A stretch of 64,000 nucleotides of DNA from positions 9,072,001 through 9,136,000 of the forward strand of contig NZ_JAPNKE010000002.1 in the NCBI RefSeq assembly GCF_026626665.1, written 5' to 3'. Below the pieces are notes generated by a model. That model was not told the origin of the DNA. It did no database searches and saw nothing but the letters and a program-made list of their open reading frames with translations. The first letter of the stretch is position 1; every line of letters begins with the position of its first letter. The position numbers and the translations under genes were made by a program. Positions 1 through 64,000 of this stretch are shown piece after piece. The stretch is from Nannocystis pusilla. Its GTDB lineage: Bacteria > Myxococcota_A > Polyangia > Nannocystales > Nannocystaceae.

Positions 1-81
1 GTGCCGACCGGCCAGATTTGTCTCGAGAGCGGGGCGCTCGCGGGCCTGTCGGCGATCGAGGCGGCGCTCGCTCAGGGGTGA
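1..81 (+). CDS. 3' end of an unidentified gene
   Basis: The last 26 codons and a TGA stop of a gene that starts before the window. The frame ends ...GLSAIEAALAQG and has mostly G/C third positions, as real genes here do. It is too short to name. Two dyad repeats (151-170 and 247-266) lie between it and the convergent glycosylase gene. Confidence 0.4.
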   Translation: MPTGQICLESGALAGLSAIEAALAQG

Positions 82-150
82 ATTGCAGCCGCAATGGCGC
101 GGGCCGGAGCTGTCGGACGTGCTGGGGCAGGCGCGGGGGGATGGGTAGCG

Positions 151-266
151 ACATGTCCTTCGGGACATGAATCGACGTCCGCCGATGACGGGGCGCACGG
201 GCGGGCTGGCGGCGCGTCAGGAGCGGCGGGTCGTCGAATTGAACAAACATGTCCCGTGGGACATGT
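151..266. repeat. Two ACATGTCC-N4-GGACAKGY dyads
   Basis: Dyads at 151-170 (ACATGTCC TTCG GGACATGA) and 247-266 (ACATGTCC CGTG GGACATGT). The second lies 4 bp past the stop codon of the minus-strand glycosylase gene and could fold as a 9-bp hairpin in RNA. Both are perfect in the core and sit between convergent genes. Confidence 0.9.
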
Positions 267-270
267 GGTT

Positions 271-915
271 TCACGCGGCGCCGGCGCGCTGGCGGCGGTT
301 GGGGGCGAACGCGGTGACGAAGGCGGGGTGACGGGCGATGAGGTCGAGCGCGCGGGTGAGGAGGGTGCGGCCGGGTTCGACGCGGTGCCAGGTCGACGCG
401 CCGCTCGGGTGCGGCAGGCAGATCGCGTCGGCCTCGACGCCGTGCCAGTGGACCCGCCGGGCCGCGCCGATCACCTCCACGAGCGGGCCCTTGTGCCCGA
501 GGACTTGCTCGATCGCCACGCCGCCGACCGGGATCACCAGGCGCGGCTGCAAAATGTCGACCTCGCCGGCCAGGAACTGCTGACAGCGCGCCATCTCGTC
601 GCGGTCGGGCTTGCGGTCGCCGCCCCCGTTGGCCTTGCCCGGGAAGCAGCGGGCCACCGCCGACATGTACACGCTGTCGCGGAACTCCTGCTCGCTGACG
701 CCGGCCGCGGCCTCGAACCAGCGGAACAGGGTCTTGCCGGCCGTCCACGCGAACGGCCTGCCGAACCCGCCCTCGCGCGGTCCGGGCGCCTGACCGACGA
801 GCAGCACGGGCGTGACGATCGGCGGGCCGTGGACGACGGGGCCGATCATCGCGGGGCACGCCTTGCAGGCCTCCAGGCGCCGGTGCAGCACGGTCAGTCG
901 CGTTCGCGGGTCCAT
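271..915 (-). CDS. Uracil-DNA glycosylase family protein (Fe-S type)
   Basis: A 214-residue protein of the uracil-DNA glycosylase superfamily, which removes uracil from DNA at the start of base excision repair. Motif A is GQAPG at 41-45, followed by GRPF. The second catalytic motif is HPSG at 169-172. Four cysteines at 17, 20, 90 and 111 match the spacing of the iron-sulphur ligands of family 4/5 enzymes. The length is normal for those families. It starts at ATG 915 and has no operon partner: the next minus-strand gene upstream is unrelated and about 390 bp away. Which UDG family it belongs to cannot be settled by eye. Confidence 0.88.
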   Translation of the reverse strand: MDPRTRLTVLHRRLEACKACPAMIGPVVHGPPIVTPVLLVGQAPGPREGGFGRPFAWTAGKTLFRWFEAAAGVSEQEFRDSVYMSAVARCFPGKANGGGDRKPDRDEMARCQQFLAGEVDILQPRLVIPVGGVAIEQVLGHKGPLVEVIGAARRVHWHGVEADAICLPHPSGASTWHRVEPGRTLLTRALDLIARHPAFVTAFAPNRRQRAGAA

Positions 916-1283
916 CGTGGAGCGCTCTCGCGCCAGTCTGCGGCACGCGGCGGCGATCCGCCAGCGCAGGCGCGAGGACTCACGCGCGCGTGGCCGCCGC
1001 CGCGAGCGTCGAGACTTTTAAAAGAGAGAAGGAAGGAGAACGACGAGGTTGCCGCGAAGCCGAGCGTCGGCTCACCGGGGCTGTCGAGATGCGTGCCGCG
1101 AGGTCGGTGCGAGGGCGACTTCTGCAGGCCCGTCATGGCCGAGGCGAGGCAGGACTCCGGCGAAGCCTCGTGTGAGCGAAGAACGGTCTCCCATGTGATT
1201 CGGATGTTCGCAGCCTTCGTTCGCGGCGACCTGGCTCGTGCGAGGGCAATGCATTCAGCGATGTATACCGAGCGAGGCCGCTC
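916..1283. other. Intergenic region without a recognised gene
   Basis: About 370 bp. Purine-rich sequence at 1019-1046 looks like a ribosome binding site (GGAAGGAG) on the plus strand, but no convincing reading frame follows it. Nothing else is recognised. Confidence 0.5.
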
Positions 1284-1301
1284 CTCCTATGATGATAGGA
1301 G
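1284..1301. terminator. Hairpin directly after a stop codon
   Basis: Perfect inverted repeat CTCCTAT-GATG-ATAGGAG, 7-bp stem and 4-nt loop. It directly follows the TAA (1302-1304) of the minus-strand membrane protein gene. There is no T-tract, so it is a candidate terminator or 3'-end stabiliser. Confidence 0.55.
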
Positions 1302-2670
1302 TTACTCGGCTGGGAAGGGCCACCACGGGTCGGCGACGAACAGCTTGCCCGGGGCGCGCTGGAACAGCCAGGCGCCGTACAGCTGGAGGGCGGCGGAGAC
1401 GAGCACGAGGGGCAAGAACCACCGGCTGCGCGCCGCCGCCGGCGACCAGCAGGACCAGCACGAACGGTAGGAAGTCGAGGGCGAAGCGGTAGGAGAACTG
1501 GACCTGGCCGCTGTTTTGATAGAGGAGCGCCGGCACTGCGACCGCGAGCGCCGCGAGCACGAGGCCGCGGCGCTGCGGCAGCGGGTCGCGGGCGTTCAGC
1601 AGGCACAGCAGCCACGGCGAGGCCAGCAGCAGGCCCATGCCGTGGATCGACCAGCGCACGTGCAGCGGCGACAGCTGGACCTGCGGCCACAACCACAGCA
1701 TGCACTCGAGGTTGCGCCACAAGTAGTGCAGGCCGAACATGCCGTGGGTCTGGATCCGCTCTTGCCAGCGGATCTCGAGGTAGCGATGGCCGAACTCGAA
1801 GATGTCGTCGAAGCGGGCCCAGTTGAACCATGCCAGCGCGCCGCCGATCAGCATCAGCGGAACGAAGAATCGCAGCAGCGCGGCCGGGCGGCGATCGACC
1901 CGCCACCACTCGAGCAGATAGAACGGGGCCGCGAACGCGACCTGCGGGCGACAGGCGGCGGCCAGGCCGAGCCACAGACCGGCGCCCGCGGGTCGGGCGG
2001 CGTTCCAGGCGGCGCCGAGGTGCAGCACGAGGAACAGGTCGGCGAGGATCTGCGCGGTGAACCACACGCTGCCGTGGGCGGCGACGAAGCAGGCCGGGCT
2101 GGCGAAGGCCCAGGCGACGCAGGCGAGCAGGTGCTCGCGCGGGCGGCCGGGGCGGACGCGCTCGAACAGGCGCAGCAGCAGGGCGGGGATCAGCGCGCCG
2201 ACGATCACCGTGAGCAGGATGTCGGGGAAGCCGAGGCCCCACAGCGCGACGCCCGGGAGCATGACGAGCGCTGGACCTGGCGGAAAGGTCACGTACCAGG
2301 TGCCGCCGCGCGCGGCCACCTGCGCCAGCGGGACGTCGTGGACGCTGCCGTCGGTGGCGCGGAAGGTCTCGACGCGCTCGCGCCGGCGCTTGGCGACGCA
2401 GGCCTGGGTGCGGCACGGGAAGCCGCGCAGGACGGTGCCGTCCTTGAGGGTGAGGCTGTGAACGCGGCCCCAGTCGTCGTAGGCCTTCGGGTAGCCCGGC
2501 GGCTCGCCCGGCAGCGCGAGCCGGCCCTCGAGCCAGCCCTGGGCCATGTGCGCGAAGTGATTGTTGGCGCTCGGCTGCAGCAGGTCCTTGCCGGCGAGCA
2601 CCGCGAGCACCGCGAAGGCGACGGCGAAGACGGCGATGGCGCGGAGCCGGGTCACGGGCGCGCGGAGCAT
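1302..2670 (-). CDS. Polytopic membrane protein, glycosyltransferase-like (one frameshift)
   Basis: An integral membrane protein of about 455 residues starting at MLRAPVTRLR (ATG 2670). After the first membrane helix comes a loop with NNHFAHMAQGWLEGRL, a pattern seen in membrane proteins of the mannosyl/arabinosyltransferase superfamily. Many more helices follow. The reading frame changes near 1433-1445 in a GCC/GGC run. After the shift the frame reads FLPLVLVSAALQLYGAWLF and ends PWWPFPAE at TAA 1302. Without the shift the end is Arg/Pro-rich nonsense, so the shift is probably a one-base assembly error. A degenerate dyad repeat lies at 2275-2294. The substrate is unknown. Confidence 0.75.
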
Positions 2671-2728
2671 AGCAAGCCGCGGCGCCGCCAGGGGCGCGGG
2701 GCGGGCGCTCGTGAGAGGCGCGACGGAT

Positions 2729-2918
2729 GCCGCGGGCGTCGGTCGTGAGGTCCGTCGGTCGCAGGCAGATCGGCGTGGTCGAGCCACCTCGAGGCCACGC
2801 GACTGAGTCGGCGGGGACGCACGTCGGCCGCGGGCGTCGGCTGCGAGGTTCGTCGGTCGCAGGCAGATCGGCGTGGTCGAGCTAACTTCGCGGCCGTGGC
2901 GACTGAGTCGGCCGTGAC
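2729..2918. repeat. Two tandem copies of a ~92-bp sequence
   Basis: Copy 1 at 2729-2819 and copy 2 at 2827-2918, period 98 bp, about 85% alike by eye. Both contain GTCGGTCGCAGGCAGATCGG and GCGACTGAGTCGGC. They fill the gap between the membrane protein start (2670) and the kinase stop (3010). No coding sense is seen. Confidence 0.8.
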
Positions 2919-3009
2919 GCCACAGGACTCTCACGTGCCGAGGTCGACGATGGGAAAGACCCGCGTCGCTCCATGGTGACGCCAGAGAGCGCCGCGGTGC
3001 CGTTGTCGT

Positions 3010-4842
3010 TCAGCGGCCCGGGTTGACCTTGACCGTCTCGGCGGGGGCGTTGACGCTGGGCTGCGGCTGCGGCGGGTCTTGCGAGCGACTGAGCTTGCAC
3101 GCGCCGCCGAGCAGCGCGCCGATCACCGTCGCCGCGACGGCGCAGCGGACGTACGCCGCGCGGACGTGGCCGCGCTCGGCGAACACCTCGGCGATGAGGC
3201 CGTGCTGGATCCGCTTCAGCTCGGTGAGGAAGCGCTGGGCCGGCCGCGGGCCGCGGACCGTGCGGTCGCGGACGAAGCTCTCGGGGCGGCCGCGGACCAT
3301 CGCGCGGAGGATGACCAGCATCAGCTCGTCGCGCCAGAACGGCTCGCGGATGCTCTTGCAGCGGTTGCCGTAGTTGTCGCGCCGCGACAGGCTGACGCGA
3401 TCGAGGCGGCATGGTTGATCCTGCAACGAACCGACCAGGTGGCTGAGCGCGTCGACCTGGTCGTGGCGGCCGGTGAGGATGTAATAAAAAATCGCGCCGA
3501 GGGCGTAGACGTCGTGGGCCTCGCCGAGGGGGCGCACGATCTCGAGGTGGCGGCCGTTGGTGTTCGGCTGGGTGCCGCTGAAATAGGCGTGGCGGTGGCC
3601 CGGCTGGCCGTCGATCTTCTGGATGACGATGTCGCGCTCGTGCAGGTAATCGTGCGGGTCGGCGATCAGGTCGTGCTCGTAGATCGAGGCGGCCGACTGC
3701 TCGAGGCTGTCGGGCACGCGGAAGCGGCTCTGCGGGGCGTCGAAGTCGAGCTGGCAGCCGATCGCCTGCCGGCGATGCCGCGCCTCGGGCGACAGATACG
3801 GCAGCTTGGTGGTCGCCATGCTGGTGTCGGCGTCCTCGTACCACGAGCGCGTCAGGGTCTCCTTGTCGGACAGGCCGAAGTCGATGACGCAGATCTCGGT
3901 GCAGAGGTTGGCGGCCTGGTCGAGCTGACGCGTCAGCGGCTCGTCGGCGAAGGCGGCGCCGCGCAGGTCGCCCGGGGCGTGGCGGATCATGATGTTGTCG
4001 GGCGCGAGGTCCTTGTGCACGACCTTCTTCTCGCCGTGCAGCCAGGCGACGGCCTCGGCGATCTGCACCATCAGGTGGATCTTCTCGAGCAGCCGCACCT
4101 TCTGCTCGATCATCCGCTGGCGCGACCGCGGGGGCAGCATGCCGAAGTAGTGCAGCGCCCGCTCGCCGGCGCCCAGCGGGATCCCGTGCTGCTTCTCGCG
4201 GTAGGCCGCGTAGTCGCCGAGGCTCATGTCGAGCGACTCCATCACCATCGCCTCGCGCAGGACGAAGTTGACGATCGTGCCGACGCCGGCGAAGGTGTCG
4301 TCGTCGTTGGTGCAGCACGGCTTGGCCCGCGGGCCGTGGAGCTCGTGCCCGCGCTGGTGGACGAACTCGGCGCTGAGCTCGTACTCGCACTTGCTGCAGC
4401 GGAGCGCCGGGAACTCGCGCGTGGGCGGGTCGAAGCGCTGCAGCGGCAGGTTGCAGCCCCGCGGGCAGCGCGGGTGGTAGAGCGTGCCGCAGCCGCACAT
4501 CACCAGCGGACCTAGATGAATGACGTCGAGGATCGGCGCGACGCCCTGCAGCGGGCCGCTGGCGAACTCGCGGTTGAGCGCGACCTCCTGGCTGAACAGC
4601 AATTCGGCCCGGCGGTCGGCGTGGTCGTGAAGCACCTTGATGGCGACGCTGCGCGACTCGCGACCGACGATCGTCTGCTGGGCGGCGAAGACCTTGGCGA
4701 ACCGGCCGGAGCCGAGCAGGCTGGGCCGATGCCCCGCGCCGCTGCCCGGGGGGACGCGCACCAGATCGTACGCGACCTGCGACGGCAGGGTGAGGCGAGA
4801 CCGCTGGAGCGTGACGACGGGGCTGAGGGCTGGCTGGTTCAT
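3010..4842 (-). CDS. Ser/Thr protein kinase with Cys-rich (zinc-ribbon-like) insert
   Basis: A 610-residue protein starting at MNQPALSPVV (ATG 4842). It has a kinase fold: ATP loop LGSGRFAKVF at 43-52, invariant Lys 69 in VAIKV, catalytic loop HKDLAPDN at 276-283 and DFG at 321-323. Between the N-lobe and the rest of the kinase is an insert with cysteines at 116, 118, 126, 130, 149, 152, 176 and 177, in CxC and CxxC pairs, which suggests bound zinc. The C terminus has one membrane helix (AVAATVIGALLGGA) and a Pro-rich tail. The catalytic loop has Ala-Pro where most kinases have Lys-Pro. A second kinase gene follows on the same strand 62 bp upstream, so the two may be co-transcribed. Confidence 0.88.
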   Translation of the reverse strand: MNQPALSPVVTLQRSRLTLPSQVAYDLVRVPPGSGAGHRPSLLGSGRFAKVFAAQQTIVGRESRSVAIKVLHDHADRRAELLFSQEVALNREFASGPLQGVAPILDVIHLGPLVMCGCGTLYHPRCPRGCNLPLQRFDPPTREFPALRCSKCEYELSAEFVHQRGHELHGPRAKPCCTNDDDTFAGVGTIVNFVLREAMVMESLDMSLGDYAAYREKQHGIPLGAGERALHYFGMLPPRSRQRMIEQKVRLLEKIHLMVQIAEAVAWLHGEKKVVHKDLAPDNIMIRHAPGDLRGAAFADEPLTRQLDQAANLCTEICVIDFGLSDKETLTRSWYEDADTSMATTKLPYLSPEARHRRQAIGCQLDFDAPQSRFRVPDSLEQSAASIYEHDLIADPHDYLHERDIVIQKIDGQPGHRHAYFSGTQPNTNGRHLEIVRPLGEAHDVYALGAIFYYILTGRHDQVDALSHLVGSLQDQPCRLDRVSLSRRDNYGNRCKSIREPFWRDELMLVILRAMVRGRPESFVRDRTVRGPRPAQRFLTELKRIQHGLIAEVFAERGHVRAAYVRCAVAATVIGALLGGACKLSRSQDPPQPQPSVNAPAETVKVNPGR

Positions 4843-4904
4843 GAGGACCTCGGCGCTCCGAGGCGGGAGACGGAGGATGGATCGAGGTGCCGAACGGGCA
4901 ATCG

Positions 4905-6391
4905 CTAGCGGGGACCGCGTTCGATGCAGATGCATTCGAGGTGGTACGAGCGCGTCAGCTCGTGATGCGCGACCAGGACGACGAGCAGGTGCGCGTCGCG
5001 CGGGGCGATCACGGTGAGCGCAGGATGTGCGATCCGGACGACCCATCGATCGTCCTGGCGCAGGCCGACGAGGGGCTCGATGCGCTGGACCTGATGGCGC
5101 CGGTGGCCGACGTCGAAGGCGTGCGGCACCGACCCGTCGCCGATCAGCAATCGCTCGCGGCGCGAGCTCGGTTGACGCGCGTCGCCGTAGAGCGAGGCCC
5201 GCGTCGACGGATCGACGGCCCCCTCACAATGAATGCATAGAGCGCCGCCTGCGCAAGTCGCCAGCAGCGGCGCCGGCAACAGGCCCTCGATGGTGGAGAG
5301 CGCGAGTCGACGCGGGCCGCGGCCGGTGATGGGCATGCTGGTGGTGCGCAGGGTCAGCCGCTCCCCCGTCGCCAGCTCCTGCTCGAGCTCGAGGGTGTGC
5401 GCGAGGTCGATGCGCGTGGGCTCGGCGCCGGCGGCCGGAGGCGGGGACCGACCCGCGGGCCCAGGTCGTCGCTCGTGCGCACCGGCGGCGGAGCGAGCGA
5501 GACGCCGCGCTCGTGGAAGTGGCGGGCGACGGCCTCGGGGCCGCCGCAGCCGCGGCTGCGCGCGTAGGTCCACAGCGCCTCGCCGAGGGCGTCGATCGAG
5601 CGCGGACGCAGCTTGGGGTCGAGCGCCAGGCAGGCGCCGACGAGGTCGCCGAGGGCGGGCGGAGCCTCGGGGCACAGGCCGCGCAGCGGCGGCACCGCGG
5701 CGCGCCACTGCTCGCGCTTGAACGGGTGAACGCCGGTCGCCAGCTCGAACAGGATCAGCGCGGCGGCGTAGACGTCGACGGTGCGGTCGAGCTCCTGGCC
5801 CGCGAGCTGCTCGGGGGCCATGTACGCGATGTTGCCGCGGACGATCGCGGGGTCGGTGGCGACGCGGCGCACGTTGGCGCGGGCGATCCCGAAGTCGATG
5901 ACGCGGACCCGGCCGCGCTCGTCGAGCATCAAGTTGGACAGCGAGACGTCGCGGTGGATCAGGTGGAGCGGGCGGCCGCCCTGCTGCAGCTCGTGGGCCG
6001 CGTGCAGGCCGTCGCAGGCCTGGGCCACCAGGGCGGCGGCGACCGCCAGCGGCAACTTCCGCGTGCCGGCGCGCCGGAGCAGGTTGACGAGGTTGATGCC
6101 GTGGATCCGCTCGAGCGCGACGAACAGGCGCCCGTCGTGTTCGCCGACCTCGTAGACGGTGACGACATTGGGGTGATTGACGAGCGCCGTCAGCTGCGCC
6201 TCGTCGAGCAGCATGAGCCGGAGGTCCTCGCCCATCGGCTCCTCGACGCGGATCACCTTGAGCGCGACCTCGCGGCGGAACCCGCCCGGGCCGGTCTGCT
6301 GGGCGAGATAGACCGAGCCCATGCCGCCCTGGCCGAGCAGGCCCGAAAGCTGGTAGCGGCCGAAATACTGCGCTGGGTATGCATCCGCCAT
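4905..6391 (-). CDS. Ser/Thr protein kinase with novel C-terminal domain (one frameshift)
   Basis: The kinase starts at ATG 6391. It has the P-loop GQGGMGSVY at 20-28, Lys 45 in VALKVI, HRDVSLSN at 146-153, DFG at 166-168 and APEQ in the activation segment. The kinase frame runs into Ser/Arg-rich nonsense near 5440-5460. The neighbouring frame then continues sensibly (TRIDLAHTLELEQELATG...) to a TAG at 4905. I read this as one gene with a single-base error. The C-terminal ~165 residues hold CxxC (CIHC) and a beta-rich segment ending HHELTRSYHLECI; I do not recognise this domain. No membrane helix is seen. Confidence 0.82.
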
Positions 6392-6498
6392 GATCGCACG
6401 ATACGCGGCTTATGGCCCCTTCGAGAAACCTTTGCACCGTTCGCAACGGTGTCAAATCGCGTCGCGGCACAACGGCCGTCCATGGGCCGCCCGCGGCG

Positions 6499-7406
6499 TC
6501 AGAAGCGGCCGGACACGGTGAGGCCGGCGAAGCCCGGGGCGATGCGCAGGTGCGGCTGCTCCGGGCGGGCGCCGCTGCGCGACCGCCTGTGATCGCGGGC
6601 GCCGACGACGGTCAGCGGGACGCCGATCGCCAGGCCGGCGAGACCGCCGACGAGGCCGACCGCGAGCATCGATTCGGCGCCGTCACGCCGTTCCGCGAGG
6701 GCGGCGGTATAGGCGGGGTCGGTGGCGGGATCGGCGGTCTGCGCGGCGTCGACCCGCGCGGCGAGCGTGGCCCCCGAGACGAGCAGCGCGGCCCCGGCGA
6801 CGCCCAGGCCGAGGAACACGCCGCCGGCCGCGAGCTCGGCGCGGCCGCGACGTTGCAGCTGCAACCGTTCGCGACGCTGTTCCACGCGGCGATCGAGCTG
6901 GCCGGCGAGGTCGAGGACGCGGGGCACGACCGCGGCGGGCACCAGGGCCTGCTCGGGGGCCTGGGCGGCCTTTCGCGCCCTGTCCGCGAGGGCCCCGGCG
7001 GTGTCGAGCTGGCGCGCTCCGGCGCGGTCGTCGACGAGCTGGAGGTCGGCGGCGGCGAGGAAGAGGACGGGATCGCCGAGCGCTTCGGCGGCGCCGCGCA
7101 CCAGCTCGGCGGCGTCGACGGTGCGCCCGGCCGCGACCATCTCGGCGCTGACGGTGAGCAGTCGATCACGCCGGGCCGCGGCCTCGACGAGGCGCGGGTC
7201 GATCTGCGGCGCGCGCGGGTCTTGCGAGTGACGCGGGCCGCAGCGGCCCTTCTTTTTGCACACGAGCGCCTGGCGCGGGGCCGGGGCGCCGGGTCCGGGG
7301 TCGCGGCATCGGCCGGGGCGGCGGCCGGTGGGGCCGTCTTCGCCGGGGGACGCGGCCAGTCGTCGGCGGGGGCGAGGCAGAGGAGCAGCGAGAGCAGGAT
7401 GGACAT
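6499..7406 (-). CDS. Secreted or envelope protein of unknown function (one frameshift)
   Basis: Begins MSILLSLLLCLAPADDW (ATG 7406, preceded by GGAGAACC as ribosome binding site), a signal peptide followed by an Ala/Pro-rich linker. The frame must change near 7280-7295, in a C/G run, to continue as QALVCKKKGRCGPRHS and on to the stop at 6499. The mature part has a helical segment of about 130 residues, then two membrane helices (LAAGGVFLGLGVAGAALLV and SMLAVGLVGGLAGLAIGV). It lies 41 bp downstream of the cytochrome lipoprotein gene on the same strand, so the two probably form an operon. Family not recognised. Confidence 0.65.
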
Positions 7407-7447
7407 GATTGGTTCTCCGGAGCGGGAGGAAAGATCGGTGCGACGCA

Positions 7448-9187
7448 TCACCCGGGATCGATGCCTTCGGGGCACTCGCGGGTGCTGCCGAGCTTGAGGA
7501 CGCAGGCGGCGGCGGCGAAGCCGTTCTCGAAGGCGTCGCGGCGGAGGGTGCTGCGGTCGAGGCCGACCAGGCCCTCGAGGCGGCTCAGGTTCTTGAGCAG
7601 CTCGTCGCGGGAGATGCCGAACTCGGCGGCGGCGCGGCGCAGGTCGACGTCGAGCTCGAAGGCGATGTGGGCGGCCATGACGGGTTCGTAGCCGCCGACT
7701 CGCCCGGCCGAGCCGGTCTTCGCCAGGCTGGCGGCGAAGGTCTCGATGTCGCGCTGCTGTGCCCGGTCGAACACGTCCTGCGGCGCGTAGAGCTTGGCGA
7801 TCTGCTCCTGCTGGGCGGCGTCGAAGACGGTGTTGCTCTCGGCGTAGGCGCGGATCTCGTCGGTGGCGCGTCGCATGCCCTCGCTGTGACAGCTCATGCA
7901 GCTGAGGCCGTTGATGACCTCGGGCTCCTCGGAGACCTCGCCGTCGTGGACGATGGCGATCGGGGCGCGATCGATGCGAGCGCCGGCGCCGTCGACGATC
8001 ATGTAGCCCTGGAGACCGTTGGGCAGGGTGAAGATGATCTCGCCGCCGTCCTCGACGAAGTCGAGCGGTCGGACGATGATGTCCTTCTCGTCCTCGTTGT
8101 CGGCGAAGTCGTAGCTGAGCCAGTAGGCGCGGTAATCGGCGCTCGGGACCTGGTGACGCTCGATCACCCGGTTGGACCGCGAGACCTTCGAGTCGCGGAA
8201 GCCGGCGCGCAGCACCTCGTCGTGGTCGAGCTCGAGCTCCGCGAGGATGTTGGCGTCGACGTCGACGCCGAGCTCGCCCTCGAGCTCGGCGCGGGTGCCC
8301 GGGATGCCGAGGACGGTGTGGTAGAGCGGCGGCTGCGAGGCGGCCTCGATGAACCAGTCGCCCTTGACCGAGAACAGCTCGACCTCGGCGGCTTGCTGGA
8401 TCTTCCGCGCGTCGTCGGAGCGGAAGGCGATCGCGTACGGGTCGGCGGCGGTGATCTGGGCCCAGGTGTCGGCGGTCCAGCCGTAGTCGACGAGGTCGAT
8501 GCGGTAGATCGTGCGGGCCTCGTCGATCGCCTCGGGCACGCGGATGGTCGGCGCGAGCGAGAGGTGGTTTATCAGCTTGGCGAAGGCGTGGCGGTAGCCC
8601 TCGAGCTGCTCCTCGCAGAAGCCGGCGCTGTGGAGGTGGGCGAAGGTGACGTAGCGGGTGGTCCGCTGGCGCGCCGAGTCGAGCAGGGTGAGGTCGGCGA
8701 GGATCTCGGCGAGCACGTCGTCGTGGACGACGAACTCGTTGTCGAGGCAGCCGGGCTTCTGCGTGAGCTCGACGTCCTCGGCCGCCTCCTCGGCGGGGGT
8801 GCACACGTCGATCCAGCGCTCGATCGTGGCCTGCTCGTCGGCCGGCAGGTCGTCGGCGCCGACGGGCATCTCGCCGCGGGCGATCCGCTGGAACAGCAGG
8901 GAGTCGGCGGCGGCGCCCCGCACGACGTAGCCGTCGGCGATGAGGCCGTCGAGGTCGCTGACGCCGCCGAACTTGCCCTGGGTCTGGCCGCCGTCGTGGC
9001 AGGCGCCGCAGCGGGCCCGCAAGATGCCCTCGGTGGCGGCGCGGGTCTCGATGCACTCGGGGGTGACGAGGCCGGGGTCGTCGGCGGCGCCGGAGGTGTC
9101 GCCGCCCTCGCCGGCGGGCGGCGTCGGCAGGTTGCAGGCGGCGGCGAGGAGCAGCAAGGACGAGACGCGGGCGAGCGGGCGGATCAT
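7448..9187 (-). CDS. Cytochrome-c-type lipoprotein with two CxxCH haem motifs
   Basis: A 579-residue exported lipoprotein: signal peptide with lipobox LAAAC (Cys 18). Haem-binding motifs are CGACH at 60-64, in a segment resembling the Planctomycete-type cytochrome C domain (PSCyt1), and CMSCH at 430-434. The middle region is not recognised. Redox or electron-transfer work at the cell surface is inferred from the motifs. The start is ATG 9187; its Shine-Dalgarno (GGAGTT on the minus strand) sits inside the first unit of the repeat array at 9189-9466, an unusual arrangement. It is probably co-transcribed with the gene at 6499-7406. Confidence 0.85.
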   Translation of the reverse strand: MIRPLARVSSLLLLAAACNLPTPPAGEGGDTSGAADDPGLVTPECIETRAATEGILRARCGACHDGGQTQGKFGGVSDLDGLIADGYVVRGAAADSLLFQRIARGEMPVGADDLPADEQATIERWIDVCTPAEEAAEDVELTQKPGCLDNEFVVHDDVLAEILADLTLLDSARQRTTRYVTFAHLHSAGFCEEQLEGYRHAFAKLINHLSLAPTIRVPEAIDEARTIYRIDLVDYGWTADTWAQITAADPYAIAFRSDDARKIQQAAEVELFSVKGDWFIEAASQPPLYHTVLGIPGTRAELEGELGVDVDANILAELELDHDEVLRAGFRDSKVSRSNRVIERHQVPSADYRAYWLSYDFADNEDEKDIIVRPLDFVEDGGEIIFTLPNGLQGYMIVDGAGARIDRAPIAIVHDGEVSEEPEVINGLSCMSCHSEGMRRATDEIRAYAESNTVFDAAQQEQIAKLYAPQDVFDRAQQRDIETFAASLAKTGSAGRVGGYEPVMAAHIAFELDVDLRRAAAEFGISRDELLKNLSRLEGLVGLDRSTLRRDAFENGFAAAACVLKLGSTRECPEGIDPG

Positions 9188-9188
9188 G

Positions 9189-9466
9189 GGAACTCCTTCG
9201 GGACAGGAATGAAGGGACAGGCCGGCGGTCGGGCGAGCATCGGCCGGAAAATCTTCGAGACAGGTAAGAAAGGACAGGTCTCGGGCCAGGGGGAGTGAGT
9301 CGCCGGTGGCCGAGGTTACTTTTGAGACATGATCGAAGGGACAGGTCGTGCGGTGGCGCCGGTCGGGCCGGCGGTCGAGGTGCCGGGGGATAGGAACGAA
9401 AGGACAGGTCACGCGGTGGCGCCGGTCGGGGGCCGCATATTTGGGGACATGAATGAAAGGACAGGT
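9189..9466. repeat. Five-fold array of 14-bp-spaced ACAKGW pairs upstream of the cytochrome gene
   Basis: Pairs of hexamers 14 bp apart start at 9203/9217, 9260/9274, 9327/9341, 9390/9404 and 9447/9461. Each pair has the form ACAKGA-N8-ACAGGT. The pairs recur every 57-67 bp. Units 3-5 share GCGGTGGCGCCGGTCGGG between pairs. The array fills the gap between the TPR gene stop (9466) and the cytochrome lipoprotein start (9187) and would lie in the leader of the latter. Confidence 0.9.
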
Positions 9467-10383
9467 CAGGCTGTCGGCTCGGGGTGGGCGGCCAGCCACT
9501 CGTCGATGACGTGGACGCGGTCCGGGCGGCTGCGGCGGTCGCCGAGGACGCACCGGCGGGCCGCGAGGGCGCTGGCGCGGGCGGCCGCGGGATCGCGCGG
9601 CCAGAGGGCGCGGGCGAGGAGGAAGTGGCCGCGGGCGAGCAGGGCGGCCGGGGCGGGGGTCGAGGCGACGACCGCGAGGGCGTCGACGAAGCTGCGCTCG
9701 GCGGCGTCGCGCTGGCCGAGCTGGAGCTGGGCCTGGCCGCGGGTCATCCGCACCAGCGCGAGCGCGGGCCCGGCCTCGCCGCTGCAGCCGTCGAAGATCT
9801 GCAGCGCCCGCTCGAGGTGGGTCAGCGCCTCGGCGGCCCGCCGCAGCCGCAGCAGGACGGAGCCGAGGCTGGTCAGGGTGGTGGCGACCGTGGCGTGGGC
9901 CCAGCCGAGGACGCGCACCTTGATCGCCAGGGCGCCGAGGAAGTGGGTCTCGGCCTCCTGCAGCTGGCCGCGGCGGCGGGCGACGAAGCCGAGGTTGTGC
10001 AGGAGGACCGCGTCCTCGAGGCCGAGGGTGGGCCGCAGCGCCCGCGCGAGCTCGAGGCCGAGCTCGAACAGCGCCTCGGCCTGCGAGAGGTCGCCGCGGT
10101 GGACGGCGACCACGCCGAGCCGCCCAAACGCCTGCGGCAGGCCGAGCCGGGCCACGCCGCCGCAGCGCTGGCGCAGCTGCAGGGCGCCGCGGAAGTGCTG
10201 CTCGGCGGCGACGAGGTCGCGGTTGCTCAGGGCGACCTGGCCCAGGCGCTCGGCGAGCGCGAGGGCGTCGGCGTCGCGCGCGTCGACCCGCGAATCGGGG
10301 TCGGCCACCGGGGCGGAGACGGGGGAGAAGAAGAGGGTCGGAGAGACGTCGTCGGCGGCGTCGTCGGCGTAGAAGTGCAGCAT
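9466..10383 (-). CDS. Tetratricopeptide-repeat protein
   Basis: A 305-residue helical-repeat protein starting at ATG 10383. Several TPR units are visible, with the usual Ala/Leu/Gly pattern (for example LGQVALSNRDLVAAEQHF and LGFVARRRGQLQEAETHF). No signal peptide or catalytic motif is seen, so it is likely a protein-interaction module. It is divergent from the FHA/AAA+ activator gene across 175 bp and is upstream of the cytochrome operon on the same strand. Its TGA (9466-9468) overlaps the last hexamer of the repeat array. Confidence 0.8.
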   Translation of the reverse strand: MLHFYADDAADDVSPTLFFSPVSAPVADPDSRVDARDADALALAERLGQVALSNRDLVAAEQHFRGALQLRQRCGGVARLGLPQAFGRLGVVAVHRGDLSQAEALFELGLELARALRPTLGLEDAVLLHNLGFVARRRGQLQEAETHFLGALAIKVRVLGWAHATVATTLTSLGSVLLRLRRAAEALTHLERALQIFDGCSGEAGPALALVRMTRGQAQLQLGQRDAAERSFVDALAVVASTPAPAALLARGHFLLARALWPRDPAAARASALAARRCVLGDRRSRPDRVHVIDEWLAAHPEPTA

Positions 10384-10558
10384 CGGGTCCTCGCTCCCAT
10401 CCCAGGGAGCAATCGATGCGCCGCGGCCTCGCGCCGATGAAAATCAACGGGTTGCCGGCGACGTGTGACCGCGGTTCCGCGGACTTCAGGCCGCTTTGCG
10501 GACTGGGGGCGCATTGCGGTGTTTGACAGTCCGCGGCGGGCCGTGCGATCGATCGAAG

Positions 10559-11962
10559 ATGGAGCCGGAGGACGACACCCCGACGCGCGCGGTCGCCCGC
10601 GGCACCGTCGGCTACGAACGCCTGGGCCGCGTCAGCCTCAAGGTGCTGAGCGGGCCCGACGCCGGCCGGGTGGTGCAGGTCCCGATCGGCCGGGGGCAGC
10701 AGATCCGCGGCGGCCGCAGCGAGACCTGCCACGTCGTCCTCCGCGACGACGACCAGGTCAGCGGGGTCCACTTCTCGCTGCATTTCGAACCGGTCGGGGC
10801 GGTGCTGCGCGACCTCGACAGCACCAACGGGGTGTACGTCCACGAGGTGCGGGTGCGCGAGGCGATCATCGAGCTCGACACGGTGTTCCGCGTCGGCGCG
10901 ACGGCGCTGCAGCTGACCGCCGCCGAGCGCGTGGTGGTGCCGCTGTCGGCCAAGGACCACTTCGGCGAGCTGTACGGCTGGTGCCCCGAGATGCGCGAGC
11001 TGTTCGACGAGCTGGAGCGCGTGGCGGCGATGCCGTCGAGCGCGCTGCGGGTGCTCATCACCGGCGAGACGGGCACCGGCAAGGAGCTGGTGGCGCGCGG
11101 GCTGCACGACCTGTCGGAGCGGGCGCAGCACCCGTTCGTGGTGCTCGACTGCAGCACGCTGCCGCGCGAGCTGGCGGAGGCGATCGTGCTCGGCTACGGC
11201 CGCGGGGCGTTCACCCACGCGGCGCCGGAGCAGCCGGGGGTGTTCGAGCAGGCGCACCGCGGCACGCTGTTCCTCGACGAGCTCGGCGAGCTGCCGCTCG
11301 ACCTCCAGCCGAAGCTCTTGCGGGTGCTCGAGCGCGGCGAGGTGGCGCGCTTCAACGAGCGCAACAAGCTGCGCAAGGTCGACGTGCGGGTGATCTGCGC
11401 GACCAACCGCGACCTGCAGAAGATGGTCAGCGAGGGCCGGTTCCGCAGCGACCTGTACTTCCGCATCTACGGCAAGCACGTCGAGCTGCCGAGCCTGAGC
11501 GAGCGCGGCGACGACGTGATCCTGCTGGCCGAGCGGTTCTTGCGGGCGATGGGCGAGTCGCTCGGGACGCCGCCGAAGCAGCTCACCGCGGCGGCGCACC
11601 AGGCCCTGCGCGCGGCGCCGTGGCCGGGCAACGTCCGTCAGCTCAAGCAGGTGATCGAGTGCGCGGCCCAGCTGACGCGCGGGCCGACGATCGACGCGCG
11701 CGACCTCCACCTCGGCCCCGGCGGGATCACGCGCCGCGACCAGCTCGACGCCAGCCCGCTGCTGTCGCTGCGCTGGGACGAGGCGCAGGTCGGGTTCCAG
11801 CGCGAGTACTTCAAGGCGCTGATGCAGCGGGTCGGGGCCCGGCGCGGGTGGATCGGTCGCGCCGCCGAGCTCGCCGGGATGGACCGCAGCGGGTTCGTCA
11901 AGGCGCTCAAGCGCCTCGGGCTGTACCGCCATGCGATGGAGGACGCGGCCGAGGAGCCGTGA
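10559..11962 (+). CDS. FHA-domain sigma54-type transcriptional activator
   Basis: A 467-residue protein starting at MEPEDDTPTR. An FHA domain (about 25-118, with DSTNG at 87-91) would bind phosphothreonine, linking it to the Ser/Thr kinases common in this genome. The AAA+ domain has Walker A GETGTGKE at 169-176 and Walker B LFLDE at 237-241. The sigma54-contacting loop reads GAFTHA at 216-221 instead of GAFTGA, a change that could alter or abolish sigma54 contact. The C terminus is a Fis-like helix-turn-helix (GRAAELAGMDRSGFVKAL). A TTGACA at 10522-10527 may be a -35 element. It is divergent from the TPR gene, a plausible partner or target. Confidence 0.9.
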   Translation: MEPEDDTPTRAVARGTVGYERLGRVSLKVLSGPDAGRVVQVPIGRGQQIRGGRSETCHVVLRDDDQVSGVHFSLHFEPVGAVLRDLDSTNGVYVHEVRVREAIIELDTVFRVGATALQLTAAERVVVPLSAKDHFGELYGWCPEMRELFDELERVAAMPSSALRVLITGETGTGKELVARGLHDLSERAQHPFVVLDCSTLPRELAEAIVLGYGRGAFTHAAPEQPGVFEQAHRGTLFLDELGELPLDLQPKLLRVLERGEVARFNERNKLRKVDVRVICATNRDLQKMVSEGRFRSDLYFRIYGKHVELPSLSERGDDVILLAERFLRAMGESLGTPPKQLTAAAHQALRAAPWPGNVRQLKQVIECAAQLTRGPTIDARDLHLGPGGITRRDQLDASPLLSLRWDEAQVGFQREYFKALMQRVGARRGWIGRAAELAGMDRSGFVKALKRLGLYRHAMEDAAEEP

Positions 11963-12020
11963 CGGGCGGGCGCTCCCGCGCGAGGCGGGTGGCGAAAGCA
12001 CGATTGTGCCGGGCGTACTG

Positions 12021-12049
12021 TTGACATTCGCGGCTGGTCGTTCTATACC
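12021..12049 (+). promoter_or_regulatory. Near-consensus sigma70 promoter
   Basis: TTGACA at 12021-12026 and TATACC at 12044-12049 with an ideal 17-bp spacer. This is a strong match, uncommon in such G+C-rich DNA. The predicted start is near 12056, just before a small frame (ATG 12060) and about 220 bp before the tRNA-like gene. Confidence 0.65.
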
Positions 12050-12059
12050 TCTCTTCACC

Positions 12060-12155
12060 ATGCAGGCGACCCGACAGCTCGACCCTCGCCCGCGGCTCCG
12101 CGCCGCGCGCCAGGTCGCGATTGCGCAGTCCCTGCCGCTGGCGCTGTTTATGTAG
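12060..12155 (+). CDS. Possible 31-residue small protein, nearly leaderless
   Basis: ATG 12060 to TAG 12155 encodes a basic N-terminal half (MQATRQLDPRPRLRAARQ) and a hydrophobic end (SLPLALFM). It starts only about 4 nt from the predicted transcription start and has no Shine-Dalgarno. It could be a leaderless small protein or a chance frame in a non-coding transcript. Confidence 0.25.
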   Translation: MQATRQLDPRPRLRAARQVAIAQSLPLALFM

Positions 12156-12188
12156 CCAGGTCGGCTCCGAGCCCCGGAGCCGCCCTGG
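12156..12188 (+). ncRNA. Strong two-part RNA hairpin downstream of the promoter
   Basis: An inner stem GGCTCCG-AGCCC-CGGAGCC is flanked by an outer stem CCAGG/CCTGG. It lies between the promoter at 12021-12049 and the tRNA-like gene. It could be a processing signal, an attenuator or part of a structured RNA. No known RNA family is recognised. Confidence 0.4.
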
Positions 12189-12278
12189 CGTGCGCTCCGG
12201 CCTGTCCCCGGCTCGTCCACGCGATTACGCGTGATTGCGAGTCCGCGCGAGCAGGCCGTCGCAGCGGTGCGTATCAGC

Positions 12279-12351
12279 GCCCAGAAAGCTAACCGGGTGG
12301 AAGCACTCCGCTGAAGCCGGAGAGGGGTTGGTTCGAGTCCAACTCTGGGCA
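12279..12351 (+). tRNA. tRNA-Phe-like gene, anticodon GAA, with a non-canonical D arm
   Basis: Acceptor stem GCCCAGA (12279-12285) pairs with TCTGGGC (12344-12350) and A follows as discriminator. The anticodon arm CTCCG-CTGAAGC-CGGAG (12306-12322) carries GAA at 12313-12315. The T arm GTTGG-TTCGAGT-CCAAC (12327-12343) is canonical. The D arm is poor: only three good pairs, no U at position 8, C where a purine is usual at 15. The 3' CCA is not encoded. It may be a genuine but odd tRNA-Phe or a tRNA-like remnant. Confidence 0.55.
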
Positions 12352-12368
12352 TTCGCCTTCGTGCGAAA

Positions 12369-12435
12369 GAATGCACATTGCGATCGCGCGATCGCCAGTG
12401 TGTGCATTCGCGAGGGCGCGGAGAGATCCGCGCCC
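12369..12435. terminator. Two strong inverted repeats between convergent units
   Basis: Hairpin A (12369-12409) has outer arms GAATGCACA/TGTGCATTC and inner arms GCGATCG/CGATCGC. Hairpin B (12414-12435) is GGGCGCGGA-GAGA-TCCGCGCCC, a 9-bp stem with a GNRA-type loop. B lies 14 bp past the pectinacetylesterase stop and downstream of the tRNA-like gene, so it could end transcription from both sides. Confidence 0.6.
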
Positions 12436-12449
12436 CCGATTGATAATTG

Positions 12450-13744
12450 TCAGGGGCTGACGTGGCTGGCTTCGCCGGCCAGGAGCGCCTCGATCCACGC
12501 GGTCAGCGGCACGCCGCCGACCTCGGTCGAATAAAAGTCGGGGCTGGAGAGGATCGTGTGGCCGGTGCCGGGGACGAAGTAACTGCCCCACGGGGCCCTC
12601 GCCGAGGATCTCGTCGCGCAGCTCGTACAGGCCGGCCTCGAAGGCCTCGCCGGTGTAGCTGCCGCCGCTGCAGTCCTCGAGGCCGTAGCCGAAGAAGGTC
12701 CGGATCACGCCGTCCCGTTCGCTCGAGAACAGGGCCAGGCGCTGGTCGCTCCACTTCTCGCCGAGGTAGGTGGCGAGGTTGGAGATCCCCCGCCGTCTTC
12801 GCCGAAGCAGTCGGCGCAGTCGGCCGGCAGGGTGGCGTCGAAGTTGAAGAGGTCGCGCCACAGCTGCATGCACACGGGCATGTACTGGTCGGACATCGGC
12901 GGGCCGGAGTCGTCGAGCAGGGTGACGGCGCTGCCCGGGAAGGCCTCGGCGATCCGGTCGTAGTTGAGCGCGGCCCCGAAGCCGCCGGCGCTGCTGCCGG
13001 TGACGAGGACGTGGCCCGCATCTTGGAAGGTCGGGACGAGCCGCTCGAGGTAGGCGGCGACGTTGCGGTAGCCGACGAACTGCTGGGCCCCGAGGACGCC
13101 GTCGATGCCGACGTTCTCGCGGTCGCCGGCGTGGACGTCACCGGTGCAGTACGGGACGTAGATGAAGCTCCAGTCGCGCACCGGGTTCTGCGGGTCGTCG
13201 TCGAAGATGCCGCCCTGGCCGATGCCGAGAGCCCAGGCGTCGAACTTGAACTCGCCGAAGTTTTTCCAGAGCTCGTTGAGGGCGCAGGTGTCCGAGTTGA
13301 AGCAGGCGCCGCCGCCCTCGAAGTAGATGACGAGGTCGTCGCCGGCGCCGTAGCGCACGCCGATGCCGGTGGTCGAACCATCGCGGCACATGGAGTCGGG
13401 GAAGGGGACCCACGACCAACTGCCGGGCGGCCCTGACGGCAAGGGCTCGCCGTCCCACGGCGAGGGCTCGTCGCCGGTGGTGCCGTCCGTGGTGTCTGCG
13501 CCCGTGGAGTCGGGAAGACCGGAGGTCGAGGTGTCGGGAAGGCCGGAGGTCGCGTCGCCGGTGGCCGAGTCGGTGGTGGTGGAAGTGGACCCAGTGCTGC
13601 CGGTCGGAGGCGCTTCGGGGGTGGTGCCCGTGCCGGTGTCGGCGGTGCTGCTGGCTTCGCTCGCGGAGGCGACGGAATCCCGGGATCTCCGCAGGCCGAG
13701 CTCAGCAGAAGGATGACGATCAAGGGCGGTCGAGTGCGCAACAT
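12450..13744 (-). CDS. Pectinacetylesterase/Notum-like lipoprotein (three frameshifts)
   Basis: A serine hydrolase of the pectinacetylesterase (Notum) family. The N terminus MLRTRPPLIVILLLSSACG (ATG 13744) is a lipoprotein signal with Cys 18, followed by a Thr/Ser/Gly/Asp-rich linker typical of Nannocystaceae surface proteins. Family motifs are YFEGGGACFN (oxyanion region), nucleophile motif TGSSAGGFGA, DDSGPP, and a late GHTIL that carries the catalytic His. One-base frame changes are needed near 13680, 12790 and 12595; across them the protein reads to WIEALLAGEASHVSP and TGA at 12450. Every family motif survives, so assembly error is more likely than decay. Substrate unknown; an acyl ester is expected. 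Confidence 0.78.
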
Positions 13745-13850
13745 CGCCCACGACTGTAACTGGAGCCACAGTTAGTGAGGGATGCCGGGGCTCGTGACCT
13801 AGATCTGCGGGCGTCCGCATCAGGGCGCGGAGGAGGAGCGGACAGGTGGG

Positions 13851-14250
13851 TTGCCGCAATCGGCAAAGGTCGGACCTCGGCCTCGCCGGAAACAGCAGCG
13901 CATGGCCGCGGCTCATCGCCGCTCTGAACATGCTCAAGTGCTGGACGGGCACCCCAGTGACGGGGACTTCAGCAGCAGGCAACCGCCGCGGCTGTCGTCT
14001 CCGCGCTGCCGCACTCGGCAGGCGAACGGGGTCGGGGCAGAGGCCGCACCTCGGCAGGGACGGTGTTGCGTGTTGCCGAAAGCGGCAAGCGGCGCAGGTG
14101 GGGGCCGAGCCGCGAGGCCGGTGTTCCGTGTTGCCGCGCTCGGCAGGCGGGCGCAGATCGCGGCGATACAGCGCTGTCGACGAGGCCAGCGGGGGCCGAG
14201 GAGCAGCACCGTCGACGAGGCCGATGCTCCCGAGTTGCCGCGATCGGCAA
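13851..14250. repeat. Cluster of five TTGCCG-N4-CGGCAA dyads
   Basis: Dyads at 13851-13866, 14006-14021, 14073-14088, 14131-14146 and 14235-14250. Stems are YTGCCG/CGGCAR; the loops are CAAT, CACT, AAAG, CGCT and CGAT. They fill the 517-bp gap between the esterase gene start (13744) and the DUF255 gene stop (14262). The family differs in sequence and spacing from the TGTCC dyads. No gene is seen in this gap. Confidence 0.88.
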
Positions 14251-14261
14251 GTCGGCGCGGC

Positions 14262-16099
14262 TCAGGGGCGGGCGATGCCGCGCAGGAAGGCCTCGGCGGA
14301 CTTGTCGAAGCGGCCGGGATCGGTGATGGGGGTCGAGCAGGCGGAGTCGGTGCAGAGGTAGGCGGCCGCCTTTTTTAAATCGGGGTAGCGGGTGCCGGGG
14401 GCGCTGAGGCTGATGTTGCCGCGCGGCTCGTCGTAGGCGAGGGCGGCTCGCAGGAGCGCCTGGGCGGTCGGGTCGTCGGGGCGGCCGACCACGGTGATGT
14501 CGATCGGGGTGGCGGTGAGCTCGGCGAGGGCGAGCAGGTAGTCGCCGACCTGGCGCATCTGGGCCTTCACGGCCTCGGGCTGGGAGATCGATCGGATCGC
14601 CAGCTCGGCCGCCTTGGCGTAGGGGAGGTCGTCGGCGTCGTGGTCGAGGCCGCGGTGGAGCTCGAGGAGGAAGCGGGCCATCCGCGCGTTGTCGTCGAAC
14701 GGCTTGCGCCGCTCGGCGAAGGCGCCGGTCGCCTCGGGGTCGACGGTGTGGGCGTAGAAACCTCCGGCAGGGTCGGCGAGCTCGCGCAGCGAGAAGTCGG
14801 CGACGTCGCGCGCGAGCTGCTGCCACTTGGCGTCGCCGGTGTTGCGCCACAGCGCGAGCAGGCCGCGGCCGACCTCGACCTGGTCGCTGAGGTGGAGCAG
14901 GCCGCGGTCGCCTTCGGCGTGGCGGAAGCCGCCGCGGTCGTCGCGACAGGTCCGGACCAATCGCTCGCCGGCCTGCAGCGCGGCGGTCCGCGCAGCCTCG
15001 TCGGGGGCGACCGCGTCGAGCAGGAGGAGGCCGCGCAGGATGGCGCCGTTGCGGTCGGCGTAGACGTGGGTGTCGATGACGGGGATGCCGAGGGCGCGGC
15101 GGGCGGCGTCGTCCTTGGCGTAGTACTCGTCCCCGAGGACAGGTTCTTTGCGACCTGTCGGAAGACGCAGGTCGGCGTCCTGGCTGGTGTAGAAGCCGCC
15201 GTCGGGGTCGCGCCAGAACTGCAGGAGGTAGCGGGCGATGTCGCCGGCGGCGGCGCGCCACTTGGGGTCGCGGGTGCGCCGGTAGGCGAGGGCGTAGCTC
15301 TCGAGCGCGCCGGCTTGGATGGGGGCGATCTTCTCGAAGTGCGGGTCGGTCCACACGCCGTGGACGCTGTACTGGTACATGCCGCCCCACACGGGGTCGA
15401 TGAGGTTGCGCTGGCGATCGAGGACGAGGAGGCCGCGCTCCTGCCAGGCTGTCTCTTGGTACAGGTAGGCGCGCAGCAGGCTGTACTCGTTGTTGGCGGC
15501 CAGCGGGTACTTCTGTTTGCGACCCCAGCCGGCTTGGTCGTCGTCCCAGGTGCGGTCGAGCTGGTCGCTGGCGATCTTCCGCAGGTCGAGGAGGTCGCCG
15601 CCGCGCGGCGGGGGGCAGGCAGGGCGACGCGACCGGTGAGCTTGCCGGCCTTCTGATCGGCGACGAGCCGGCGCAGCAGGGCGGCGAACTCGCGCGGGTC
15701 CTGGTAGCCGCGCAGCTCGAGCACGGGGCGGGCGTCGCTGGTGAGGATGGCGGTCGCAGGCCAGCCCCAGTCGGCGTAGCGCTCGGCGACGTCGGGTCGA
15801 GCGTCGCTGTCGACGCGGATGGCGACGAAGTGCTCGGCGAGCAGGGCGGCGACCTCGGGGTCGGCGTAGGTCTCCTCGTCCATGACGTGACACCAGTGAC
15901 ACCAGCTGGCGATGACGTCGACGAGGATGATCTTGCGCTCCGACTTCGCGGCGGCGAACACGGCCGGCTCCCAGCCGCGCCAGGCGGTCTCGGCGTGCGC
16001 GGCCGGAGCGGTCGGCGGGGCGGCGGGCTGCTTCTTTTGACAAGATGTCCCGAAGGACAGGAGCGAGGCTGCGAGCGCGACGGCGAGGCGGGCGGGCAC
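14262..16099 (-). CDS. Thioredoxin-domain (DUF255/YyaL-type) protein, exported (one frameshift)
   Basis: Starts at GTG 16099 with a signal sequence (ARLAVALAASLLSFGTSC). Then comes a thioredoxin-like domain with WCHWCHVM at about 66-73 and the family pattern DEETYADPEVA. The long second half is an alpha-barrel (six-hairpin) domain: SLLRAYLYQETAWQERGL, GGFYTSQDAD, KPFDDNARMARFLLEL. This is the DUF255/spermatogenesis-associated-20-like family; its reaction is not established. A frame change near 15600-15620 in a GC-rich run joins the two parts. Dyad repeats fall in the signal peptide (16043-16062) and at 15125-15172. Confidence 0.83.
15125..15172. repeat. Two TGTCC-type dyads inside the DUF255 gene
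   Basis: 15125-15144 has a good right half (GGACAGGT). 15153-15172 reads ACCTGTCG GAAG ACGCAGGT. They start 28 bp (2 x 14) apart. They encode the loop after GGFYTSQDADLR. Confidence 0.7.
16043..16062. repeat. TGTCC-N4-GGACA dyad in a signal peptide
   Basis: AGATGTCC CGAA GGACAGGA, exact core. It encodes the LSFGTS part of the DUF255 signal sequence. Confidence 0.88.
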
Positions 16100-16199
16100 G
16101 GGCGAGGTTACGCGGGGCGCGAGGGGGCGGATCAAGGCCGCCAGGATCGGCGAATCACGGGCGCGGCGCGAGAGGGCGCGGAGCGTCACGGAGGCGGCG

Positions 16200-16475
16200 C
16201 GAGCGGCGAAGCTCGCGGGCCCGGGCGAAGCACAGGCGGAGCGCGAGAGGGCAATGGGCGCGGAAGCTCGCAGGCCCGGGAGAGCACGCGAGAGGGCGAT
16301 GGGTGGCGAGGCTCGCAGGCCCAGGGGAGCACGCGAGAGGGCGATGGGTGGCGAGGCTCGCAGGCCCCGAGGTAGCACGCGAGAGGGCGATGGGCGGCGA
16401 GGCTCGCAAGCCCGGGGGAAGCACAGGCGGGGCGCGAGCGGGCGACGGGCGGCGAGGCCCGCAGGTTCTCGCCAT
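16200..16475. repeat. Tandem ~45-bp repeat, about six units
   Basis: Units begin at about 16200, then 16245, 16290, 16335, 16381 and 16436. The best-kept unit reads GAGAGGGCGATGGGTGGCGA and then GGCTCGCAGGCCC...GAGCACGC. Units 3 and 4 are nearly identical; the outer ones have drifted. The array fills the gap between the DUF255 gene start and the barrel-protein stop. It has no spacers of changing sequence, so it is not a CRISPR. Confidence 0.85.
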
Positions 16476-16545
16476 GGGGGAGCGCAGGCGCGCGGCGCGG
16501 CTGCAGTCCCGGTGAAGGCGGGCTCGTGAGTCGCGAGCGGCCGGC

Positions 16546-17458
16546 TCAGGCGGGCGGCGGGACCGGCAGGTTCTCGCCGGGCGGCGGGACGGGGGAGGTC
16601 TCGGTCGGCGTGGCCGCGGGCGGGGGCGTGGCCGCGGGCGGATTTGCGGGCGAGGGCGTCTCGACCGGCGTCGGCGGGGGCGTGGGCTGCGGCGGACCCT
16701 CGGGCGGAGCTTCGACCGGGGCAGCGGGGGTCGGCGGCGGGCTGGCGTTCGGGACAGGTTGGGCCGGCGCCGGGTAGGACGAGGCGGGCGGCGGGGTGTA
16801 TTGGGCCGGGGGCGAGGGCTGCGAGGGCGGCGAGGCCTGGCGGCGACCGCCGAGGCCGAACACGAGGCCGGCGCGGAAGCCCCAGGTGAAGCCGCAGGCG
16901 TAGTCGGTGATCGGGTCGAGGTAATTGTAGGCCTCCTGGCAGCGATCTTTCGTGAACCGCATGCCGAGGCCGATGCCGAGGTCGAGCCACAAGGAGCCGC
17001 CGGCGCGGAACATGACGCCGGGGCCGATGGTCCACTGGCCCATCACGCCGCGCTGCTTGTTGAGGAACACGGGGCCGACGCCGAAGGAGAGGTACGGGGC
17101 GACCCGCTCGCCGCGATAGATGACCCACAAGAGGCTGGGCGTGAGGCTGAACTCGTTGGTGGGGATCTTGGCGAAGATGTCGGGGCCGACCTGCTCTTTG
17201 AAGTACTGCGAGTAAAAGGTGGTGACGTTGCGCAGGTGCAAGCCGACGGCGAAACCACCGGCGACGAAGTAGCTGGCGCCGGCGCCGACGAGCAAGGAGC
17301 CGCCGTAGTTGCGCGAGAAGGAGCCGCCGAGCGAGAAGCTGGGCAAGATGGTGCCGCGGCGGAAGGGGCGATAGTCGTCGTCGGCCTGGGCGGCCCGGAC
17401 CGGCAGGGCGAGAGCGACGAGAGCAGTGAGGACGACGGTTCGGCGCACGGAACCTCCG
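16546..17458 (-). CDS. Outer-membrane beta-barrel protein with Pro-rich C-terminal tail
   Basis: About 303 residues from GTG 17458, preceded by a strong Shine-Dalgarno (GGAGG, 4 nt spacing). The signal peptide VRRTVVLTALVALALPVRAAQA leads into alternating beta-strand sequence (GTILPSFSLGGSFSRNYGG, LLVGAGASYFVAGGFAVGL, YLSFGVGPVFL) typical of small outer-membrane barrels. The last ~95 residues are Pro/Ala/Thr-rich and low complexity (PPPTPAAPVEAPPEGPP), which is unusual after a barrel and may reach the periplasm or surface. A half-dyad (GGACAGGT) at 16752-16759 lies in the tail. No specific family is recognised. Confidence 0.78.
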
Positions 17459-18164
17459 GCGAGGACGCTTGGAGATGGTCGCGCAAAGCGCGGCGCGGCG
17501 CAAAGGCCGACATCGCGGTCCGAGAAGGCTATCACCCGCGACACGCGAAGCCAGCCCGCTGGCGCACACGCGGCCGCCGGCCCGCGGCCGAGCCCGGCAA
17601 GATCGCGCTCGCCCGCCTCACGCGAGGCCCGCGGACGGATCGCTCGCGGTGGGGGGAGAGGGCGGCCAGGCGAGCACCCGGGGCTCGCGCACCGAGGGGT
17701 CGGGCAGGCCGCGGCGATGCCCGGCGGCGACGACCGAGGTTGTGGGGCTCGCGGAACCGGATGCTGGTGACATGTCCTTTGAGGCATGTTGAAGATGTCG
17801 CGCTCTGGCTGCGCCTCCATCCGCGCTTCGACCCGCGGGCGGGGTCGTTCACGGACCTGCCCGAGAGGCTCGCGCGCTGAGGCGTCGCGCGGGGGACTCG
17901 AAGCGCCGGACGGCATGGGCCCTCCACCGCGTGGGTCGGTGGCTGCGGCGGAGCGGTGATCGGCGCACCGCGCGAAACGAGTGCAACGACGATGACGCCG
18001 GCTCGTCTTACTGACGAAGGCGCCGATCGATGGCGGACCGGTCAGGCCAGGTCATAGCATGTCCTTTAGAACATGTCCCATGCAACATTGTTGAAGCGCA
18101 TGCCCAACGAATACGTCCGTCGCCGCCGGGCTGAGGGCTGAATCGGCGGTGCGGACTGGATGGG
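17459..18164. other. 706-bp gap without a convincing gene
   Basis: No frame here has a recognisable domain or a good start. It holds dyad repeats at 17770-17789 (ACATGTCC TTTG AGGCATGT) and 18057-18090, where GCATGTCC TTTA GAACATGT overlaps ACATGTCC CATG CAACATTG, with hexamers 14 bp apart. Confidence 0.6.
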
Positions 18165-18737
18165 TCACTTGCCGACGCCGAGCAGCGCGCCGACGCTGTA
18201 CTCGACGGCGTCGAACGGCTCGGGGCGGACTTGTTCGGGCGGCTCGGCGGAGAGCACCACGAGGTAGCCCTCGGGCTGCCAGCGGAACACGGTGAGGGTC
18301 TGCTGGTCGGGGTCGGCGATCCAGTAGTGCGGGACGCCGGCGCGGTGGTAGATCCGGAGCTTGCGGACCGTGTCGCGCGACGGGCTCGACGGCGAGACGA
18401 CCTCGCAGATCCAGTCGGGGCGGATTTTTACCGGGAAGCCCGTGGGCGGCTCCGGGACGCGATCGATGCGCCAGCCGACCACGTCGGGGACGACGATGTC
18501 GGGCGCGAGCTCGACGTGGACCTCGGTGCCGATCCACCAGCCGCCGGGCTCGTCATCGGCGGCGTCGTCGCCGAAGTGGGCGATGATCCGGCCGGCGAGG
18601 CGAGGTTGCACCCGGCCGTGGCTGAAGAGCGGCGCGGACTTTTGGCTCAGCTCGCCGTCGAGGAGCTCGTAGTAGGGCTTCTCGTCGGCGACGGTCAGCA
18701 GGTCGGCGAGCGTGGCGCCGTGGGCAGCGGGCTGCAT
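18165..18737 (-). CDS. Uma2 family (DUF820) PD-(D/E)xK nuclease-like protein
   Basis: A 190-residue protein matching the Uma2 family, a PD-(D/E)xK nuclease-fold group common in cyanobacteria and myxobacteria with unclear role. Visible family features are YYELLDGEL near the N terminus, PDIVVPDVVGW in the centre, WICEVVSPSSPSRD with the catalytic-type Glu, and YWIADPDQQTLTVF. Length is normal. Starts at ATG 18737. It stands alone between two gene-poor gaps. Confidence 0.88.
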   Translation of the reverse strand: MQPAAHGATLADLLTVADEKPYYELLDGELSQKSAPLFSHGRVQPRLAGRIIAHFGDDAADDEPGGWWIGTEVHVELAPDIVVPDVVGWRIDRVPEPPTGFPVKIRPDWICEVVSPSSPSRDTVRKLRIYHRAGVPHYWIADPDQQTLTVFRWQPEGYLVVLSAEPPEQVRPEPFDAVEYSVGALLGVGK

Positions 18738-19214
18738 GATCGCAGCTTAGCGGAAGTCGGCAGGGTGCGCGAGGCCGAGCAGGACGGCGGCTGCAGAGGC
18801 CTCTGTTGCCGCGGGAGTCTACCTGCTTGCTCGTTCTCGGCCCGCGGGTCGGCGACCACGATCTGCGGCTCGCGCCTATCCGAGCGAGTTCCGAGATCAG
18901 GCGCGGCGACCACGGCCTTCGTCAGCAGGTCTCTTGGCATCGGCGGGGTCGCTGGCCGGCTCCTACGCCCTTGCTGGATTGGTCCTCTGTAGATCTCACA
19001 ACCCGGAGAAGTCGCGTCGCGGCGTCGTCGCTTCGGTCTACTTCGTTGCTGGAAATGCCTGGTCGCTGCGGCCTCCGCCGCATCGGCGCAGCCGCTCGGC
19101 TGCGCCAAAGTCACTGCTGGGTCGCTCGCGACCGCGGCTCACTCTGCGACCGCGGCGGATCGCGGAGCCGACCCACGCCACTGACGAATGCCGTGCTCAA
19201 CGCTGTTCGATCGC
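18738..19214. other. 477-bp gap without a recognised gene
   Basis: Base composition is less biased than in neighbouring genes and no frame has a recognisable domain. It could be decayed sequence. The only clear element is the dyad at its end (19215-19234). Confidence 0.5.
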
Positions 19215-19343
19215 CCATGTCCTCAAGGACATGATCACCGATCGGCGAGCGCGACATCGAAGCCGAATCTGGGAGGGGCTTCGCCGGTCGGGGTGATGCG
19301 GACGGCGAGGTCGGCCGCGCGCTGCATGTCCTCGGGGACAGGA
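19215..19343. repeat. Dyads at and near the end of the glycan-operon gene
   Basis: 19215-19234 (CCATGTCC TCAA GGACATGA) touches the TGA stop at 19235-19237 of the minus-strand gene, so it could act as a 3'-end hairpin. 19324-19343 (GCATGTCC TCGG GGACAGGA) lies inside the same gene and encodes PVPEDM. Confidence 0.9.
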
Positions 19344-22189
19344 ATGCGCGGGCGCTGGCGGTCGGGGCGGTGGGCGGCGGTGAAGTCGGCGAGCGGCGTC
19401 CAGGTGGCGCTGCCGGGCGAGCGGGCGTCGATCTGGACGCGGTAGGAGCCGCGGCGGCGCTGTTTGGCGTCGTCGTCGTCGAGCGCGAACCAGGCGTCGA
19501 GCGCGGGGCCGGGGGCGACCCCGGAGAACACGACCTCGGAGGGGCGGCGGGGGTCGGCGACGACGGCCGGGAAGATCAGCATGTCGGTCTTGAGCGGGCC
19601 GCTGCGCGCGTGCGTGGCGGCGGCGCGGCCGTCGGCGACGCGGGCGCTGGCGAGCGGGCGCTCGCGCTCGGCGGCGGTGCGCCAGCGCAGGCCGGCGCCG
19701 ACGATCGCGGCGGCGGCGACGACGGCGAGCACGGCCGGGTGGGCCAGGCGGCGGGCGAGCGGGCGCAGGCGGTCGACCAGGCGCGGCGAGCGGAGCAGCG
19801 AGGCGCAGGCGAGCAGGGCGGCGAGGCTGGCCAGCAGGCCGGCGGCGTCGAACCAGCGCCAGCGGGCGTAGCGGAGCTCGAACACGCCGTCGCGCGCGGG
19901 CGCGGCGATCAGGGTCGGCTCGCTGCCGTCGTCGCCGAGGGCCTTGCCGCCGCGCAGCTCGCCGCGCAGGCGCTGCTCCGGCGTGGCGGTCGGACCGTCG
20001 CCGACCACCGGGACCTCGATCCACGGCACCAGCTCGGCGGGCGCGCCGTCACCTGCCCGGAAGGACAGGTCCCAGCGCGGGTAGCCGGCGACGTGGAACA
20101 CCAGGCGCGAGTCGGGGGCGGTGCCGGCGAGGCGCACGCGGACGCGGCCGGCCTGCAGATCGGCGGCCTCGACGAGGAGCTCGCCCGGGCCGTCGATGCG
20201 GGCGATGCCGGCGGCGTTCGGCCGCTCGAACACGCGGAGCGGGCCGAAGCTGGCCACCTGCGAGCCGCCGCTGCCGCCCTGGGCGAGCAGGTAGCGGGCC
20301 TGGGCGAGGTCGAGGACGCGGGCCGACCCAGACTCGGGCTTGTGGACGAAGTTGTCGCCGGGGGTGAAGCCGATCTTGTAGACGGGGGTGCCGGTGTAGA
20401 CCGGGCTGTCCATGAACCAGTGGGCGTTGCGGTCGGTGCGGACCGCGATCCGCCCGTCCGCGGGCTGGCCGTGGCGGGCGCTCGCGGCCCACTGCAGGAA
20501 CTGCTCGTAGGCGGCCTCGAAGGCCGGGTCGCCCGGCATGCGCTCGACCTGGACCACGCCGACCCCGTGACGCCGGGCCAGGTTGCTCGCGTCGCGCGCG
20601 AGCCAGGCGACCAGGGCTGCGGCCGCCGCGGCTGTCCCGAACGACATGGCCTTTTTGACATTGCTCTTCGACCATGTCCGAACGGACAGGACGGAGAGAC
20701 CGCCGACGACTGCGCCGGTCAGCAGGAACAGGCCCGGCTTGGCGGCCGTCAGGAACCGCTGGTACTGGATGTGCGAGAAGCCGCCGCTGAGGCGGTCGAG
20801 GCGGAGGGTCCAGAACACGTCGGTGCTGGCCAGCAGCCAGTGGACCAGCGCGAGCAGGGCGAGGAAGCGGAGGAAGCCCGCGCCGCGGACCGCGGCGACG
20901 AGGAGCCCGAGCAGGGCGGTGAAGCCGGCCGCGGGCGCCATGAGCTGGGTCCACTGGCCCGCCTGCAGCATGCGCAGCATGGCGTCGAGCGGCGCGTACA
21001 GCCAGCCGTAGCTGGCCATGTAGCCGCGATGGGCGGCCATCGGCCACAGCCACCAGGCGGCGAGAGCGAGGGCGAGGCCGAGGGCGAGGGCGAGGTCGAG
21101 GGCGGCGCCGGCGAGCCGCTCGCGGCGGGTGAGAGGGACGGAGGGCCGGGGGCCCGGGGCCGGGCCCTGCGCGGACGAGGTGTCCGTAGGGACAGACGAG
21201 GCGGCGGGCGCGGTGAGCTCGACGGGGCCGAGGGTCGGCGGGTAGATGTCCGCAGGGACAGGTTGCGACGCGCCGGCGGCAGCGGAGGCGAACGCCGCGG
21301 CGGCCGCGGCGACGGGCAGGCCGACCGGGGTGGTCGCGCCCGTGATGTCCTCAGGGACATGTCGGAGAGGAGCCGCGGCCGTCGGGTTTTCGGGGGGAGG
21401 CGGCGGCTCGGCGTTGCGCTGGACCGCGGCGTCGGGCGCCGGCTCGAGCGGGCTCGTGACCGGTCCGGCGACCGGCCCGGCGCCACGCAGGCCCACGGTG
21501 ATCAGCCACAGCGGCGCGGCCATCGCCAGCATCGGCAGGCTCATCGGGTGGGCCAGCAGCGCGGCGGCGGCGGCCAGGGCGGCGAGCGCGAGGTGGCGGT
21601 GATGTGTCCCCGGGGACATGCCCTCGCGGACACGTGCGGCCAGGGCCAGCTCGGCCAGGGCCCAGTAGGCCAGGCTGGTGGCCAGCGCCTGCGGCCACAC
21701 GCCGTAGGTGACGGTGTAGATCCACCCGCCCTCGCGGTAGGCCCCGGCGTCGAGCAGGGCCAGCGCGGCCGCGACGACGCCGGCCAGCGGGCCGAGGCCC
21801 AAAGCCCGGCCGCAGCGCAGCAGGGCCCAGCCCTGCAGCAGGAACACGAGGGTGAACGCGAGCGCGTAGGCCTGGGCCCAGTCGAGCAGGCCGAGAGTGA
21901 CGAGCCGGACCGCGATCACCAGCAAATCGCCGAGGGGCGGATAGAGCTCGCCGAGCGGGAAGCCGAAGAACCAGAACGGGCTCCAGCCGACCAGGTGGCC
22001 GCCGGCCAGCTGCTGGCCGTACAGCCAGGCGCGCGTGAGGTGGACGGTGTGGTCGGCCGACAGCGGCATGACGCCGGCGGGCACCGGCCACAGCAACCAC
22101 AGGCCGAGCGCGGTGACCAGCGCGAAGGGCCATGTCCGAACAGCCAGGCGGAGCAGCCGGCCGCGCGGGGGCGGACGGCTCACGACCAC
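19235..22189 (-). CDS. Large polytopic membrane protein of a surface-glycan operon
   Basis: A 984-residue membrane protein. The N-terminal half has about ten helices and the motif ADHTVHLTRAWLY with a nearby FGFPLGELYPP loop, resembling GT-C-type or YfhO-like transferases and their relatives. A helix-free linker at about 230-345 is Pro/Ala/Thr-rich. A second helical block and a ~300-residue beta-rich extracytoplasmic domain follow, with two late helices. It is third in an operon after a GT2 glycosyltransferase and a methyltransferase, 39 bp after the latter. It carries at least nine dyad repeats, mostly in the linker and loops. Substrate unknown; a polyprenyl-linked sugar is likely. Confidence 0.82.
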   Translation of the reverse strand: MVVSRPPPRGRLLRLAVRTWPFALVTALGLWLLWPVPAGVMPLSADHTVHLTRAWLYGQQLAGGHLVGWSPFWFFGFPLGELYPPLGDLLVIAVRLVTLGLLDWAQAYALAFTLVFLLQGWALLRCGRALGLGPLAGVVAAALALLDAGAYREGGWIYTVTYGVWPQALATSLAYWALAELALAARVREGMSPGTHHRHLALAALAAAAALLAHPMSLPMLAMAAPLWLITVGLRGAGPVAGPVTSPLEPAPDAAVQRNAEPPPPPENPTAAAPLRHVPEDITGATTPVGLPVAAAAAAFASAAAGASQPVPADIYPPTLGPVELTAPAASSVPTDTSSAQGPAPGPRPSVPLTRRERLAGAALDLALALGLALALAAWWLWPMAAHRGYMASYGWLYAPLDAMLRMLQAGQWTQLMAPAAGFTALLGLLVAAVRGAGFLRFLALLALVHWLLASTDVFWTLRLDRLSGGFSHIQYQRFLTAAKPGLFLLTGAVVGGLSVLSVRTWSKSNVKKAMSFGTAAAAAALVAWLARDASNLARRHGVGVVQVERMPGDPAFEAAYEQFLQWAASARHGQPADGRIAVRTDRNAHWFMDSPVYTGTPVYKIGFTPGDNFVHKPESGSARVLDLAQARYLLAQGGSGGSQVASFGPLRVFERPNAAGIARIDGPGELLVEAADLQAGRVRVRLAGTAPDSRLVFHVAGYPRWDLSFRAGDGAPAELVPWIEVPVVGDGPTATPEQRLRGELRGGKALGDDGSEPTLIAAPARDGVFELRYARWRWFDAAGLLASLAALLACASLLRSPRLVDRLRPLARRLAHPAVLAVVAAAAIVGAGLRWRTAAERERPLASARVADGRAAATHARSGPLKTDMLIFPAVVADPRRPSEVVFSGVAPGPALDAWFALDDDDAKQRRRGSYRVQIDARSPGSATWTPLADFTAAHRPDRQRPRIPVPEDMQRAADLAVRITPTGEAPPRFGFDVALADR
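20049..20691. repeat. Three dyads inside the membrane protein gene
   Basis: 20049-20068 (ACCTGCCC GGAA GGACAGGT), 20644-20663 (ACATGGCC TTTT TGACATTG) and 20672-20691 (CCATGTCC GAAC GGACAGGA). The last two start 28 bp (2 x 14) apart and encode a cytoplasmic-type loop (VRTWSKSNVKKAMS). Confidence 0.85.
21178..21635. repeat. Five dyads in and around the linker of the membrane protein
   Basis: 21178-21197, 21244-21263 and 21343-21362 all have the exact core TGTCC-N4-GGACA; they encode VPTDT, VPADI and VPEDI in the Pro-rich linker. 21602-21621 (ATGTGTCC CCGG GGACATGC) overlaps 21616-21635, its hexamers again 14 bp apart. This is the densest coding cluster in the window. Confidence 0.9.
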
Positions 22190-22228
22190 CTCGAAGCTGG
22201 GAGGTCGAGACCCTCGCGCGGCTCGGGC

Positions 22229-22831
22229 TCAGCGCGGCTCACCGAGGATCACCGTCCAGGGCAAGGGCCGGCGCACCTCGACCACGCGCAGGCGCGTCTC
22301 GGCCAGGCGCAGCAGGGCGCGGCGCGAGAAGTGCTGGATGTGCCCGGGGGTGTTGCCGAGCGCGCGCACGTAGCGGCCGCGGGCGAGGTTGAGGGCGCGC
22401 CACACGGGCTCCCACGGGGTGCTGATCAGCACGGCGCGGCGGGCGACGCGGGCCAGCTCGCGCAGGCCGGCGGCCGGGTCCTCGAGGTGCTCCAGCACCT
22501 CGCAGGCGAGCACGAGGTCGACGCTGCGGTCGGCGTGCGGGAGCTGGTAGATCGAGGCTGTCTGAAAGGACAGGCCCGGGTCGAGGCCGGGCGAAAGGCG
22601 CGACAGGTCGACGTCGCAGGCCTCGAAGCTGGCCGGGCGGCGCAGGCGGATCAGGCTGTCGGCCAGCAGGCCCTCGCCGCAGCCGACCTCGAGCACGCTC
22701 TCGGGACATGTCCGAAGGTACAGGTCGCCGACGGCCCGCTTGAAGCCGGCGACCAGGCGGCGGGCGATCGGGTTCGGGTGGTCGTACTTCGCCTCGGCGT
22801 TGCCGACGACGTTGCCGACGTCGACCTTCAC
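22229..22831 (-). CDS. Class I SAM-dependent methyltransferase
   Basis: A 200-residue methyltransferase from GTG 22831, with a Shine-Dalgarno GGAGGA. Motif I is VLEVGCGEG at 47-55; the acidic residue of motif II lies in FEACDVDLS, and a motif IV-like stretch is VDLVLACEVLEHLEDP. Substrate unknown; with a glycosyltransferase upstream it may methylate a sugar or lipid carrier. Its GTG overlaps the stop of the glycosyltransferase gene (GTGA), so translation is coupled. Dyads at 22556-22575 and 22706-22725 lie inside; the second encodes YLRTCPESV directly before motif I. Confidence 0.87.
   Translation of the reverse strand: MKVDVGNVVGNAEAKYDHPNPIARRLVAGFKRAVGDLYLRTCPESVLEVGCGEGLLADSLIRLRRPASFEACDVDLSRLSPGLDPGLSFQTASIYQLPHADRSVDLVLACEVLEHLEDPAAGLRELARVARRAVLISTPWEPVWRALNLARGRYVRALGNTPGHIQHFSRRALLRLAETRLRVVEVRRPLPWTVILGEPR
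22556..22725. repeat. Two dyads inside the methyltransferase gene
   Basis: 22556-22575 (GGCTGTCT GAAA GGACAGGC) and 22706-22725 (ACATGTCC GAAG GTACAGGT). Confidence 0.8.
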
Positions 22832-23853
22832 GTCCGCTCCTCCGACCGCCAGGGCGCGGCGGCGGTGCGGCGGTGGCCGGCGATGGCCGGGGCGATCTGC
22901 TGGGCCGCGAGCGCCGCCGACAGGCCGCGCACCTGCGTCAGCACCTGCTCGGTCAGGCGGCGGTTGGCGGCGCTGAGGTCGCCGAGGAACGCCATCAGCG
23001 CGACCAGGAAGGCCAGCACGACCGCGCCGACGCCGACCAGCAGCGACTCGGTGTGGCCGCTCTCTTCTGGCCAACGGGACAGGTAGAAGTAGGTGAAGCG
23101 GCCGCCGAGGGCGAGGCCGAACGCGAGCAGCAGCAGGGCGATCACGCCGAAGGTCTGGACCGGCCAGTACATGCCGTACGAGCGGACGATGACCGCGCCG
23201 TTGCGGCGGACGTAGCTGCCCATCGAGCGGAACAGGCGCGAGCGCCGGAGCTCCGGGTTGGTGGTGATCGCCACGTCGACGATCGTCAGACCGGCCGCGC
23301 CGGCCTGGATGATCGACTCGAGGGTGTAGGTGAAGCGGTTGTGGACGAACAGCGCGGCGGCGGCCCGCCGGTTCATGGCCCGAAAGCCGCTCGTCGAGTC
23401 GCGCACGGCGGTGCCCGAGGCGCGCCGCACCACGCGCGAGCCCCAGCGCTGCAGCAGCCGCTTGAGCGGGCCGAAGTGCGGGATGGTGTCGGTCTGGCGG
23501 TCGCCCACGACGAGGTCGGCGCGGCCGGCGAGGATCGGCGCGCACAGGCGAGCGATGTCGGCGCCGGGGTACTGATTGTCGGCGTCGGTGTTGACGATGA
23601 TGTCGGCGCCGAGCGCGAGGCAGGCGTCGACGCCGGCCTGGAACGCGACCGCGAGCCCGCGGTGGCCCGGGAAGCGCAGCACGTGGTGCACGCCGATCTG
23701 CTCGGCCACGGCCGCGGTGTCGTCGGTGCTGCCGTCGTCGATGACGAGCACCTCGATGCTGTCGATCCCCGGCAGCGCGCGCGGGAGGTCGGCGAAGGTC
23801 GCCGGCAAGTGCTCCCGCTCGTTGAGGCAGGGGATCTGGATGATGAGCTTCAC
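22828..23853 (-). CDS. GT2 family glycosyltransferase (polyprenyl-phosphate sugar synthase-like)
   Basis: A 341-residue protein. The N-terminal GT-A domain has IPCLNEREHLP at 7-17, VIDDGSTDD at 37-45, and the metal-binding DxD in NTDADNQYPG at 88-97, followed by GDRQTD, all as in dolichol-phosphate-mannose synthases. Two or three C-terminal membrane helices (QTFGVIALLLLAFGLALG, ESLLVGVGAVVLAFLVALM) anchor it. It should transfer a sugar from a nucleotide donor to polyprenyl phosphate for use by membrane transferases such as the third gene of this operon. First gene of the operon. A degenerate dyad lies at 23065-23084. Confidence 0.9.
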   Translation of the reverse strand: MKLIIQIPCLNEREHLPATFADLPRALPGIDSIEVLVIDDGSTDDTAAVAEQIGVHHVLRFPGHRGLAVAFQAGVDACLALGADIIVNTDADNQYPGADIARLCAPILAGRADLVVGDRQTDTIPHFGPLKRLLQRWGSRVVRRASGTAVRDSTSGFRAMNRRAAAALFVHNRFTYTLESIIQAGAAGLTIVDVAITTNPELRRSRLFRSMGSYVRRNGAVIVRSYGMYWPVQTFGVIALLLLAFGLALGGRFTYFYLSRWPEESGHTESLLVGVGAVVLAFLVALMAFLGDLSAANRRLTEQVLTQVRGLSAALAAQQIAPAIAGHRRTAAAPWRSEERT

Positions 23854-23935
23854 AGGGCCGGGCGGCGCACCTTATACCACGGCGCGACGGATCCGCGCGT
23901 TCGCCCCGCAGACCCCCGCCAGGGCCGAGATCGCC

Positions 23936-24298
23936 TCAGATCTCGAGGCCGTCCAGCCAGGCCAGCCCCTCGGCCTCGGTCGTGAAGAGGTGCAGGTTCG
24001 GCGCCTGGCCCGTCAGCCGCATCATCATGTTGATCGCGGCGCGGACGATCGGGCTGGTGACGACGACGGCGATCGCGCCGTACTTGGGCTGCAGGCTCGG
24101 GAAGTACTTGCGGGCCCCCGCGGAGTACTCGGTGCCCTTCTCGACGATCGAGAGGATCCGCCAGCGATGATTCGGCGCGCCCTCTTCGATGCGGGCGCCG
24201 AGCGACTCGGCGTCGGCGAGCGTGACCTCGCCCTGGGCGGTGAGCCGCAGCAGCGGCTTGCCCTGCGGGGTCGTGGCCTCTTCGTAAAAGAACGGCAT
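23936..24298 (-). CDS. SpoIIAA/STAS-SEC14-like protein, copy 1
   Basis: A 120-residue protein with alternating strands and helices. Key pieces are LRLTAQGEVTLADAESL, ILSIVEKGTEYSAGARKYF and TSPIVRAAINMMMRLTG, plus a C-terminal LHLFTTEAEGLAWL. It resembles the SpoIIAA-like (STAS/SEC14) fold. It is closely similar in order and motifs to the gene at 24939-25287, and each follows a 208-residue STAS gene. A role in a stress-signalling partner-switch is inferred from this pairing. Confidence 0.75.
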   Translation of the reverse strand: MPFFYEEATTPQGKPLLRLTAQGEVTLADAESLGARIEEGAPNHRWRILSIVEKGTEYSAGARKYFPSLQPKYGAIAVVVTSPIVRAAINMMMRLTGQAPNLHLFTTEAEGLAWLDGLEI

Positions 24299-24310
24299 GC
24301 GCGGTGACTC

Positions 24311-24937
24311 CTACTTGTGCGGCTGGGCGAGCGCGCCCTTCTCGGCGAGCACGAGGGCCAGCGCGTCGGACAGCTGCGCGAGCGCGCGGACGTGGCCGTC
24401 GGCGCCGCCGCACGCGACGATCTGCGGGGCGACGTCGGGGCGGATGCCGGTGAGCAGGCACTGCGCGCCGAGCAGGCCGATCGCGCGGACCATGCGGAGC
24501 AGCGCCGGCATGGTGGGCCCGGCGATCGCGGCGACGCCGGTGAGGTCGAGGATGACGTGGGTGGCCCGCTCGGCGGCGACGCGGCCCAGCAGCACGCTGG
24601 TGATGGTGGCGGCCCGCGCGTCGTCGATGCGGCCGACCAGCGGCAGCGCCAGCACGCCCGGCCAGGCGACGATCACCGGGGTCGACAGCGCCTGCACGAG
24701 CTCGTCCTGCTGGCGCGCGAGCAGCCGCGTGCGCGTCAGCAGCTCCTCCTCCTGGGCCTCGTTCTGGTCGCGGCGGTCGATCAGGTCGTCGAGCAAGTAG
24801 TTGATGCCGAGCTCGACGTCGAGCAGAGCGTCCTCGTTCTCCTCGAGCCGGACCCGCACGTCGTAGTCGCCGCTGCCGGCGTTGACGAGCACGTCGAGGA
24901 GCCCGTGGAGCCGCGCCTGCGAGATCGTCAGCGACAC
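24311..24937 (-). CDS. RsbR/RsbS-like STAS protein, copy 1
   Basis: A 208-residue protein with an N-terminal helical region (LDVELGINYLLDDLIDRRDQ), a coiled-coil-like linker (QEEELLTRTRLLARQQDELV) and a C-terminal STAS domain. The STAS domain has LPLVGRIDDARA, VILDLTGVAAIAG, MVRAIGLLGAQCLLTGI and ends in an Ala/Leu-rich helix, as in RsbR-type stressosome proteins. Those proteins hold a kinase until phosphorylated on Ser/Thr of the STAS domain; here Thr lies in DLTGV and in GPTMPALL. No RsbT kinase is in the window. It is 12 bp upstream of the SpoIIAA-like gene. Confidence 0.83.
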   Translation of the reverse strand: MSLTISQARLHGLLDVLVNAGSGDYDVRVRLEENEDALLDVELGINYLLDDLIDRRDQNEAQEEELLTRTRLLARQQDELVQALSTPVIVAWPGVLALPLVGRIDDARAATITSVLLGRVAAERATHVILDLTGVAAIAGPTMPALLRMVRAIGLLGAQCLLTGIRPDVAPQIVACGGADGHVRALAQLSDALALVLAEKGALAQPHK

Positions 24938-24938
24938 G

Positions 24939-25287
24939 TCACCCCTCCTGGTCTTCGAGCCAGGCCATCGCCTCGAACTCGTTGCCGAACACGCGGTACC
25001 TGCTCGGGTCGGTGGACCGCGTCATCAGGTTGATCGCCGACCGCACCAGCGCGCTGGTCGTCACCGTCGCGTGCGGGCCGGCCTCCTCCATCGCCAGCAG
25101 GTGCTTGCGCGCCTTGGCCGAGTACTCGGTGCCGCTGGCCACCACCGACAGGACGTGCCGGCCGCGGTACTGCCCGAGGAACTTGGCCACGTACTCCTCG
25201 GCGTCGCCGAGGCTGATGTCGCCCGACACGTGGACCCGCACGTACGGCCGACCCCGGGGTCACGAGCTCCTCGTAGCGGAACGGCAT
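24939..25287 (-). CDS. SpoIIAA/STAS-SEC14-like protein, copy 2 (one frameshift)
   Basis: Starts at ATG 25287 as MPFRYEELVTP, like MPFFYEEATTP of copy 1. Near 25253-25258, in a CCCCGGGG run, the frame shifts by one base and continues as RPYVRVHVSGDISLGDAEEYVAK to the stop at 24939. The rest parallels copy 1: VASGTEYSAKARKHL, TSALVRSAINLMTRST, YRVFGNEFEAMAWL. The intact alignment to copy 1 argues that the shift is an assembly error. Confidence 0.75.
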
Positions 25288-25289
25288 GC

Positions 25290-25916
25290 TCAGCCCCGCA
25301 GGGCGCCTTTCTGGGCCAGGACGTGCGCGAGCGCGTCGCTCAGCTGGGCCAGCGCGCGCACCGGGGCGCGGCCCTCGACCTCGCCGAGCGCGACGATCTG
25401 CTGGGCGACGGCGGGGCTGATGCCGGTGAGCAGGCAGCTCGCGCCGAGCAGGCCGATCGCGCGGACCATGCGGAGCAGCCCCGGCATGGTGTTGCCGGCG
25501 ATCGTGCCGACGCCGGTCAGATCGAGGATGACGTGGGTGGCCCGCTCGGCGGCGACGCGCTCGAGCAAGACGGCGGTGATCCGCGCGGCGCGCTCGTCGT
25601 CGATGCGGCCGACCAGCGGCAGCGCGAGGACGCCCGGCCACACCGCGATGACCGGGGTCGACAGCGCCTCCACGAGCTCGCTCTGCTGGTGCGCCAGCTC
25701 CTCGGCGCGGGCCTCGAGCTGCTGGCGCTGGCTGTCGCTCTTGGCCTTGCCGAGCGCGAGCTCCTCCAACAAGTAGTTGACCCCGAGCTCGACCTCGAGG
25801 AACTCGTCGTCGTCCTCCTCGACGAGCGGGACCCGCAACTCGTAGTCGCCCGTCGCCGCCGCCACGATGATGCGAAGGAGTTGATCGACGCGCTCGCCCT
25901 CGATCGTGACCGACAC
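25290..25916 (-). CDS. RsbR/RsbS-like STAS protein, copy 2
   Basis: A 208-residue paralogue of the protein at 24311-24937, same length and layout. The N-terminal region reads FLEVELGVNYLLEELALG, the linker ALGKAKSDSQRQQLEARAEE, and the STAS domain has LPLVGRIDDERA, VILDLTGVGTIAG and RMVRAIGLLGASCLLTGI. I chose GTG 25916 because it gives the same length as the paralogue. The ribosome binding site is weak. It is followed 2 bp later by its SpoIIAA-like partner, making a STAS/SpoIIAA pair that has been duplicated in tandem. Confidence 0.83.
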   Translation of the reverse strand: MSVTIEGERVDQLLRIIVAAATGDYELRVPLVEEDDDEFLEVELGVNYLLEELALGKAKSDSQRQQLEARAEELAHQQSELVEALSTPVIAVWPGVLALPLVGRIDDERAARITAVLLERVAAERATHVILDLTGVGTIAGNTMPGLLRMVRAIGLLGASCLLTGISPAVAQQIVALGEVEGRAPVRALAQLSDALAHVLAQKGALRG

Positions 25917-26142
25917 TGCCAGGCAATTGAGAAGCCCGCGCGAACGTGTCAACGCTCTCTCGCGGTGAGCGCCGCGCGCCTTGACCCACCGCGGCGGTGC
26001 TCGTACGGTGACGAGCGATGGTCGCGCGAGTGATGCATGTGCATGTCCGCAGGACCGACACGCGACCCGCCGCGGGCCCACACGCGAGCGCGATCGTGCG
26101 CGCGCGGGCACGCGCGGACTTGCTCGGCGCGACGGAGGCGAG

Positions 26143-27545
26143 GTGACGTCGACGTCGCGTCGCACGTGGCTGCGCGGCGGGCTCGGGCTCGGGCTCGGGG
26201 CGCTGTGTCTGCCGTCGCTGCTGCCGCGCGGCGCGCGAGCACAAGCGGAAGCGCCGGTGCGACGCCTGCTGGTGGTGATGACGGAGCACGGCGCGGTGTA
26301 CCCGCGCTGGCGCATGCGCCCCGGCGAGATGCCCGAAGACGAGGACTGGGAGGTGCCGCTGTCGCCGCTCGCTGCGCCCGAGTTCAGCGAGGTCTTGCAA
26401 CCGCTCCACCGCCACCGCGCGCGCCTGTCGATCCTCGACGGGCTCGGCAACGCGGTGGGCCTGACGACCGCGCTCAACGAGCACAAGGAAGGGCACGCGA
26501 CGGCGCTGACGGGGACGCAGGCGGTGGAGCTCGAGGACGGCCCGGCGCACGCGCAGGGGCCGTCGATCGATCAGATCGTGGCGTCGGCGATAGCCGAGGC
26601 GGGCCAGATCGCGTCGCTGCAGGTGTCGCACGGCAGCTGGCCGTACTCCTACGACGCGAGCGGCAAGACGCTGCCCTACATCTACGAGCCGGCCGAGCTG
26701 TACACGCGGCTGTTCCCCGACGGGCCCGGCGGCGCGCCGCTGCCGACCGACGTGGCGGCGATCCGCGTCCGCCAGCGCCAGGTGGTCGAGCTGGCGCGCG
26801 CGCAATTCTCGGCGGTCGCGCCCCGCCTCGGCGCGGCCGACCGCGTCAAGGTCGAGCAGCACCGCGACCTGCTGCGCGCGCTCGAGCTGCAGCTGGAGGC
26901 GCTGTCCCAAAAGACATGTGACGTGCCGGCCCCGCCCGGAGAGGTGGCGCCCTGGGAAGAACCCGAGTGGTACGATCAGCGGACTGAGCTGTTCACGACG
27001 CTGATCGCGCTGGCGCTGTCGTGCGATCTCACCCGCGTCGGGGTGCTGGCGCTGTGGGGACTCCGCAACGAGCAGGTCGGTGCGCCGCCGGGAGACATCC
27101 ACAACGACTTCGCCCACGCGGTGTCGTCGGACCCGGTGGCCGCCCAGGTGATGACGAACTTCGGCCGCTACCACGCGGAGGACGTGGCGAAGTTGCTGGA
27201 TGTCCTCGAGGACATCCCGAGCGCCGGGGGACGCTGCTCGACGACACGCTGGTGGTGTGGTCGAGCGAGCTCGGGACGCCGGAGCACCAGCTGCACCACC
27301 TGCCCGTGGTGCTGGCCGGGGGCACCGGCTACTTCGACAAGCCGGGGCGCTACATCTACTGGCGGCAGACGAACGTGGTGCCCGGCCTGCTCGGCGACGA
27401 GCCGCAAGGCCCGCCGCACAACCGCCTGCTGGTGTCGATCGCCCGGGCGATGGGGGTCGAGCGCGAGGCGGTCGGGGTGACGTCGGTGCCGCTCAAGGGC
27501 GGCGCGAAGCTCGACTGCACCGGCGAGCTCGATCGCCTGCGGTGA
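26143..27545 (+). CDS. Tat-exported DUF1552 protein (one frameshift)
   Basis: About 467 residues from GTG 26143, with GGAGG just upstream. The twin-arginine signal is SRRTWLRGGLGLGLGALCLP. DUF1552 features follow: RLLVVMTEHGAVYPRW, EHKEGHATALTGT, SIDQIVASAI and VVWSSELG near the end. DUF1552 proteins usually occur with cytochrome-containing DUF1592/DUF1588 partners, which are not beside it here. The frame shifts by one base at about 27218-27230, where GGGGG should be six G (SAGG-TLLDDTLVVWSSEL). The dyad at 27198-27217 lies directly before the shift. A second dyad is at 26900-26919. Confidence 0.83.
26900..27217. repeat. Two dyads inside the DUF1552 gene
   Basis: 26900-26919 (CGCTGTCC CAAA AGACATGT) and 27198-27217 (GGATGTCC TCGA GGACATCC). 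The second is a perfect 20-bp palindrome encoding DVLEDIP. Confidence 0.85.
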
Positions 27546-27550
27546 GCCGG

Positions 27551-27934
27551 TCAGCGGCCGAGCAGGGCGCTGCGCTTCATGATCGCGAGGTTGATCGCCG
27601 AGGCCACTTCGAGCGCGACCTTCTCGTCGCGGGCGCGGAACGCCTTCTGCTCGGCGGCGCCCGTAGTGAGGACGACCTCGGTGTATTTGCCGAAGATGGC
27701 GTAGAGGACGCCGGCGACGATCACGACGGCGCCGATGACGATGGCCTCGGTCGAACGGGTCAGCGCCAATGTCAGGCCGACGAGGGCGATGACCGTGCCA
27801 TGAATGCGGCAAGCTGTGTCCGTCGCCGCCTTTACGGAGGTGATGTTGGCGACCGCATAGGTGGTGCCGCCGCTCACCACGCGGGCCGGAGTGATTTTGA
27901 CGGCGCCGAGCTCGAACAATACTTCTTCAGCCAT
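27551..27934 (-). CDS. DUF6232 family membrane protein
   Basis: A 127-residue protein. The N-terminal beta-rich part (VKITPARVVSGGTTYAVANI) matches the DUF6232 pattern. Two membrane helices follow (IHGTVIALVGLTLALT and AIVIGAVVIVAGVLYAIFG), then a short C-terminal region. Function unknown. It is convergent with the DUF1552 gene, with 5 bp between stops. Confidence 0.78.
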   Translation of the reverse strand: MAEEVLFELGAVKITPARVVSGGTTYAVANITSVKAATDTACRIHGTVIALVGLTLALTRSTEAIVIGAVVIVAGVLYAIFGKYTEVVLTTGAAEQKAFRARDEKVALEVASAINLAIMKRSALLGR

Positions 27935-28093
27935 ACGCCCCAGGCTGCACCGCTGCTCGTGGAGTCGTCAATGTCCACAGTATATCGAGTGGATGCGTGT
28001 ATCGTTACGCCGTTTCCGGTCACCCCGTTTTTCGATTTTCTGCGTAACGTTGCGCACGCTTCGATGGACGCGGCCGATGCTCGCGCGTAGCGC

Positions 28094-28381
28094 TCACGAC
28101 AGCCAGGCGACGATCAGCGAGGCGAGGGTGGTGGCGGCGGCGGGCTCGTCGAGGCGGCCGCGGAACAGCTCGCGGCCGAGGGCCTCGGCCGCGCCGATGA
28201 TGGCGACGCAGCGGCGCTGCAGCTCGCGGGGCGGCAAGGAGGAGAACGGGGCGAGGGCGTTGCGGTAGATCGTGACGTAGCGGTCCTGTAGCTCCTGCGC
28301 CACGGCCTCGGACTCGCTGTCGCCCTGCAGGGCGGCGAGGATCGCCAGCCACTCCGGGCCGACGGTGACGTAGCAGTGCAT
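28094..28381 (-). CDS. Small helical protein of unknown function
   Basis: A 95-residue, mostly helical protein (MHCYVTVGPEWLAILAALQ ... RELQRRCVAIIGAAEALG). No motif is recognised. Codon use is typical of genes here. It is alone on its strand, about 160 bp from DUF6232. Confidence 0.5.
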   Translation of the reverse strand: MHCYVTVGPEWLAILAALQGDSESEAVAQELQDRYVTIYRNALAPFSSLPPRELQRRCVAIIGAAEALGRELFRGRLDEPAAATTLASLIVAWLS

Positions 28382-28574
28382 GTAGTCGAATGGTCGAGCC
28401 CGCTATCTTCTTGCAGCTCAGTTCGTGATTCGGAATGCACGGTCCGCATAAATGCGCGGCGCCTTTTTTGCGCGGGGCGATGCGACAACGAATCGTCGCA
28501 CCTGTCATCCCCCAGGAAGGCCCGGGAATGGGGCTCACCGACCGAACCGAACTGAACCGTAAGGAGAACGATCC
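28382..28574 (+). promoter_or_regulatory. Upstream region of the Cys-rich lipoprotein gene
   Basis: A less G+C-rich 193-bp region. It contains an inverted repeat TGCGACAA-CGAA-TCGTCGCA (one mismatch, about 28480-28500) that could be an operator or a hairpin, and a strong Shine-Dalgarno AAGGAG at 28561-28566, 8 nt before the ATG. No clear -35/-10 pair is seen. Confidence 0.4.
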
Positions 28575-28961
28575 ATGACGAAGAAGATGTTGGCCGGACT
28601 GGGCGTGATGGTGTTTTCGCTGGCGATCGGCGGCTGCGACGAGGCGAGCTTCGTCGCCGAGGAAGAGGCGCGGATCGACGCCGAGGAGCTGGCCGTCGCG
28701 GAAGACGAGGCGGAAGAGCGGCAGAACTCCGTCGACGACGGGCCCCGGGATCTGGCGGCGCCGGTCAGACCGGCCGAGGATCCGTGCAGCGACCAGTACA
28801 TGGAATACAGCCACGCGTTTCATGCCTGTGGCACCTGCTCGAACGGCCGGGTCAACAACATCATGAAGCGGACCTGCTTCGGGACCGGCGCTTGGTGCCC
28901 GAAAGAATGCACCGGGTGGGAACCGCACATCTCGACGTGCGTGCCGTGCGAAGACTGGTGA
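28575..28961 (+). CDS. Small Cys-rich lipoprotein
   Basis: 128 residues with a lipoprotein signal MTKKMLAGLGVMVFSLAIGGC (Cys 21). An acidic stretch follows (AEEEARIDAEELAVAEDEAE), then a compact C-terminal domain of about 55 residues with eight cysteines (CSDQY, HACGTC, RTCFGTGAWCPKEC, STCVPC), which should form disulphides outside the cell. It resembles no family I know. Own promoter region upstream and a strong hairpin downstream suggest a single-gene unit. Confidence 0.82.
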   Translation: MTKKMLAGLGVMVFSLAIGGCDEASFVAEEEARIDAEELAVAEDEAEERQNSVDDGPRDLAAPVRPAEDPCSDQYMEYSHAFHACGTCSNGRVNNIMKRTCFGTGAWCPKECTGWEPHISTCVPCEDW

Positions 28962-28978
28962 GCCGTCGCGGCGCTTCC

Positions 28979-29011
28979 GGCCAGGCCGTCGATTCGCGCG
29001 ACGGCCCGGCC
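28979..29011. terminator. Bidirectional terminator hairpin
   Basis: Arms GGCCAGGCCGTCG and CGACGGCCCGGCC with one mismatch and a 7-nt loop. It lies between the convergent stops at 28961 and 29034. No T-tract, but the stem is very stable. Confidence 0.65.
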
Positions 29012-29033
29012 TGCTCGCCGCCGTGACGACGGC

Positions 29034-29943
29034 TCACGTCCAGGCGTCGCAGAGCTCCGCCGCGATGCTCACCGTTTTGAGATGAATCTCGACCACGTCC
29101 TCGAGCTCCTTGGCGTAGCCGCCGGCCATCGAGATGGCCGTGGGGACATGTGCTTCACGCAATGTCCGTAAAACCAGGCAGTCGCGCTGCGCCAGGCCCT
29201 CCTTCGTGAGGGCCAGACGGCCGAGGCGGTCGCCCTCGTAGGGGTCGGCGCCGGCGAGGTAGATGGCGAGGTCGGGGCGGGCGCGGGCGAGCGCTTCGGT
29301 GAGGCCGCGGCCCAGGGCGGCGAGGTAGTCGGCGTCGCCGGTGCGATCGGGCAGGTCGATGTCGAGGTCGCTCGTCTGTTTTTTGAAGGGGTAGTTCTTG
29401 GCGCCGTGGATCGAGAAGGTGAAGATGGTGTCGTCGCCGGCGAGGATGCTGGCGGTGCCGTCGCCCTGGTGGACGTCGCAGTCGACCACGAGGACGCGGT
29501 CGGCGCGGCGCTCGGCCTGCATGACGCGGGCCGCCACGGCGCTGTCGTTGAACACGCAGTAGCCGTCGCCGTGGTCGCGGGAGGCGTGGTGGGTGCCGCC
29601 GGCCAGGTTGACGGCGAAGCTCTGGTGGATCAGCGCGGCCCGGCAGGCGCCGATGGTGGCGCCGGTCGACCGCAGGGAGCGCTCGACCATGGCCTCCGAC
29701 CAGGGGAAGCCGATCTCGCGCTGCTCGCGGGCGCTGAGCTCGCCGCGGCAGACGCGGTCGACGTAGCCCGGGTCGTGCGCCAGCGCGAGCTGCTCCCGGG
29801 TGGCGCGCTCGGGCACGTGCATCTCGGAGGGGTCGACCAGGCCGCTGGCGGCCACGCGCGCGCAGGGCGGCGTATTTGGCCATCGGGAAGCGGTGGCCGG
29901 GCGGCAGCGGCAGCACGAACTGGTCGGAATAAAACACGTGCAT
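29034..29943 (-). CDS. Histone deacetylase/acetoin-utilisation family protein (one frameshift)
   Basis: A zinc-dependent deacetylase of the arginase/deacetylase superfamily. The start at ATG 29943 gives MHVFYSDQFVLPLPPGHRFPM, the family N terminus. A one-base shift near 29853-29870 in a CG run joins it to the rest. Catalytic features are GGTHHASRDHGDGYCVFND (the His pair), DCDVHQGDG (Asp/His metal ligands), SIHGAKNYPF and YLAGADPYEGDRLG (second metal Asp). Length of about 302 residues fits the short bacterial type. Substrate unknown: an acetyl-lysine or polyamine is possible. A degenerate dyad is at 29146-29165. Confidence 0.86.
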
Positions 29944-30030
29944 GCGCCCTGACGATGCCACGCCCCGGCTGCGCGCGCATCGGACGGGGAGCACTGGCGA
30001 GGAGACCAGACCTCGCGCTATACCGGCGCC

Positions 30031-31587
30031 ATGGCCGCGATCGACTCGCTGCTCAAGATCCTCGACGCCCAGAAGGCCGACGGCCTGGTCCTCGCCTCCG
30101 AACGCGTCCCCTCGCTCAAACGCGCCGGCGCCGACGTGCCGCTGTCGATGCCGAAGGTCAGCCACGAGATGGTGGCGATGTTCTTCGAGGACCTCGTCAC
30201 CCCGGAGCAGCGCCAGGAGCTCGACGCCCGCAAGTCGGTCAAGGTCGAGCACACCTTCGAAGGCCAGCGCTTCTCCGGCGAGATCAAGATCGACGGCGGG
30301 CGCTACCACCTGAGCCTGGCCAAGGCGCGGGTGGCCGCCGGGGCGGGTGCCGGAAGACCTGTCCCTCAGGACAGCCACCCGGTGCCCGACCTGCCGCCGG
30401 TCCGCGCCCCCGCGCCGCCGCCTCCCGTGCGACCGGCGCCGGTGCGCAGCGCGGCCGCCCCGGTGGCCGCGCCGCAGCCGGTGGCGCCGGAACCTGTCGT
30501 CGAGGACATGTCCGAAGAGCCCGACGAGGAGGCGCAGCGGGCGGCCGACGAGCTGCGCGGGGTGCTGCAGCGGGCTCACTGGGAGGGGGCGGCCGACGTG
30601 ATCTTCTCGGCCGGGCTGGCGCCGCGGGTGCGCACCGCCGGCGATCTGCGCGAGATCGGGACGCCGGCCTCGGAGGCGGCGATCGCGGCGCTGTTTTCAA
30701 AAGTGCTGGGGCCGGAGCAGCGGGCCCGACTGCGCTCGGCGGGCAGCGTCGACACGGCGCTCGACCTCGGCGGGCTGCGCTTCCGCGCCAACGTGTTCCG
30801 CCAGCAGCGCGGGCTGTCGGCCGCGCTCCGGCCGGTGCGCGACAAGGCGCCGACGCTGTCCGAGCTCGGTCTGCCCGACGACTTCACCGCGCTGGTCGGC
30901 TACCCGGCGGGGCTGGTGCTGTTCACGGGGCCGACGGGCTCGGGCAAGTCGACGACGCTGGCGGCGCTGGTGGAGCACGTCAACCGCTCGGCGGCGAAGC
31001 ACGTGGTGACGCTCGAGGACCCGATCGAGCACGTGTTCACGAGCAAGAAGGCGCTGATCCACCAGCGCGAGGTGGGGCGCGACGTGGCCAGCTTCGCCGA
31101 GGGGCTGCGCGCGTCGCTGCGCGAGGCGCCCGACATCATCCTGCTCGGCGAGATGCGCGACCCGGAGACGATCTCGGCGGCGCTGACGGCCGCGGAGACG
31201 GGCCACCTGGTGCTTTCGACGCTGCACGCGGCCGGCGCGGCGATGGCGGTCGACCGCATCATCGACGGCTTCTCCGGCCACCAGCAGGCGCAGGTGCGCC
31301 TCCAGCTGGCGGGCACGCTGAAGGCGATCGTGACGCAGGTGCTGGTGCCGGTGTCGCGGAACGAGCGCGCGGTGGCGTTTGAGAAGATGCTGGTGACGGC
31401 GGCGGTGGCGGCCCAGATCCGCGAGGGCCGCGGGCACCAGATCGCCACGGCCATCCAGACCGGGCGGGCCGACGGGATGGTGTCGCTCGAGCAGTCGCTG
31501 GCGGCGCTGGTCCGCGCGCGCAAGGTGTCGCTCGAGGCGGCGATGGGCGCGGCGCAAGACCCAGAGGCGCTGCGTCGGTCGCTGTGA
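30031..31587 (+). CDS. PilT-like secretion/retraction ATPase with N-terminal extension
   Basis: 518 residues. The C-terminal ~350 residues are a PilT/GspE-type ATPase: Walker A GPTGSGKS at 300-307, Asp box TLEDPIEHVF, Walker B IILLGEMRDPE, and His box GHLVLSTLHAAG. These power pilus retraction or related machines at the inner membrane. Standard PilT is about 340 residues; here a separate N-terminal domain (1-100) and a Pro/Ala-rich linker (about 105-165) are added. The linker carries two dyads. No pilin or other pilus gene is nearby. Its TGA overlaps the ATG of the next gene. Confidence 0.88.
   Translation: MAAIDSLLKILDAQKADGLVLASERVPSLKRAGADVPLSMPKVSHEMVAMFFEDLVTPEQRQELDARKSVKVEHTFEGQRFSGEIKIDGGRYHLSLAKARVAAGAGAGRPVPQDSHPVPDLPPVRAPAPPPPVRPAPVRSAAAPVAAPQPVAPEPVVEDMSEEPDEEAQRAADELRGVLQRAHWEGAADVIFSAGLAPRVRTAGDLREIGTPASEAAIAALFSKVLGPEQRARLRSAGSVDTALDLGGLRFRANVFRQQRGLSAALRPVRDKAPTLSELGLPDDFTALVGYPAGLVLFTGPTGSGKSTTLAALVEHVNRSAAKHVVTLEDPIEHVFTSKKALIHQREVGRDVASFAEGLRASLREAPDIILLGEMRDPETISAALTAAETGHLVLSTLHAAGAAMAVDRIIDGFSGHQQAQVRLQLAGTLKAIVTQVLVPVSRNERAVAFEKMLVTAAVAAQIREGRGHQIATAIQTGRADGMVSLEQSLAALVRARKVSLEAAMGAAQDPEALRRSL
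30357..30511. repeat. Two dyads in the PilT-like gene linker
   Basis: 30357-30376 (ACCTGTCC CTCA GGACAGCC, encoding PVPQDS) and 30492-30511 (ACCTGTCG TCGA GGACATGT, encoding PVVEDM). Confidence 0.88.
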
Positions 31588-33173
31588 TGCCGGCCAGGCG
31601 CGGGCAGAAGATCGCCGTCGTCGCGCTGGCGGTCGCCACCGCGGTCGCGCTGCTGCTGCACGCGCGCGCGTGGCAGTTCGTCTGCGACGACGCGTACATC
31701 TCGTTCCGCTACGCCTGGAACCTCGCCGAGCACGGGGCGCTCGAGTACAACCTCGGCGAGCGGGTCGAGGGCTATACGAATTTCTCGTGGGTGGTCGTGC
31801 TGGCCTTCGGGACATGTCTCGGAGCGCTGCCCGAGGTGCTGGCGCCGTGGCTTACGCAGCTCGGGGCGCTGGCCGGGGCGGCCGCGACCGTGGTGCTGGT
31901 GCGGGCGCTGCGAGGGGCGAGCGCGTGGTCGGCGGCCGACCTCATCCCGGCGTTCTTGCTGGCGGCGGCGCCAGAGTACGTGGTGTGGGCCCACGGCGGG
32001 CTCGAGACGTCGTGGGCGGCCGCGCTGACGATCGCGGCGATGGCTGCGACCGCGAGCGGGCGCTGGCGCGCGGCCGGGGTGGCGACGGCGCTGGCGGGGC
32101 TGACCCGGCCCGACGCGGTGCTGCCGATCGGGGTGTTTTTTGCGACATGGTCGATGGGGCATGTCCTCGGGGGCAGGCGAGAGAGGTTACCGTCGGTGCG
32201 CGAGGCCGCGGTCGCGGCGGCGCTGGCGGGCGGGCCGTTGCTCGCGCACCTGCTGTGGCGGTGGACGTACTACGGGGAGTGGCTGCCGAACACGTGGGCG
32301 ATCAAGCAGCACGGCCGGCTGCTGCGCGACACGTTCGGGGTCGCCTACGTGACGACGTGGGCGAGCGCGCTGCGGCTGGTGTGGCTGGCACCGCTGGGGC
32401 TGCTGCTGCGGGCCCGGCACGCGCCGCTGGTGCTCCCCATCGCGGCGGTGCTCGGTTACGCGTGGTCGGTCGGCGGCGACTTCATGGCCTACGGGCGCTT
32501 TCTAGTGGCCACCGCGCTGACTGCCGGGCTGGTCGGCTGGCTGCTGGTCGAAGCAGGCGAGCGCGTGCTCGGGCCGCGCGGACCGGCGGCGGCGACCGGC
32601 GTGGGCCTGGCGCTGGCGGCTGTCCTCGGGGTCATGTCGCGCGATCGTTTGATTGGGGATCGGGCGACGCCGACGGGGTGGATCGACGGGCGCTGGGAGG
32701 GCGTGACCGCGATGGATCGGTTCGCGCGCGAGCGGGTGGCCGCAGGGACATGGTTTAAAAATAATGTCCCGGGGGACATCACGATCTCGGTCGGGGCGGC
32801 GGGGGCGTTGCCGTACGCGTCGAAGTTGCGGGCGGTCGACGTGTACGGGCTGGTCGACCGCTGGCCGCGCGAGGTCGAGGTGCGGCCGCAGGCGAAGGCG
32901 CGACCCGGGCATCAGCTGATGGCGCCGCAGGCGGTGATCGTCGCGCGCGACCCCGATCTGCTGTGTCACGTCGGGTACGTCGGGCCGAAGCGGCCGCCGC
33001 CGTCCGCGGCGCAGAACCGGGGCTTCGGGCGCGACATGGTGTGGGCGTGCGCCGAGCCGGGCTCGGTGGCCGACCCGCATGAGGCCGATGGTGTGCTCGA
33101 GGTCGGCTATTACTGTTGCTTGCGCCGGCGCGGGCACGCGGTCGGGCCCTTCGTCGACGGGGTGGCGCAGTGA
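31587..33173 (+). CDS. GT-C-type membrane glycosyltransferase (arabinofuranosyltransferase-like)
   Basis: 528 residues, with about ten helices. The N-terminal loop reads CDDAYISFRYAWNLAEHGAL and then VEGYTNFSW, the signature of the AftB-like membrane transferases that use polyprenyl-phosphate sugars; the Asp pair is the likely catalytic site. A soluble C-terminal part of about 130 residues follows. The ATG overlaps the PilT-like stop (TGATG) and its own stop overlaps the next start (GTGA), so three genes are coupled. Dyads lie at 32159-32178 and 32762-32781. Confidence 0.83.
   Translation: MPARRGQKIAVVALAVATAVALLLHARAWQFVCDDAYISFRYAWNLAEHGALEYNLGERVEGYTNFSWVVVLAFGTCLGALPEVLAPWLTQLGALAGAAATVVLVRALRGASAWSAADLIPAFLLAAAPEYVVWAHGGLETSWAAALTIAAMAATASGRWRAAGVATALAGLTRPDAVLPIGVFFATWSMGHVLGGRRERLPSVREAAVAAALAGGPLLAHLLWRWTYYGEWLPNTWAIKQHGRLLRDTFGVAYVTTWASALRLVWLAPLGLLLRARHAPLVLPIAAVLGYAWSVGGDFMAYGRFLVATALTAGLVGWLLVEAGERVLGPRGPAAATGVGLALAAVLGVMSRDRLIGDRATPTGWIDGRWEGVTAMDRFARERVAAGTWFKNNVPGDITISVGAAGALPYASKLRAVDVYGLVDRWPREVEVRPQAKARPGHQLMAPQAVIVARDPDLLCHVGYVGPKRPPPSAAQNRGFGRDMVWACAEPGSVADPHEADGVLEVGYYCCLRRRGHAVGPFVDGVAQ
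32159..32781. repeat. Two dyads inside the arabinosyltransferase-like gene
   Basis: 32159-32178 (GCATGTCC TCGG GGGCAGGC) and 32762-32781 (TAATGTCC CGGG GGACATCA). A further GGACATGG half-site lies just before the second, around a TTTAAAAATAA stretch. Confidence 0.82.
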
Positions 33174-34729
33174 GCGTGTGGGTGGCGCGCCTGCGGGCGC
33201 TGGTGGTCGCGCTGACGATCGCGTGGGCGGTCGCGATGGCGGTCGTGTTCGCGTGCCGGATCGGCTTCCCGCTCGAGCTCGAATGGATGGAGGGCGGCAG
33301 CCTGCACACGGCGCTGCGGCTGCAGCAGGGGCAGAGCATCTATCCCGAGCCTTCGGCCGAGTTCGTGCCGTTCTTGTACACGCCGCTGTATCCGGCGGTG
33401 CTGGCGGTGCTCGGCTGGGTGCTGCCGCTCGGCTACGTGCTCGGGCGGGCGGTGAGCGTCGCGGCGATCGGGGCGGTGGCCGCGGGGCTGTGGCGGCTGG
33501 TGCGATTCGAGGGCAAGCCGCGCGCGCACGCGGCGGCGGCGGTCGGGCTGTTCCTGTCGGGCTACGTGTTCACGTTCCGCTGGTACGACGTGGCCCGCGC
33601 GGACAGCTTGTTCCTGGCGCTGTTGCTGTGGGGGTTGATCTTGCTGCGCGAGAGCGCGGGGAGCCTGCGCCGGGTGGTGGCGGCGGGCGTGCTGGTCGCG
33701 TCGGCGTTCTGGGCCAAGCAGACCGCCGCGGTGTTCGTGCTGGCGAGCGGGGTCGCCGGGCTCATCGTGGCACCGCGACTGGTGTGGATCTACGCGGCCA
33801 CGATCGCGGCGATCGACGGCGGCGGCGTGCTGCTCGGGCAGTGGCTGACCGAGGGGCGGCTGTGGACGTATGTTTTTAAGTTGCATCAATCGCACGCGTT
33901 CAACGCGGTGCGGTTCTGGCGCAAGACCTGGGGGATGTTTTTACACGCGGCGCCGTTCCTGGCGGTGCTGGTGGGGCTGATCGGCGGGCGTTGGCTGGCC
34001 GCTCGGGCATGGCGTAAAGGGCATGTCCGTGAAGACAGGTGGCGGGGGCCGGCGTACTGGGGGGTGATGGCGGCGGCGGGGCTGCTGGTGTCGGCGCTGG
34101 GCTATTCGACGCAGTGGGCCGAGCCGAACGCGTTCATGCCGGGGGTGTGCTTCGCGGCGGCGTGGCTGGCGGTGGTGCTGCCGGTCGGGCGCGGCGAGGC
34201 GGCGGCGTTGGGGCTGGTGGCGGCGCAGCTGGTGTTCGCGCTGGTGACCGAGCCGACCTATCAGCCGATCCAGGACCGCGGGCTGGCGGGTCTTCGGGAC
34301 AGCTATGTGAAGCAAGACCTGTCGCGGACGATCCCGCCGGCGGCGCTGCGCGAGCGGGCGGCGGCGCTGCGGGCCGAGCTCGCGGGCGAGCCGCGGGCGA
34401 TCCTGGCGCTGCACCGGCCGTGGTGGAGCGTGCTGGCCGGAGGACCGGGGCACGTGGGGTCGATGGGGATCCATGATGTCCCGAAGGACAGGCAGAAGGA
34501 GATCGAGGCGAGCCTGGCCGCGGCGGTGAGTCGCGGGGATTTTGCGGCGATCTGGATCGAAGGCGACGCGCCGGCGTGGCTGCGCGGGCCGCTGCGGCGG
34601 CGCTACGCGGCCGGGCGCCAGCTGGCCGGCGAGGAGCGCGTGCTGCCGATGACGGGCTACATGTCCGCGGCCGGGATGGTGACGCCGTGGACGGGCGTGC
34701 AGCACGAGTACGTGCGGCGGAGCGAGTGA
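33170..34729 (+). CDS. Polytopic membrane protein, GT-C-like
   Basis: 519 residues from GTG 33170, which overlaps the previous stop. After the first helix it has FPLELEWMEGGSLHTALRLQ and then YPEPSAEFVPFLYTPLYPAV, a pattern of GT39/GT87-like transferases (acidic residues in the first extracytoplasmic loop). About nine helices, then a soluble C-terminal region. Probably a partner of the preceding transferase in making a surface glycan. Dyads at 34021-34040 and 34474-34493 fall in a loop and in the soluble part. Confidence 0.78.
   Translation: MSVWVARLRALVVALTIAWAVAMAVVFACRIGFPLELEWMEGGSLHTALRLQQGQSIYPEPSAEFVPFLYTPLYPAVLAVLGWVLPLGYVLGRAVSVAAIGAVAAGLWRLVRFEGKPRAHAAAAVGLFLSGYVFTFRWYDVARADSLFLALLLWGLILLRESAGSLRRVVAAGVLVASAFWAKQTAAVFVLASGVAGLIVAPRLVWIYAATIAAIDGGGVLLGQWLTEGRLWTYVFKLHQSHAFNAVRFWRKTWGMFLHAAPFLAVLVGLIGGRWLAARAWRKGHVREDRWRGPAYWGVMAAAGLLVSALGYSTQWAEPNAFMPGVCFAAAWLAVVLPVGRGEAAALGLVAAQLVFALVTEPTYQPIQDRGLAGLRDSYVKQDLSRTIPPAALRERAAALRAELAGEPRAILALHRPWWSVLAGGPGHVGSMGIHDVPKDRQKEIEASLAAAVSRGDFAAIWIEGDAPAWLRGPLRRRYAAGRQLAGEERVLPMTGYMSAAGMVTPWTGVQHEYVRRSE
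34021..34493. repeat. Two dyads inside the GT-C-like gene
   Basis: 34021-34040 (GCATGTCC GTGA AGACAGGT, encoding HVREDR) and 34474-34493 (TGATGTCC CGAA GGACAGGC, encoding DVPKDR). Confidence 0.87.
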
Positions 34730-34836
34730 GCGCGTCGGGTCCGTGCTCGGCTCGCGGGAGCGTCGCGGGCGGCGCGATCGCAAACGCGCGGCGCGGGGCG
34801 AGCGACCGCGCCGGCGGGCGGTGATAAGCTCGGCGG

Positions 34837-35331
34837 GTGCGGACGCTGCGACCGCTCGAGCTCGACGACGCGGGCTGGCTGGCTCGTGCGGGCGCGGGAG
34901 AGCCGGAGTTCGGCGACGCGATCCCGCTGCCGGGCGCGGAGGCCGAGGGATGGGTGCGCGAGCAGCTGCGGCGGCGTGAGGCGGGCGAGGCGTTCGTGTT
35001 CGTGGTCGTCGCGGCGGGCGTGCCGGTGGGCACCACACGGCTGGGCTGCTTCACGCCCGATCGACGGGCGGCGCAGGTCAGCTACTGGACGGCTCCGTTC
35101 GCGCGGGGGCGCGGCCACGCGACGGCGGCCGCCGGCTCGACCCTGGCGTTCGCCCGCGACGCCCTGGCGCTCGCGTACGTGCACAGCTACGTCGCGCGGT
35201 CCAACGTCGCCTCGCGCCTGGTGCTCGAGCGCAACGCGTTCGTGCGGACGGCGGTGGGGCGGCGGCGCGGTCGCCTCGAGCTGGTGGACCGCTACGACCG
35301 GCGGTGGACGGAGGGAGGGGCATGGAGATAA
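34837..35331 (+). CDS. GNAT family N-acetyltransferase
   Basis: A 164-residue protein of the RimJ/RimL-like GNAT group. It starts at GTG 34837 (MRTLRPLELDDAGWL). The strand VPVGTTRLGCF, the acetyl-CoA loop ARGRGHATAAAGSTLAFA and the late segment YVARSNVASRLVLERNAF are the usual GNAT elements. Acceptor unknown. Its end overlaps the start of the next gene by 10 bp. Confidence 0.85.
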   Translation: MRTLRPLELDDAGWLARAGAGEPEFGDAIPLPGAEAEGWVREQLRRREAGEAFVFVVVAAGVPVGTTRLGCFTPDRRAAQVSYWTAPFARGRGHATAAAGSTLAFARDALALAYVHSYVARSNVASRLVLERNAFVRTAVGRRRGRLELVDRYDRRWTEGGAWR

Positions 35332-37292
35332 GCGACAGCGAATTCATCGTCGACGACGAGCTTCCGGACGACGGCATCTACGAGGACGACGACGGCGAGT
35401 ACCTCGAGGACGATGTCGTCGTCGTCGACGACCCCGGCTCGGGCAAGCAGGAGGAGGAGGACGAGTTCGTCGACCCGTTCGAGACGCCCTCGGACGAGGG
35501 CGCGCCGTGGCTCGTGCCGCTGCCGCAGGTCGAGGTCTCCCGGCTCGACAGCGGGCGGAGCGTCCACGACCCGCAGTGGACCCGGTCGGTGCTCACCATC
35601 GATCTGTCGCGCACCGTCGACCTGGGTATCGCCACGTGGAACATCAACCACATGAACCAGACCAAGCCCAAGTACTTCTCGAAGAAGTGCAGCATCGGGC
35701 GGCTGTTCAACAAGAACGACTGGCTCGACGTGCTGGTGTTGCAGGAGATCAACCAGGTCTCGCTGAAGTCGCTGCCGGACGACATCGCGGGCCACGACCT
35801 CCAGCTGATGCTCGGCCCGCATATGGTCTCGATCGGGCCCAGGGGCGGGAAGGGCCAGCACGAGTACTACCCGATCGTCTACCGCGGCGATCGCCTGGCG
35901 TGCGACCGCTGCTGGGCGCTGCACCGCGGGCGCTGGGTGGCCTGCGAGACAGGCACCACGATCTTCTGGACGAAGCCGGAGCACAAGCGGAAGAACAAGC
36001 AGCTGCGGAAGTACGCCTCGTACCGGCCGATCGTCGTCTATCGGCTGTTCAACAGCAACGGCGGCTACTTCTACGTGGCCAACGTCCACACCACGCCCAA
36101 GGGCAGCGGCCTCAGTCGCAAGCACGAGTTCGACCAGATCCGCTTCATCCTCGACGTGGCGCGGGCGCGGCAGGCGGTGGGCGAGCACTGGATCGTGGTC
36201 GGCGACTATTACCTCGACCCGGAGGCCTCGGTGATCGACCGCGGGCACGAGCAAGGGCGCGCGGGCCGGTTCGAGCGGGCGGTGACGGGCCGCGGGCTCG
36301 AGCTGGTGATCCCGCTGTCGGCGACCAACCAGACCGGGCTGTCGTCGATCCGCGAGGAGTACGGGATCGAGCTCGATCCGGACGACGAGGAGAGCGAGCA
36401 GGACGGCGACGCCAAGGTGGAGAAGAAGCTGCTGTTCGCCAAGCTGCAGGAGGCGGCGGAGAACAAGGTGTTCGAGAGCTCGACCCCGGTGCCGGCGCTC
36501 GAGCGGTTCCTGCAGCAGCAGAAGCGCAAGCCGAAGAGCAAGGGCGCGTCCGACAACTTCCTGGCCGACCGCGTCGTGCTGTTCTCGAGCGAGGGCGGCA
36601 AGCGCATCAAGGTGGTGCTCAACAAGCGGGCCGACTTCTTCATCTGCACGGTGGGGCTGGTGAAGCGCTTCTGCGGGCTGGTGTCGCCGGTGAGCGGGAT
36701 CCTCCACGTCGACCCGAACCACAACGCGCTCAACTGGTGGTGCACGGTCAGCGACCACGCGCCGATCGGGGCGATCTTCTGCAACCAGAATTACTCGCCG
36801 AAGCTGACGGCGTACGAGCTCGAGTTCAAGCAGACGTACTGCGAGGAGCTCGACGACTCGAAGATGGAGCTGGAGAAGATCCGCGCGCGCGTCAAGTTCG
36901 AGGCGCTGCAAGTCCTCGAGGGGTTGCTCGTAAAGCTCGAGGCGTACCCGACGCTGGACTACACGTATCTGCTGTCGCGGCGGGTCTGCGTGTACCTGAC
37001 CTGCATGTTGCGGCTCGTCGATGTCGACCTGACCGCCGTGAGTCGGCCGATCCCCGGCGACGTCGGGGAGGAGGTCGTCAACAACCAGGCGCTCCGCGAG
37101 TTCATTCAGGTCCACGCGTTCGCCAAGGACACGCCTCGCTGGTCGCGGGAGCAGGACAACCTCGTCACGATGGTCTACGCGGCCGCGCGCGCGGCTCATC
37201 GCTGCGAACGGATCTCCGGCTACGTGGTCGCCGACTTCGACTTCATCGACGAGACCGACGTCTACGACGACCGCTTCACCGAAGACCTGTGA
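35322..37292 (+). CDS. Endonuclease/exonuclease/phosphatase-fold protein with acidic N terminus
   Basis: 656 residues from ATG 35322, with GGAGGGG just upstream. The first ~70 residues are extremely acidic (DDELPDDGIYEDDDGEYLED). The fold motifs follow: TWNINHMN at 105-112, LVLQEINQV with the metal Glu, YVANVHTTPKG, GDYYLDP at 294-300 in place of the usual GDFN, and SDHAPIG at 477-483. The catalytic Asp/His set looks intact except for the GDFN change. Inserts with Lys/Glu-rich helices lie between the last motifs, and a ~170-residue helical C-terminal domain is added. No signal peptide. It may cut DNA/RNA or a phosphoester. Confidence 0.8.
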   Translation: MEISDSEFIVDDELPDDGIYEDDDGEYLEDDVVVVDDPGSGKQEEEDEFVDPFETPSDEGAPWLVPLPQVEVSRLDSGRSVHDPQWTRSVLTIDLSRTVDLGIATWNINHMNQTKPKYFSKKCSIGRLFNKNDWLDVLVLQEINQVSLKSLPDDIAGHDLQLMLGPHMVSIGPRGGKGQHEYYPIVYRGDRLACDRCWALHRGRWVACETGTTIFWTKPEHKRKNKQLRKYASYRPIVVYRLFNSNGGYFYVANVHTTPKGSGLSRKHEFDQIRFILDVARARQAVGEHWIVVGDYYLDPEASVIDRGHEQGRAGRFERAVTGRGLELVIPLSATNQTGLSSIREEYGIELDPDDEESEQDGDAKVEKKLLFAKLQEAAENKVFESSTPVPALERFLQQQKRKPKSKGASDNFLADRVVLFSSEGGKRIKVVLNKRADFFICTVGLVKRFCGLVSPVSGILHVDPNHNALNWWCTVSDHAPIGAIFCNQNYSPKLTAYELEFKQTYCEELDDSKMELEKIRARVKFEALQVLEGLLVKLEAYPTLDYTYLLSRRVCVYLTCMLRLVDVDLTAVSRPIPGDVGEEVVNNQALREFIQVHAFAKDTPRWSREQDNLVTMVYAAARAAHRCERISGYVVADFDFIDETDVYDDRFTEDL

Positions 37293-37309
37293 GTCGGCGG
37301 TGAAGCGGG

Positions 37310-37929
37310 TCAGGAGCCGTTGCGGGCGACGAGGCGCTCGCGCGTGGCGTCGTCGATCGCGCCGGTGACGGGGAGCTGCGCGGCCGCCTGGAACTGGCGC
37401 AGGGCGGTCTCGAGGTCGGCGGTCGGGGCGTCGAGGGCCGCGAGGAAGCCGAGGCCGCACAGGCGGCCGCGCACGCCTCGCTCCTCGCTGACGGGCTCGA
37501 GGCGGCCGACCGCGAGCTCGTAGACCTCACCGGTGGCGAGGGTCAGGCGGGCGGTGCGGACGGTCGTGGCGAGCCAGTGCTCGATCTGCCCGGACGGCGA
37601 CGTCTGCCCGTGCAGCTCCAGCCCGCCGATCGCCAGCGTGTAGGCGACGCCGGCGCAGGGCTGACCGTCTCGCAGCAGCCGCACGTGGATCTGCGCCGGC
37701 ACGCCGCGCCGCTTGAATACGCTGCGGGCGTCGGTGGGGGCGTCGGCACGCTTCTCGCGCGGGGCGGGGATGAAGACCGCGTCGCCCGGGACGAGGGGTT
37801 CGCGCGGGCTCGCGTGCGCCGCAGCTCGGCGTTCTCGGGGGCGTTCCACAGGGTGTCGGGGAAGAAGCCGAATCGGTCGGCGACGCTGAGCAGACACTCG
37901 CCGGGTTCGACGGTGTGGAAGTGGGCCAT
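37310..37929 (-). CDS. LysM and peptidoglycan-binding-domain protein (one frameshift)
   Basis: Starts at ATG 37929: MAHFHTVEPGECLLSVADRF, a LysM domain, without a signal peptide. A frame change near 37805-37815 leads to LVPGDAVFIPAPREKRADAP, which completes the LysM. A beta domain follows (IHVRLLRDGQPCAGVAYTLAIG, GLELHGQTSPSGQIEHWL). The C terminus is a PG-binding-1 domain (ETALRQFQAAAQLPVTGAID). Proteins of this layout without a signal often sit with secretion-system spikes or toxins; here the convergent neighbour, 17 bp away, is the nuclease-fold protein. About 205 residues. Confidence 0.75.
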
Positions 37930-38074
37930 CGGCCCCAGTGTGCGCGCGACGACGGGGCGCGGGCAAGCCCGCGGGCGGCCGCGAGAGGGGGCGCCTCCGG
38001 GGTCGCGGGCGCGCGGGCGAGCGCGCCGTGCGACGGTCTGCTCCGGGGGCACGCCGCGCGGGCAGGCCATCGAG

Positions 38075-38110
38075 ACATGTCTTAATGGACATGTCTTTCA
38101 AGACATGTCC
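38075..38110. repeat. Run of three ACATGT hexamers, 14-bp period
   Basis: ACATGT at 38075, 38089 and 38103, joined by CTTAATGG and CTTTCAAG. Two overlapping dyads result. It lies between the LysM gene start and the GT39-like gene stop (38122). Confidence 0.92.
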
Positions 38111-38121
38111 GAAGGCGCGTC

Positions 38122-39936
38122 TCACTTGCTGCCGGCGTAGAGGCTGGTCAGCGGGACGTCGTCGAGGGTCACGACGTCGAGGGGCGCGCTGTTATTGAAA
38201 TGGTTCCAGAGGTCGACCTCGTTGGAGAGCATGTGGCGCTCGTGGAACAGCAGGCCGGTGCGGGCGCGCGACAGCGGGGCCGCGGTGACGCCGGGGGGCC
38301 AGCGGCCCTCGCGTTCGTACTGCAGGCGGGCGAGCTCGTGGAGGTCGTGGACGTAGAGCGGACCTGGCCGCTGGGACATGTCTTCGAACAGCGGGAGGAC
38401 CGAGCTGCCCCAGAAGCCGCGGAGCAGGCCGAGGTCGGCGGCTCCGCGGGCGCCGCCGGCGAGCGGGGCGTACTGCGACAGGTTGTGGGGGTGGCCGTGG
38501 ATCGTGCTCCACAGCGCGGGCACCAGCAGCAACGGCAGCAGGGCGGCGGGCAGGTGGCGGGCGCGGCCGGTGGGCGCCAGGGCGCGCCACAGGGTGACGT
38601 AGGCGAAGGCCGCGGCGAGGGCGAGGAAGGGATAGGCGGTCAGCCAGTGCTTGGTGCCGCCGAAGATGGGGATCGTCGGCAGGCTGATGAGGATCAGCGG
38701 GAACAGGCCGAACAGCGCCCACAGCAGGCCGTCGCGCGCCGGGTGGCCGCGCAGGGGGCGGTGAAGCGCGCGGGAGGGATGTCGTCAGATGGCCTTGCGG
38801 ACAGGTCCTTGCGGACAGCCAGGACGAGGCCGAGCGCGGCGAGCAGGAGCAGGGCGGTCGGGACGGTGGCCCAGGTGAGGACGAACGGGTAGCTCCACGG
38901 CAGCGGCGGCTGGTTGTAATTGATGTGGAAGTACTCGGTGTTGTAGTAGGCGTGGAGGCGGTGGAACTCGACGTACTCGCCGAGGCGCACGAGCGGGTCG
39001 CTCCACAGCCACGGCCACAGGGCGAGGACGGTCGGCGGCGCCAGCACTGCCATGCTGAGGAACGGCAGCGGCAGGAGCTGGCCGCGGCTGGGGCGACGAC
39101 CGGCGAGGGCGAGGCAGGCGAGGTAGTGGAGGCCGAGCAGGACGGGGATGAAGAGGGCGTTGTGTTTAGTGAAATCGCCACGCCCAGGAGCGGGCCGAGC
39201 AACAACGACCAGCGCCACGAGGCGAGCGCCCGCCGGTAGCACAGGACGACGGCGAGGGTCAGGACCGCGACCGGGACGTCGAAGCAGTGCAGGCCGGCGT
39301 GGACCCACACGTGCGGCAGGCCGATGAACCACAGGGCGGCCAGGGCGGCGGGGATCAGCGGGGAGAGGGCGAATGTCTCGGAGGACAGGTCGGACGCCGG
39401 AGAGGACGATGCTGGCCCGGAGGACAGGTCGGAAGCGGGTGAGGACGCGGAGGCCGGAGGGGGCGGGTTCGGAGCGGCAGGGTCGTGGCTGTCTCCGAGG
39501 ACATGTCTTTGGAGCGGGCGAGGCCGGCGCCCGCGAAGAACAGGAGGGCGACGCCGAGGCCGGCGAGGAGCTGGGCGGGCAGGCGCATGGCGGCGCCCTC
39601 GGGCATGAGCGGCAGGAGTCCGGCGGGGGCGCGGGCCTCGGGCGGCTGTCCTTCGGGACCTGGCGCGGAGAACAGGCGCGCGGACAGGCCGCCGGCGAGC
39701 TTCATCAGGGCGGGGTGCTCGTGGTTGACGGCGAAGGCGCGGTCGCGGGCGGCGCGGTCGAACAGGACGGAGGGCGACTGCAGGCCGCGCACGGCCCAGT
39801 CGGCGTAGGCGCGGCTGGCGTGGAAGTAGATGCCCTCGTCGCGCACGTAGCCGACGTCGCGGTGGCCGCGGGCGAGCAGGAGGACGACGGCGAGGCCGAG
39901 CGCGACGGCGAGGAGCGCGGGGAGGCGACGGGTCAC
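38122..39936 (-). CDS. GT39-like membrane glycosyltransferase (three frameshifts)
   Basis: Starts at GTG 39936. The first loop GYVRDEGIYFHASRAYADW holds the acidic pair of the PMT/ArnT (GT39) superfamily, followed by NHEHPALMKLAGGLSARLF. One-base shifts near 39490, 39175 and 38765 are needed. Across them the protein continues as LWFIGLPHVWVHAGLHCFDV, FTKHNALFIPVLLGLHYLA and LPTIPIFGGTKHWLTAYPFL, all strongly membrane-like, to the stop at 38122. About 600 residues. A Pro/Ser-rich cytoplasmic insert carries repeat copies. It should move a sugar from a lipid carrier to an acceptor outside the membrane. Confidence 0.75.
38362..38820. repeat. Four dyads in the 3' half of the GT39-like gene
   Basis: 38362-38381 (ACCTGGCC GCTG GGACATGT) overlaps 38376-38395, 14 bp on. 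38787-38806 (AGATGGCC TTGC GGACAGGT) overlaps 38801-38820 (ACAGGTCC TTGC GGACAGCC), also 14 bp on. The second pair lies next to the frame change near 38765. Confidence 0.85.
39371..39663. repeat. Four dyads in the 5' half of the GT39-like gene
   Basis: 39371-39390, 39410-39429, 39487-39506 (GGCTGTCT CCGA GGACATGT) and 39644-39663 (GGCTGTCC TTCG GGACCTGG). The first two encode repeated SDLSS motifs in the Pro/Ser-rich insert. Confidence 0.85.
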
Positions 39937-40080
39937 GCGAGCTCCGTGGGCGTGGCGGGGTGAAGGCGAGCGTTTGCGCGGGCTCGTCGCGCCCGTACGC
40001 CAGGGGCGGGGTGAAGGCGAGCGTTTGCGCGGGCTCGTCGCGCCCGTGCGGCGAGGAGGCGACGGGTCACGCGGGCTCCG
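39921..40080. repeat. Nested direct repeats at a gene boundary
   Basis: A 43-bp sequence at 39954-39996 recurs at 40005-40047 (51-bp offset; GTGAAGGCGAGCGTTTGCGC then GGGCTCGTCGCGCCCGT). Outside it, GGAGGCGACGGGTCACGCG at 39921 recurs at 40055. The first copy of the outer repeat is the 5' end of the GT39-like gene; the second overlaps the stop of the gene at 40067. Confidence 0.85.
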
Positions 40081-40957
40081 TGAGGGCGCGCAGGTCGAGG
40101 CAGGGGACGCGGCGCGTGTCGGGGTCGTAGCCGGCGGGGGTGAAGGTGCCGGCGAGCAGGTTGGTGACGCGTACGGTGAGCTCGGCGGGGCCGGGCGTGG
40201 TGGCGAGCTCGAAGGCGGCCCAGCCCTGGTTGTCGCTGACGAGCCAGCGCGCCCGCGGGACGCCGTCGAGCTCGAGCTCGACGACCGCGGGGGCGTCGTC
40301 GCGCAGGCGGCCGTTGAAGTCGGAGAAGCCGAGGTGACCGCGCAGGCGCGCGCCGAGCTCGACGCGGCCGCGCAGCTCGAAGGCGGCGCCGTCGCTCATG
40401 TCGATCGCCAGGCAGCGGCGCGGGCGGTAGCCGATCTCGGCGTAGCGGACGGTGGCGCGGCCGTGCTTGCAGGCCCAGGTCCGCGGGGCCTTGCGGCAGG
40501 CGCCGGCCCGATCGGCGGCGAGCAGGGCGGGCTGATCGAGGATGTCCCACAGGACATGTCCCGAAGGCGCGGCGAAGTGGTGGAGGGCGAGAGGGCCGAG
40601 GTCGTCGGCGCCGAGCGACTCGGGCGTGAGGTCGCCGAGGTCGGCGCGGAGGTCGGGGGTGAGCGGCTCGCCGAGCGCGAGGACGTGGAAGCGCGGGGCG
40701 CCGTGGAGGTCGGGGCGGCCGAGCGAGCGCTGCAGCGGGAGGAGGTGCCGACGCGCGACGGGGCCGAGCCAGTCGTCGGCGAGCACGACGGGCTCGTCGG
40801 ACGGGAGCGCGGCGAGGGCCGTGGCGGCGGTGTCCCAGTCGGCGGGATCGAGGACCGAGCGATAGGCGCGGGCGGCAGCGATCCACTCGACGGCGGCGAC
40901 GAGGCCGACGAGGCCGAGCAAGATCGCGGCACGGCGTCGGTCGGCGTCGAGAGGCAC
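40067..40957 (-). CDS. Exported or membrane-anchored protein of unknown function
   Basis: 296 residues from GTG 40957. One N-terminal helix (AAILLGLVGLVAAVEWIAA) acts as anchor or signal. Then come about 130 residues with few landmarks (PSDEPVVLADDWLGPVARRH) and a C-terminal beta-rich, carbohydrate-binding-like part (FELRGRVELGARLRGHLGF, GWAAFELATTPGPAELTVRV). It lies just upstream of the GT39-like transferase on the same strand, so a role in the same glycan is plausible. A dyad is at 40540-40559. Family not recognised. Confidence 0.65.
   Translation of the reverse strand: MPLDADRRRAAILLGLVGLVAAVEWIAAARAYRSVLDPADWDTAATALAALPSDEPVVLADDWLGPVARRHLLPLQRSLGRPDLHGAPRFHVLALGEPLTPDLRADLGDLTPESLGADDLGPLALHHFAAPSGHVLWDILDQPALLAADRAGACRKAPRTWACKHGRATVRYAEIGYRPRRCLAIDMSDGAAFELRGRVELGARLRGHLGFSDFNGRLRDDAPAVVELELDGVPRARWLVSDNQGWAAFELATTPGPAELTVRVTNLLAGTFTPAGYDPDTRRVPCLDLRALTEPA
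40540..40561. repeat. Dyad with extra half-site
   Basis: GGATGTCC CACA GGACATGT at 40540-40559, running on into a further ACATGTCC (40554-40561). Exact core. Encodes GHVLWDI. Confidence 0.88.
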
Positions 40958-41108
40958 GGGGCGCAGTGTAGCGAAGGGGGGAGGCGAGGGGGAGCGATCG
41001 CGCACGGACCGAAGCGGCTGGAGACGGCCTGCAGGCGGCTCGCGGCGAGGACGGCGCAAGCGCCGATCTCTTGCTTCGGCCAGGAGTTTGGGCGTAACTC
41101 CGCCCGCC

Positions 41109-42344
41109 GTGCCCGGACTGGTTCGCGTCGTCGCTGCTCTCGTCGCTCTCGCCTCCGTCCCGGGTCTGTCGGGGTGCTCGGGGGCGGGGCGCGACAGCGC
41201 GACGGTGGCCCAGCCGACGTCGCCGGCGGTGGCGCCTGCACCTGTCCCGGAGGACAGTCGCCCGGCAGGGCCGCGGCGCACGGAAGAACCTGTCCCGGAG
41301 GACAGCCAGGAAGAGGCGCGGCCCGAGCCCGTGGCGGCGGCCCCGGCAGCGCGCGAGCCGCTAGAGATCACCTTCGTCGGCGACATCATCTTCGGCCGCT
41401 ACCGGACGGCGGGCTTCGACCCGATCGTCGGCGAAGGCGAGCGGCCGTTCGACGATATTTTAAATACGATGCGCAGCGACCTGCTGATCGGCAACCTCGA
41501 GACGCCGCTGGTGTACGAGCTGCCGGTGAAGAGCCCGATCGGGGCGAAGTTCGCGTTCGGGGCGTCGAAGGAGATGGCGCAGCACCTGGTCGACGGCGGG
41601 TTCGCGGCGCTCAGCCTGGCCAACAATCACTCGTTCGATCAGCGGGCCGAGGGGCTGCTGCAGTCGCCCAAGATCCTCGATGAGCTGGGGATCGTGCCGC
41701 TCGGAGCGTCGCGCAGCGAGCCGCCGGTGTTCCGCGTCGAGACCTTCGAGCGCCGCGGGTGGAAGATCGGGCTGATCGCGGTGACGTCGCGTCGCAACGC
41801 GCCGCAGTTCCCGAACACGCCCGAGCTGCCGTTCCTGTCCACCAACGATTTTGAAATGACGCTCGGGCCGCTGATCGACGGGGCCAGAGCGACCCATGAT
41901 CTCCTCATCGTGTTCGTCCACTGGGGCGAGGAGTACGCCGACGCGCCCGGGGCCCATCAGCAGCGGCAGGCGCGAGCGCTGCTCGACCGCGGGGCCGATC
42001 TGGTGGTGGGGCACCATCCGCACGTGCTTCAGGGGATCGAGCAATACGGGAAAAAAGCGATCGCGTACTCGCTGGGCAACTTCCTGTTTGAAAACACCCA
42101 CGAGATCCCCAGACTCACCGGGGTGCTGCGGGCGCGCTTCTCCGGCAAATCGTGCCTCGAGACGCTGACGTTCCACCCTGCCTATATCAAGAGGACGCCG
42201 AGCAAACACCCGGTGCCGGCGACGAAGGGGATGGGCAAGACGGTCCGCGCGCGCATGCTGTCGCTCAGCGAGGCGCAGGGGACGAAGCTCGAGGCGAGCG
42301 GCGAAGACCTGGTGCTGCGGGGCGACTGCGCGGCGAGCGGGTGA
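41109..42344 (+). CDS. CapA-family (PGA_cap) lipoprotein metallophosphatase
   Basis: About 411 residues from GTG 41109, giving a lipoprotein signal LVALASVPGLSGC (Cys 23); a TTG at 41088 in frame is the alternative. A Pro/Glu-rich linker precedes the CapA domain: FVGDIIFGR, LIGNLETPL, ALSLANNHSFDQ, IVFVHWGEEY, DLVVGHHPHVLQG and IAYSLGNFLF, all the usual metal and active-site motifs of this calcineurin-like family. CapA proteins are tied to poly-gamma-glutamate or capsule handling; the substrate here is unknown. Two almost identical dyads in the linker both encode PVPEDS. Confidence 0.88.
   Translation: MPGLVRVVAALVALASVPGLSGCSGAGRDSATVAQPTSPAVAPAPVPEDSRPAGPRRTEEPVPEDSQEEARPEPVAAAPAAREPLEITFVGDIIFGRYRTAGFDPIVGEGERPFDDILNTMRSDLLIGNLETPLVYELPVKSPIGAKFAFGASKEMAQHLVDGGFAALSLANNHSFDQRAEGLLQSPKILDELGIVPLGASRSEPPVFRVETFERRGWKIGLIAVTSRRNAPQFPNTPELPFLSTNDFEMTLGPLIDGARATHDLLIVFVHWGEEYADAPGAHQQRQARALLDRGADLVVGHHPHVLQGIEQYGKKAIAYSLGNFLFENTHEIPRLTGVLRARFSGKSCLETLTFHPAYIKRTPSKHPVPATKGMGKTVRARMLSLSEAQGTKLEASGEDLVLRGDCAASG
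41241..41307. repeat. Two near-identical dyads in the CapA linker
   Basis: 41241-41260 (ACCTGTCC CGGA GGACAGTC) and 41288-41307 (ACCTGTCC CGGA GGACAGCC), 47 bp apart, same centre and same reading frame. Confidence 0.92.
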
Positions 42345-42462
42345 GAAGGCTGCCGGTGTCACGGCGGTGCGGCGAGACTTGCAGGAGGGCCCACTGCTCG
42401 ATGAATGTGGCGAGCAAAAGGTCCCGCTGCCCCACATTGTCCGATTGCGGCGGTGACGGTAC

Positions 42463-43013
42463 TTGAGCGCGGACCGAGACGCTGAACGGAACGTCCCGGC
42501 GCGGAGATCGCTGCTGGGTCGACCCCAGCTCCTGGGCGTCTTACCGACGCTCTGGTTCTGGAACTCCTGGGACGCTCAGCGCCTGCTTCTACCGTTCACT
42601 TTGTTCTTGCTCCCCGTCTCGCTGATGGTCAGCCTGTTGCAGGTGTATTGGGGCCTTCCGGCCTGGGTCTCCTTGCAGCCGGGGTCCTGATGTCTTTTTT
42701 GATGATGGGTCTGGTCGAGCGATATGTGCGAAGGCAAGCGCGAATGCGTGCTGCCACGACCGGCGCCGACTCGCCGCGAAGCGCCGTCGTGCCAGGGCCG
42801 TCCGGCGCCACGCTCATGCTCTCGATGGCCGGTGTCGCCGGTGCGCTGGCCTTGTTGTTGCTGCTGGAGGCCAGCTTCGTCGTCCTTGGCGCGACGGCGG
42901 GTGTCGGGGCCCTTCTCATGGCGATCGTCGCGCGGCGTGGTGCGGAGCGGCGGAGTCGGAGCCTGCCGGAAGCGAACTCGGGATTGACGCATCGTCCCGG
43001 TGAAGTCGGGTGA
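42463..43013 (+). CDS. Small membrane protein of unknown function (one frameshift)
   Basis: Reads from TTG 42463: PTLWFWNSWDAQRLLLPFTLFLLPVSLMVSLLQVYWG, then after a one-base shift near 42650 (a GGGG run) continues SGLGLLAAGVLMSFLMMGL and later AGVAGALALLLLLEASFVVLG to TGA 43013. About 180 residues and four helices. Base composition is a little lower in G+C than the neighbours. Start and frame join are both uncertain. Confidence 0.45.
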
Positions 43014-43393
43014 CGACGCGACGATCTCCGCGGCGCACATCGAATACGCGACGCTCTTCGCAGCACGAGGATCGGTGGCGCGAAGGCCTCGCAACCCGTC
43101 GATCTTCGCTGTGATACATCGCGGGTGCGAAGTTCTCCGCGCCGCCTCGCATTGAAGGTGGGAGGAGCTTCGCAGCGCGAGCGAGGACGCGACGATTCTC
43201 GCGGGGAACAGGTGGGACGATGCGAACCAGCGCGGCGATGATCGAGCGGTTCGACGCGTCGGGCGGCCGGCGGGCGCGAGTGGATCGCAGGGCCAGGTCT
43301 GAACGGGCATGACGCATCGAACATCAAGAATGCGTCAGGGGGCTTCGCGTGGTGCGCCGGCTGCGACGGAGTGACTCGAGTTCGGTAGCGCGC
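43014..43393. other. 380-bp gap, no recognised gene
   Basis: Both strands lack a frame with a recognisable domain. Short repeats such as GACGCGACGAT(C/T)TC occur twice (about 43013 and 43188). Confidence 0.4.
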
Positions 43394-43422
43394 TTGACAG
43401 GTCCGGCGGACCGTTTCATGAA
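43394..43422 (+). promoter_or_regulatory. Possible promoter with overlapping operator
   Basis: TTGACA at 43394-43399 is followed by an inverted repeat GGTCC-GGC-GGACC (43400-43412) and a weak -10 (CATGAA, 43417-43422) at 17-bp spacing. It is 25 bp before the DUF1328 ATG, so a repressor could sit between the promoter elements. Confidence 0.35.
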
Positions 43423-43446
43423 AAGTGCGAAGACGCGAGGCGAAGG

Positions 43447-43635
43447 ATGCTCATCTGGACGGTCAGCTTCTTGACGCTCGCGCTCCTCGCAGGGGCGCTG
43501 GGGTTCTCGGGATACACGAGTACCGCCCCGAAGGTCACGGCGACCACGGCCGCCGGGATGGCGCGCATGCTGTTCCTGGTGTTCCTGTTCGCCGCCCTCG
43601 TCACGCTGGGCCTGGGGTTCGTCCGGGGCTGGTGA
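43447..43635 (+). CDS. DUF1328 (UPF0391) small membrane protein
   Basis: A 62-residue protein with two helices (LIWTVSFLTLALLAGALGFSG and MARMLFLVFLFAALVTLGLGF) and the family pattern GFSGY..TA..AGMAR. Role unknown; relatives are often stress-induced. It has its own promoter candidate and a rho-independent terminator 84 bp downstream. Confidence 0.85.
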   Translation: MLIWTVSFLTLALLAGALGFSGYTSTAPKVTATTAAGMARMLFLVFLFAALVTLGLGFVRGW

Positions 43636-43718
43636 CAGCGCTGACTCCTGCGCGACGTCGCGGCCCTCGCGGCGCCGCACCGTAAACTTCCATTCGTTCG
43701 TACAAGCAGACGCAGCAC

Positions 43719-43763
43719 CCCCGCGCAGGCAGGACTCGACACACGGCCTGCGCGGGGTTTTTT
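43719..43763 (+). terminator. Rho-independent terminator
   Basis: Arms CCCCGCGCAGGC (43719-43730) and GCCTGCGCGGGG (43746-43757), 12 perfect pairs, followed by TTTTTT (43758-43763). It ends the DUF1328 transcript. It is the only classical terminator I see in the window. Confidence 0.92.
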
Positions 43764-43784
43764 ACGTCGCGCGGCCCGTATGGG

Positions 43785-44902
43785 CTACGGTGTCGCGTCG
43801 GCCATGCCGTCCAGGTGGGCGGCGATGGGCGGCCAGGCGGCGGCGGTCTTGGTCGCGTGGAAGTGCGGCTCGAAGCGCGGGTCGAGCTGGGCGGCCAGGC
43901 GCAGCCATTGCTTGACGCGGGCCACCGCGCGGCCCGGCTCCAGCCCGTCGTCGCGCATCGCGGCGTGGTAGTCGCGCAGATTTCGGCCAGCTCGGCGAGC
44001 GGCAGCGGTCGGTCCTGGCGCGCGCCGCGGATGACCGCGAACAGGTCGGGACGGGCCATCGCCGCCCGGCCGATCATGAAGGCGTGGCAGCAGCTCTGGG
44101 CTGCGCAATGGGACAGGTCCTCGGGGACACGCAGGTCGCCGTTGGCGACCACGGGGATCGGGATCGAGGCGCGCGCGCGGGCGAGGTCGGGCCAGCGCAC
44201 CGGCGGCTGGTAGAGCTGGGTGCGGGTGCGGGCGTGGACGGTGAGCCAGGCGGCGCCGCCGCTGGCCGCGGCGACGGCGATCTCCTCGAGGCCGTCGCTC
44301 GAGTCCCAGCCGACGCGGACCTTGGCGGTGACCGGGATGTGCTCGGGGACGCGGTCGCGGACGCGGCCGACGATCGCACGGATCCGCTGCGGCGCGCGCA
44401 GCAGGCTGGCGCCGCCGTCGTGGTTGTTGACGGTCTTGGCCGGGCAGCCGAAGTTGAGGTCGATGCCGGGGGCGCCAAGCTCGGCGGCGCGGCGGGCCGT
44501 CTCGGCCAGCGGCTCGGGGTCGCCGCCCAGTAGTTGCACGTACACCGGGACGCCGGCGCGGGTGTGACCGCCGCGGGCGAGCTCGGGGACGTCGCGCAGC
44601 AGCACGGCCGCGGGCACGGGGTCGCGGGTGACCCGCACGAACTCGGACACGCACAGGCTGATGCCGCTCGCGCCGCCGAACTGGTCGGTGAGCAGGCGGC
44701 GGTAGACGGCGTCGGTGATGCCGTCCATCGGCGCGAGGGCGAGGTAGAGGCCGGGCTCGCCGGGGCGCGCGGCGACGCGGTGGCGCTCGCCCCAGGTCGC
44801 GGACCAGCGGGCGGCGCTGTCGCGTCGCATGTCCTCGAGGACAGCTTCGGCGACGCGCCGGCCGGGGTCGGCGGCGAAGCGCTCGCAGGCCCCGATGGTC
44901 AT
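43785..44902 (-). CDS. dus: tRNA-dihydrouridine synthase (one frameshift)
   Basis: An FMN-dependent enzyme that reduces uridine to dihydrouridine in tRNA D-loops. It starts at ATG 44902. Motifs are LALAPMDGITDAVYRRLL, VYVQLLGGDPEPLAETA, GIDLNFGCPAKTVNNHDGGA (catalytic Cys), VTAKVRVGW and VVANGDL. The CPAKTVN form and the long N terminus recall DusC more than DusA/B. A one-base shift near 43975-43985 joins the C terminus (LRDYHAAMRDDGLEPGRAVA...) that ends at 43785. It is last in the asd-pfk-hypothetical-dus operon and overlaps the preceding gene (ATGA). Dyads at 44113-44132 and 44825-44844. Confidence 0.87.
44113..44844. repeat. Two dyads inside the dus gene
   Basis: 44113-44132 (ACAGGTCC TCGG GGACACGC, encoding VPEDL) and 44825-44844 (GCATGTCC TCGA GGACAGCT, encoding VLEDM). 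Confidence 0.85.
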
Positions 44903-45234
44903 CGCTCGGGGTCGTCTTCGTCGTCGACCTCGGCCCCGTCGGTGGCGAGGTCGAGGTCGAGCTGGTGGTCGAGCTCGCTCGACCACGGGGCCAGCAGCAG
45001 CTCGTAGCAGCGGGTCTGTACCATCTCGCCGAAGGGGTCGCGGCGGCGCAGCTGCCGGCAGAGGAAGCCGCTCGGCGTCAGGCGACGGGCGCCGAGCAGG
45101 GCCCAGATCGCCTGCTCGACCGCCTCGGGCGTGTAACCGCGGCCGACCAGCGCGTCGACCAGCTGACCCATCGCCACGCCGCGGGTGCCGGCACCGTCCG
45201 CGTGCTCGAGGATCGCCTGACTGATTCCGTCCAT
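44899..45234 (-). CDS. Small hypothetical protein
   Basis: 111 residues if ATG 45234 is the start (MDGISQAILEHADG); the Shine-Dalgarno is poor and a start further upstream is possible. The N-terminal part (ILEHADGAGTRGVAMGQLVD ... YTPEAVEQAIWALL) looks like a winged-helix domain. The C terminus is acidic (LDLATDGAEVDDEDDPE). Its TGA overlaps the dus ATG, so it is translated with dus. Confidence 0.65.
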   Translation of the reverse strand: MDGISQAILEHADGAGTRGVAMGQLVDALVGRGYTPEAVEQAIWALLGARRLTPSGFLCRQLRRRDPFGEMVQTRCYELLLAPWSSELDHQLDLDLATDGAEVDDEDDPER

Positions 45235-45301
45235 GGGAGGCGGGAGGATGGCGCGGCTTGCGTCGGCCCGCAACCAAGATCGCGCATCGGCCGACCGGCG
45301 A

Positions 45302-46402
45302 TCAGGCGTCGCCGAAACTGATGCCAAGGCCGCGAGCGTGGGCGACGAGCTGACCTTGTGGGTCGACGGCCCGCATCTTCTTGACGGCGAGCTCGAGCGG
45401 CACGGTGCGGATGTCGGGCGGCTGTGACGAGACGAGCACGCTCCGCTCGCCGCGCAAGGCGGCCTCGACGGCCTCGACGCCGAGGCGGCTGGCGAGCAGG
45501 CGATCGTAGGCGGTGGGCGTGCCGCCGCGCTGGATGTGACCCAGCGCGGTGACGCGGAGCTCGAGCTCGGGGACGATGGCGGCGATCTCCTCGGCCACGC
45601 GCTGGCCGGCGCCGCCGAGGATCGACGACGGGCCGAGGCGACCGGAGGCGACCGGCCGATGCGTGACCTCGCCGCCGACGCAGGCGCAGCCCTCGGCGAC
45701 GACGACGAGGGCGAAGTGGCGGCCGCTGGCGAAGGTGCGCTGGAGGTCGCGGGCGACGTGGGCCGGGGCGTAGGGGAGCTCGGGGATGAGGATGACGTCG
45801 GCGCCGCCGGCGATCCCGCTGTGCAGGGCGATCCACCCGGCGTGGCGGCCCATGACCTCGAGGATCATGGTGCGGTCGTGCGACTCGGCGGTGGTGCGCA
45901 GGCGGTCGAGCGCGTCGGTCACGACCTGGACGGCGGTGCCGAAGCCGAACGTCTCGACGGTCGCGTCGAGGTCGTTGTCGATCGTCTTCGGCACGCCGAT
46001 GACCGTCAGGCCGCGGCGCGCCAGCTCGAGCGAGATCGCCTGCGAGCCGTCGCCGCCGACGTTGATGAGGACGTCGATGCCGAGCGCCCGGGCCCGCGCC
46101 AGCAGCTCGTCGCCGCGGTCGCGCGTGGCGCCGTCGGGGTCGCGCCAGGCGAACGGGCTGCAGCGGTTGGTGGTGCCGAGGATGGTGCCGCCGCGGCCGA
46201 GGATCGGCGCGACCTCGACGGGGGTCAGCGCGCGCACGGTGGCACCTGTCCCTTCGAGCAGGCCGTTGAGGCCGTCCTCGACGCCGAGCACCTCGAGGCC
46301 GGCGGCGTGGGCCCGCAGGACGACGGCGCGGATCACCGCGTTGAGGCCGGGGCAGTCGCCGCCGCCGGTCGCGATCGCAAGCTTGCGCGGAGGGGTCGGC
46401 AT
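45302..46402 (-). CDS. pfkA: ATP-dependent 6-phosphofructokinase
   Basis: 366 residues. Phosphorylates fructose 6-phosphate in glycolysis. ATP site GGGDCPGLN at 13-21 and GGDGSQ at 116-121; Gly at the 117 region rather than the second Asp of PPi-dependent enzymes supports ATP use. Substrate site PKTIDNDL at 138-145 with the catalytic Asp, MGRHAGWIAL, and LGHIQRGGTP near the end. It is 7 bp downstream of asd. Dyads at 46244-46263 (inside) and 46401-46420 (spanning its ATG and the asd stop). Confidence 0.9.
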   Translation of the reverse strand: MPTPPRKLAIATGGGDCPGLNAVIRAVVLRAHAAGLEVLGVEDGLNGLLEGTGATVRALTPVEVAPILGRGGTILGTTNRCSPFAWRDPDGATRDRGDELLARARALGIDVLINVGGDGSQAISLELARRGLTVIGVPKTIDNDLDATVETFGFGTAVQVVTDALDRLRTTAESHDRTMILEVMGRHAGWIALHSGIAGGADVILIPELPYAPAHVARDLQRTFASGRHFALVVVAEGCACVGGEVTHRPVASGRLGPSSILGGAGQRVAEEIAAIVPELELRVTALGHIQRGGTPTAYDRLLASRLGVEAVEAALRGERSVLVSSQPPDIRTVPLELAVKKMRAVDPQGQLVAHARGLGISFGDA

Positions 46403-46420
46403 CTGTCCTTCAGGGCAGGT
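46244..46420. repeat. Dyads in pfkA and across the asd-pfkA junction
   Basis: 46244-46263 (ACCTGTCC CTTC GAGCAGGC) and 46401-46420 (ATCTGTCC TTCA GGGCAGGT). The second covers the pfkA start codon edge, the 7-bp spacer and the asd stop, so it could influence translation of pfkA. Confidence 0.82.
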
Positions 46421-47441
46421 TGCCCGGGGCCTGCAGGGTGGGGTCGACGGCGGGGAACCAGCGGGCGGCGATCCGCACCGCGTTGGTGGCGGCGCCGAGG
46501 CGCAGGTTGTCGGCGGCGACGGTGAAGCAGACGGTGGTCGGGTCGTGCGGGACGACGCGGACGCGGCCGACCAGAGCGAGGTCGCGCTCGTGCACGGTGG
46601 CGAGCGCGGACAGGCCGGCGCCGTCGGCGGTGGGGACGACGCGGAGGAAGGCGCCGCCGGCCCACGCGGAGGCGACTGCGTCGAGGCTGACGGGGCGCTC
46701 GCAGGTCAGCCAGACCTGCTCGTAGTGGCCGACGGCGACGGGGACGCGGCAGGCCTGGGCGGAGATCGGCAGGTCGGGGAAGGCGAGGATCTTGCTGCTC
46801 TCGATCATGAGCTTGCGCTCCTCGGCCGAGAAGCCGCTGTCGTCGGTCTTGCCGTTGTGCGGGACCGTGTTGCCTGCGTACCCCGAGGGCGAAAAGGCTG
46901 CGCCGAGGCGGTTGTGCGCGGCGTAGCCGACCTGGGCGTCGAGCAGGAACTGGTCGAGGGCGGCGATGCCGGCCCCGCTGATGGCCTGGTAGGTGGAGAC
47001 CGCGAGCCCGCGGATGCCGAAGTGACGGCGCAGCGGGGCGAGCGCGAGCGTCAGCGGGATGGTGGTGCAGTTGGGGTTGGCGACCAGGCGGACCTCGTCG
47101 GCGACGAGGCCGTCGTTGACGCCGGCGGCCACCAGCGGGACGGCCGGGTCGCCGCGGTAGGCGTTGGACTTGTCGATCACCCGATAACCGAGGGCCAAGA
47201 GCCGCGGCACGTAGCGGGCGCTGTGCTCGTCGTCGAGCGCGACGAACGCCAGCTCGCCGCCGGTCGCGTCGACCGCGTCGAGCTGAGTCGCAGCCTTGAC
47301 CTCGAAGCGGCGGCCGTCGACCTCGAGCTCCTGGTCGCGGCTGGCATGGAGGGCGAGCTGCGCGCCCGGCCAGGCGCGCGGGATGAGGTGGAGCAGCTCG
47401 CGGCCGACGAGGCCGGTGGCGCCGAGGATGCAGACCCGCAT
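46410..47441 (-). CDS. asd: Aspartate-semialdehyde dehydrogenase
   Basis: 343 residues. Makes aspartate semialdehyde from aspartyl phosphate for lysine, threonine and methionine synthesis. NADP site GATGLVGRELL at 8-18, catalytic Cys 125 in VANPNCTTIPL, STYQAISGAGIA, and the phosphate-binding stretch SAEERKLMIES. Length normal. It is first in the asd-pfkA-hypothetical-dus operon and divergent from the large kinase gene, with a run of three ACATGT hexamers in the region between. Confidence 0.9.
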   Translation of the reverse strand: MRVCILGATGLVGRELLHLIPRAWPGAQLALHASRDQELEVDGRRFEVKAATQLDAVDATGGELAFVALDDEHSARYVPRLLALGYRVIDKSNAYRGDPAVPLVAAGVNDGLVADEVRLVANPNCTTIPLTLALAPLRRHFGIRGLAVSTYQAISGAGIAALDQFLLDAQVGYAAHNRLGAAFSPSGYAGNTVPHNGKTDDSGFSAEERKLMIESSKILAFPDLPISAQACRVPVAVGHYEQVWLTCERPVSLDAVASAWAGGAFLRVVPTADGAGLSALATVHERDLALVGRVRVVPHDPTTVCFTVAADNLRLGAATNAVRIAARWFPAVDPTLQAPGNLP

Positions 47442-47525
47442 TGTGCGCGGCAGTGTAACACGGGTCGCCTGCCCGCGCGCGCTCCGCGGGGAACGGCCCG
47501 GCGAGGCCGTGCGGACGGTCGTCGG

Positions 47526-47561
47526 ACATGTGACCCGAAAGACATGTCGAGAAAGACATGT
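47526..47561. repeat. Run of three ACATGT hexamers between divergent genes
   Basis: ACATGT at 47526, 47542 and 47556: the first step is 16 bp, the second 14. It lies between asd (start 47441) and the kinase gene (start 47636), where a regulator could act on both promoters. Confidence 0.9.
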
Positions 47562-47635
47562 TGAGGGCGCCCGCCCGGCGCCCGCCCGACGACCCCGACT
47601 TTCGGCGCGTCGCGGGTGACGGGCATACTCGCGGG

Positions 47636-52051
<4,416 letters not shown>

Positions 52052-52096
52052 CTCGGTGGATCCCGCACCGCGATCCTTGATACGAGAGACGTGAAT

Positions 52097-52603
52097 ATGA
52101 CCTACGCGATCCGCCCCGCCCGCCTCGCCGAGATCGAGGCGATCCGCGGCATCGAACGCGCGTCGGCCCGGCGCTTCGTCGGCATCATCGACGAGATCGT
52201 GGACGACGAGCCCTCGCCCGCGGCGGTGCTGGCGGCGCGGATCGCCAGCGGCGGGCTGCTGGCGGGGGAGTGCGAGGGCGCTCCGGTGGCGTTCGTGATG
52301 TTCCGCCCCGTCGAGGACGGCCTCTACATCGAGCAGATCGATGTCCTGCCGGCGTTCGAGCGCCGGCGGATCGGCGCAGCGCTGCTGGATGCGGCCGCGG
52401 AACGGGCGCGAGCGGCGGGCCTGGTCCGCCTGACGCTGTCGACGTTCCGCGAGGTGCCATGGAACGCGCCGTACTACCGGCGCCTGGGCTTCGTGGACAT
52501 CGCCGACGACGCGCTGACCGAGGGTCTCGCGGAGATCCGGCGCGAGCACGTGGCCCGCGGGCTCGACGAGAGTCGGCGGACGTTCATGGCCCGACCTGTC
52601 TGA
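52097..52603 (+). CDS. GNAT family N-acetyltransferase
   Basis: 168 residues from ATG 52097 (GTG 52091 is an in-frame alternative). Typical GNAT features: IRPARLAEIEAIRGIE at the N terminus, LYIEQIDVLPAFERRRIGAALLDAA (acetyl-CoA loop RRRIGAA), VRLTLSTFREVPWNAPYYRRLGF. Acceptor unknown; closest in look to toxin- or antibiotic-type small acetyltransferases. It follows the kinase gene by 45 bp. Confidence 0.86.
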   Translation: MTYAIRPARLAEIEAIRGIERASARRFVGIIDEIVDDEPSPAAVLAARIASGGLLAGECEGAPVAFVMFRPVEDGLYIEQIDVLPAFERRRIGAALLDAAAERARAAGLVRLTLSTFREVPWNAPYYRRLGFVDIADDALTEGLAEIRREHVARGLDESRRTFMARPV

Positions 52604-52656
52604 GCTCGGCTGGGCCGGGCTCGTGGCCGGCAACGACATCGGATATTTTAAAGAAT

Positions 52657-53492
52657 ATGCGCTTACGACTGACTTTGATTGTGATGTCGCTGGTCGGCCT
52701 CGGGCTGGTGATCTTCTTCGCCGGCGGATCGCCGTCGACGGCCGACGGCTCGACGACCGAGGGCGCAGGACCACGAGCCGAGAGCGAGTCACACCCCGCG
52801 TACGGCACGGTGACGGAGGCCGGGGAGGTCTCGCCATTATTGAATCGGCGTCTGGAGAACTTCACCGAGGGGCTCGTCGAGCTGCTGTCGCAGGTGCCGC
52901 AACCGCCGAGCCACGACCAGGCGCAGGCGGCGGCGCAGGTGATCGCGATGTTCAACGAGTTCGACCTCGACGCGGCCGCGGGTCTCTTTGAAAAACCGTC
53001 GGCGGGGCTGGAGGAGTGGGTGCAGTGGTTGCGGGCCCGCGTGGGCGAGTGCGGGGCCGGCGAGCCGATGATGGTGAAGGACGACTCCGTGCGCTACCGC
53101 TACACGTGCGAGCACGGGCAGCTCGAGGCGCAGTTCTCCCTGTCGCCGGAGACCGGCAAGATCCCGGGCCTCATGATGGCCGCGCGGGGCATCGAGCTCG
53201 CCGAGCCGGTGCGCGAGGCCGCCGAGACGGTGATGCGGCTCTACGACCAGTGGGACCCGGCGCTGTTTCGCCGCAGCTTCAGCGAGAAATTGATGAAGAA
53301 AAAATCCGCCGGTTCCTGCTCGACGTGCGCTCGAAGCACGGCGACTGTTCGCTCGGCGAGCCCGACCTCGTCAGCGTGCGCGGGACGTTCATCCACCTCA
53401 ACTGCGAGCGGTCGGTGCGGCTGATGAAGCTCGAGCTGATGCAGGAGGACGACCGGATCAAGATCCTGTCGATCCGCGACCCGCGGCAGTGA
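52657..53492 (+). CDS. Membrane-anchored protein with duplicated alpha/beta domain (one frameshift)
   Basis: Starts at ATG 52657: MRLRLTLIVMSLVGLGLVIFF, one anchor helix, then a Ser/Thr/Glu-rich linker. Two related halves follow: MFNEFDLDAAAGLFEKPSAG...VGECGAGEPMMVKDDSVRY and LYDQWDPALFRRSFSEKLMK...HGDCSLGEPDLVSVRGTF. They share D..L/F, GxCxxGEP and a strand, so they look like repeats of one domain, possibly DUF3887-like. The frame changes by one base at the A6 run near 53296-53303 (KKK-IRRFLLDV). Function unknown. Confidence 0.65.
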
Positions 53493-53499
53493 GCGAGGC

Positions 53500-54351
53500 T
53501 CAGGGCGGAGTGACGGGCAGGCCGCGGTTCGGATCGAGGATCGATCGGACGAAGCCGGCGCGGGAGATCTCGCCGCCGGAGCCGAGGTCGGCGATGTCGG
53601 GTCCGAGGTCGGCATAGAGGGCGGCGGCGAGGGCCCGCGGGTCGCGGGTGCTCAGGCGGTCGGCGGCCTCGCGGACGCGCTCGGCCTCGCGATCGATCCA
53701 CTCGGCCATGTCCGAAAGGACACGTGCGCCGTCGGGCTTGATCCGGCCGTGCGTCGGCAGCACGACGAGGTCGGGGGCGCGAGCGGCGACGCGGCGCAGG
53801 GAGGCGACCATGTCGTCGGCGGCCGACTCGAACCAGCCCTCGAGCGGACGCGAGGTGTAGAGGTCGGCGGTGAGGGCGTAGGTGGCGGCGCCGTCGCGGG
53901 CGACGAAGGTGATGTGATGGGGGGTGTGGCCGGGGGTGAGGACGGCCTCGAGGGCGACGGAGCTGTCCTCGAAGACAGCCCCGGGGTCGTACGGCTCGAC
54001 GGGGCCGCTGGGCTCGGGGTGACCCCAGAAGATGGCGCGGTACTCGGGGATCCGCGCGGTCGTGGTGACGATCGGGACGTGGTGGCGCGGGACGAACACC
54101 GGCAGGTCGCCGAAGACGCGGCGGATCGCGGCGATGTTGCCGACGTGGTCCTCGTGCTGGTGGGTGCAGACGATCCGCCGCGGCGGGCGCTCGCGCAGGA
54201 GGGCGAGCAGCTCGGCCGTGGCGACCATGCCTCCGGCGTCGATCAAGGTGTCGCCGAGGCGGTAGACGGAGTGCTGGCTGCGACCGGTCGGCGTGTCGAA
54301 GGCGAACGACAGCCGCTCGAAGGGCCCGTGTGTGGTGCGCGCGACCTCCAC
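53500..54351 (-). CDS. Metallo-beta-lactamase-fold hydrolase
   Basis: 283 residues from GTG 54351. Metal motif HQHEDH at 64-69, later metal ligands TPGHTPHH and the Asp in TADLYTS. The pattern matches general MBL hydrolases of the glyoxalase II/lactonase type. Substrate unknown. A C-terminal ~75-residue region is added (WIDREAERVREAADRLSTRD). It is 46 bp downstream of the nucleoside hydrolase gene, probably in one operon. Dyads at 53706-53725 and 53961-53980. Confidence 0.85.
   Translation of the reverse strand: MEVARTTHGPFERLSFAFDTPTGRSQHSVYRLGDTLIDAGGMVATAELLALLRERPPRRIVCTHQHEDHVGNIAAIRRVFGDLPVFVPRHHVPIVTTTARIPEYRAIFWGHPEPSGPVEPYDPGAVFEDSSVALEAVLTPGHTPHHITFVARDGAATYALTADLYTSRPLEGWFESAADDMVASLRRVAARAPDLVVLPTHGRIKPDGARVLSDMAEWIDREAERVREAADRLSTRDPRALAAALYADLGPDIADLGSGGEISRAGFVRSILDPNRGLPVTPP
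53706..53980. repeat. Two dyads inside the MBL-fold gene
   Basis: 53706-53725 (CCATGTCC GAAA GGACACGT) and 53961-53980 (AGCTGTCC TCGA AGACAGCC). Confidence 0.85.
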
Positions 54352-54387
54352 GCTGCTGAGCTTGTAGCACAGCAGCGCGCCGCCTTC

Positions 54388-54407
54388 ACCTGTCCTTTCA
54401 AACAGAT
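54388..54407. repeat. Dyad spanning a stop codon
   Basis: ACCTGTCC TTTC AAACAGAT. The TGA of the nucleoside hydrolase gene (54398-54400 on the minus strand) lies inside it. Confidence 0.7.
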
Positions 54408-55333
54408 GGCTCGGCGCCCGCGGCCAGCAGCGTGCGCACGAAGCGGTCGTGGTCGTAGCCGGTGATGATCCACGTGTTCGAGCCCGGGCTCGGGCGCGAG
54501 CCCCAGCCGCCGCGGGCCCGGAACAGCTCGACCTCGGCCCACTCGCCGATCGCCTCGTCGATCGCGCAGCAGGCCGCGAGCGGGTCGTGGAACTTCTTAC
54601 CCTCGGGCGACTTGTCGAGGTAGACCTCCATGCCCTGCCAGATGCGCTGCAGCGACGGGCTGCGGTGCTTCACCGCGGCCACGGCGGTGTGCATGGCGGC
54701 GTCGTAGTAGACGCCGTGGCACACGTTCTTGGAGACGAAGCGGCGCACGCCGATGCCGGGGTGGACCAGCGCGGCCTCGGCCGAGCGCGGGTCGCCGTTG
54801 AGGTTGTAGGTCGGGCAGGTGACGAGGCCGCGGAACTTGTCCAGCTGGCGCTCGGGCGGGACCACGCCCTCGCCGGCGAAGCCGCCCTGGACGACGAGGC
54901 GGCCGACGCGGAAGTTCGGCAGGCGCATGGCGGCGCCGAGGTTCTTGAGCGGCGCGCCGGTGACGAGGGTGGTCGACTCGTCGCAGTGCGCGTGGAGGAC
55001 CTCGCCGCCAGGCGCCGCGTCGCGCGACGACGGGATGTCGCCGTAGGCCTTGTAGTGCCACGAGGACACGCACACGCCGCGCGGGCCGTGTCGGCCCTCG
55101 CCGGGGTCGCCCTGCTCGCGGACCGAGCGCGGCTGATGATCGAGGTTGTGCGCGCCGACCGGGATGTCGCGGCCGAACCACTCGAGCGCGCGGCGCACGA
55201 CGCCGACCTGGTCGGGCGTGCCGGGCGTGACCGCGACGGCCTTGAGGTTGACCTGCGGGTGGCCGAGCAGCAGCAGCAGCGTGAGGAAGTCGTCCGGGTC
55301 TCCGGTCTCCATGTCCCAAACCACGTCGATCAT
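54398..55333 (-). CDS. Nucleoside hydrolase-like protein with variant metal loop
   Basis: 311 residues from ATG 55333. The N terminus VVWDMETGDPDDFLTLLLLL corresponds to the Asp-rich calcium loop of nucleoside hydrolases (DxDxGxDD), but the second Asp is Glu and there is one extra residue before the final Asp pair. Other features: VTPGTPDQVG, PVGAHNLDH, TTLVTGAPLKNLG, VVQGGFAGEG and HDPLAACCAIDE (late metal Asp). It may split N-ribosides. First gene of a pair with the MBL hydrolase. Confidence 0.82.
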   Translation of the reverse strand: MIDVVWDMETGDPDDFLTLLLLLGHPQVNLKAVAVTPGTPDQVGVVRRALEWFGRDIPVGAHNLDHQPRSVREQGDPGEGRHGPRGVCVSSWHYKAYGDIPSSRDAAPGGEVLHAHCDESTTLVTGAPLKNLGAAMRLPNFRVGRLVVQGGFAGEGVVPPERQLDKFRGLVTCPTYNLNGDPRSAEAALVHPGIGVRRFVSKNVCHGVYYDAAMHTAVAAVKHRSPSLQRIWQGMEVYLDKSPEGKKFHDPLAACCAIDEAIGEWAEVELFRARGGWGSRPSPGSNTWIITGYDHDRFVRTLLAAGAEPSV

Positions 55334-55375
55334 CGGGCCTCGCTCTTCGCGGCCGAGGATGATGCCGGCGCGGGC

Positions 55376-55899
55376 TCAGAAGCGCAACGTGAGGCCGCCG
55401 GGCGCGAGCGCGACCCGCCTGGGGACCGGGCGATCGAGCCAGTGGCGATCGAGGCGGACGCCATAGACGATCGTGGGGATCACGGTGACGACGGCGGCGG
55501 CCGCGAGCATGATCGAGCCGTAGACGCGCCCGTAGCCCTCGCCGCAGCCGAAGTCCGGATCGGGGTCGCGGCAGGTCGAGGGCAGGAACAGCGCCGTCGG
55601 GATGCCGACGAGGAAGGCGGCCACGAGGCTGCCCGAGATGCCGGTCTGGATCTGCAGGCGGCGTCGCTTCTGGCCCAGGCGTCGTGGGCGGCGACGAAGT
55701 CGTCCGCGGGCAGCTGCATGGCGTACGGCGAGGGGATCGCGGGGGCGAGCGCGGGGCCCTCGAGCTCGAGCTCGCTCGCGGGGTCGCTCGCGGCCGCGGT
55801 GGCGGGCGACAGGATCGACGCCGCGAGCGCGCACCCGACGAGGCGGCGTGACCACGAGGGAGCGATTGCGGGAGGCTGGAGTTCGGCTCGCGGAGACAT
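55376..55899 (-). CDS. Exported membrane protein of unknown function (one frameshift)
   Basis: Starts at ATG 55899. Signal peptide RLVGCALAASILSPATAAAS, then an acidic linker (DPASELELEGPALAPAIPSP) and YAMQLPADDFVAAHDAW. A one-base shift near 55670 joins GQKRRRLQIQTGISGSLVAAFLVG, two helices (SGSLVAAFLVGIPTALFL, GSIMLAAAAVVTVIPTIVYG) and a short tail to 55376. About 174 residues. It is 42 bp upstream of the nucleoside hydrolase gene on the same strand. Confidence 0.6.
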
Positions 55900-56416
55900 G
55901 GGGCGCTCGGCGCTGAAGTCGCCGCCGCGGGGCCGCGAATTGCGGGTCGGCGAATTCTCTCGCCGGGCGAGACGACCGCGCGCATGCGCGCGACGGCCCC
56001 ATGGGGCGGTGGGCCGGAGTCACGGGAGAGGCTGGCGCGCAGAGGATGGCGAGGTGATGCCGTGCGGGTCGTCGGCGTGCGCGAGCAAGTGGATGTCGGC
56101 GTGATGTCGGCGGTGCGGGTGAGCAGGTCTGTCGCGGTGAGGCCGCGCGACAAGTTGCGCGCGCCGGAGCTGTCGATGCCGACGAATTGTCAGGCGCTCC
56201 GCGCGACGAATTGTCAGCGGCCGCGAGCCTGTCAACGGCGAGGAAGGTGTGCGCCGCGGTGATGGGAGTGCGGCGGAGGCCTCGATGGTCGCAGAGCGGG
56301 TCCGCGTCACGATGGCACGCGGCCGCGGCGCTGCGTGTCGGCTCGTGACGTCCTGTCCGCGAGTGGTGGCGCGAGGACGTGGCTCGCGATTGCTGTGGGG
56401 CGAGCCGGAGGTGCGC
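55900..56416. other. 517-bp gap with palindromes and short direct repeats, no gene
   Basis: Contains a perfect 16-bp palindrome CGCGCGCATGCGCGCG (55977-55992), a shorter one around GCCCCATGGGGC (about 55995-56006), and CGACGAATTGTCAG twice (about 56180 and 56204), which could be operator half-sites. It is the divergent region of the membrane protein and the ADP-ribosylglycohydrolase genes. Confidence 0.5.
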
Positions 56417-57490
56417 ATGGACTTGAGAGACGCGATCGTCGGCTGCCTGCTCGGGGGCGCGGTGGGGGACGCGATCGGCCTGCCGTGGGAGGGATTGTCG
56501 CGGGCGCGGGTCGGCGCGGCGATCGGCGCGGGGCCGCTGCGACACGCGCTGATCGGCGCGCGCGGGATGATCAGCGACGACACCGAGCACGCGTGCATGA
56601 CCGGGCAGGCGCTGCTGGCCGCGCCCGACGACTCCCGCGCGTTCGCCCGCTCGCTGGCGTGGCGGCTGCGCGGGTGGTTGCTCGGCCTGCCCGCCAGCGT
56701 CGGCTGGGGCACCCTGCGCGCGCTGGTGCGGCTGTGGCTCGGGTGGTCGCCGGAGCGCAGCGGGGTCGACTCGGCGGGCAACGGACCGGCGATGCGAGCC
56801 GCGATCCTCGGCGTGTGTGTGGGCGACGATCCGGTGCGGCTCGAGCTGTTCGTGGCCCGCTCGACGCGGATGACCCACACCGACCCGCGGGCGCTCGCCG
56901 GAGCGCTGGCGGTCGCGCGCGCGGCGGCGGCGATCGTGTACGACGACGCGGCCGACGACCCCGCGGGGCTGCTGACGGCGCTGGCGGAGGCGACCGACGA
57001 TCGCGAGCTGGCGACCGCGCTGGCGCTGGCGGCGGCGCACCTGCAGCGCGGCGAGACGGCGGAGGCGTTCGCCTGTGCTTTGGGACAGGTGCACGGCGTG
57101 TCGGGCTACATCCACCACACGGTGCCGGTGGCGCTGTACTGCTGGGCGAGCGCGCCGCGCGACGTGGGCGCGGCGGTCGAGCTGGCGGTGCGACTCGGCG
57201 GGGACACCGACACGGTGGCGGCGATCGTCGGTGGGCTGGCGGGCGCGGCCGGGGGTCCGCGGTCGATCCCGGCGCCGTGGCTGACGGGGCTGCACGAGGC
57301 GCCGCGCTCGGTCGCGTGGATCACCCGGCTGGGCGACCGCCTTGCCCGCTGCTTCGGCCAGCGCCCGGCTCGCAGCGACGAAGGGCCGCTGCCGATCTCC
57401 TGGCCGGCCCTGCTGCTGCGCAATCTGAAGTTCACGGCGATCGTGCTGGCCCACGGGGTCCTCCGCGTGCTGCGGCCGCGCGGTGCGTGA
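56417..57490 (+). CDS. ADP-ribosylglycohydrolase (DraG-like) family protein
   Basis: 357 residues from ATG 56417, preceded by GGAG with 6-nt spacing. The DraG fold motifs are present: GCLLGGAVGDAIGLPWEG at 9-26, metal-binding SDDTE at 53-57, GNGPAMRAAILGV, SRMTHTDPRALAG-type helix (TRMTHTDPRA), and the late RLGGDTDTVAAIVGGLAGA. It should remove ADP-ribose from a protein or small molecule. The C-terminal ~45 residues (LLLRNLKFTAIVLAHGVLRVL) are hydrophobic and may sit on the membrane. A dyad is at 57071-57090. Confidence 0.88.
   Translation: MDLRDAIVGCLLGGAVGDAIGLPWEGLSRARVGAAIGAGPLRHALIGARGMISDDTEHACMTGQALLAAPDDSRAFARSLAWRLRGWLLGLPASVGWGTLRALVRLWLGWSPERSGVDSAGNGPAMRAAILGVCVGDDPVRLELFVARSTRMTHTDPRALAGALAVARAAAAIVYDDAADDPAGLLTALAEATDDRELATALALAAAHLQRGETAEAFACALGQVHGVSGYIHHTVPVALYCWASAPRDVGAAVELAVRLGGDTDTVAAIVGGLAGAAGGPRSIPAPWLTGLHEAPRSVAWITRLGDRLARCFGQRPARSDEGPLPISWPALLLRNLKFTAIVLAHGVLRVLRPRGA
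57071..57090. repeat. Dyad inside the DraG-like gene
   Basis: GCCTGTGC TTTG GGACAGGT; encodes ACALGQV. Confidence 0.75.
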
Positions 57491-57880
57491 GGGCCGAGGA
57501 GGCTCATGGGGCATGTCTGAAAGGACATGTCCGTCGGTCGCCCGGCGACGATGGGTGCAGAAGCCGCCGCGGAGCGGCGCGACGACCCGCGTGCCAGAGA
57601 CCCGCGCATGAGCCGGGCGGCCACCGGCCACGCGCTCGCCGGGCGGCCGCGTGGAGCTCGGCCATGAGTCTCATGAGACATGCTTTAAAGCATGTCCGTT
57701 CAGACATCATCCGGAGTTTTGGCCTTCGCCCGCGGCGCCCCGGTCCGCCGGTCACGCGCTCGGCGCCGGTCCGGTCCGGAAGGGCGCGGAGGGTGCGGAC
57801 CTCTTCATGAAAAATTTGCGGACCGATGTCGATTTGGCCGGTCCGGCTTCGACGTGGAGGTGACGGACAGGAGAACGGCC
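57491..57880. repeat. 390-bp gap with two dyad clusters, no gene
   Basis: 57511-57530 (GCATGTCT GAAA GGACATGT) runs on into another half-site to 57532. 57678-57695 is a perfect palindrome ACATGCTTTAAAGCATGT, overlapped by 57690-57709 (GCATGTCC GTTC AGACATCA). No coding frame is convincing in the gap. Confidence 0.85.
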
Positions 57881-58315
57881 ATGGAAGACCACGGAATGTC
57901 ACGAATCACGGAGTCGGGCCCGGTCGCGGCGGTGCTGCGGCGGGTCGGTCCGGTGCTGGCGGGGCTTTTGACCACGGTGGTGCTGTCGGTGGCGACCGAC
58001 GCGTTCATGCACGCCAGCGGGGTCTTCCCGCCGCTGGGGCAGCCGATGCCCGCGGCGCTGTTCCTGCTGGCGCTGGTCTATCGCTCGGCCTTCGGGGTGC
58101 TCGGCGGGTTCGTGACCGGCCGGCTGGCGCGGCGCCGACCGATGCGCCACGTGGCGGTGCTGGCGAGCATCGGCGTGGTGCTCAGCGCGCTGGGGGCGAT
58201 CGCCACCTGGGACGCCGGGCCGGAGTTCGGGCCCAAGTGGTACCCGCTGGCGGTGGTGCTCACCGCGTTCCCGACGACCTGGTGGGGCGGCCTGCTCGCC
58301 GCGCGCCGCCGGTGA
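57881..58315 (+). CDS. Four-helix membrane protein of unknown function
   Basis: 144 residues from ATG 57881 (Shine-Dalgarno AGGAGA 8 nt upstream). Four helices: VGPVLAGLLTTVVLSVATDA, AALFLLALVYRSAFGVLGGF, HVAVLASIGVVLSALGAIA and YPLAVVLTAFPTTWWGGLLA. The layout recalls small bacterial DUF membrane proteins of about 140 residues. It is convergent with the sensor kinase gene, with the hexamer run at 58322-58382 between them. Confidence 0.75.
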   Translation: MEDHGMSRITESGPVAAVLRRVGPVLAGLLTTVVLSVATDAFMHASGVFPPLGQPMPAALFLLALVYRSAFGVLGGFVTGRLARRRPMRHVAVLASIGVVLSALGAIATWDAGPEFGPKWYPLAVVLTAFPTTWWGGLLAARRR

Positions 58316-58321
58316 CTCGGG

Positions 58322-58382
58322 ACATGCTCGAAGGGGCAGGTTTTAAGGGCATGCCGGAAGGGGCATGTTCTTCAAGACATGT
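58322..58382. repeat. Run of five hexamers with 13-14-bp period
   Basis: RCATGY/GCAGGT-type hexamers start at 58322, 58336, 58349, 58363 and 58377. It fills the whole 68-bp gap between the convergent stops at 58315 and 58384. It is the longest uninterrupted run in the window. Confidence 0.92.
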
Positions 58383-58383
58383 C

Positions 58384-59748
58384 TCAGGGGGCGCGCTGGA
58401 GGGTGATCGCAAACACCGCGCCGGGGCCTTCCTCGGCGGCGACGACGACCTGGCCGCCGTAGGCGTGGGCGATCTCGCGGGCGATGGTGAGGCCGAGGCC
58501 GGTGCCGCCGTCGTTGGCGCCGCGCTCGCGGGTGCCCCGGTAAAAGGCCTCGAAGATCTGCTCGCGCTCGGCAGCGGGCACGCCGGGGCCCTCGTCGCGC
58601 ACGCGCAGCTCGACGCGGGTGGGCCCGGGGCGGCAGCGGACGCTGACCTTGCCGCCCGGCGGGGTGTGGCGGACCGCGTTCTCGAGCAGGTTGCGGATCA
58701 GCCGCACCAGGTCGTGCGCGCGGCCGATGACGCGCGCGCCGGGGCCGTCCCACTCGATGCTCACGCCCTTCGCGTCGCTCTCGTGGCGGACCAGCGCGAT
58801 CGCCTCCTGGCCGAGCTCGGCGATGTCGACCGGCTCGCCGACCTCGTCGCCGGCGGCGCCCATGCGCGCGACGGCCAGCAGGTCCTCGGTGAGGCGACGC
58901 AGGCGCGAGGTGCTCTCGAGCGCCTCGCGGATGGCTCGCTCGTACTCGCTGGCGTCGCGCGAGCGGCGGAGCGCGTGCGACAGCTCGCCGTACAGGGTGG
59001 TGAGCGGCGAGCGCAGCTCGTGGGCGGCGTTGGCGACGAAGCGCTGCTGCAGGCCGAGCAGCAGGCCGAGGCGCTCGATCATCGCGTCGATGTCGCGGGC
59101 GAGCTGGACGATCTCGCGGTCGCCGTGCCGGAGGTCGATGCGGGCGGCGAGGTCGCCGGCGGCGACGCGGCGGGCGACCTCGGCGATCGTGCGGTGGTCG
59201 CGGGTGAGGCGGTGGACGACGGCGAGGGCGACGAGGACGGTCCACACCAGCGCGACCGCGAAGCCGGTGCCCATGGCGCGCTCGAGGAAGCGGGCGTCGC
59301 CGTCGAGGTCGGCGCGCGGGGCGGCGAGCAGCAGCGAGGAGCCCTCGTGCGAGGGCAGGTCGACGTGGACGGCGCGCAGGTGCTCGTGGGCCGACCACAG
59401 GTCGAAGCAGTTGCCGTCGGGCGGCGGCAGCTCGGACAGCGGCGGCGGGTCGCGCTGCCACGACAGGGTCTGGGCGATGACGCGGTCGCCGGGGCCGTAG
59501 ATGACGGCGTACTTGGTGAGGGGGCCGACGTCGTTGGCGAACGGGCCGGGGCGGTTGGAGATGGCGAGCTCGTCGCCGCCGAGCTTGTCGGCCTCGGCCG
59601 CCTCCTCGCGGGCCTCACGGACGAGGGCGAGGTCGAGCTGGTGCTCCTGGCTGGCGTTGACGGCGAGGGTGACGGCGATCGACGCGGCGCCGAGCGTGAC
59701 CAGGGTGATGGCCGAGGTCGCGACGACGTAGCGGACGCGGAGGCTCAT
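58384..59748 (-). CDS. Two-component sensor histidine kinase (metal-responsive type)
   Basis: 454 residues from ATG 59748. Two helices frame a sensor region of about 120 residues (first helix YVVATSAITLVTLGAASIAV, second ALVWTVLVALAVVHRL). HAMP: TIAEVARRVAAGDLAARIDL. The phospho-acceptor is in FVANAAHELRSPLTTLYGEL. ATP-binding boxes are NLLENAVRHTPPGG, DEGPGVP and GGTGLGLTIAREIA. It resembles CusS/CzcS sensors. Its ATG overlaps the response regulator stop (ATGA). Confidence 0.9.
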   Translation of the reverse strand: MSLRVRYVVATSAITLVTLGAASIAVTLAVNASQEHQLDLALVREAREEAAEADKLGGDELAISNRPGPFANDVGPLTKYAVIYGPGDRVIAQTLSWQRDPPPLSELPPPDGNCFDLWSAHEHLRAVHVDLPSHEGSSLLLAAPRADLDGDARFLERAMGTGFAVALVWTVLVALAVVHRLTRDHRTIAEVARRVAAGDLAARIDLRHGDREIVQLARDIDAMIERLGLLLGLQQRFVANAAHELRSPLTTLYGELSHALRRSRDASEYERAIREALESTSRLRRLTEDLLAVARMGAAGDEVGEPVDIAELGQEAIALVRHESDAKGVSIEWDGPGARVIGRAHDLVRLIRNLLENAVRHTPPGGKVSVRCRPGPTRVELRVRDEGPGVPAAEREQIFEAFYRGTRERGANDGGTGLGLTIAREIAHAYGGQVVVAAEEGPGAVFAITLQRAP

Positions 59749-60410
59749 GGAGGATCGCGCCGCAGACGGTAGCCCTTGCCGCGCACGGTGTCGATCATCC
59801 ACGCGTGGTCGCCGAGCTTGTCGCGCAGGCGACTGATCTGGACGTCGATGAGGTTCGAGCCGGGGTCGAAGTGCGTGGCCCACACCTGGGTCAGCAGCTC
59901 CGAGCGGGCGACCACGCGGCCCTCCTGGCTCGCCAGGCACAGCAGCAGCGCGTACTCGCGGCCGGTCAGATCGACGGGCTTGCCCTCGAGGGAGACGACG
60001 CGGCGCAGGCGATCGATCTCGAGGACGCCGACCTGCAGGCGGCCGAAGCCCTGGGTGCGCCGCAGCAGCGCGTTGATGCGCGCCAGCAGCTCGTCGATCT
60101 CGAACGGCTTGACCACGTAGTCGTCGGCGCCGGCCTCGAGCCCGAGCACGCGCTCCGAGACCTCGCCGCGCGCGGTCAACATGATGATCGGCGCGACCGA
60201 GCCGGCCCGCCGCAGCTCGCGGCACACGGCCAGGCCGTCGATGTCGGGCAGCATCCAGTCGAGCAGGACGACGTCGTACTCGACCGAGCGAGCCTGGCGC
60301 ACGGCGTCGGCGCCGTGGGTGCACTGGTCGGTGACCCAGCCCTCCTCCGAGAGGACGCGGGCGATGAACAGCGCGACCTTGACGTCATCCTCGACGATCA
60401 GCGCCTTCAT
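59745..60410 (-). CDS. OmpR-family response regulator
   Basis: 221 residues. Receiver domain with acidic pair ED at 7-9, phospho-acceptor Asp 51 in LLDWMLPD, IIMLTARG and KPFEIDELLARI. The C-terminal winged helix reads LTGREYALLLCLAS, TQVWATHFDPGSNLIDVQISRLRDKL and TVRGKGYRL. Should bind DNA upstream of the RND operon. It lies 38 bp downstream of the RND pump gene and overlaps the sensor start. Confidence 0.92.
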   Translation of the reverse strand: MKALIVEDDVKVALFIARVLSEEGWVTDQCTHGADAVRQARSVEYDVVLLDWMLPDIDGLAVCRELRRAGSVAPIIMLTARGEVSERVLGLEAGADDYVVKPFEIDELLARINALLRRTQGFGRLQVGVLEIDRLRRVVSLEGKPVDLTGREYALLLCLASQEGRVVARSELLTQVWATHFDPGSNLIDVQISRLRDKLGDHAWMIDTVRGKGYRLRRDPP

Positions 60411-60448
60411 GGGCCTGGAAGCATACACGGCGGCTTTTTGTTCTGACA

Positions 60449-63400
60449 TTACAGGTGCGTCATGTTCTCGCTGGCCCGGCGCTCGCGGCGTAGCACCAGC
60501 CGCAGCAGCGCGGGCAGCAGGAAGAGGGTGAGGATCGTCGAGGCGCCGATACCGAACACGACAGTCGTCGCAAGCGGCCGCTGCACTTCGGAGCCGGCGC
60601 CGGTGGCCAGAGCCATCGGCAGGAAGCCCAGCGCCGCGACCGCGCCGGTGGTGAGGACGGCCCGCATGGTGTGCGAGGAGCCCTTGAGCAGCGCCTCGTC
60701 GAAGGGGTGGCCCTCGTCGAGCGCGCCCCGGACCTCGGAGGCGAGGACGACGCCGTTGAGCACGGCGACGCCGGCGAGGGCGATGAAGCCGACGGCCGCG
60801 GGGATGCTGAACGACATGTCGCGGAGGATGAGGCCGGCGAGGCCGCCGATGAGGGCGAACGGGACCAGGGCGAACACGGCGGCGGCGTAGCGCACGTCGC
60901 GGAAGTTCCAGAGCAGCATGCCGAAGATGAGGATCAGGCAGATCGGCACGACCACCGCGAGGCGCTGGCTGGCGCGCTGGAAGTTCTCGAACTGGCCGCT
61001 CCAGGTGACCTTGTACGGCGGGGTCAGCGGCACGCTCTCCTTGACGGCGGCCATGGCGTCGCCGACCCACGAGACGAGGTCGCGGCCGCGCAGGTTGACC
61101 TCGACGCGGACGACACGGACGCGGTCCTGACGGCGGATCTGCGCCGGACCCTCGGTCTCCTCGATCGTCGCCACCTCGGACAGCGGCACGCGGTGGCCGT
61201 CGACGGTCTCGACGAACAGGTCGCCGAGCGCCTCGGGCCGGGGCTCGCGCGGCGGCACCAGCAGACGCGCGTCGAAGCGGCGCTGACCCTCGTAGACGAG
61301 GCCGATCGGCAGGCCGACGCGGGCGGCCTCGACCGCGAGCAGGGCGTCCTCGAGGGCGACGCCGTAGCGGGCCAGGCGGGCGCGGTCGGGCTTGACGGTC
61401 AGCTCGGGCATGCCGAGCACCTGCTCGACGCGGAGGTCGCCGGTGCCGTCGATCGGGCGGATGGCGGTGGCGATCGAGTCGGCGATCCGCTTGAGCTCGA
61501 GCAGGTCGGGGCCCAGGACCATGATCTGGATGTCGGCGCGCGAGCCCGAGATGATCTCGTTGTTGCGGTCCTCGATCGGCTGCGAGATCGACACGAAGGT
61601 GCTCGGCACCCGCGACTCGATCGCGTCCTTGAACACGACGCTGAGCGCGTCGAGGTCGTGGGCGGTGACCCACTCCTCCTTGGGCTTGAGCGGCACGACG
61701 ATGTCGGTCTTGTCCTTGCCGGCGGGGTCGATCGCGACCTCGGCGCGGCCGGTGAACGCGAGCGTGCCGTCGACCTCGGGGAAGTCGAGCAGGATCTTCT
61801 GCACCTCGAGGTCGAGGCGCTTGGCCTCGGTGAGGTTGATCGACGGCGGCCGGCGCAGGCTGACCACCATGTCGCCCTCGTCGATGCGCGGGACGAAGTC
61901 GGCGCCCTTGCCGGCGAAGATCCCGCCGGTGATGACGAGGATGGCGGCGGCGCCGGCGAGCAGCGGCCAGCGCAGCTTCAGCGCCCACGGCAGGGCGCGC
62001 TCGTAGCCGCGGGTGAGGACGCGCAGCCAGCCGCTGGTGCCGTGCTTGGCCGGCGGGACGAACAGCGCCAGCAGGGCCGGCAGGAACGCGACCGAGTAGA
62101 CGAGCGCGCCGAACAGCGCGAACGCCATGGTGGTGGCCATCGGCTTGAACAGCCGGCCCTCGACGCCCTCGAGGCTGAGCAGCGGGATGTACACCAGCAT
62201 GATGATCGCCACCGCGAAGGCGACCGGGCGGACCACGCGGGACAGCGAGCTGGCGTAGGCGTCGGCGCGCTCGCGCGAGGTCAGCTGCTGGCCGGCGAAG
62301 GCGGCGATCAGCGCCTCGAGCAGGACGATCGGGCCGTCGACGAGGAAGCCGAAGTCGATCGCGCCCAGCGACATGAGGTCGCCGGCGACGCCGGCCCAGT
62401 GCATGCCGAACAGCGCCACCGACATCGAGGCCGGGATGCCGAGCACGCACACGAGCGCGCCGCGGACGCTGCCGAGCAGGACGATCAGCACGAGGAACAC
62501 CACCGCGGCGCCCTCGAGGATGTTCTTCACCACCGTCGACAGGGTGCGCTCGACGAACTCGGCGCGGTCGTACACCGCCTCGATGACGACGCCGGCCGGG
62601 AGCTCGGCCTGGACCTCGGCGACGCGGTCCTTGACGGCGTAGATGACGTCGCGGCTGTTCGAGCCGAGCAGCATCATGATGACGCCGGCGACCGCCTCGT
62701 CCTCGCCCATGTACGTGACGATGCCGTGGCGCAGGGCGGCGCCGTCGCGCACGGTGGCGACGTGCTTGACGAGGATCGGCGTGCCGTCGGGCGCGACCTT
62801 GAGGACGACGCTCTCGAGGTCCTCGACGCCGGTGTAGGTGCCGACGGCGCGCAGGGTGAAGGACTCGGCGGTGCGGTCGATGTAGCCGCCGGAGATGATC
62901 GCGCTGGCCGACGACAGCGTCTCGCTGAGGTGGCGCAGGGTGAGGCCGTAGGCGGCGAGGCGGTCGGGCTGGACGATGACCTGGTACTGCTTGAGCTCGC
63001 CGCCCTGGGTGTTGACCTCGATGACGCCGGGCACGCCGCGCAGGCGCGGCACGATCTCCCAGTCGAGCAGCGTCCGCAGCTGCTTGCGCGAGTGCACCGG
63101 CGAGCGCACCACGAACTGATAGATCTCCCCGAGGCCGGTGCTGAGCGGGGCGAGCTGCGGCGTCGGTAGGCCGTCCGGCAGGTCACCCCGCGCCTGCAGC
63201 ATGCGCTCGAACACCAGCTGGCGCGCGAACCAGGGATCGGTGCCGTCGCGGAACACCACCGTGATCGCGCTGAGGTCGGCGCGGGACACCGAGCGCAGCT
63301 CCTCGAGCCCGGGCACGCCGTTGAGCGCGTTCTCCATCGGGAAGGTCACGTTGCGCTCGACCTCGGGCGCCGACAGGCCGGGGGCCTCGGTCAGCACGCT

Positions 63401-63541
63401 GACCTGGATCGTCGAGATGTCGGGCAGCGCGTCGATCGGCAGGCTGCGCGCCGCGAGGCCGCCTCCCACGAGGAGGGCGAGGAGGAGACCCAGCATCAGG
63501 AGACGGAGCTGGATCGATTGATGGATGAGCCAACCGAGCAT
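60449..63541 (-). CDS. Heavy-metal efflux RND transporter (CzcA/CusA family)
   Basis: 1030 residues, the usual length. Inner-membrane proton-driven pump. First helix IQLRLLMLGLLLALLVGGG, followed by the family pattern LPIDALPDISTIQVSVLTEAPGLSAPEVE. The proton relay GAIDFGFLVDGPIVLLE keeps both Asp and the Glu, which marks the metal (HME) group. Porter domains and 12 helices fit. The membrane fusion and outer membrane partners (CzcB, CzcC) are not in the window. It is first in an operon with the regulator and sensor. No dyad repeats occur in this 3-kb gene. Confidence 0.93.
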   Translation of the reverse strand: MLGWLIHQSIQLRLLMLGLLLALLVGGGLAARSLPIDALPDISTIQVSVLTEAPGLSAPEVERNVTFPMENALNGVPGLEELRSVSRADLSAITVVFRDGTDPWFARQLVFERMLQARGDLPDGLPTPQLAPLSTGLGEIYQFVVRSPVHSRKQLRTLLDWEIVPRLRGVPGVIEVNTQGGELKQYQVIVQPDRLAAYGLTLRHLSETLSSASAIISGGYIDRTAESFTLRAVGTYTGVEDLESVVLKVAPDGTPILVKHVATVRDGAALRHGIVTYMGEDEAVAGVIMMLLGSNSRDVIYAVKDRVAEVQAELPAGVVIEAVYDRAEFVERTLSTVVKNILEGAAVVFLVLIVLLGSVRGALVCVLGIPASMSVALFGMHWAGVAGDLMSLGAIDFGFLVDGPIVLLEALIAAFAGQQLTSRERADAYASSLSRVVRPVAFAVAIIMLVYIPLLSLEGVEGRLFKPMATTMAFALFGALVYSVAFLPALLALFVPPAKHGTSGWLRVLTRGYERALPWALKLRWPLLAGAAAILVITGGIFAGKGADFVPRIDEGDMVVSLRRPPSINLTEAKRLDLEVQKILLDFPEVDGTLAFTGRAEVAIDPAGKDKTDIVVPLKPKEEWVTAHDLDALSVVFKDAIESRVPSTFVSISQPIEDRNNEIISGSRADIQIMVLGPDLLELKRIADSIATAIRPIDGTGDLRVEQVLGMPELTVKPDRARLARYGVALEDALLAVEAARVGLPIGLVYEGQRRFDARLLVPPREPRPEALGDLFVETVDGHRVPLSEVATIEETEGPAQIRRQDRVRVVRVEVNLRGRDLVSWVGDAMAAVKESVPLTPPYKVTWSGQFENFQRASQRLAVVVPICLILIFGMLLWNFRDVRYAAAVFALVPFALIGGLAGLILRDMSFSIPAAVGFIALAGVAVLNGVVLASEVRGALDEGHPFDEALLKGSSHTMRAVLTTGAVAALGFLPMALATGAGSEVQRPLATTVVFGIGASTILTLFLLPALLRLVLRRERRASENMTHL

Positions 63542-63551
63542 CTGGGCGAGG

Positions 63552-63575
63552 CGCGGACGAGGGTGATCGTCCGCG
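63552..63575. terminator. Hairpin between HTTM gene end and RND gene start
   Basis: CGCGGACGA-GGGTGA-TCGTCCGCG, a 9-bp stem and 6-nt loop. It is 10 bp upstream of the RND start codon and 49 bp past the HTTM stop. No T-tract. It may end the HTTM transcript or act in the RND leader. Confidence 0.5.
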
Positions 63576-63624
63576 TACCCCAGCGATTAGCCGCAACGGT
63601 GTTTCTCGGTCGATTAACCGCGGA

Positions 63625-64000
63625 TTACATCTCTGACAGGCGCGCCTGGGCCGCGGACTCGAGCGGCGCTTCGGGGCGGATCCACGTTGCCGGAAGCAGG
63701 CTTCGTTCGACCTTCATGAGGTCGACGTCGGGGTCGATCAGGAACTGGGGTTCGCGCCCGTTGAGCGAGACAGGGGCGAGCGCACGGATCTCGACATCGG
63801 GGATGCCCTCGGCGCGCAGCTGCTCACCGAGGTGATGCGCGAGCTGCAGGATCATCTCTGGCCGGCCTGTCATTTCGGACAGCTGCCACTTTTGACCCGG
63901 CCGCGCAGGTCGATCTTCCACGACTCGCCGGTCGACGGGTCGGTCGCGTGGAAGCTGACGCTGCCGCCCTTGTCGCGCAGCTTCATGCGCCACGAGAACT
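63625..64000 (-). CDS. C-terminal part of an HTTM / vitamin-K-dependent gamma-carboxylase-like protein (one frameshift)
   Basis: The 5' end lies beyond the window. It reads FSWRMKLRDKGGSVSFHATD and SWKIDLRG, then after a one-base shift near 63892-63900 continues QLSEMTGRPEMILQLAHHL and PQFLIDPDVDLMKVERSLL to TAA 63625. WRMKLRDK and the RPEMILQLAHHL block are hallmarks of HTTM proteins, membrane relatives of gamma-glutamyl carboxylase. The dyad at 63865-63884 lies next to the shift. Its upstream position fits an unlinked gene before the RND operon. Confidence 0.75.
   Translation of the reverse strand, partial: VLVAHEAARQGRQRQLPRDRPVDRRVVEDRPARPGQKWQLSEMTGRPEMILQLAHHLGEQLRAEGIPDVEIRALAPVSLNGREPQFLIDPDVDLMKVERSLLPATWIRPEAPLESAAQARLSEM
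63865..63884. repeat. Dyad inside the HTTM gene
   Basis: GCCTGTCA TTTC GGACAGCT. Confidence 0.75.

Follow-up and report, generated by a model that had tools for sequence, protein, structure and literature searches.

A five-copy repeat array lies between a TPR protein gene and a cytochrome lipoprotein gene of Nannocystis pusilla, and is a local, duplicated representative of a family of phased dyads that extends through the genus. The sites of this family are most likely recognised by a putative chromosome-wide DNA-binding protein, a reading that we draw from sequence patterns and hold with moderate confidence. The family is set apart by its dyad motif and exact phasing, by selection on its half-sites, by its placement at gene ends, and by its near-restriction to one genus. 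One genus of myxobacteria seems to have acquired, after its genes, thousands of sequence-specific sites that are maintained by selection. Should these be bound by a nucleoid or boundary protein, Nannocystis would offer a tractable system for studying how a genome-wide protein-DNA code comes to pervade a chromosome, and how high-GC bacteria end transcription when classical terminators are few. The locus also carries a caution, as a motif array at one gene can be the local expansion of a global signal. Our search of the literature on this sequence, or on any Nannocystis motif, returned nothing relevant. Throughout the text, the window is the whole 64,000-nt stretch of contig NZ_JAPNKE010000002.1 that was analysed (positions 9,072,001 to 9,136,000), and coordinates refer to it unless a contig is named.

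The array between the TPR and cytochrome genes

A preliminary description of the locus reported five hexamer pairs with an exact 14-bp spacing, recurring every 57-67 bp. All five were located in an array at 9189-9467, with start-to-start distances of 57, 67, 63, and 57 bp and every copy carries two hexamers, or GGACA-type halves, at a spacing of exactly 14 bp (Table 1). The hexamer pattern proposed for these pairs, ACAKGA-N8-ACAGGT, is exact in copies 3 and 5 only, copy 1 ending in ACAGGC, copy 2 beginning with ACAGGT, and copy 4 beginning with ATAGGA. The strict 24-mer of the array has five matches in the window, all within the array, and none in 100 dinucleotide shuffles. The view that the repeat is confined to the stretch from the TPR stop to the cytochrome start holds for this 24-mer within the window, but not for the underlying 14-bp-phased motif, which is found elsewhere in the window and in the genome.

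The gap between the two genes measures 278 bp and is filled by the array up to the ribosome-binding site. The Shine-Dalgarno sequence of the cytochrome gene (AAGGAG in the mRNA, positions 9193-9198 of the plus strand) directly abuts copy 1, and, having been placed inside the first unit, is more precisely described as lying within the extended repeat but outside the hexamer pair. At the opposite end, the final three bases of copy 5 are the TPR stop codon (9466-9468). The intervening sequence said to be common to the units is strong for copies 3 and 4, which are 86% identical across 42 nt including the flank, but not for the other copies. Recent local duplication would give such a likeness, and the common flank of copies 3 and 4 shows that the array was built in this manner. 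The copies are degenerate, scoring 11-20 bits per pair where the best sites of the family reach 30, and their halves are unequal, GGACA being strong and TGTCC weaker, so that the array would be a stretch of medium-affinity sites. They do not form the dyad hairpin, and the array sits between two genes on the same strand. The 579-aa lipoprotein matches Pfam cytochrome models only below their curated cut-offs, and a query with this protein against the named genome contigs gave no match.

Table 1. Array copies, adjoining genes, and further sites of the family in the window
Feature	Position	Strand	Remarks
Array copy 1 (GGGACAGGAATGAAGGGACAGGCCG)	9200..9224, repeat copy 9189-9221		adjoins the cytochrome start codon; pair score 11.6 bits
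Array copy 2 (GAGACAGGTAAGAAAGGACAGGTCT)	9257..9281, repeat copy 9246-9278		pair score 17.7 bits
Array copy 3 (GAGACATGATCGAAGGGACAGGTCG)	9324..9348, repeat copy 9313-9345		pair score 20.3 bits
Array copy 4 (GGGATAGGAACGAAAGGACAGGTCA)	9387..9411, repeat copy 9376-9408		pair score 11.0 bits
Array copy 5 (GGGACATGAATGAAAGGACAGGTCA)	9444..9468, repeat copy 9433-9465		pair score 18.6 bits
Downstream gene, 579-aa lipoprotein	7448..9187	-	two CXXCH haem motifs (CGACH, CMSCH)
Upstream gene, 305-aa TPR protein	9466..10383	-	TPR_12, E 1.4e-30
Two unit pairs	149-172, 245-268		gap between convergent genes; 22.3 and 24.8 bits
Three phased units	18055..18092		tandem gap; 25.2 bits
Three near-perfect phased units (AGACATGTCTTAATGGACATGTCTTTCAAGACATGTCC)	38073..38110		tandem gap; 29.7 and 30.3 bits
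Unit pair	47540..47563		divergent gap; 24.9 bits
Unit pair	57509..57532		directly past the stop of a gene; 28.0 bits
Five units in two runs	58320..58384		fill the 68-bp gap of a convergent gene pair; up to 26.8 bits

The window array is rich but not unique, since comparable multi-copy gaps exist elsewhere in the genome. Such gaps were noted in the same genome at C2:5066889-5067339, C2:1218391-1218862, and C2:1375038-1375352, some of them being made of tandem units of about 57-70 bp, and the richest holding about seven clusters in 450 bp.

A phased dyad throughout the Nannocystis genome

The dyad TGTCY-N4-RGACA is the elementary unit. Its copies follow one another head to tail with a step of exactly 14 bp, and RGACATGYC octamers (GGACATGTCC) make up the joints. 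Its properties were followed in a sample of 1.2 Mb taken from three places of the N. pusilla genome, together with 0.4 Mb from each of two relatives. TGTCC-N4-GGACA occurs in 170 perfect cases in the 1.2-Mb sample, compared with two each for spacers of three and five bases, and spacings peak at 14, 28, 42, and 56 bp. With a position model and a threshold above 14 bits, 785 pairs were counted at 14 bp in the same sample, as against 15-47 at the other spacings from 10 to 18 bp; one 400-kb block held 229 model pairs compared with 1-3 in first-order resamples, and both relatives, Nannocystis sp. RBIL2 (G004) and N. exedens (G005), show the same 14-bp peak. Genome-wide, GACAKG-N8-GACAKG is present 1,699 times (123 for the reversed-pattern control) and GACATG-N8-GACATG 1,166 times (0 for the control). 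The 1.2 Mb contain 530 clusters of two to seven units, corresponding by extrapolation to about 5,000 clusters in the 12 Mb of the genome. Within each half, the third base varies freely whereas TG and CA hardly change, a pattern like that of protein contacts. Spacers almost never recur between sites, the commonest being seen twice in 122 sites, and the flanks have no conserved tag, with nothing conserved outside the phased units; the sites are therefore not copies of one element.

The clusters are unevenly placed with respect to genes. Called genes take up about 74% of the sampled sequence, yet 340 of the 530 cluster midpoints fall outside them, the remaining 190 lying inside genes as delimited by crude gene calling. 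Convergent gaps carry 3.1 sites per kb, tandem gaps 1.3, and divergent gaps 0.9, and among gaps of 40-200 bp about 50% of the convergent ones have a site, compared with 2 of 51 divergent gaps. The stricter clusters of tandem gaps have a median position 67 bp past the upstream stop and 284 bp ahead of the next start. The gene calls are home-made, so single placements may be wrong, but the bias should be too large to hinge on them. The earlier proposal that the array is the leader of the cytochrome gene is thus too local: sites are spread through the whole genome, with gene 3' ends and convergent gaps favoured over promoters, and the array therefore tells little about the cytochrome gene in particular. 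As a separate observation, many single dyads lie within called genes between 20000 and 54000 of the window, and the in-gene sites of the sample have a reading-frame bias of 84/47/35.

In taxonomic terms, the motif is strong in six Nannocystis genomes, weaker in one partial genome, and weak in two related genera. Strict pairs number 1,260-2,174 in each of the five other Nannocystis genomes, 142 in a 6.6-Mb genome, and about 20-90 in two genera of the family, the rest of the family and class being at background, and a stricter form has 0-5 matches per genome in 140 other genomes of the phylum. Relatives with strict matches include N. bainbridge, N. poenicansa, N. exedens, and Nannocystis sp. RBIL2. 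The two related genera (g4 and g10) have few sites, often with AT-rich spacers; several lie upstream of lipoprotein genes and others beside an integrase, a reverse transcriptase, and an Mrr-type nuclease, and no common function was found among the genes adjoining these rare sites. Mesorhizobium genomes contain a repeated long palindrome, CCCCCTC-TGTCCTGCCGGACATGTCCGGCAGGACA-GAGGGGG, which matches the strict pattern and looks like a separate dispersed repeat; exact 28-bp matches in Mesorhizobium belong to this unrelated palindrome and were rejected as members of the family.

A change in the copy number of the unit among relatives, named at the outset as a check, was observed in the orthologous gap. 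The window has five copies, G004 three, and G005 three plus decayed remnants, and in G003, an assembly assigned to N. pusilla, the two genes are present in a more diverged form and the array is absent. Read in the mRNA sense, copy 1 and the Shine-Dalgarno sequence are nearly identical in the window, G004, and G005, while the rest of the gap drifts. Conservation at copies 5 and 1 is partly due to other causes, as these copies overlap the stop codon and abut the Shine-Dalgarno sequence, respectively.

Selection on half-sites and the proposed mode of binding

Half-sites are better conserved than the spacers that they enclose. Identity to G004 is 94% in half-sites compared with 79% in spacers (67 sites, p = 4e-11), and identity to G005 is 86% compared with 72% in the 4-bp spacer (48 sites, p = 3e-5). 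Conserved half-sites with drifting spacers indicate purifying selection on a DNA-recognition pattern. Changes in the dyads comprise 424 single-sided, 66 compensatory double, and 70 same-position non-compensatory double changes, the mutual information of the inner C/G positions is 0.015 (0.017 when shuffled), and about 41 compensatory sites above background were seen where independent halves predict about 37. The two half-sites thus change independently, without the covariation of an RNA hairpin. A U-tract past the arrays is absent, T having a frequency of 0.24 at the first base past the array ends and of 0.08-0.14 at the fourth and later bases, and an Rfam covariance-model scan of 8900-9700 gave no match at E up to 10. 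Intrinsic terminators were rejected on the lack of compensatory changes and of a T-run, and an RNA leader or hairpin on the absent covariation and the empty Rfam scan. The preliminary description had offered two readings of the array, a multi-site operator or an RNA control region. With the RNA reading set aside, a multi-site protein-binding array, made up of candidate binding sites, is the better of the two and is partly supported by the fixed spacing, the selection on half-sites, and the lack of compensation.

We propose that a putative sequence-specific protein would bind the sites in dimeric form or as paired dimers, with cooperativity from one phased unit to the next, and that it would act chromosome-wide in the manner of a nucleoid-associated protein instead of regulating a single gene. 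At sites after genes, the bound protein would leave promoters unblocked, and convergent transcription would meet there; its likely effects would be chromosome organisation or limited read-through, possibly between convergent genes. In the TPR/cytochrome gap, duplication of the intergenic stretch raised the number of copies to five. Any effect on the cytochrome gene might come from protein bound beside the ribosome-binding site, a speculative step, and specific control of this gene by the five copies is likewise speculative. A partial parallel is provided by the met boxes of MetJ, degenerate palindromic boxes that are bound cooperatively. MetJ operators resemble the Nannocystis arrays in being fixed-step runs of such boxes, but have a step of 8 bp and occur at few promoters, whereas the Nannocystis step is 14 bp and the sites number in the thousands. 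Several features count against the proposed chromosome-wide binder. With a step of 14 bp, or 1.33 helical turns, adjacent units do not share a face of the double helix, an unusual layout where simple dimers bind cooperatively; more than a third of the clusters lie inside called genes, and the array copies are degenerate.

Alternative explanations and candidate binders

The preference for gene 3' ends and convergent gaps would also be expected of elements that end transcription, either as RNA hairpins (GACATGTCC-N4-GGACATGTC), into which perfect dyads can fold, or as a protein roadblock situated between convergent genes, where it would halt RNA polymerase arriving from either side. In keeping with such a role, classical hairpin-plus-T-run terminators reach 8% in convergent gaps that lack a site, which is no higher than the 9% of reversed controls (1.2-Mb sample). 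This account is nonetheless unlikely given half-sites without covariation, arrays without a T-run, the many sites in genes, and the position of the window array between same-strand genes with copies that form no hairpin, although its protein-roadblock form may still hold and overlaps with the chromosome-wide binder that we favour. A new protein might polymerise on thousands of gene-end arrays, so that bound protein, not RNA hairpins, would insulate neighbours and end convergent transcription where intrinsic terminators are few, and this too we consider improbable. Somewhat less probable again is a local operator or RNA leader controlling the cytochrome lipoprotein gene. The array fills the entire gap to the ribosome-binding site, its copy 1 is the part that stays near-identical in three species, and sites are in weak excess upstream of lipoprotein genes (16 of 53 compared with 117 of 691, p = 0.024), but the motif is genome-wide with a preference for 3' ends, no Rfam model matches, and the more distant ortholog in G003 keeps both genes without the array.

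DNA uptake sequences are words of fixed form and orientation that lack tandem phasing. In its high copy number and restriction to one genus the Nannocystis motif recalls them, and the sites might by analogy be genus-specific tags that let competent cells take up DNA of their own kind, thousands of copies being spread along the chromosome much as in Neisseria and Pasteurellaceae, where such sequences are genus-specific and present in hundreds to thousands of copies (PMC2397512, PMC2346458). We regard this as very unlikely for a dyad that is degenerate, varies in its 4-bp core, and keeps strictly to a tandem phasing of 14 bp; its conservation in this form points to multimeric binding. Least probable, by a little, is a selfish repeat of the REP or MITE kind, disseminated by a transposase and tolerated where it lies at the ends of genes. 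REP elements are palindromes of 20-40 bp, mostly with a GTAG or CGTC tag (PMC3733652), and REP/BIME sequences and the Nannocystis sites are alike in being high-copy, short, palindromic, and extragenic; some loci also have tandem duplications of motif-carrying units of 57-79 bp. The tag and hairpin that define a REP element were nevertheless not found, as the flanks have no GTAG or CGTC tag and there is no hairpin covariation, and the sites are 14-bp phased dyads with half-sites under selection.

Among known binders, the strongest lead in the literature was CdbA of Myxococcus xanthus, a ribbon-helix-helix nucleoid protein and c-di-GMP receptor, which binds sequence-specifically and globally at hundreds of sites with an intergenic excess and with little effect on single genes; its site is an 18-bp matrix, a direct repeat with a 4-bp gap (PMC7156744). 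Many sites, an intergenic excess, and repeated half-sites are features shared with the Nannocystis motif. A clear CdbA ortholog of 69 aa is present in Nannocystis (L223:1468-1677; match to PDB 6sbw, E 2.6e-26), is 100% identical in six Nannocystis genomes, and was found in 57 of the 59 relatives sampled. The CdbA step, inferred from the length of the matrix, is about 11 bp, compared with 14 bp here, model pairs numbering 17 and 785 at these spacings, and CdbA is at least 94% identical in three genera (g6, g9, and g11) in which motif counts equal background. CdbA as the sole determinant was rejected on this spacing and on its presence in motif-free genera. MrpC, a CRP-family protein of M. xanthus, has the site TGTYN8RAC with about 1,600 ChIP-seq sites, mainly at promoters (PMC4320627). 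Both systems use dyads of TGTY half-sites, but those of MrpC are N8-spaced and promoter-located, whereas the Nannocystis motif is TGTC-N6-GACA and avoids promoters. A MrpC- or CRP-type site was rejected, as TGTCC is followed by GGACA at a distance of 11 in no case and at a distance of 9 in 170.
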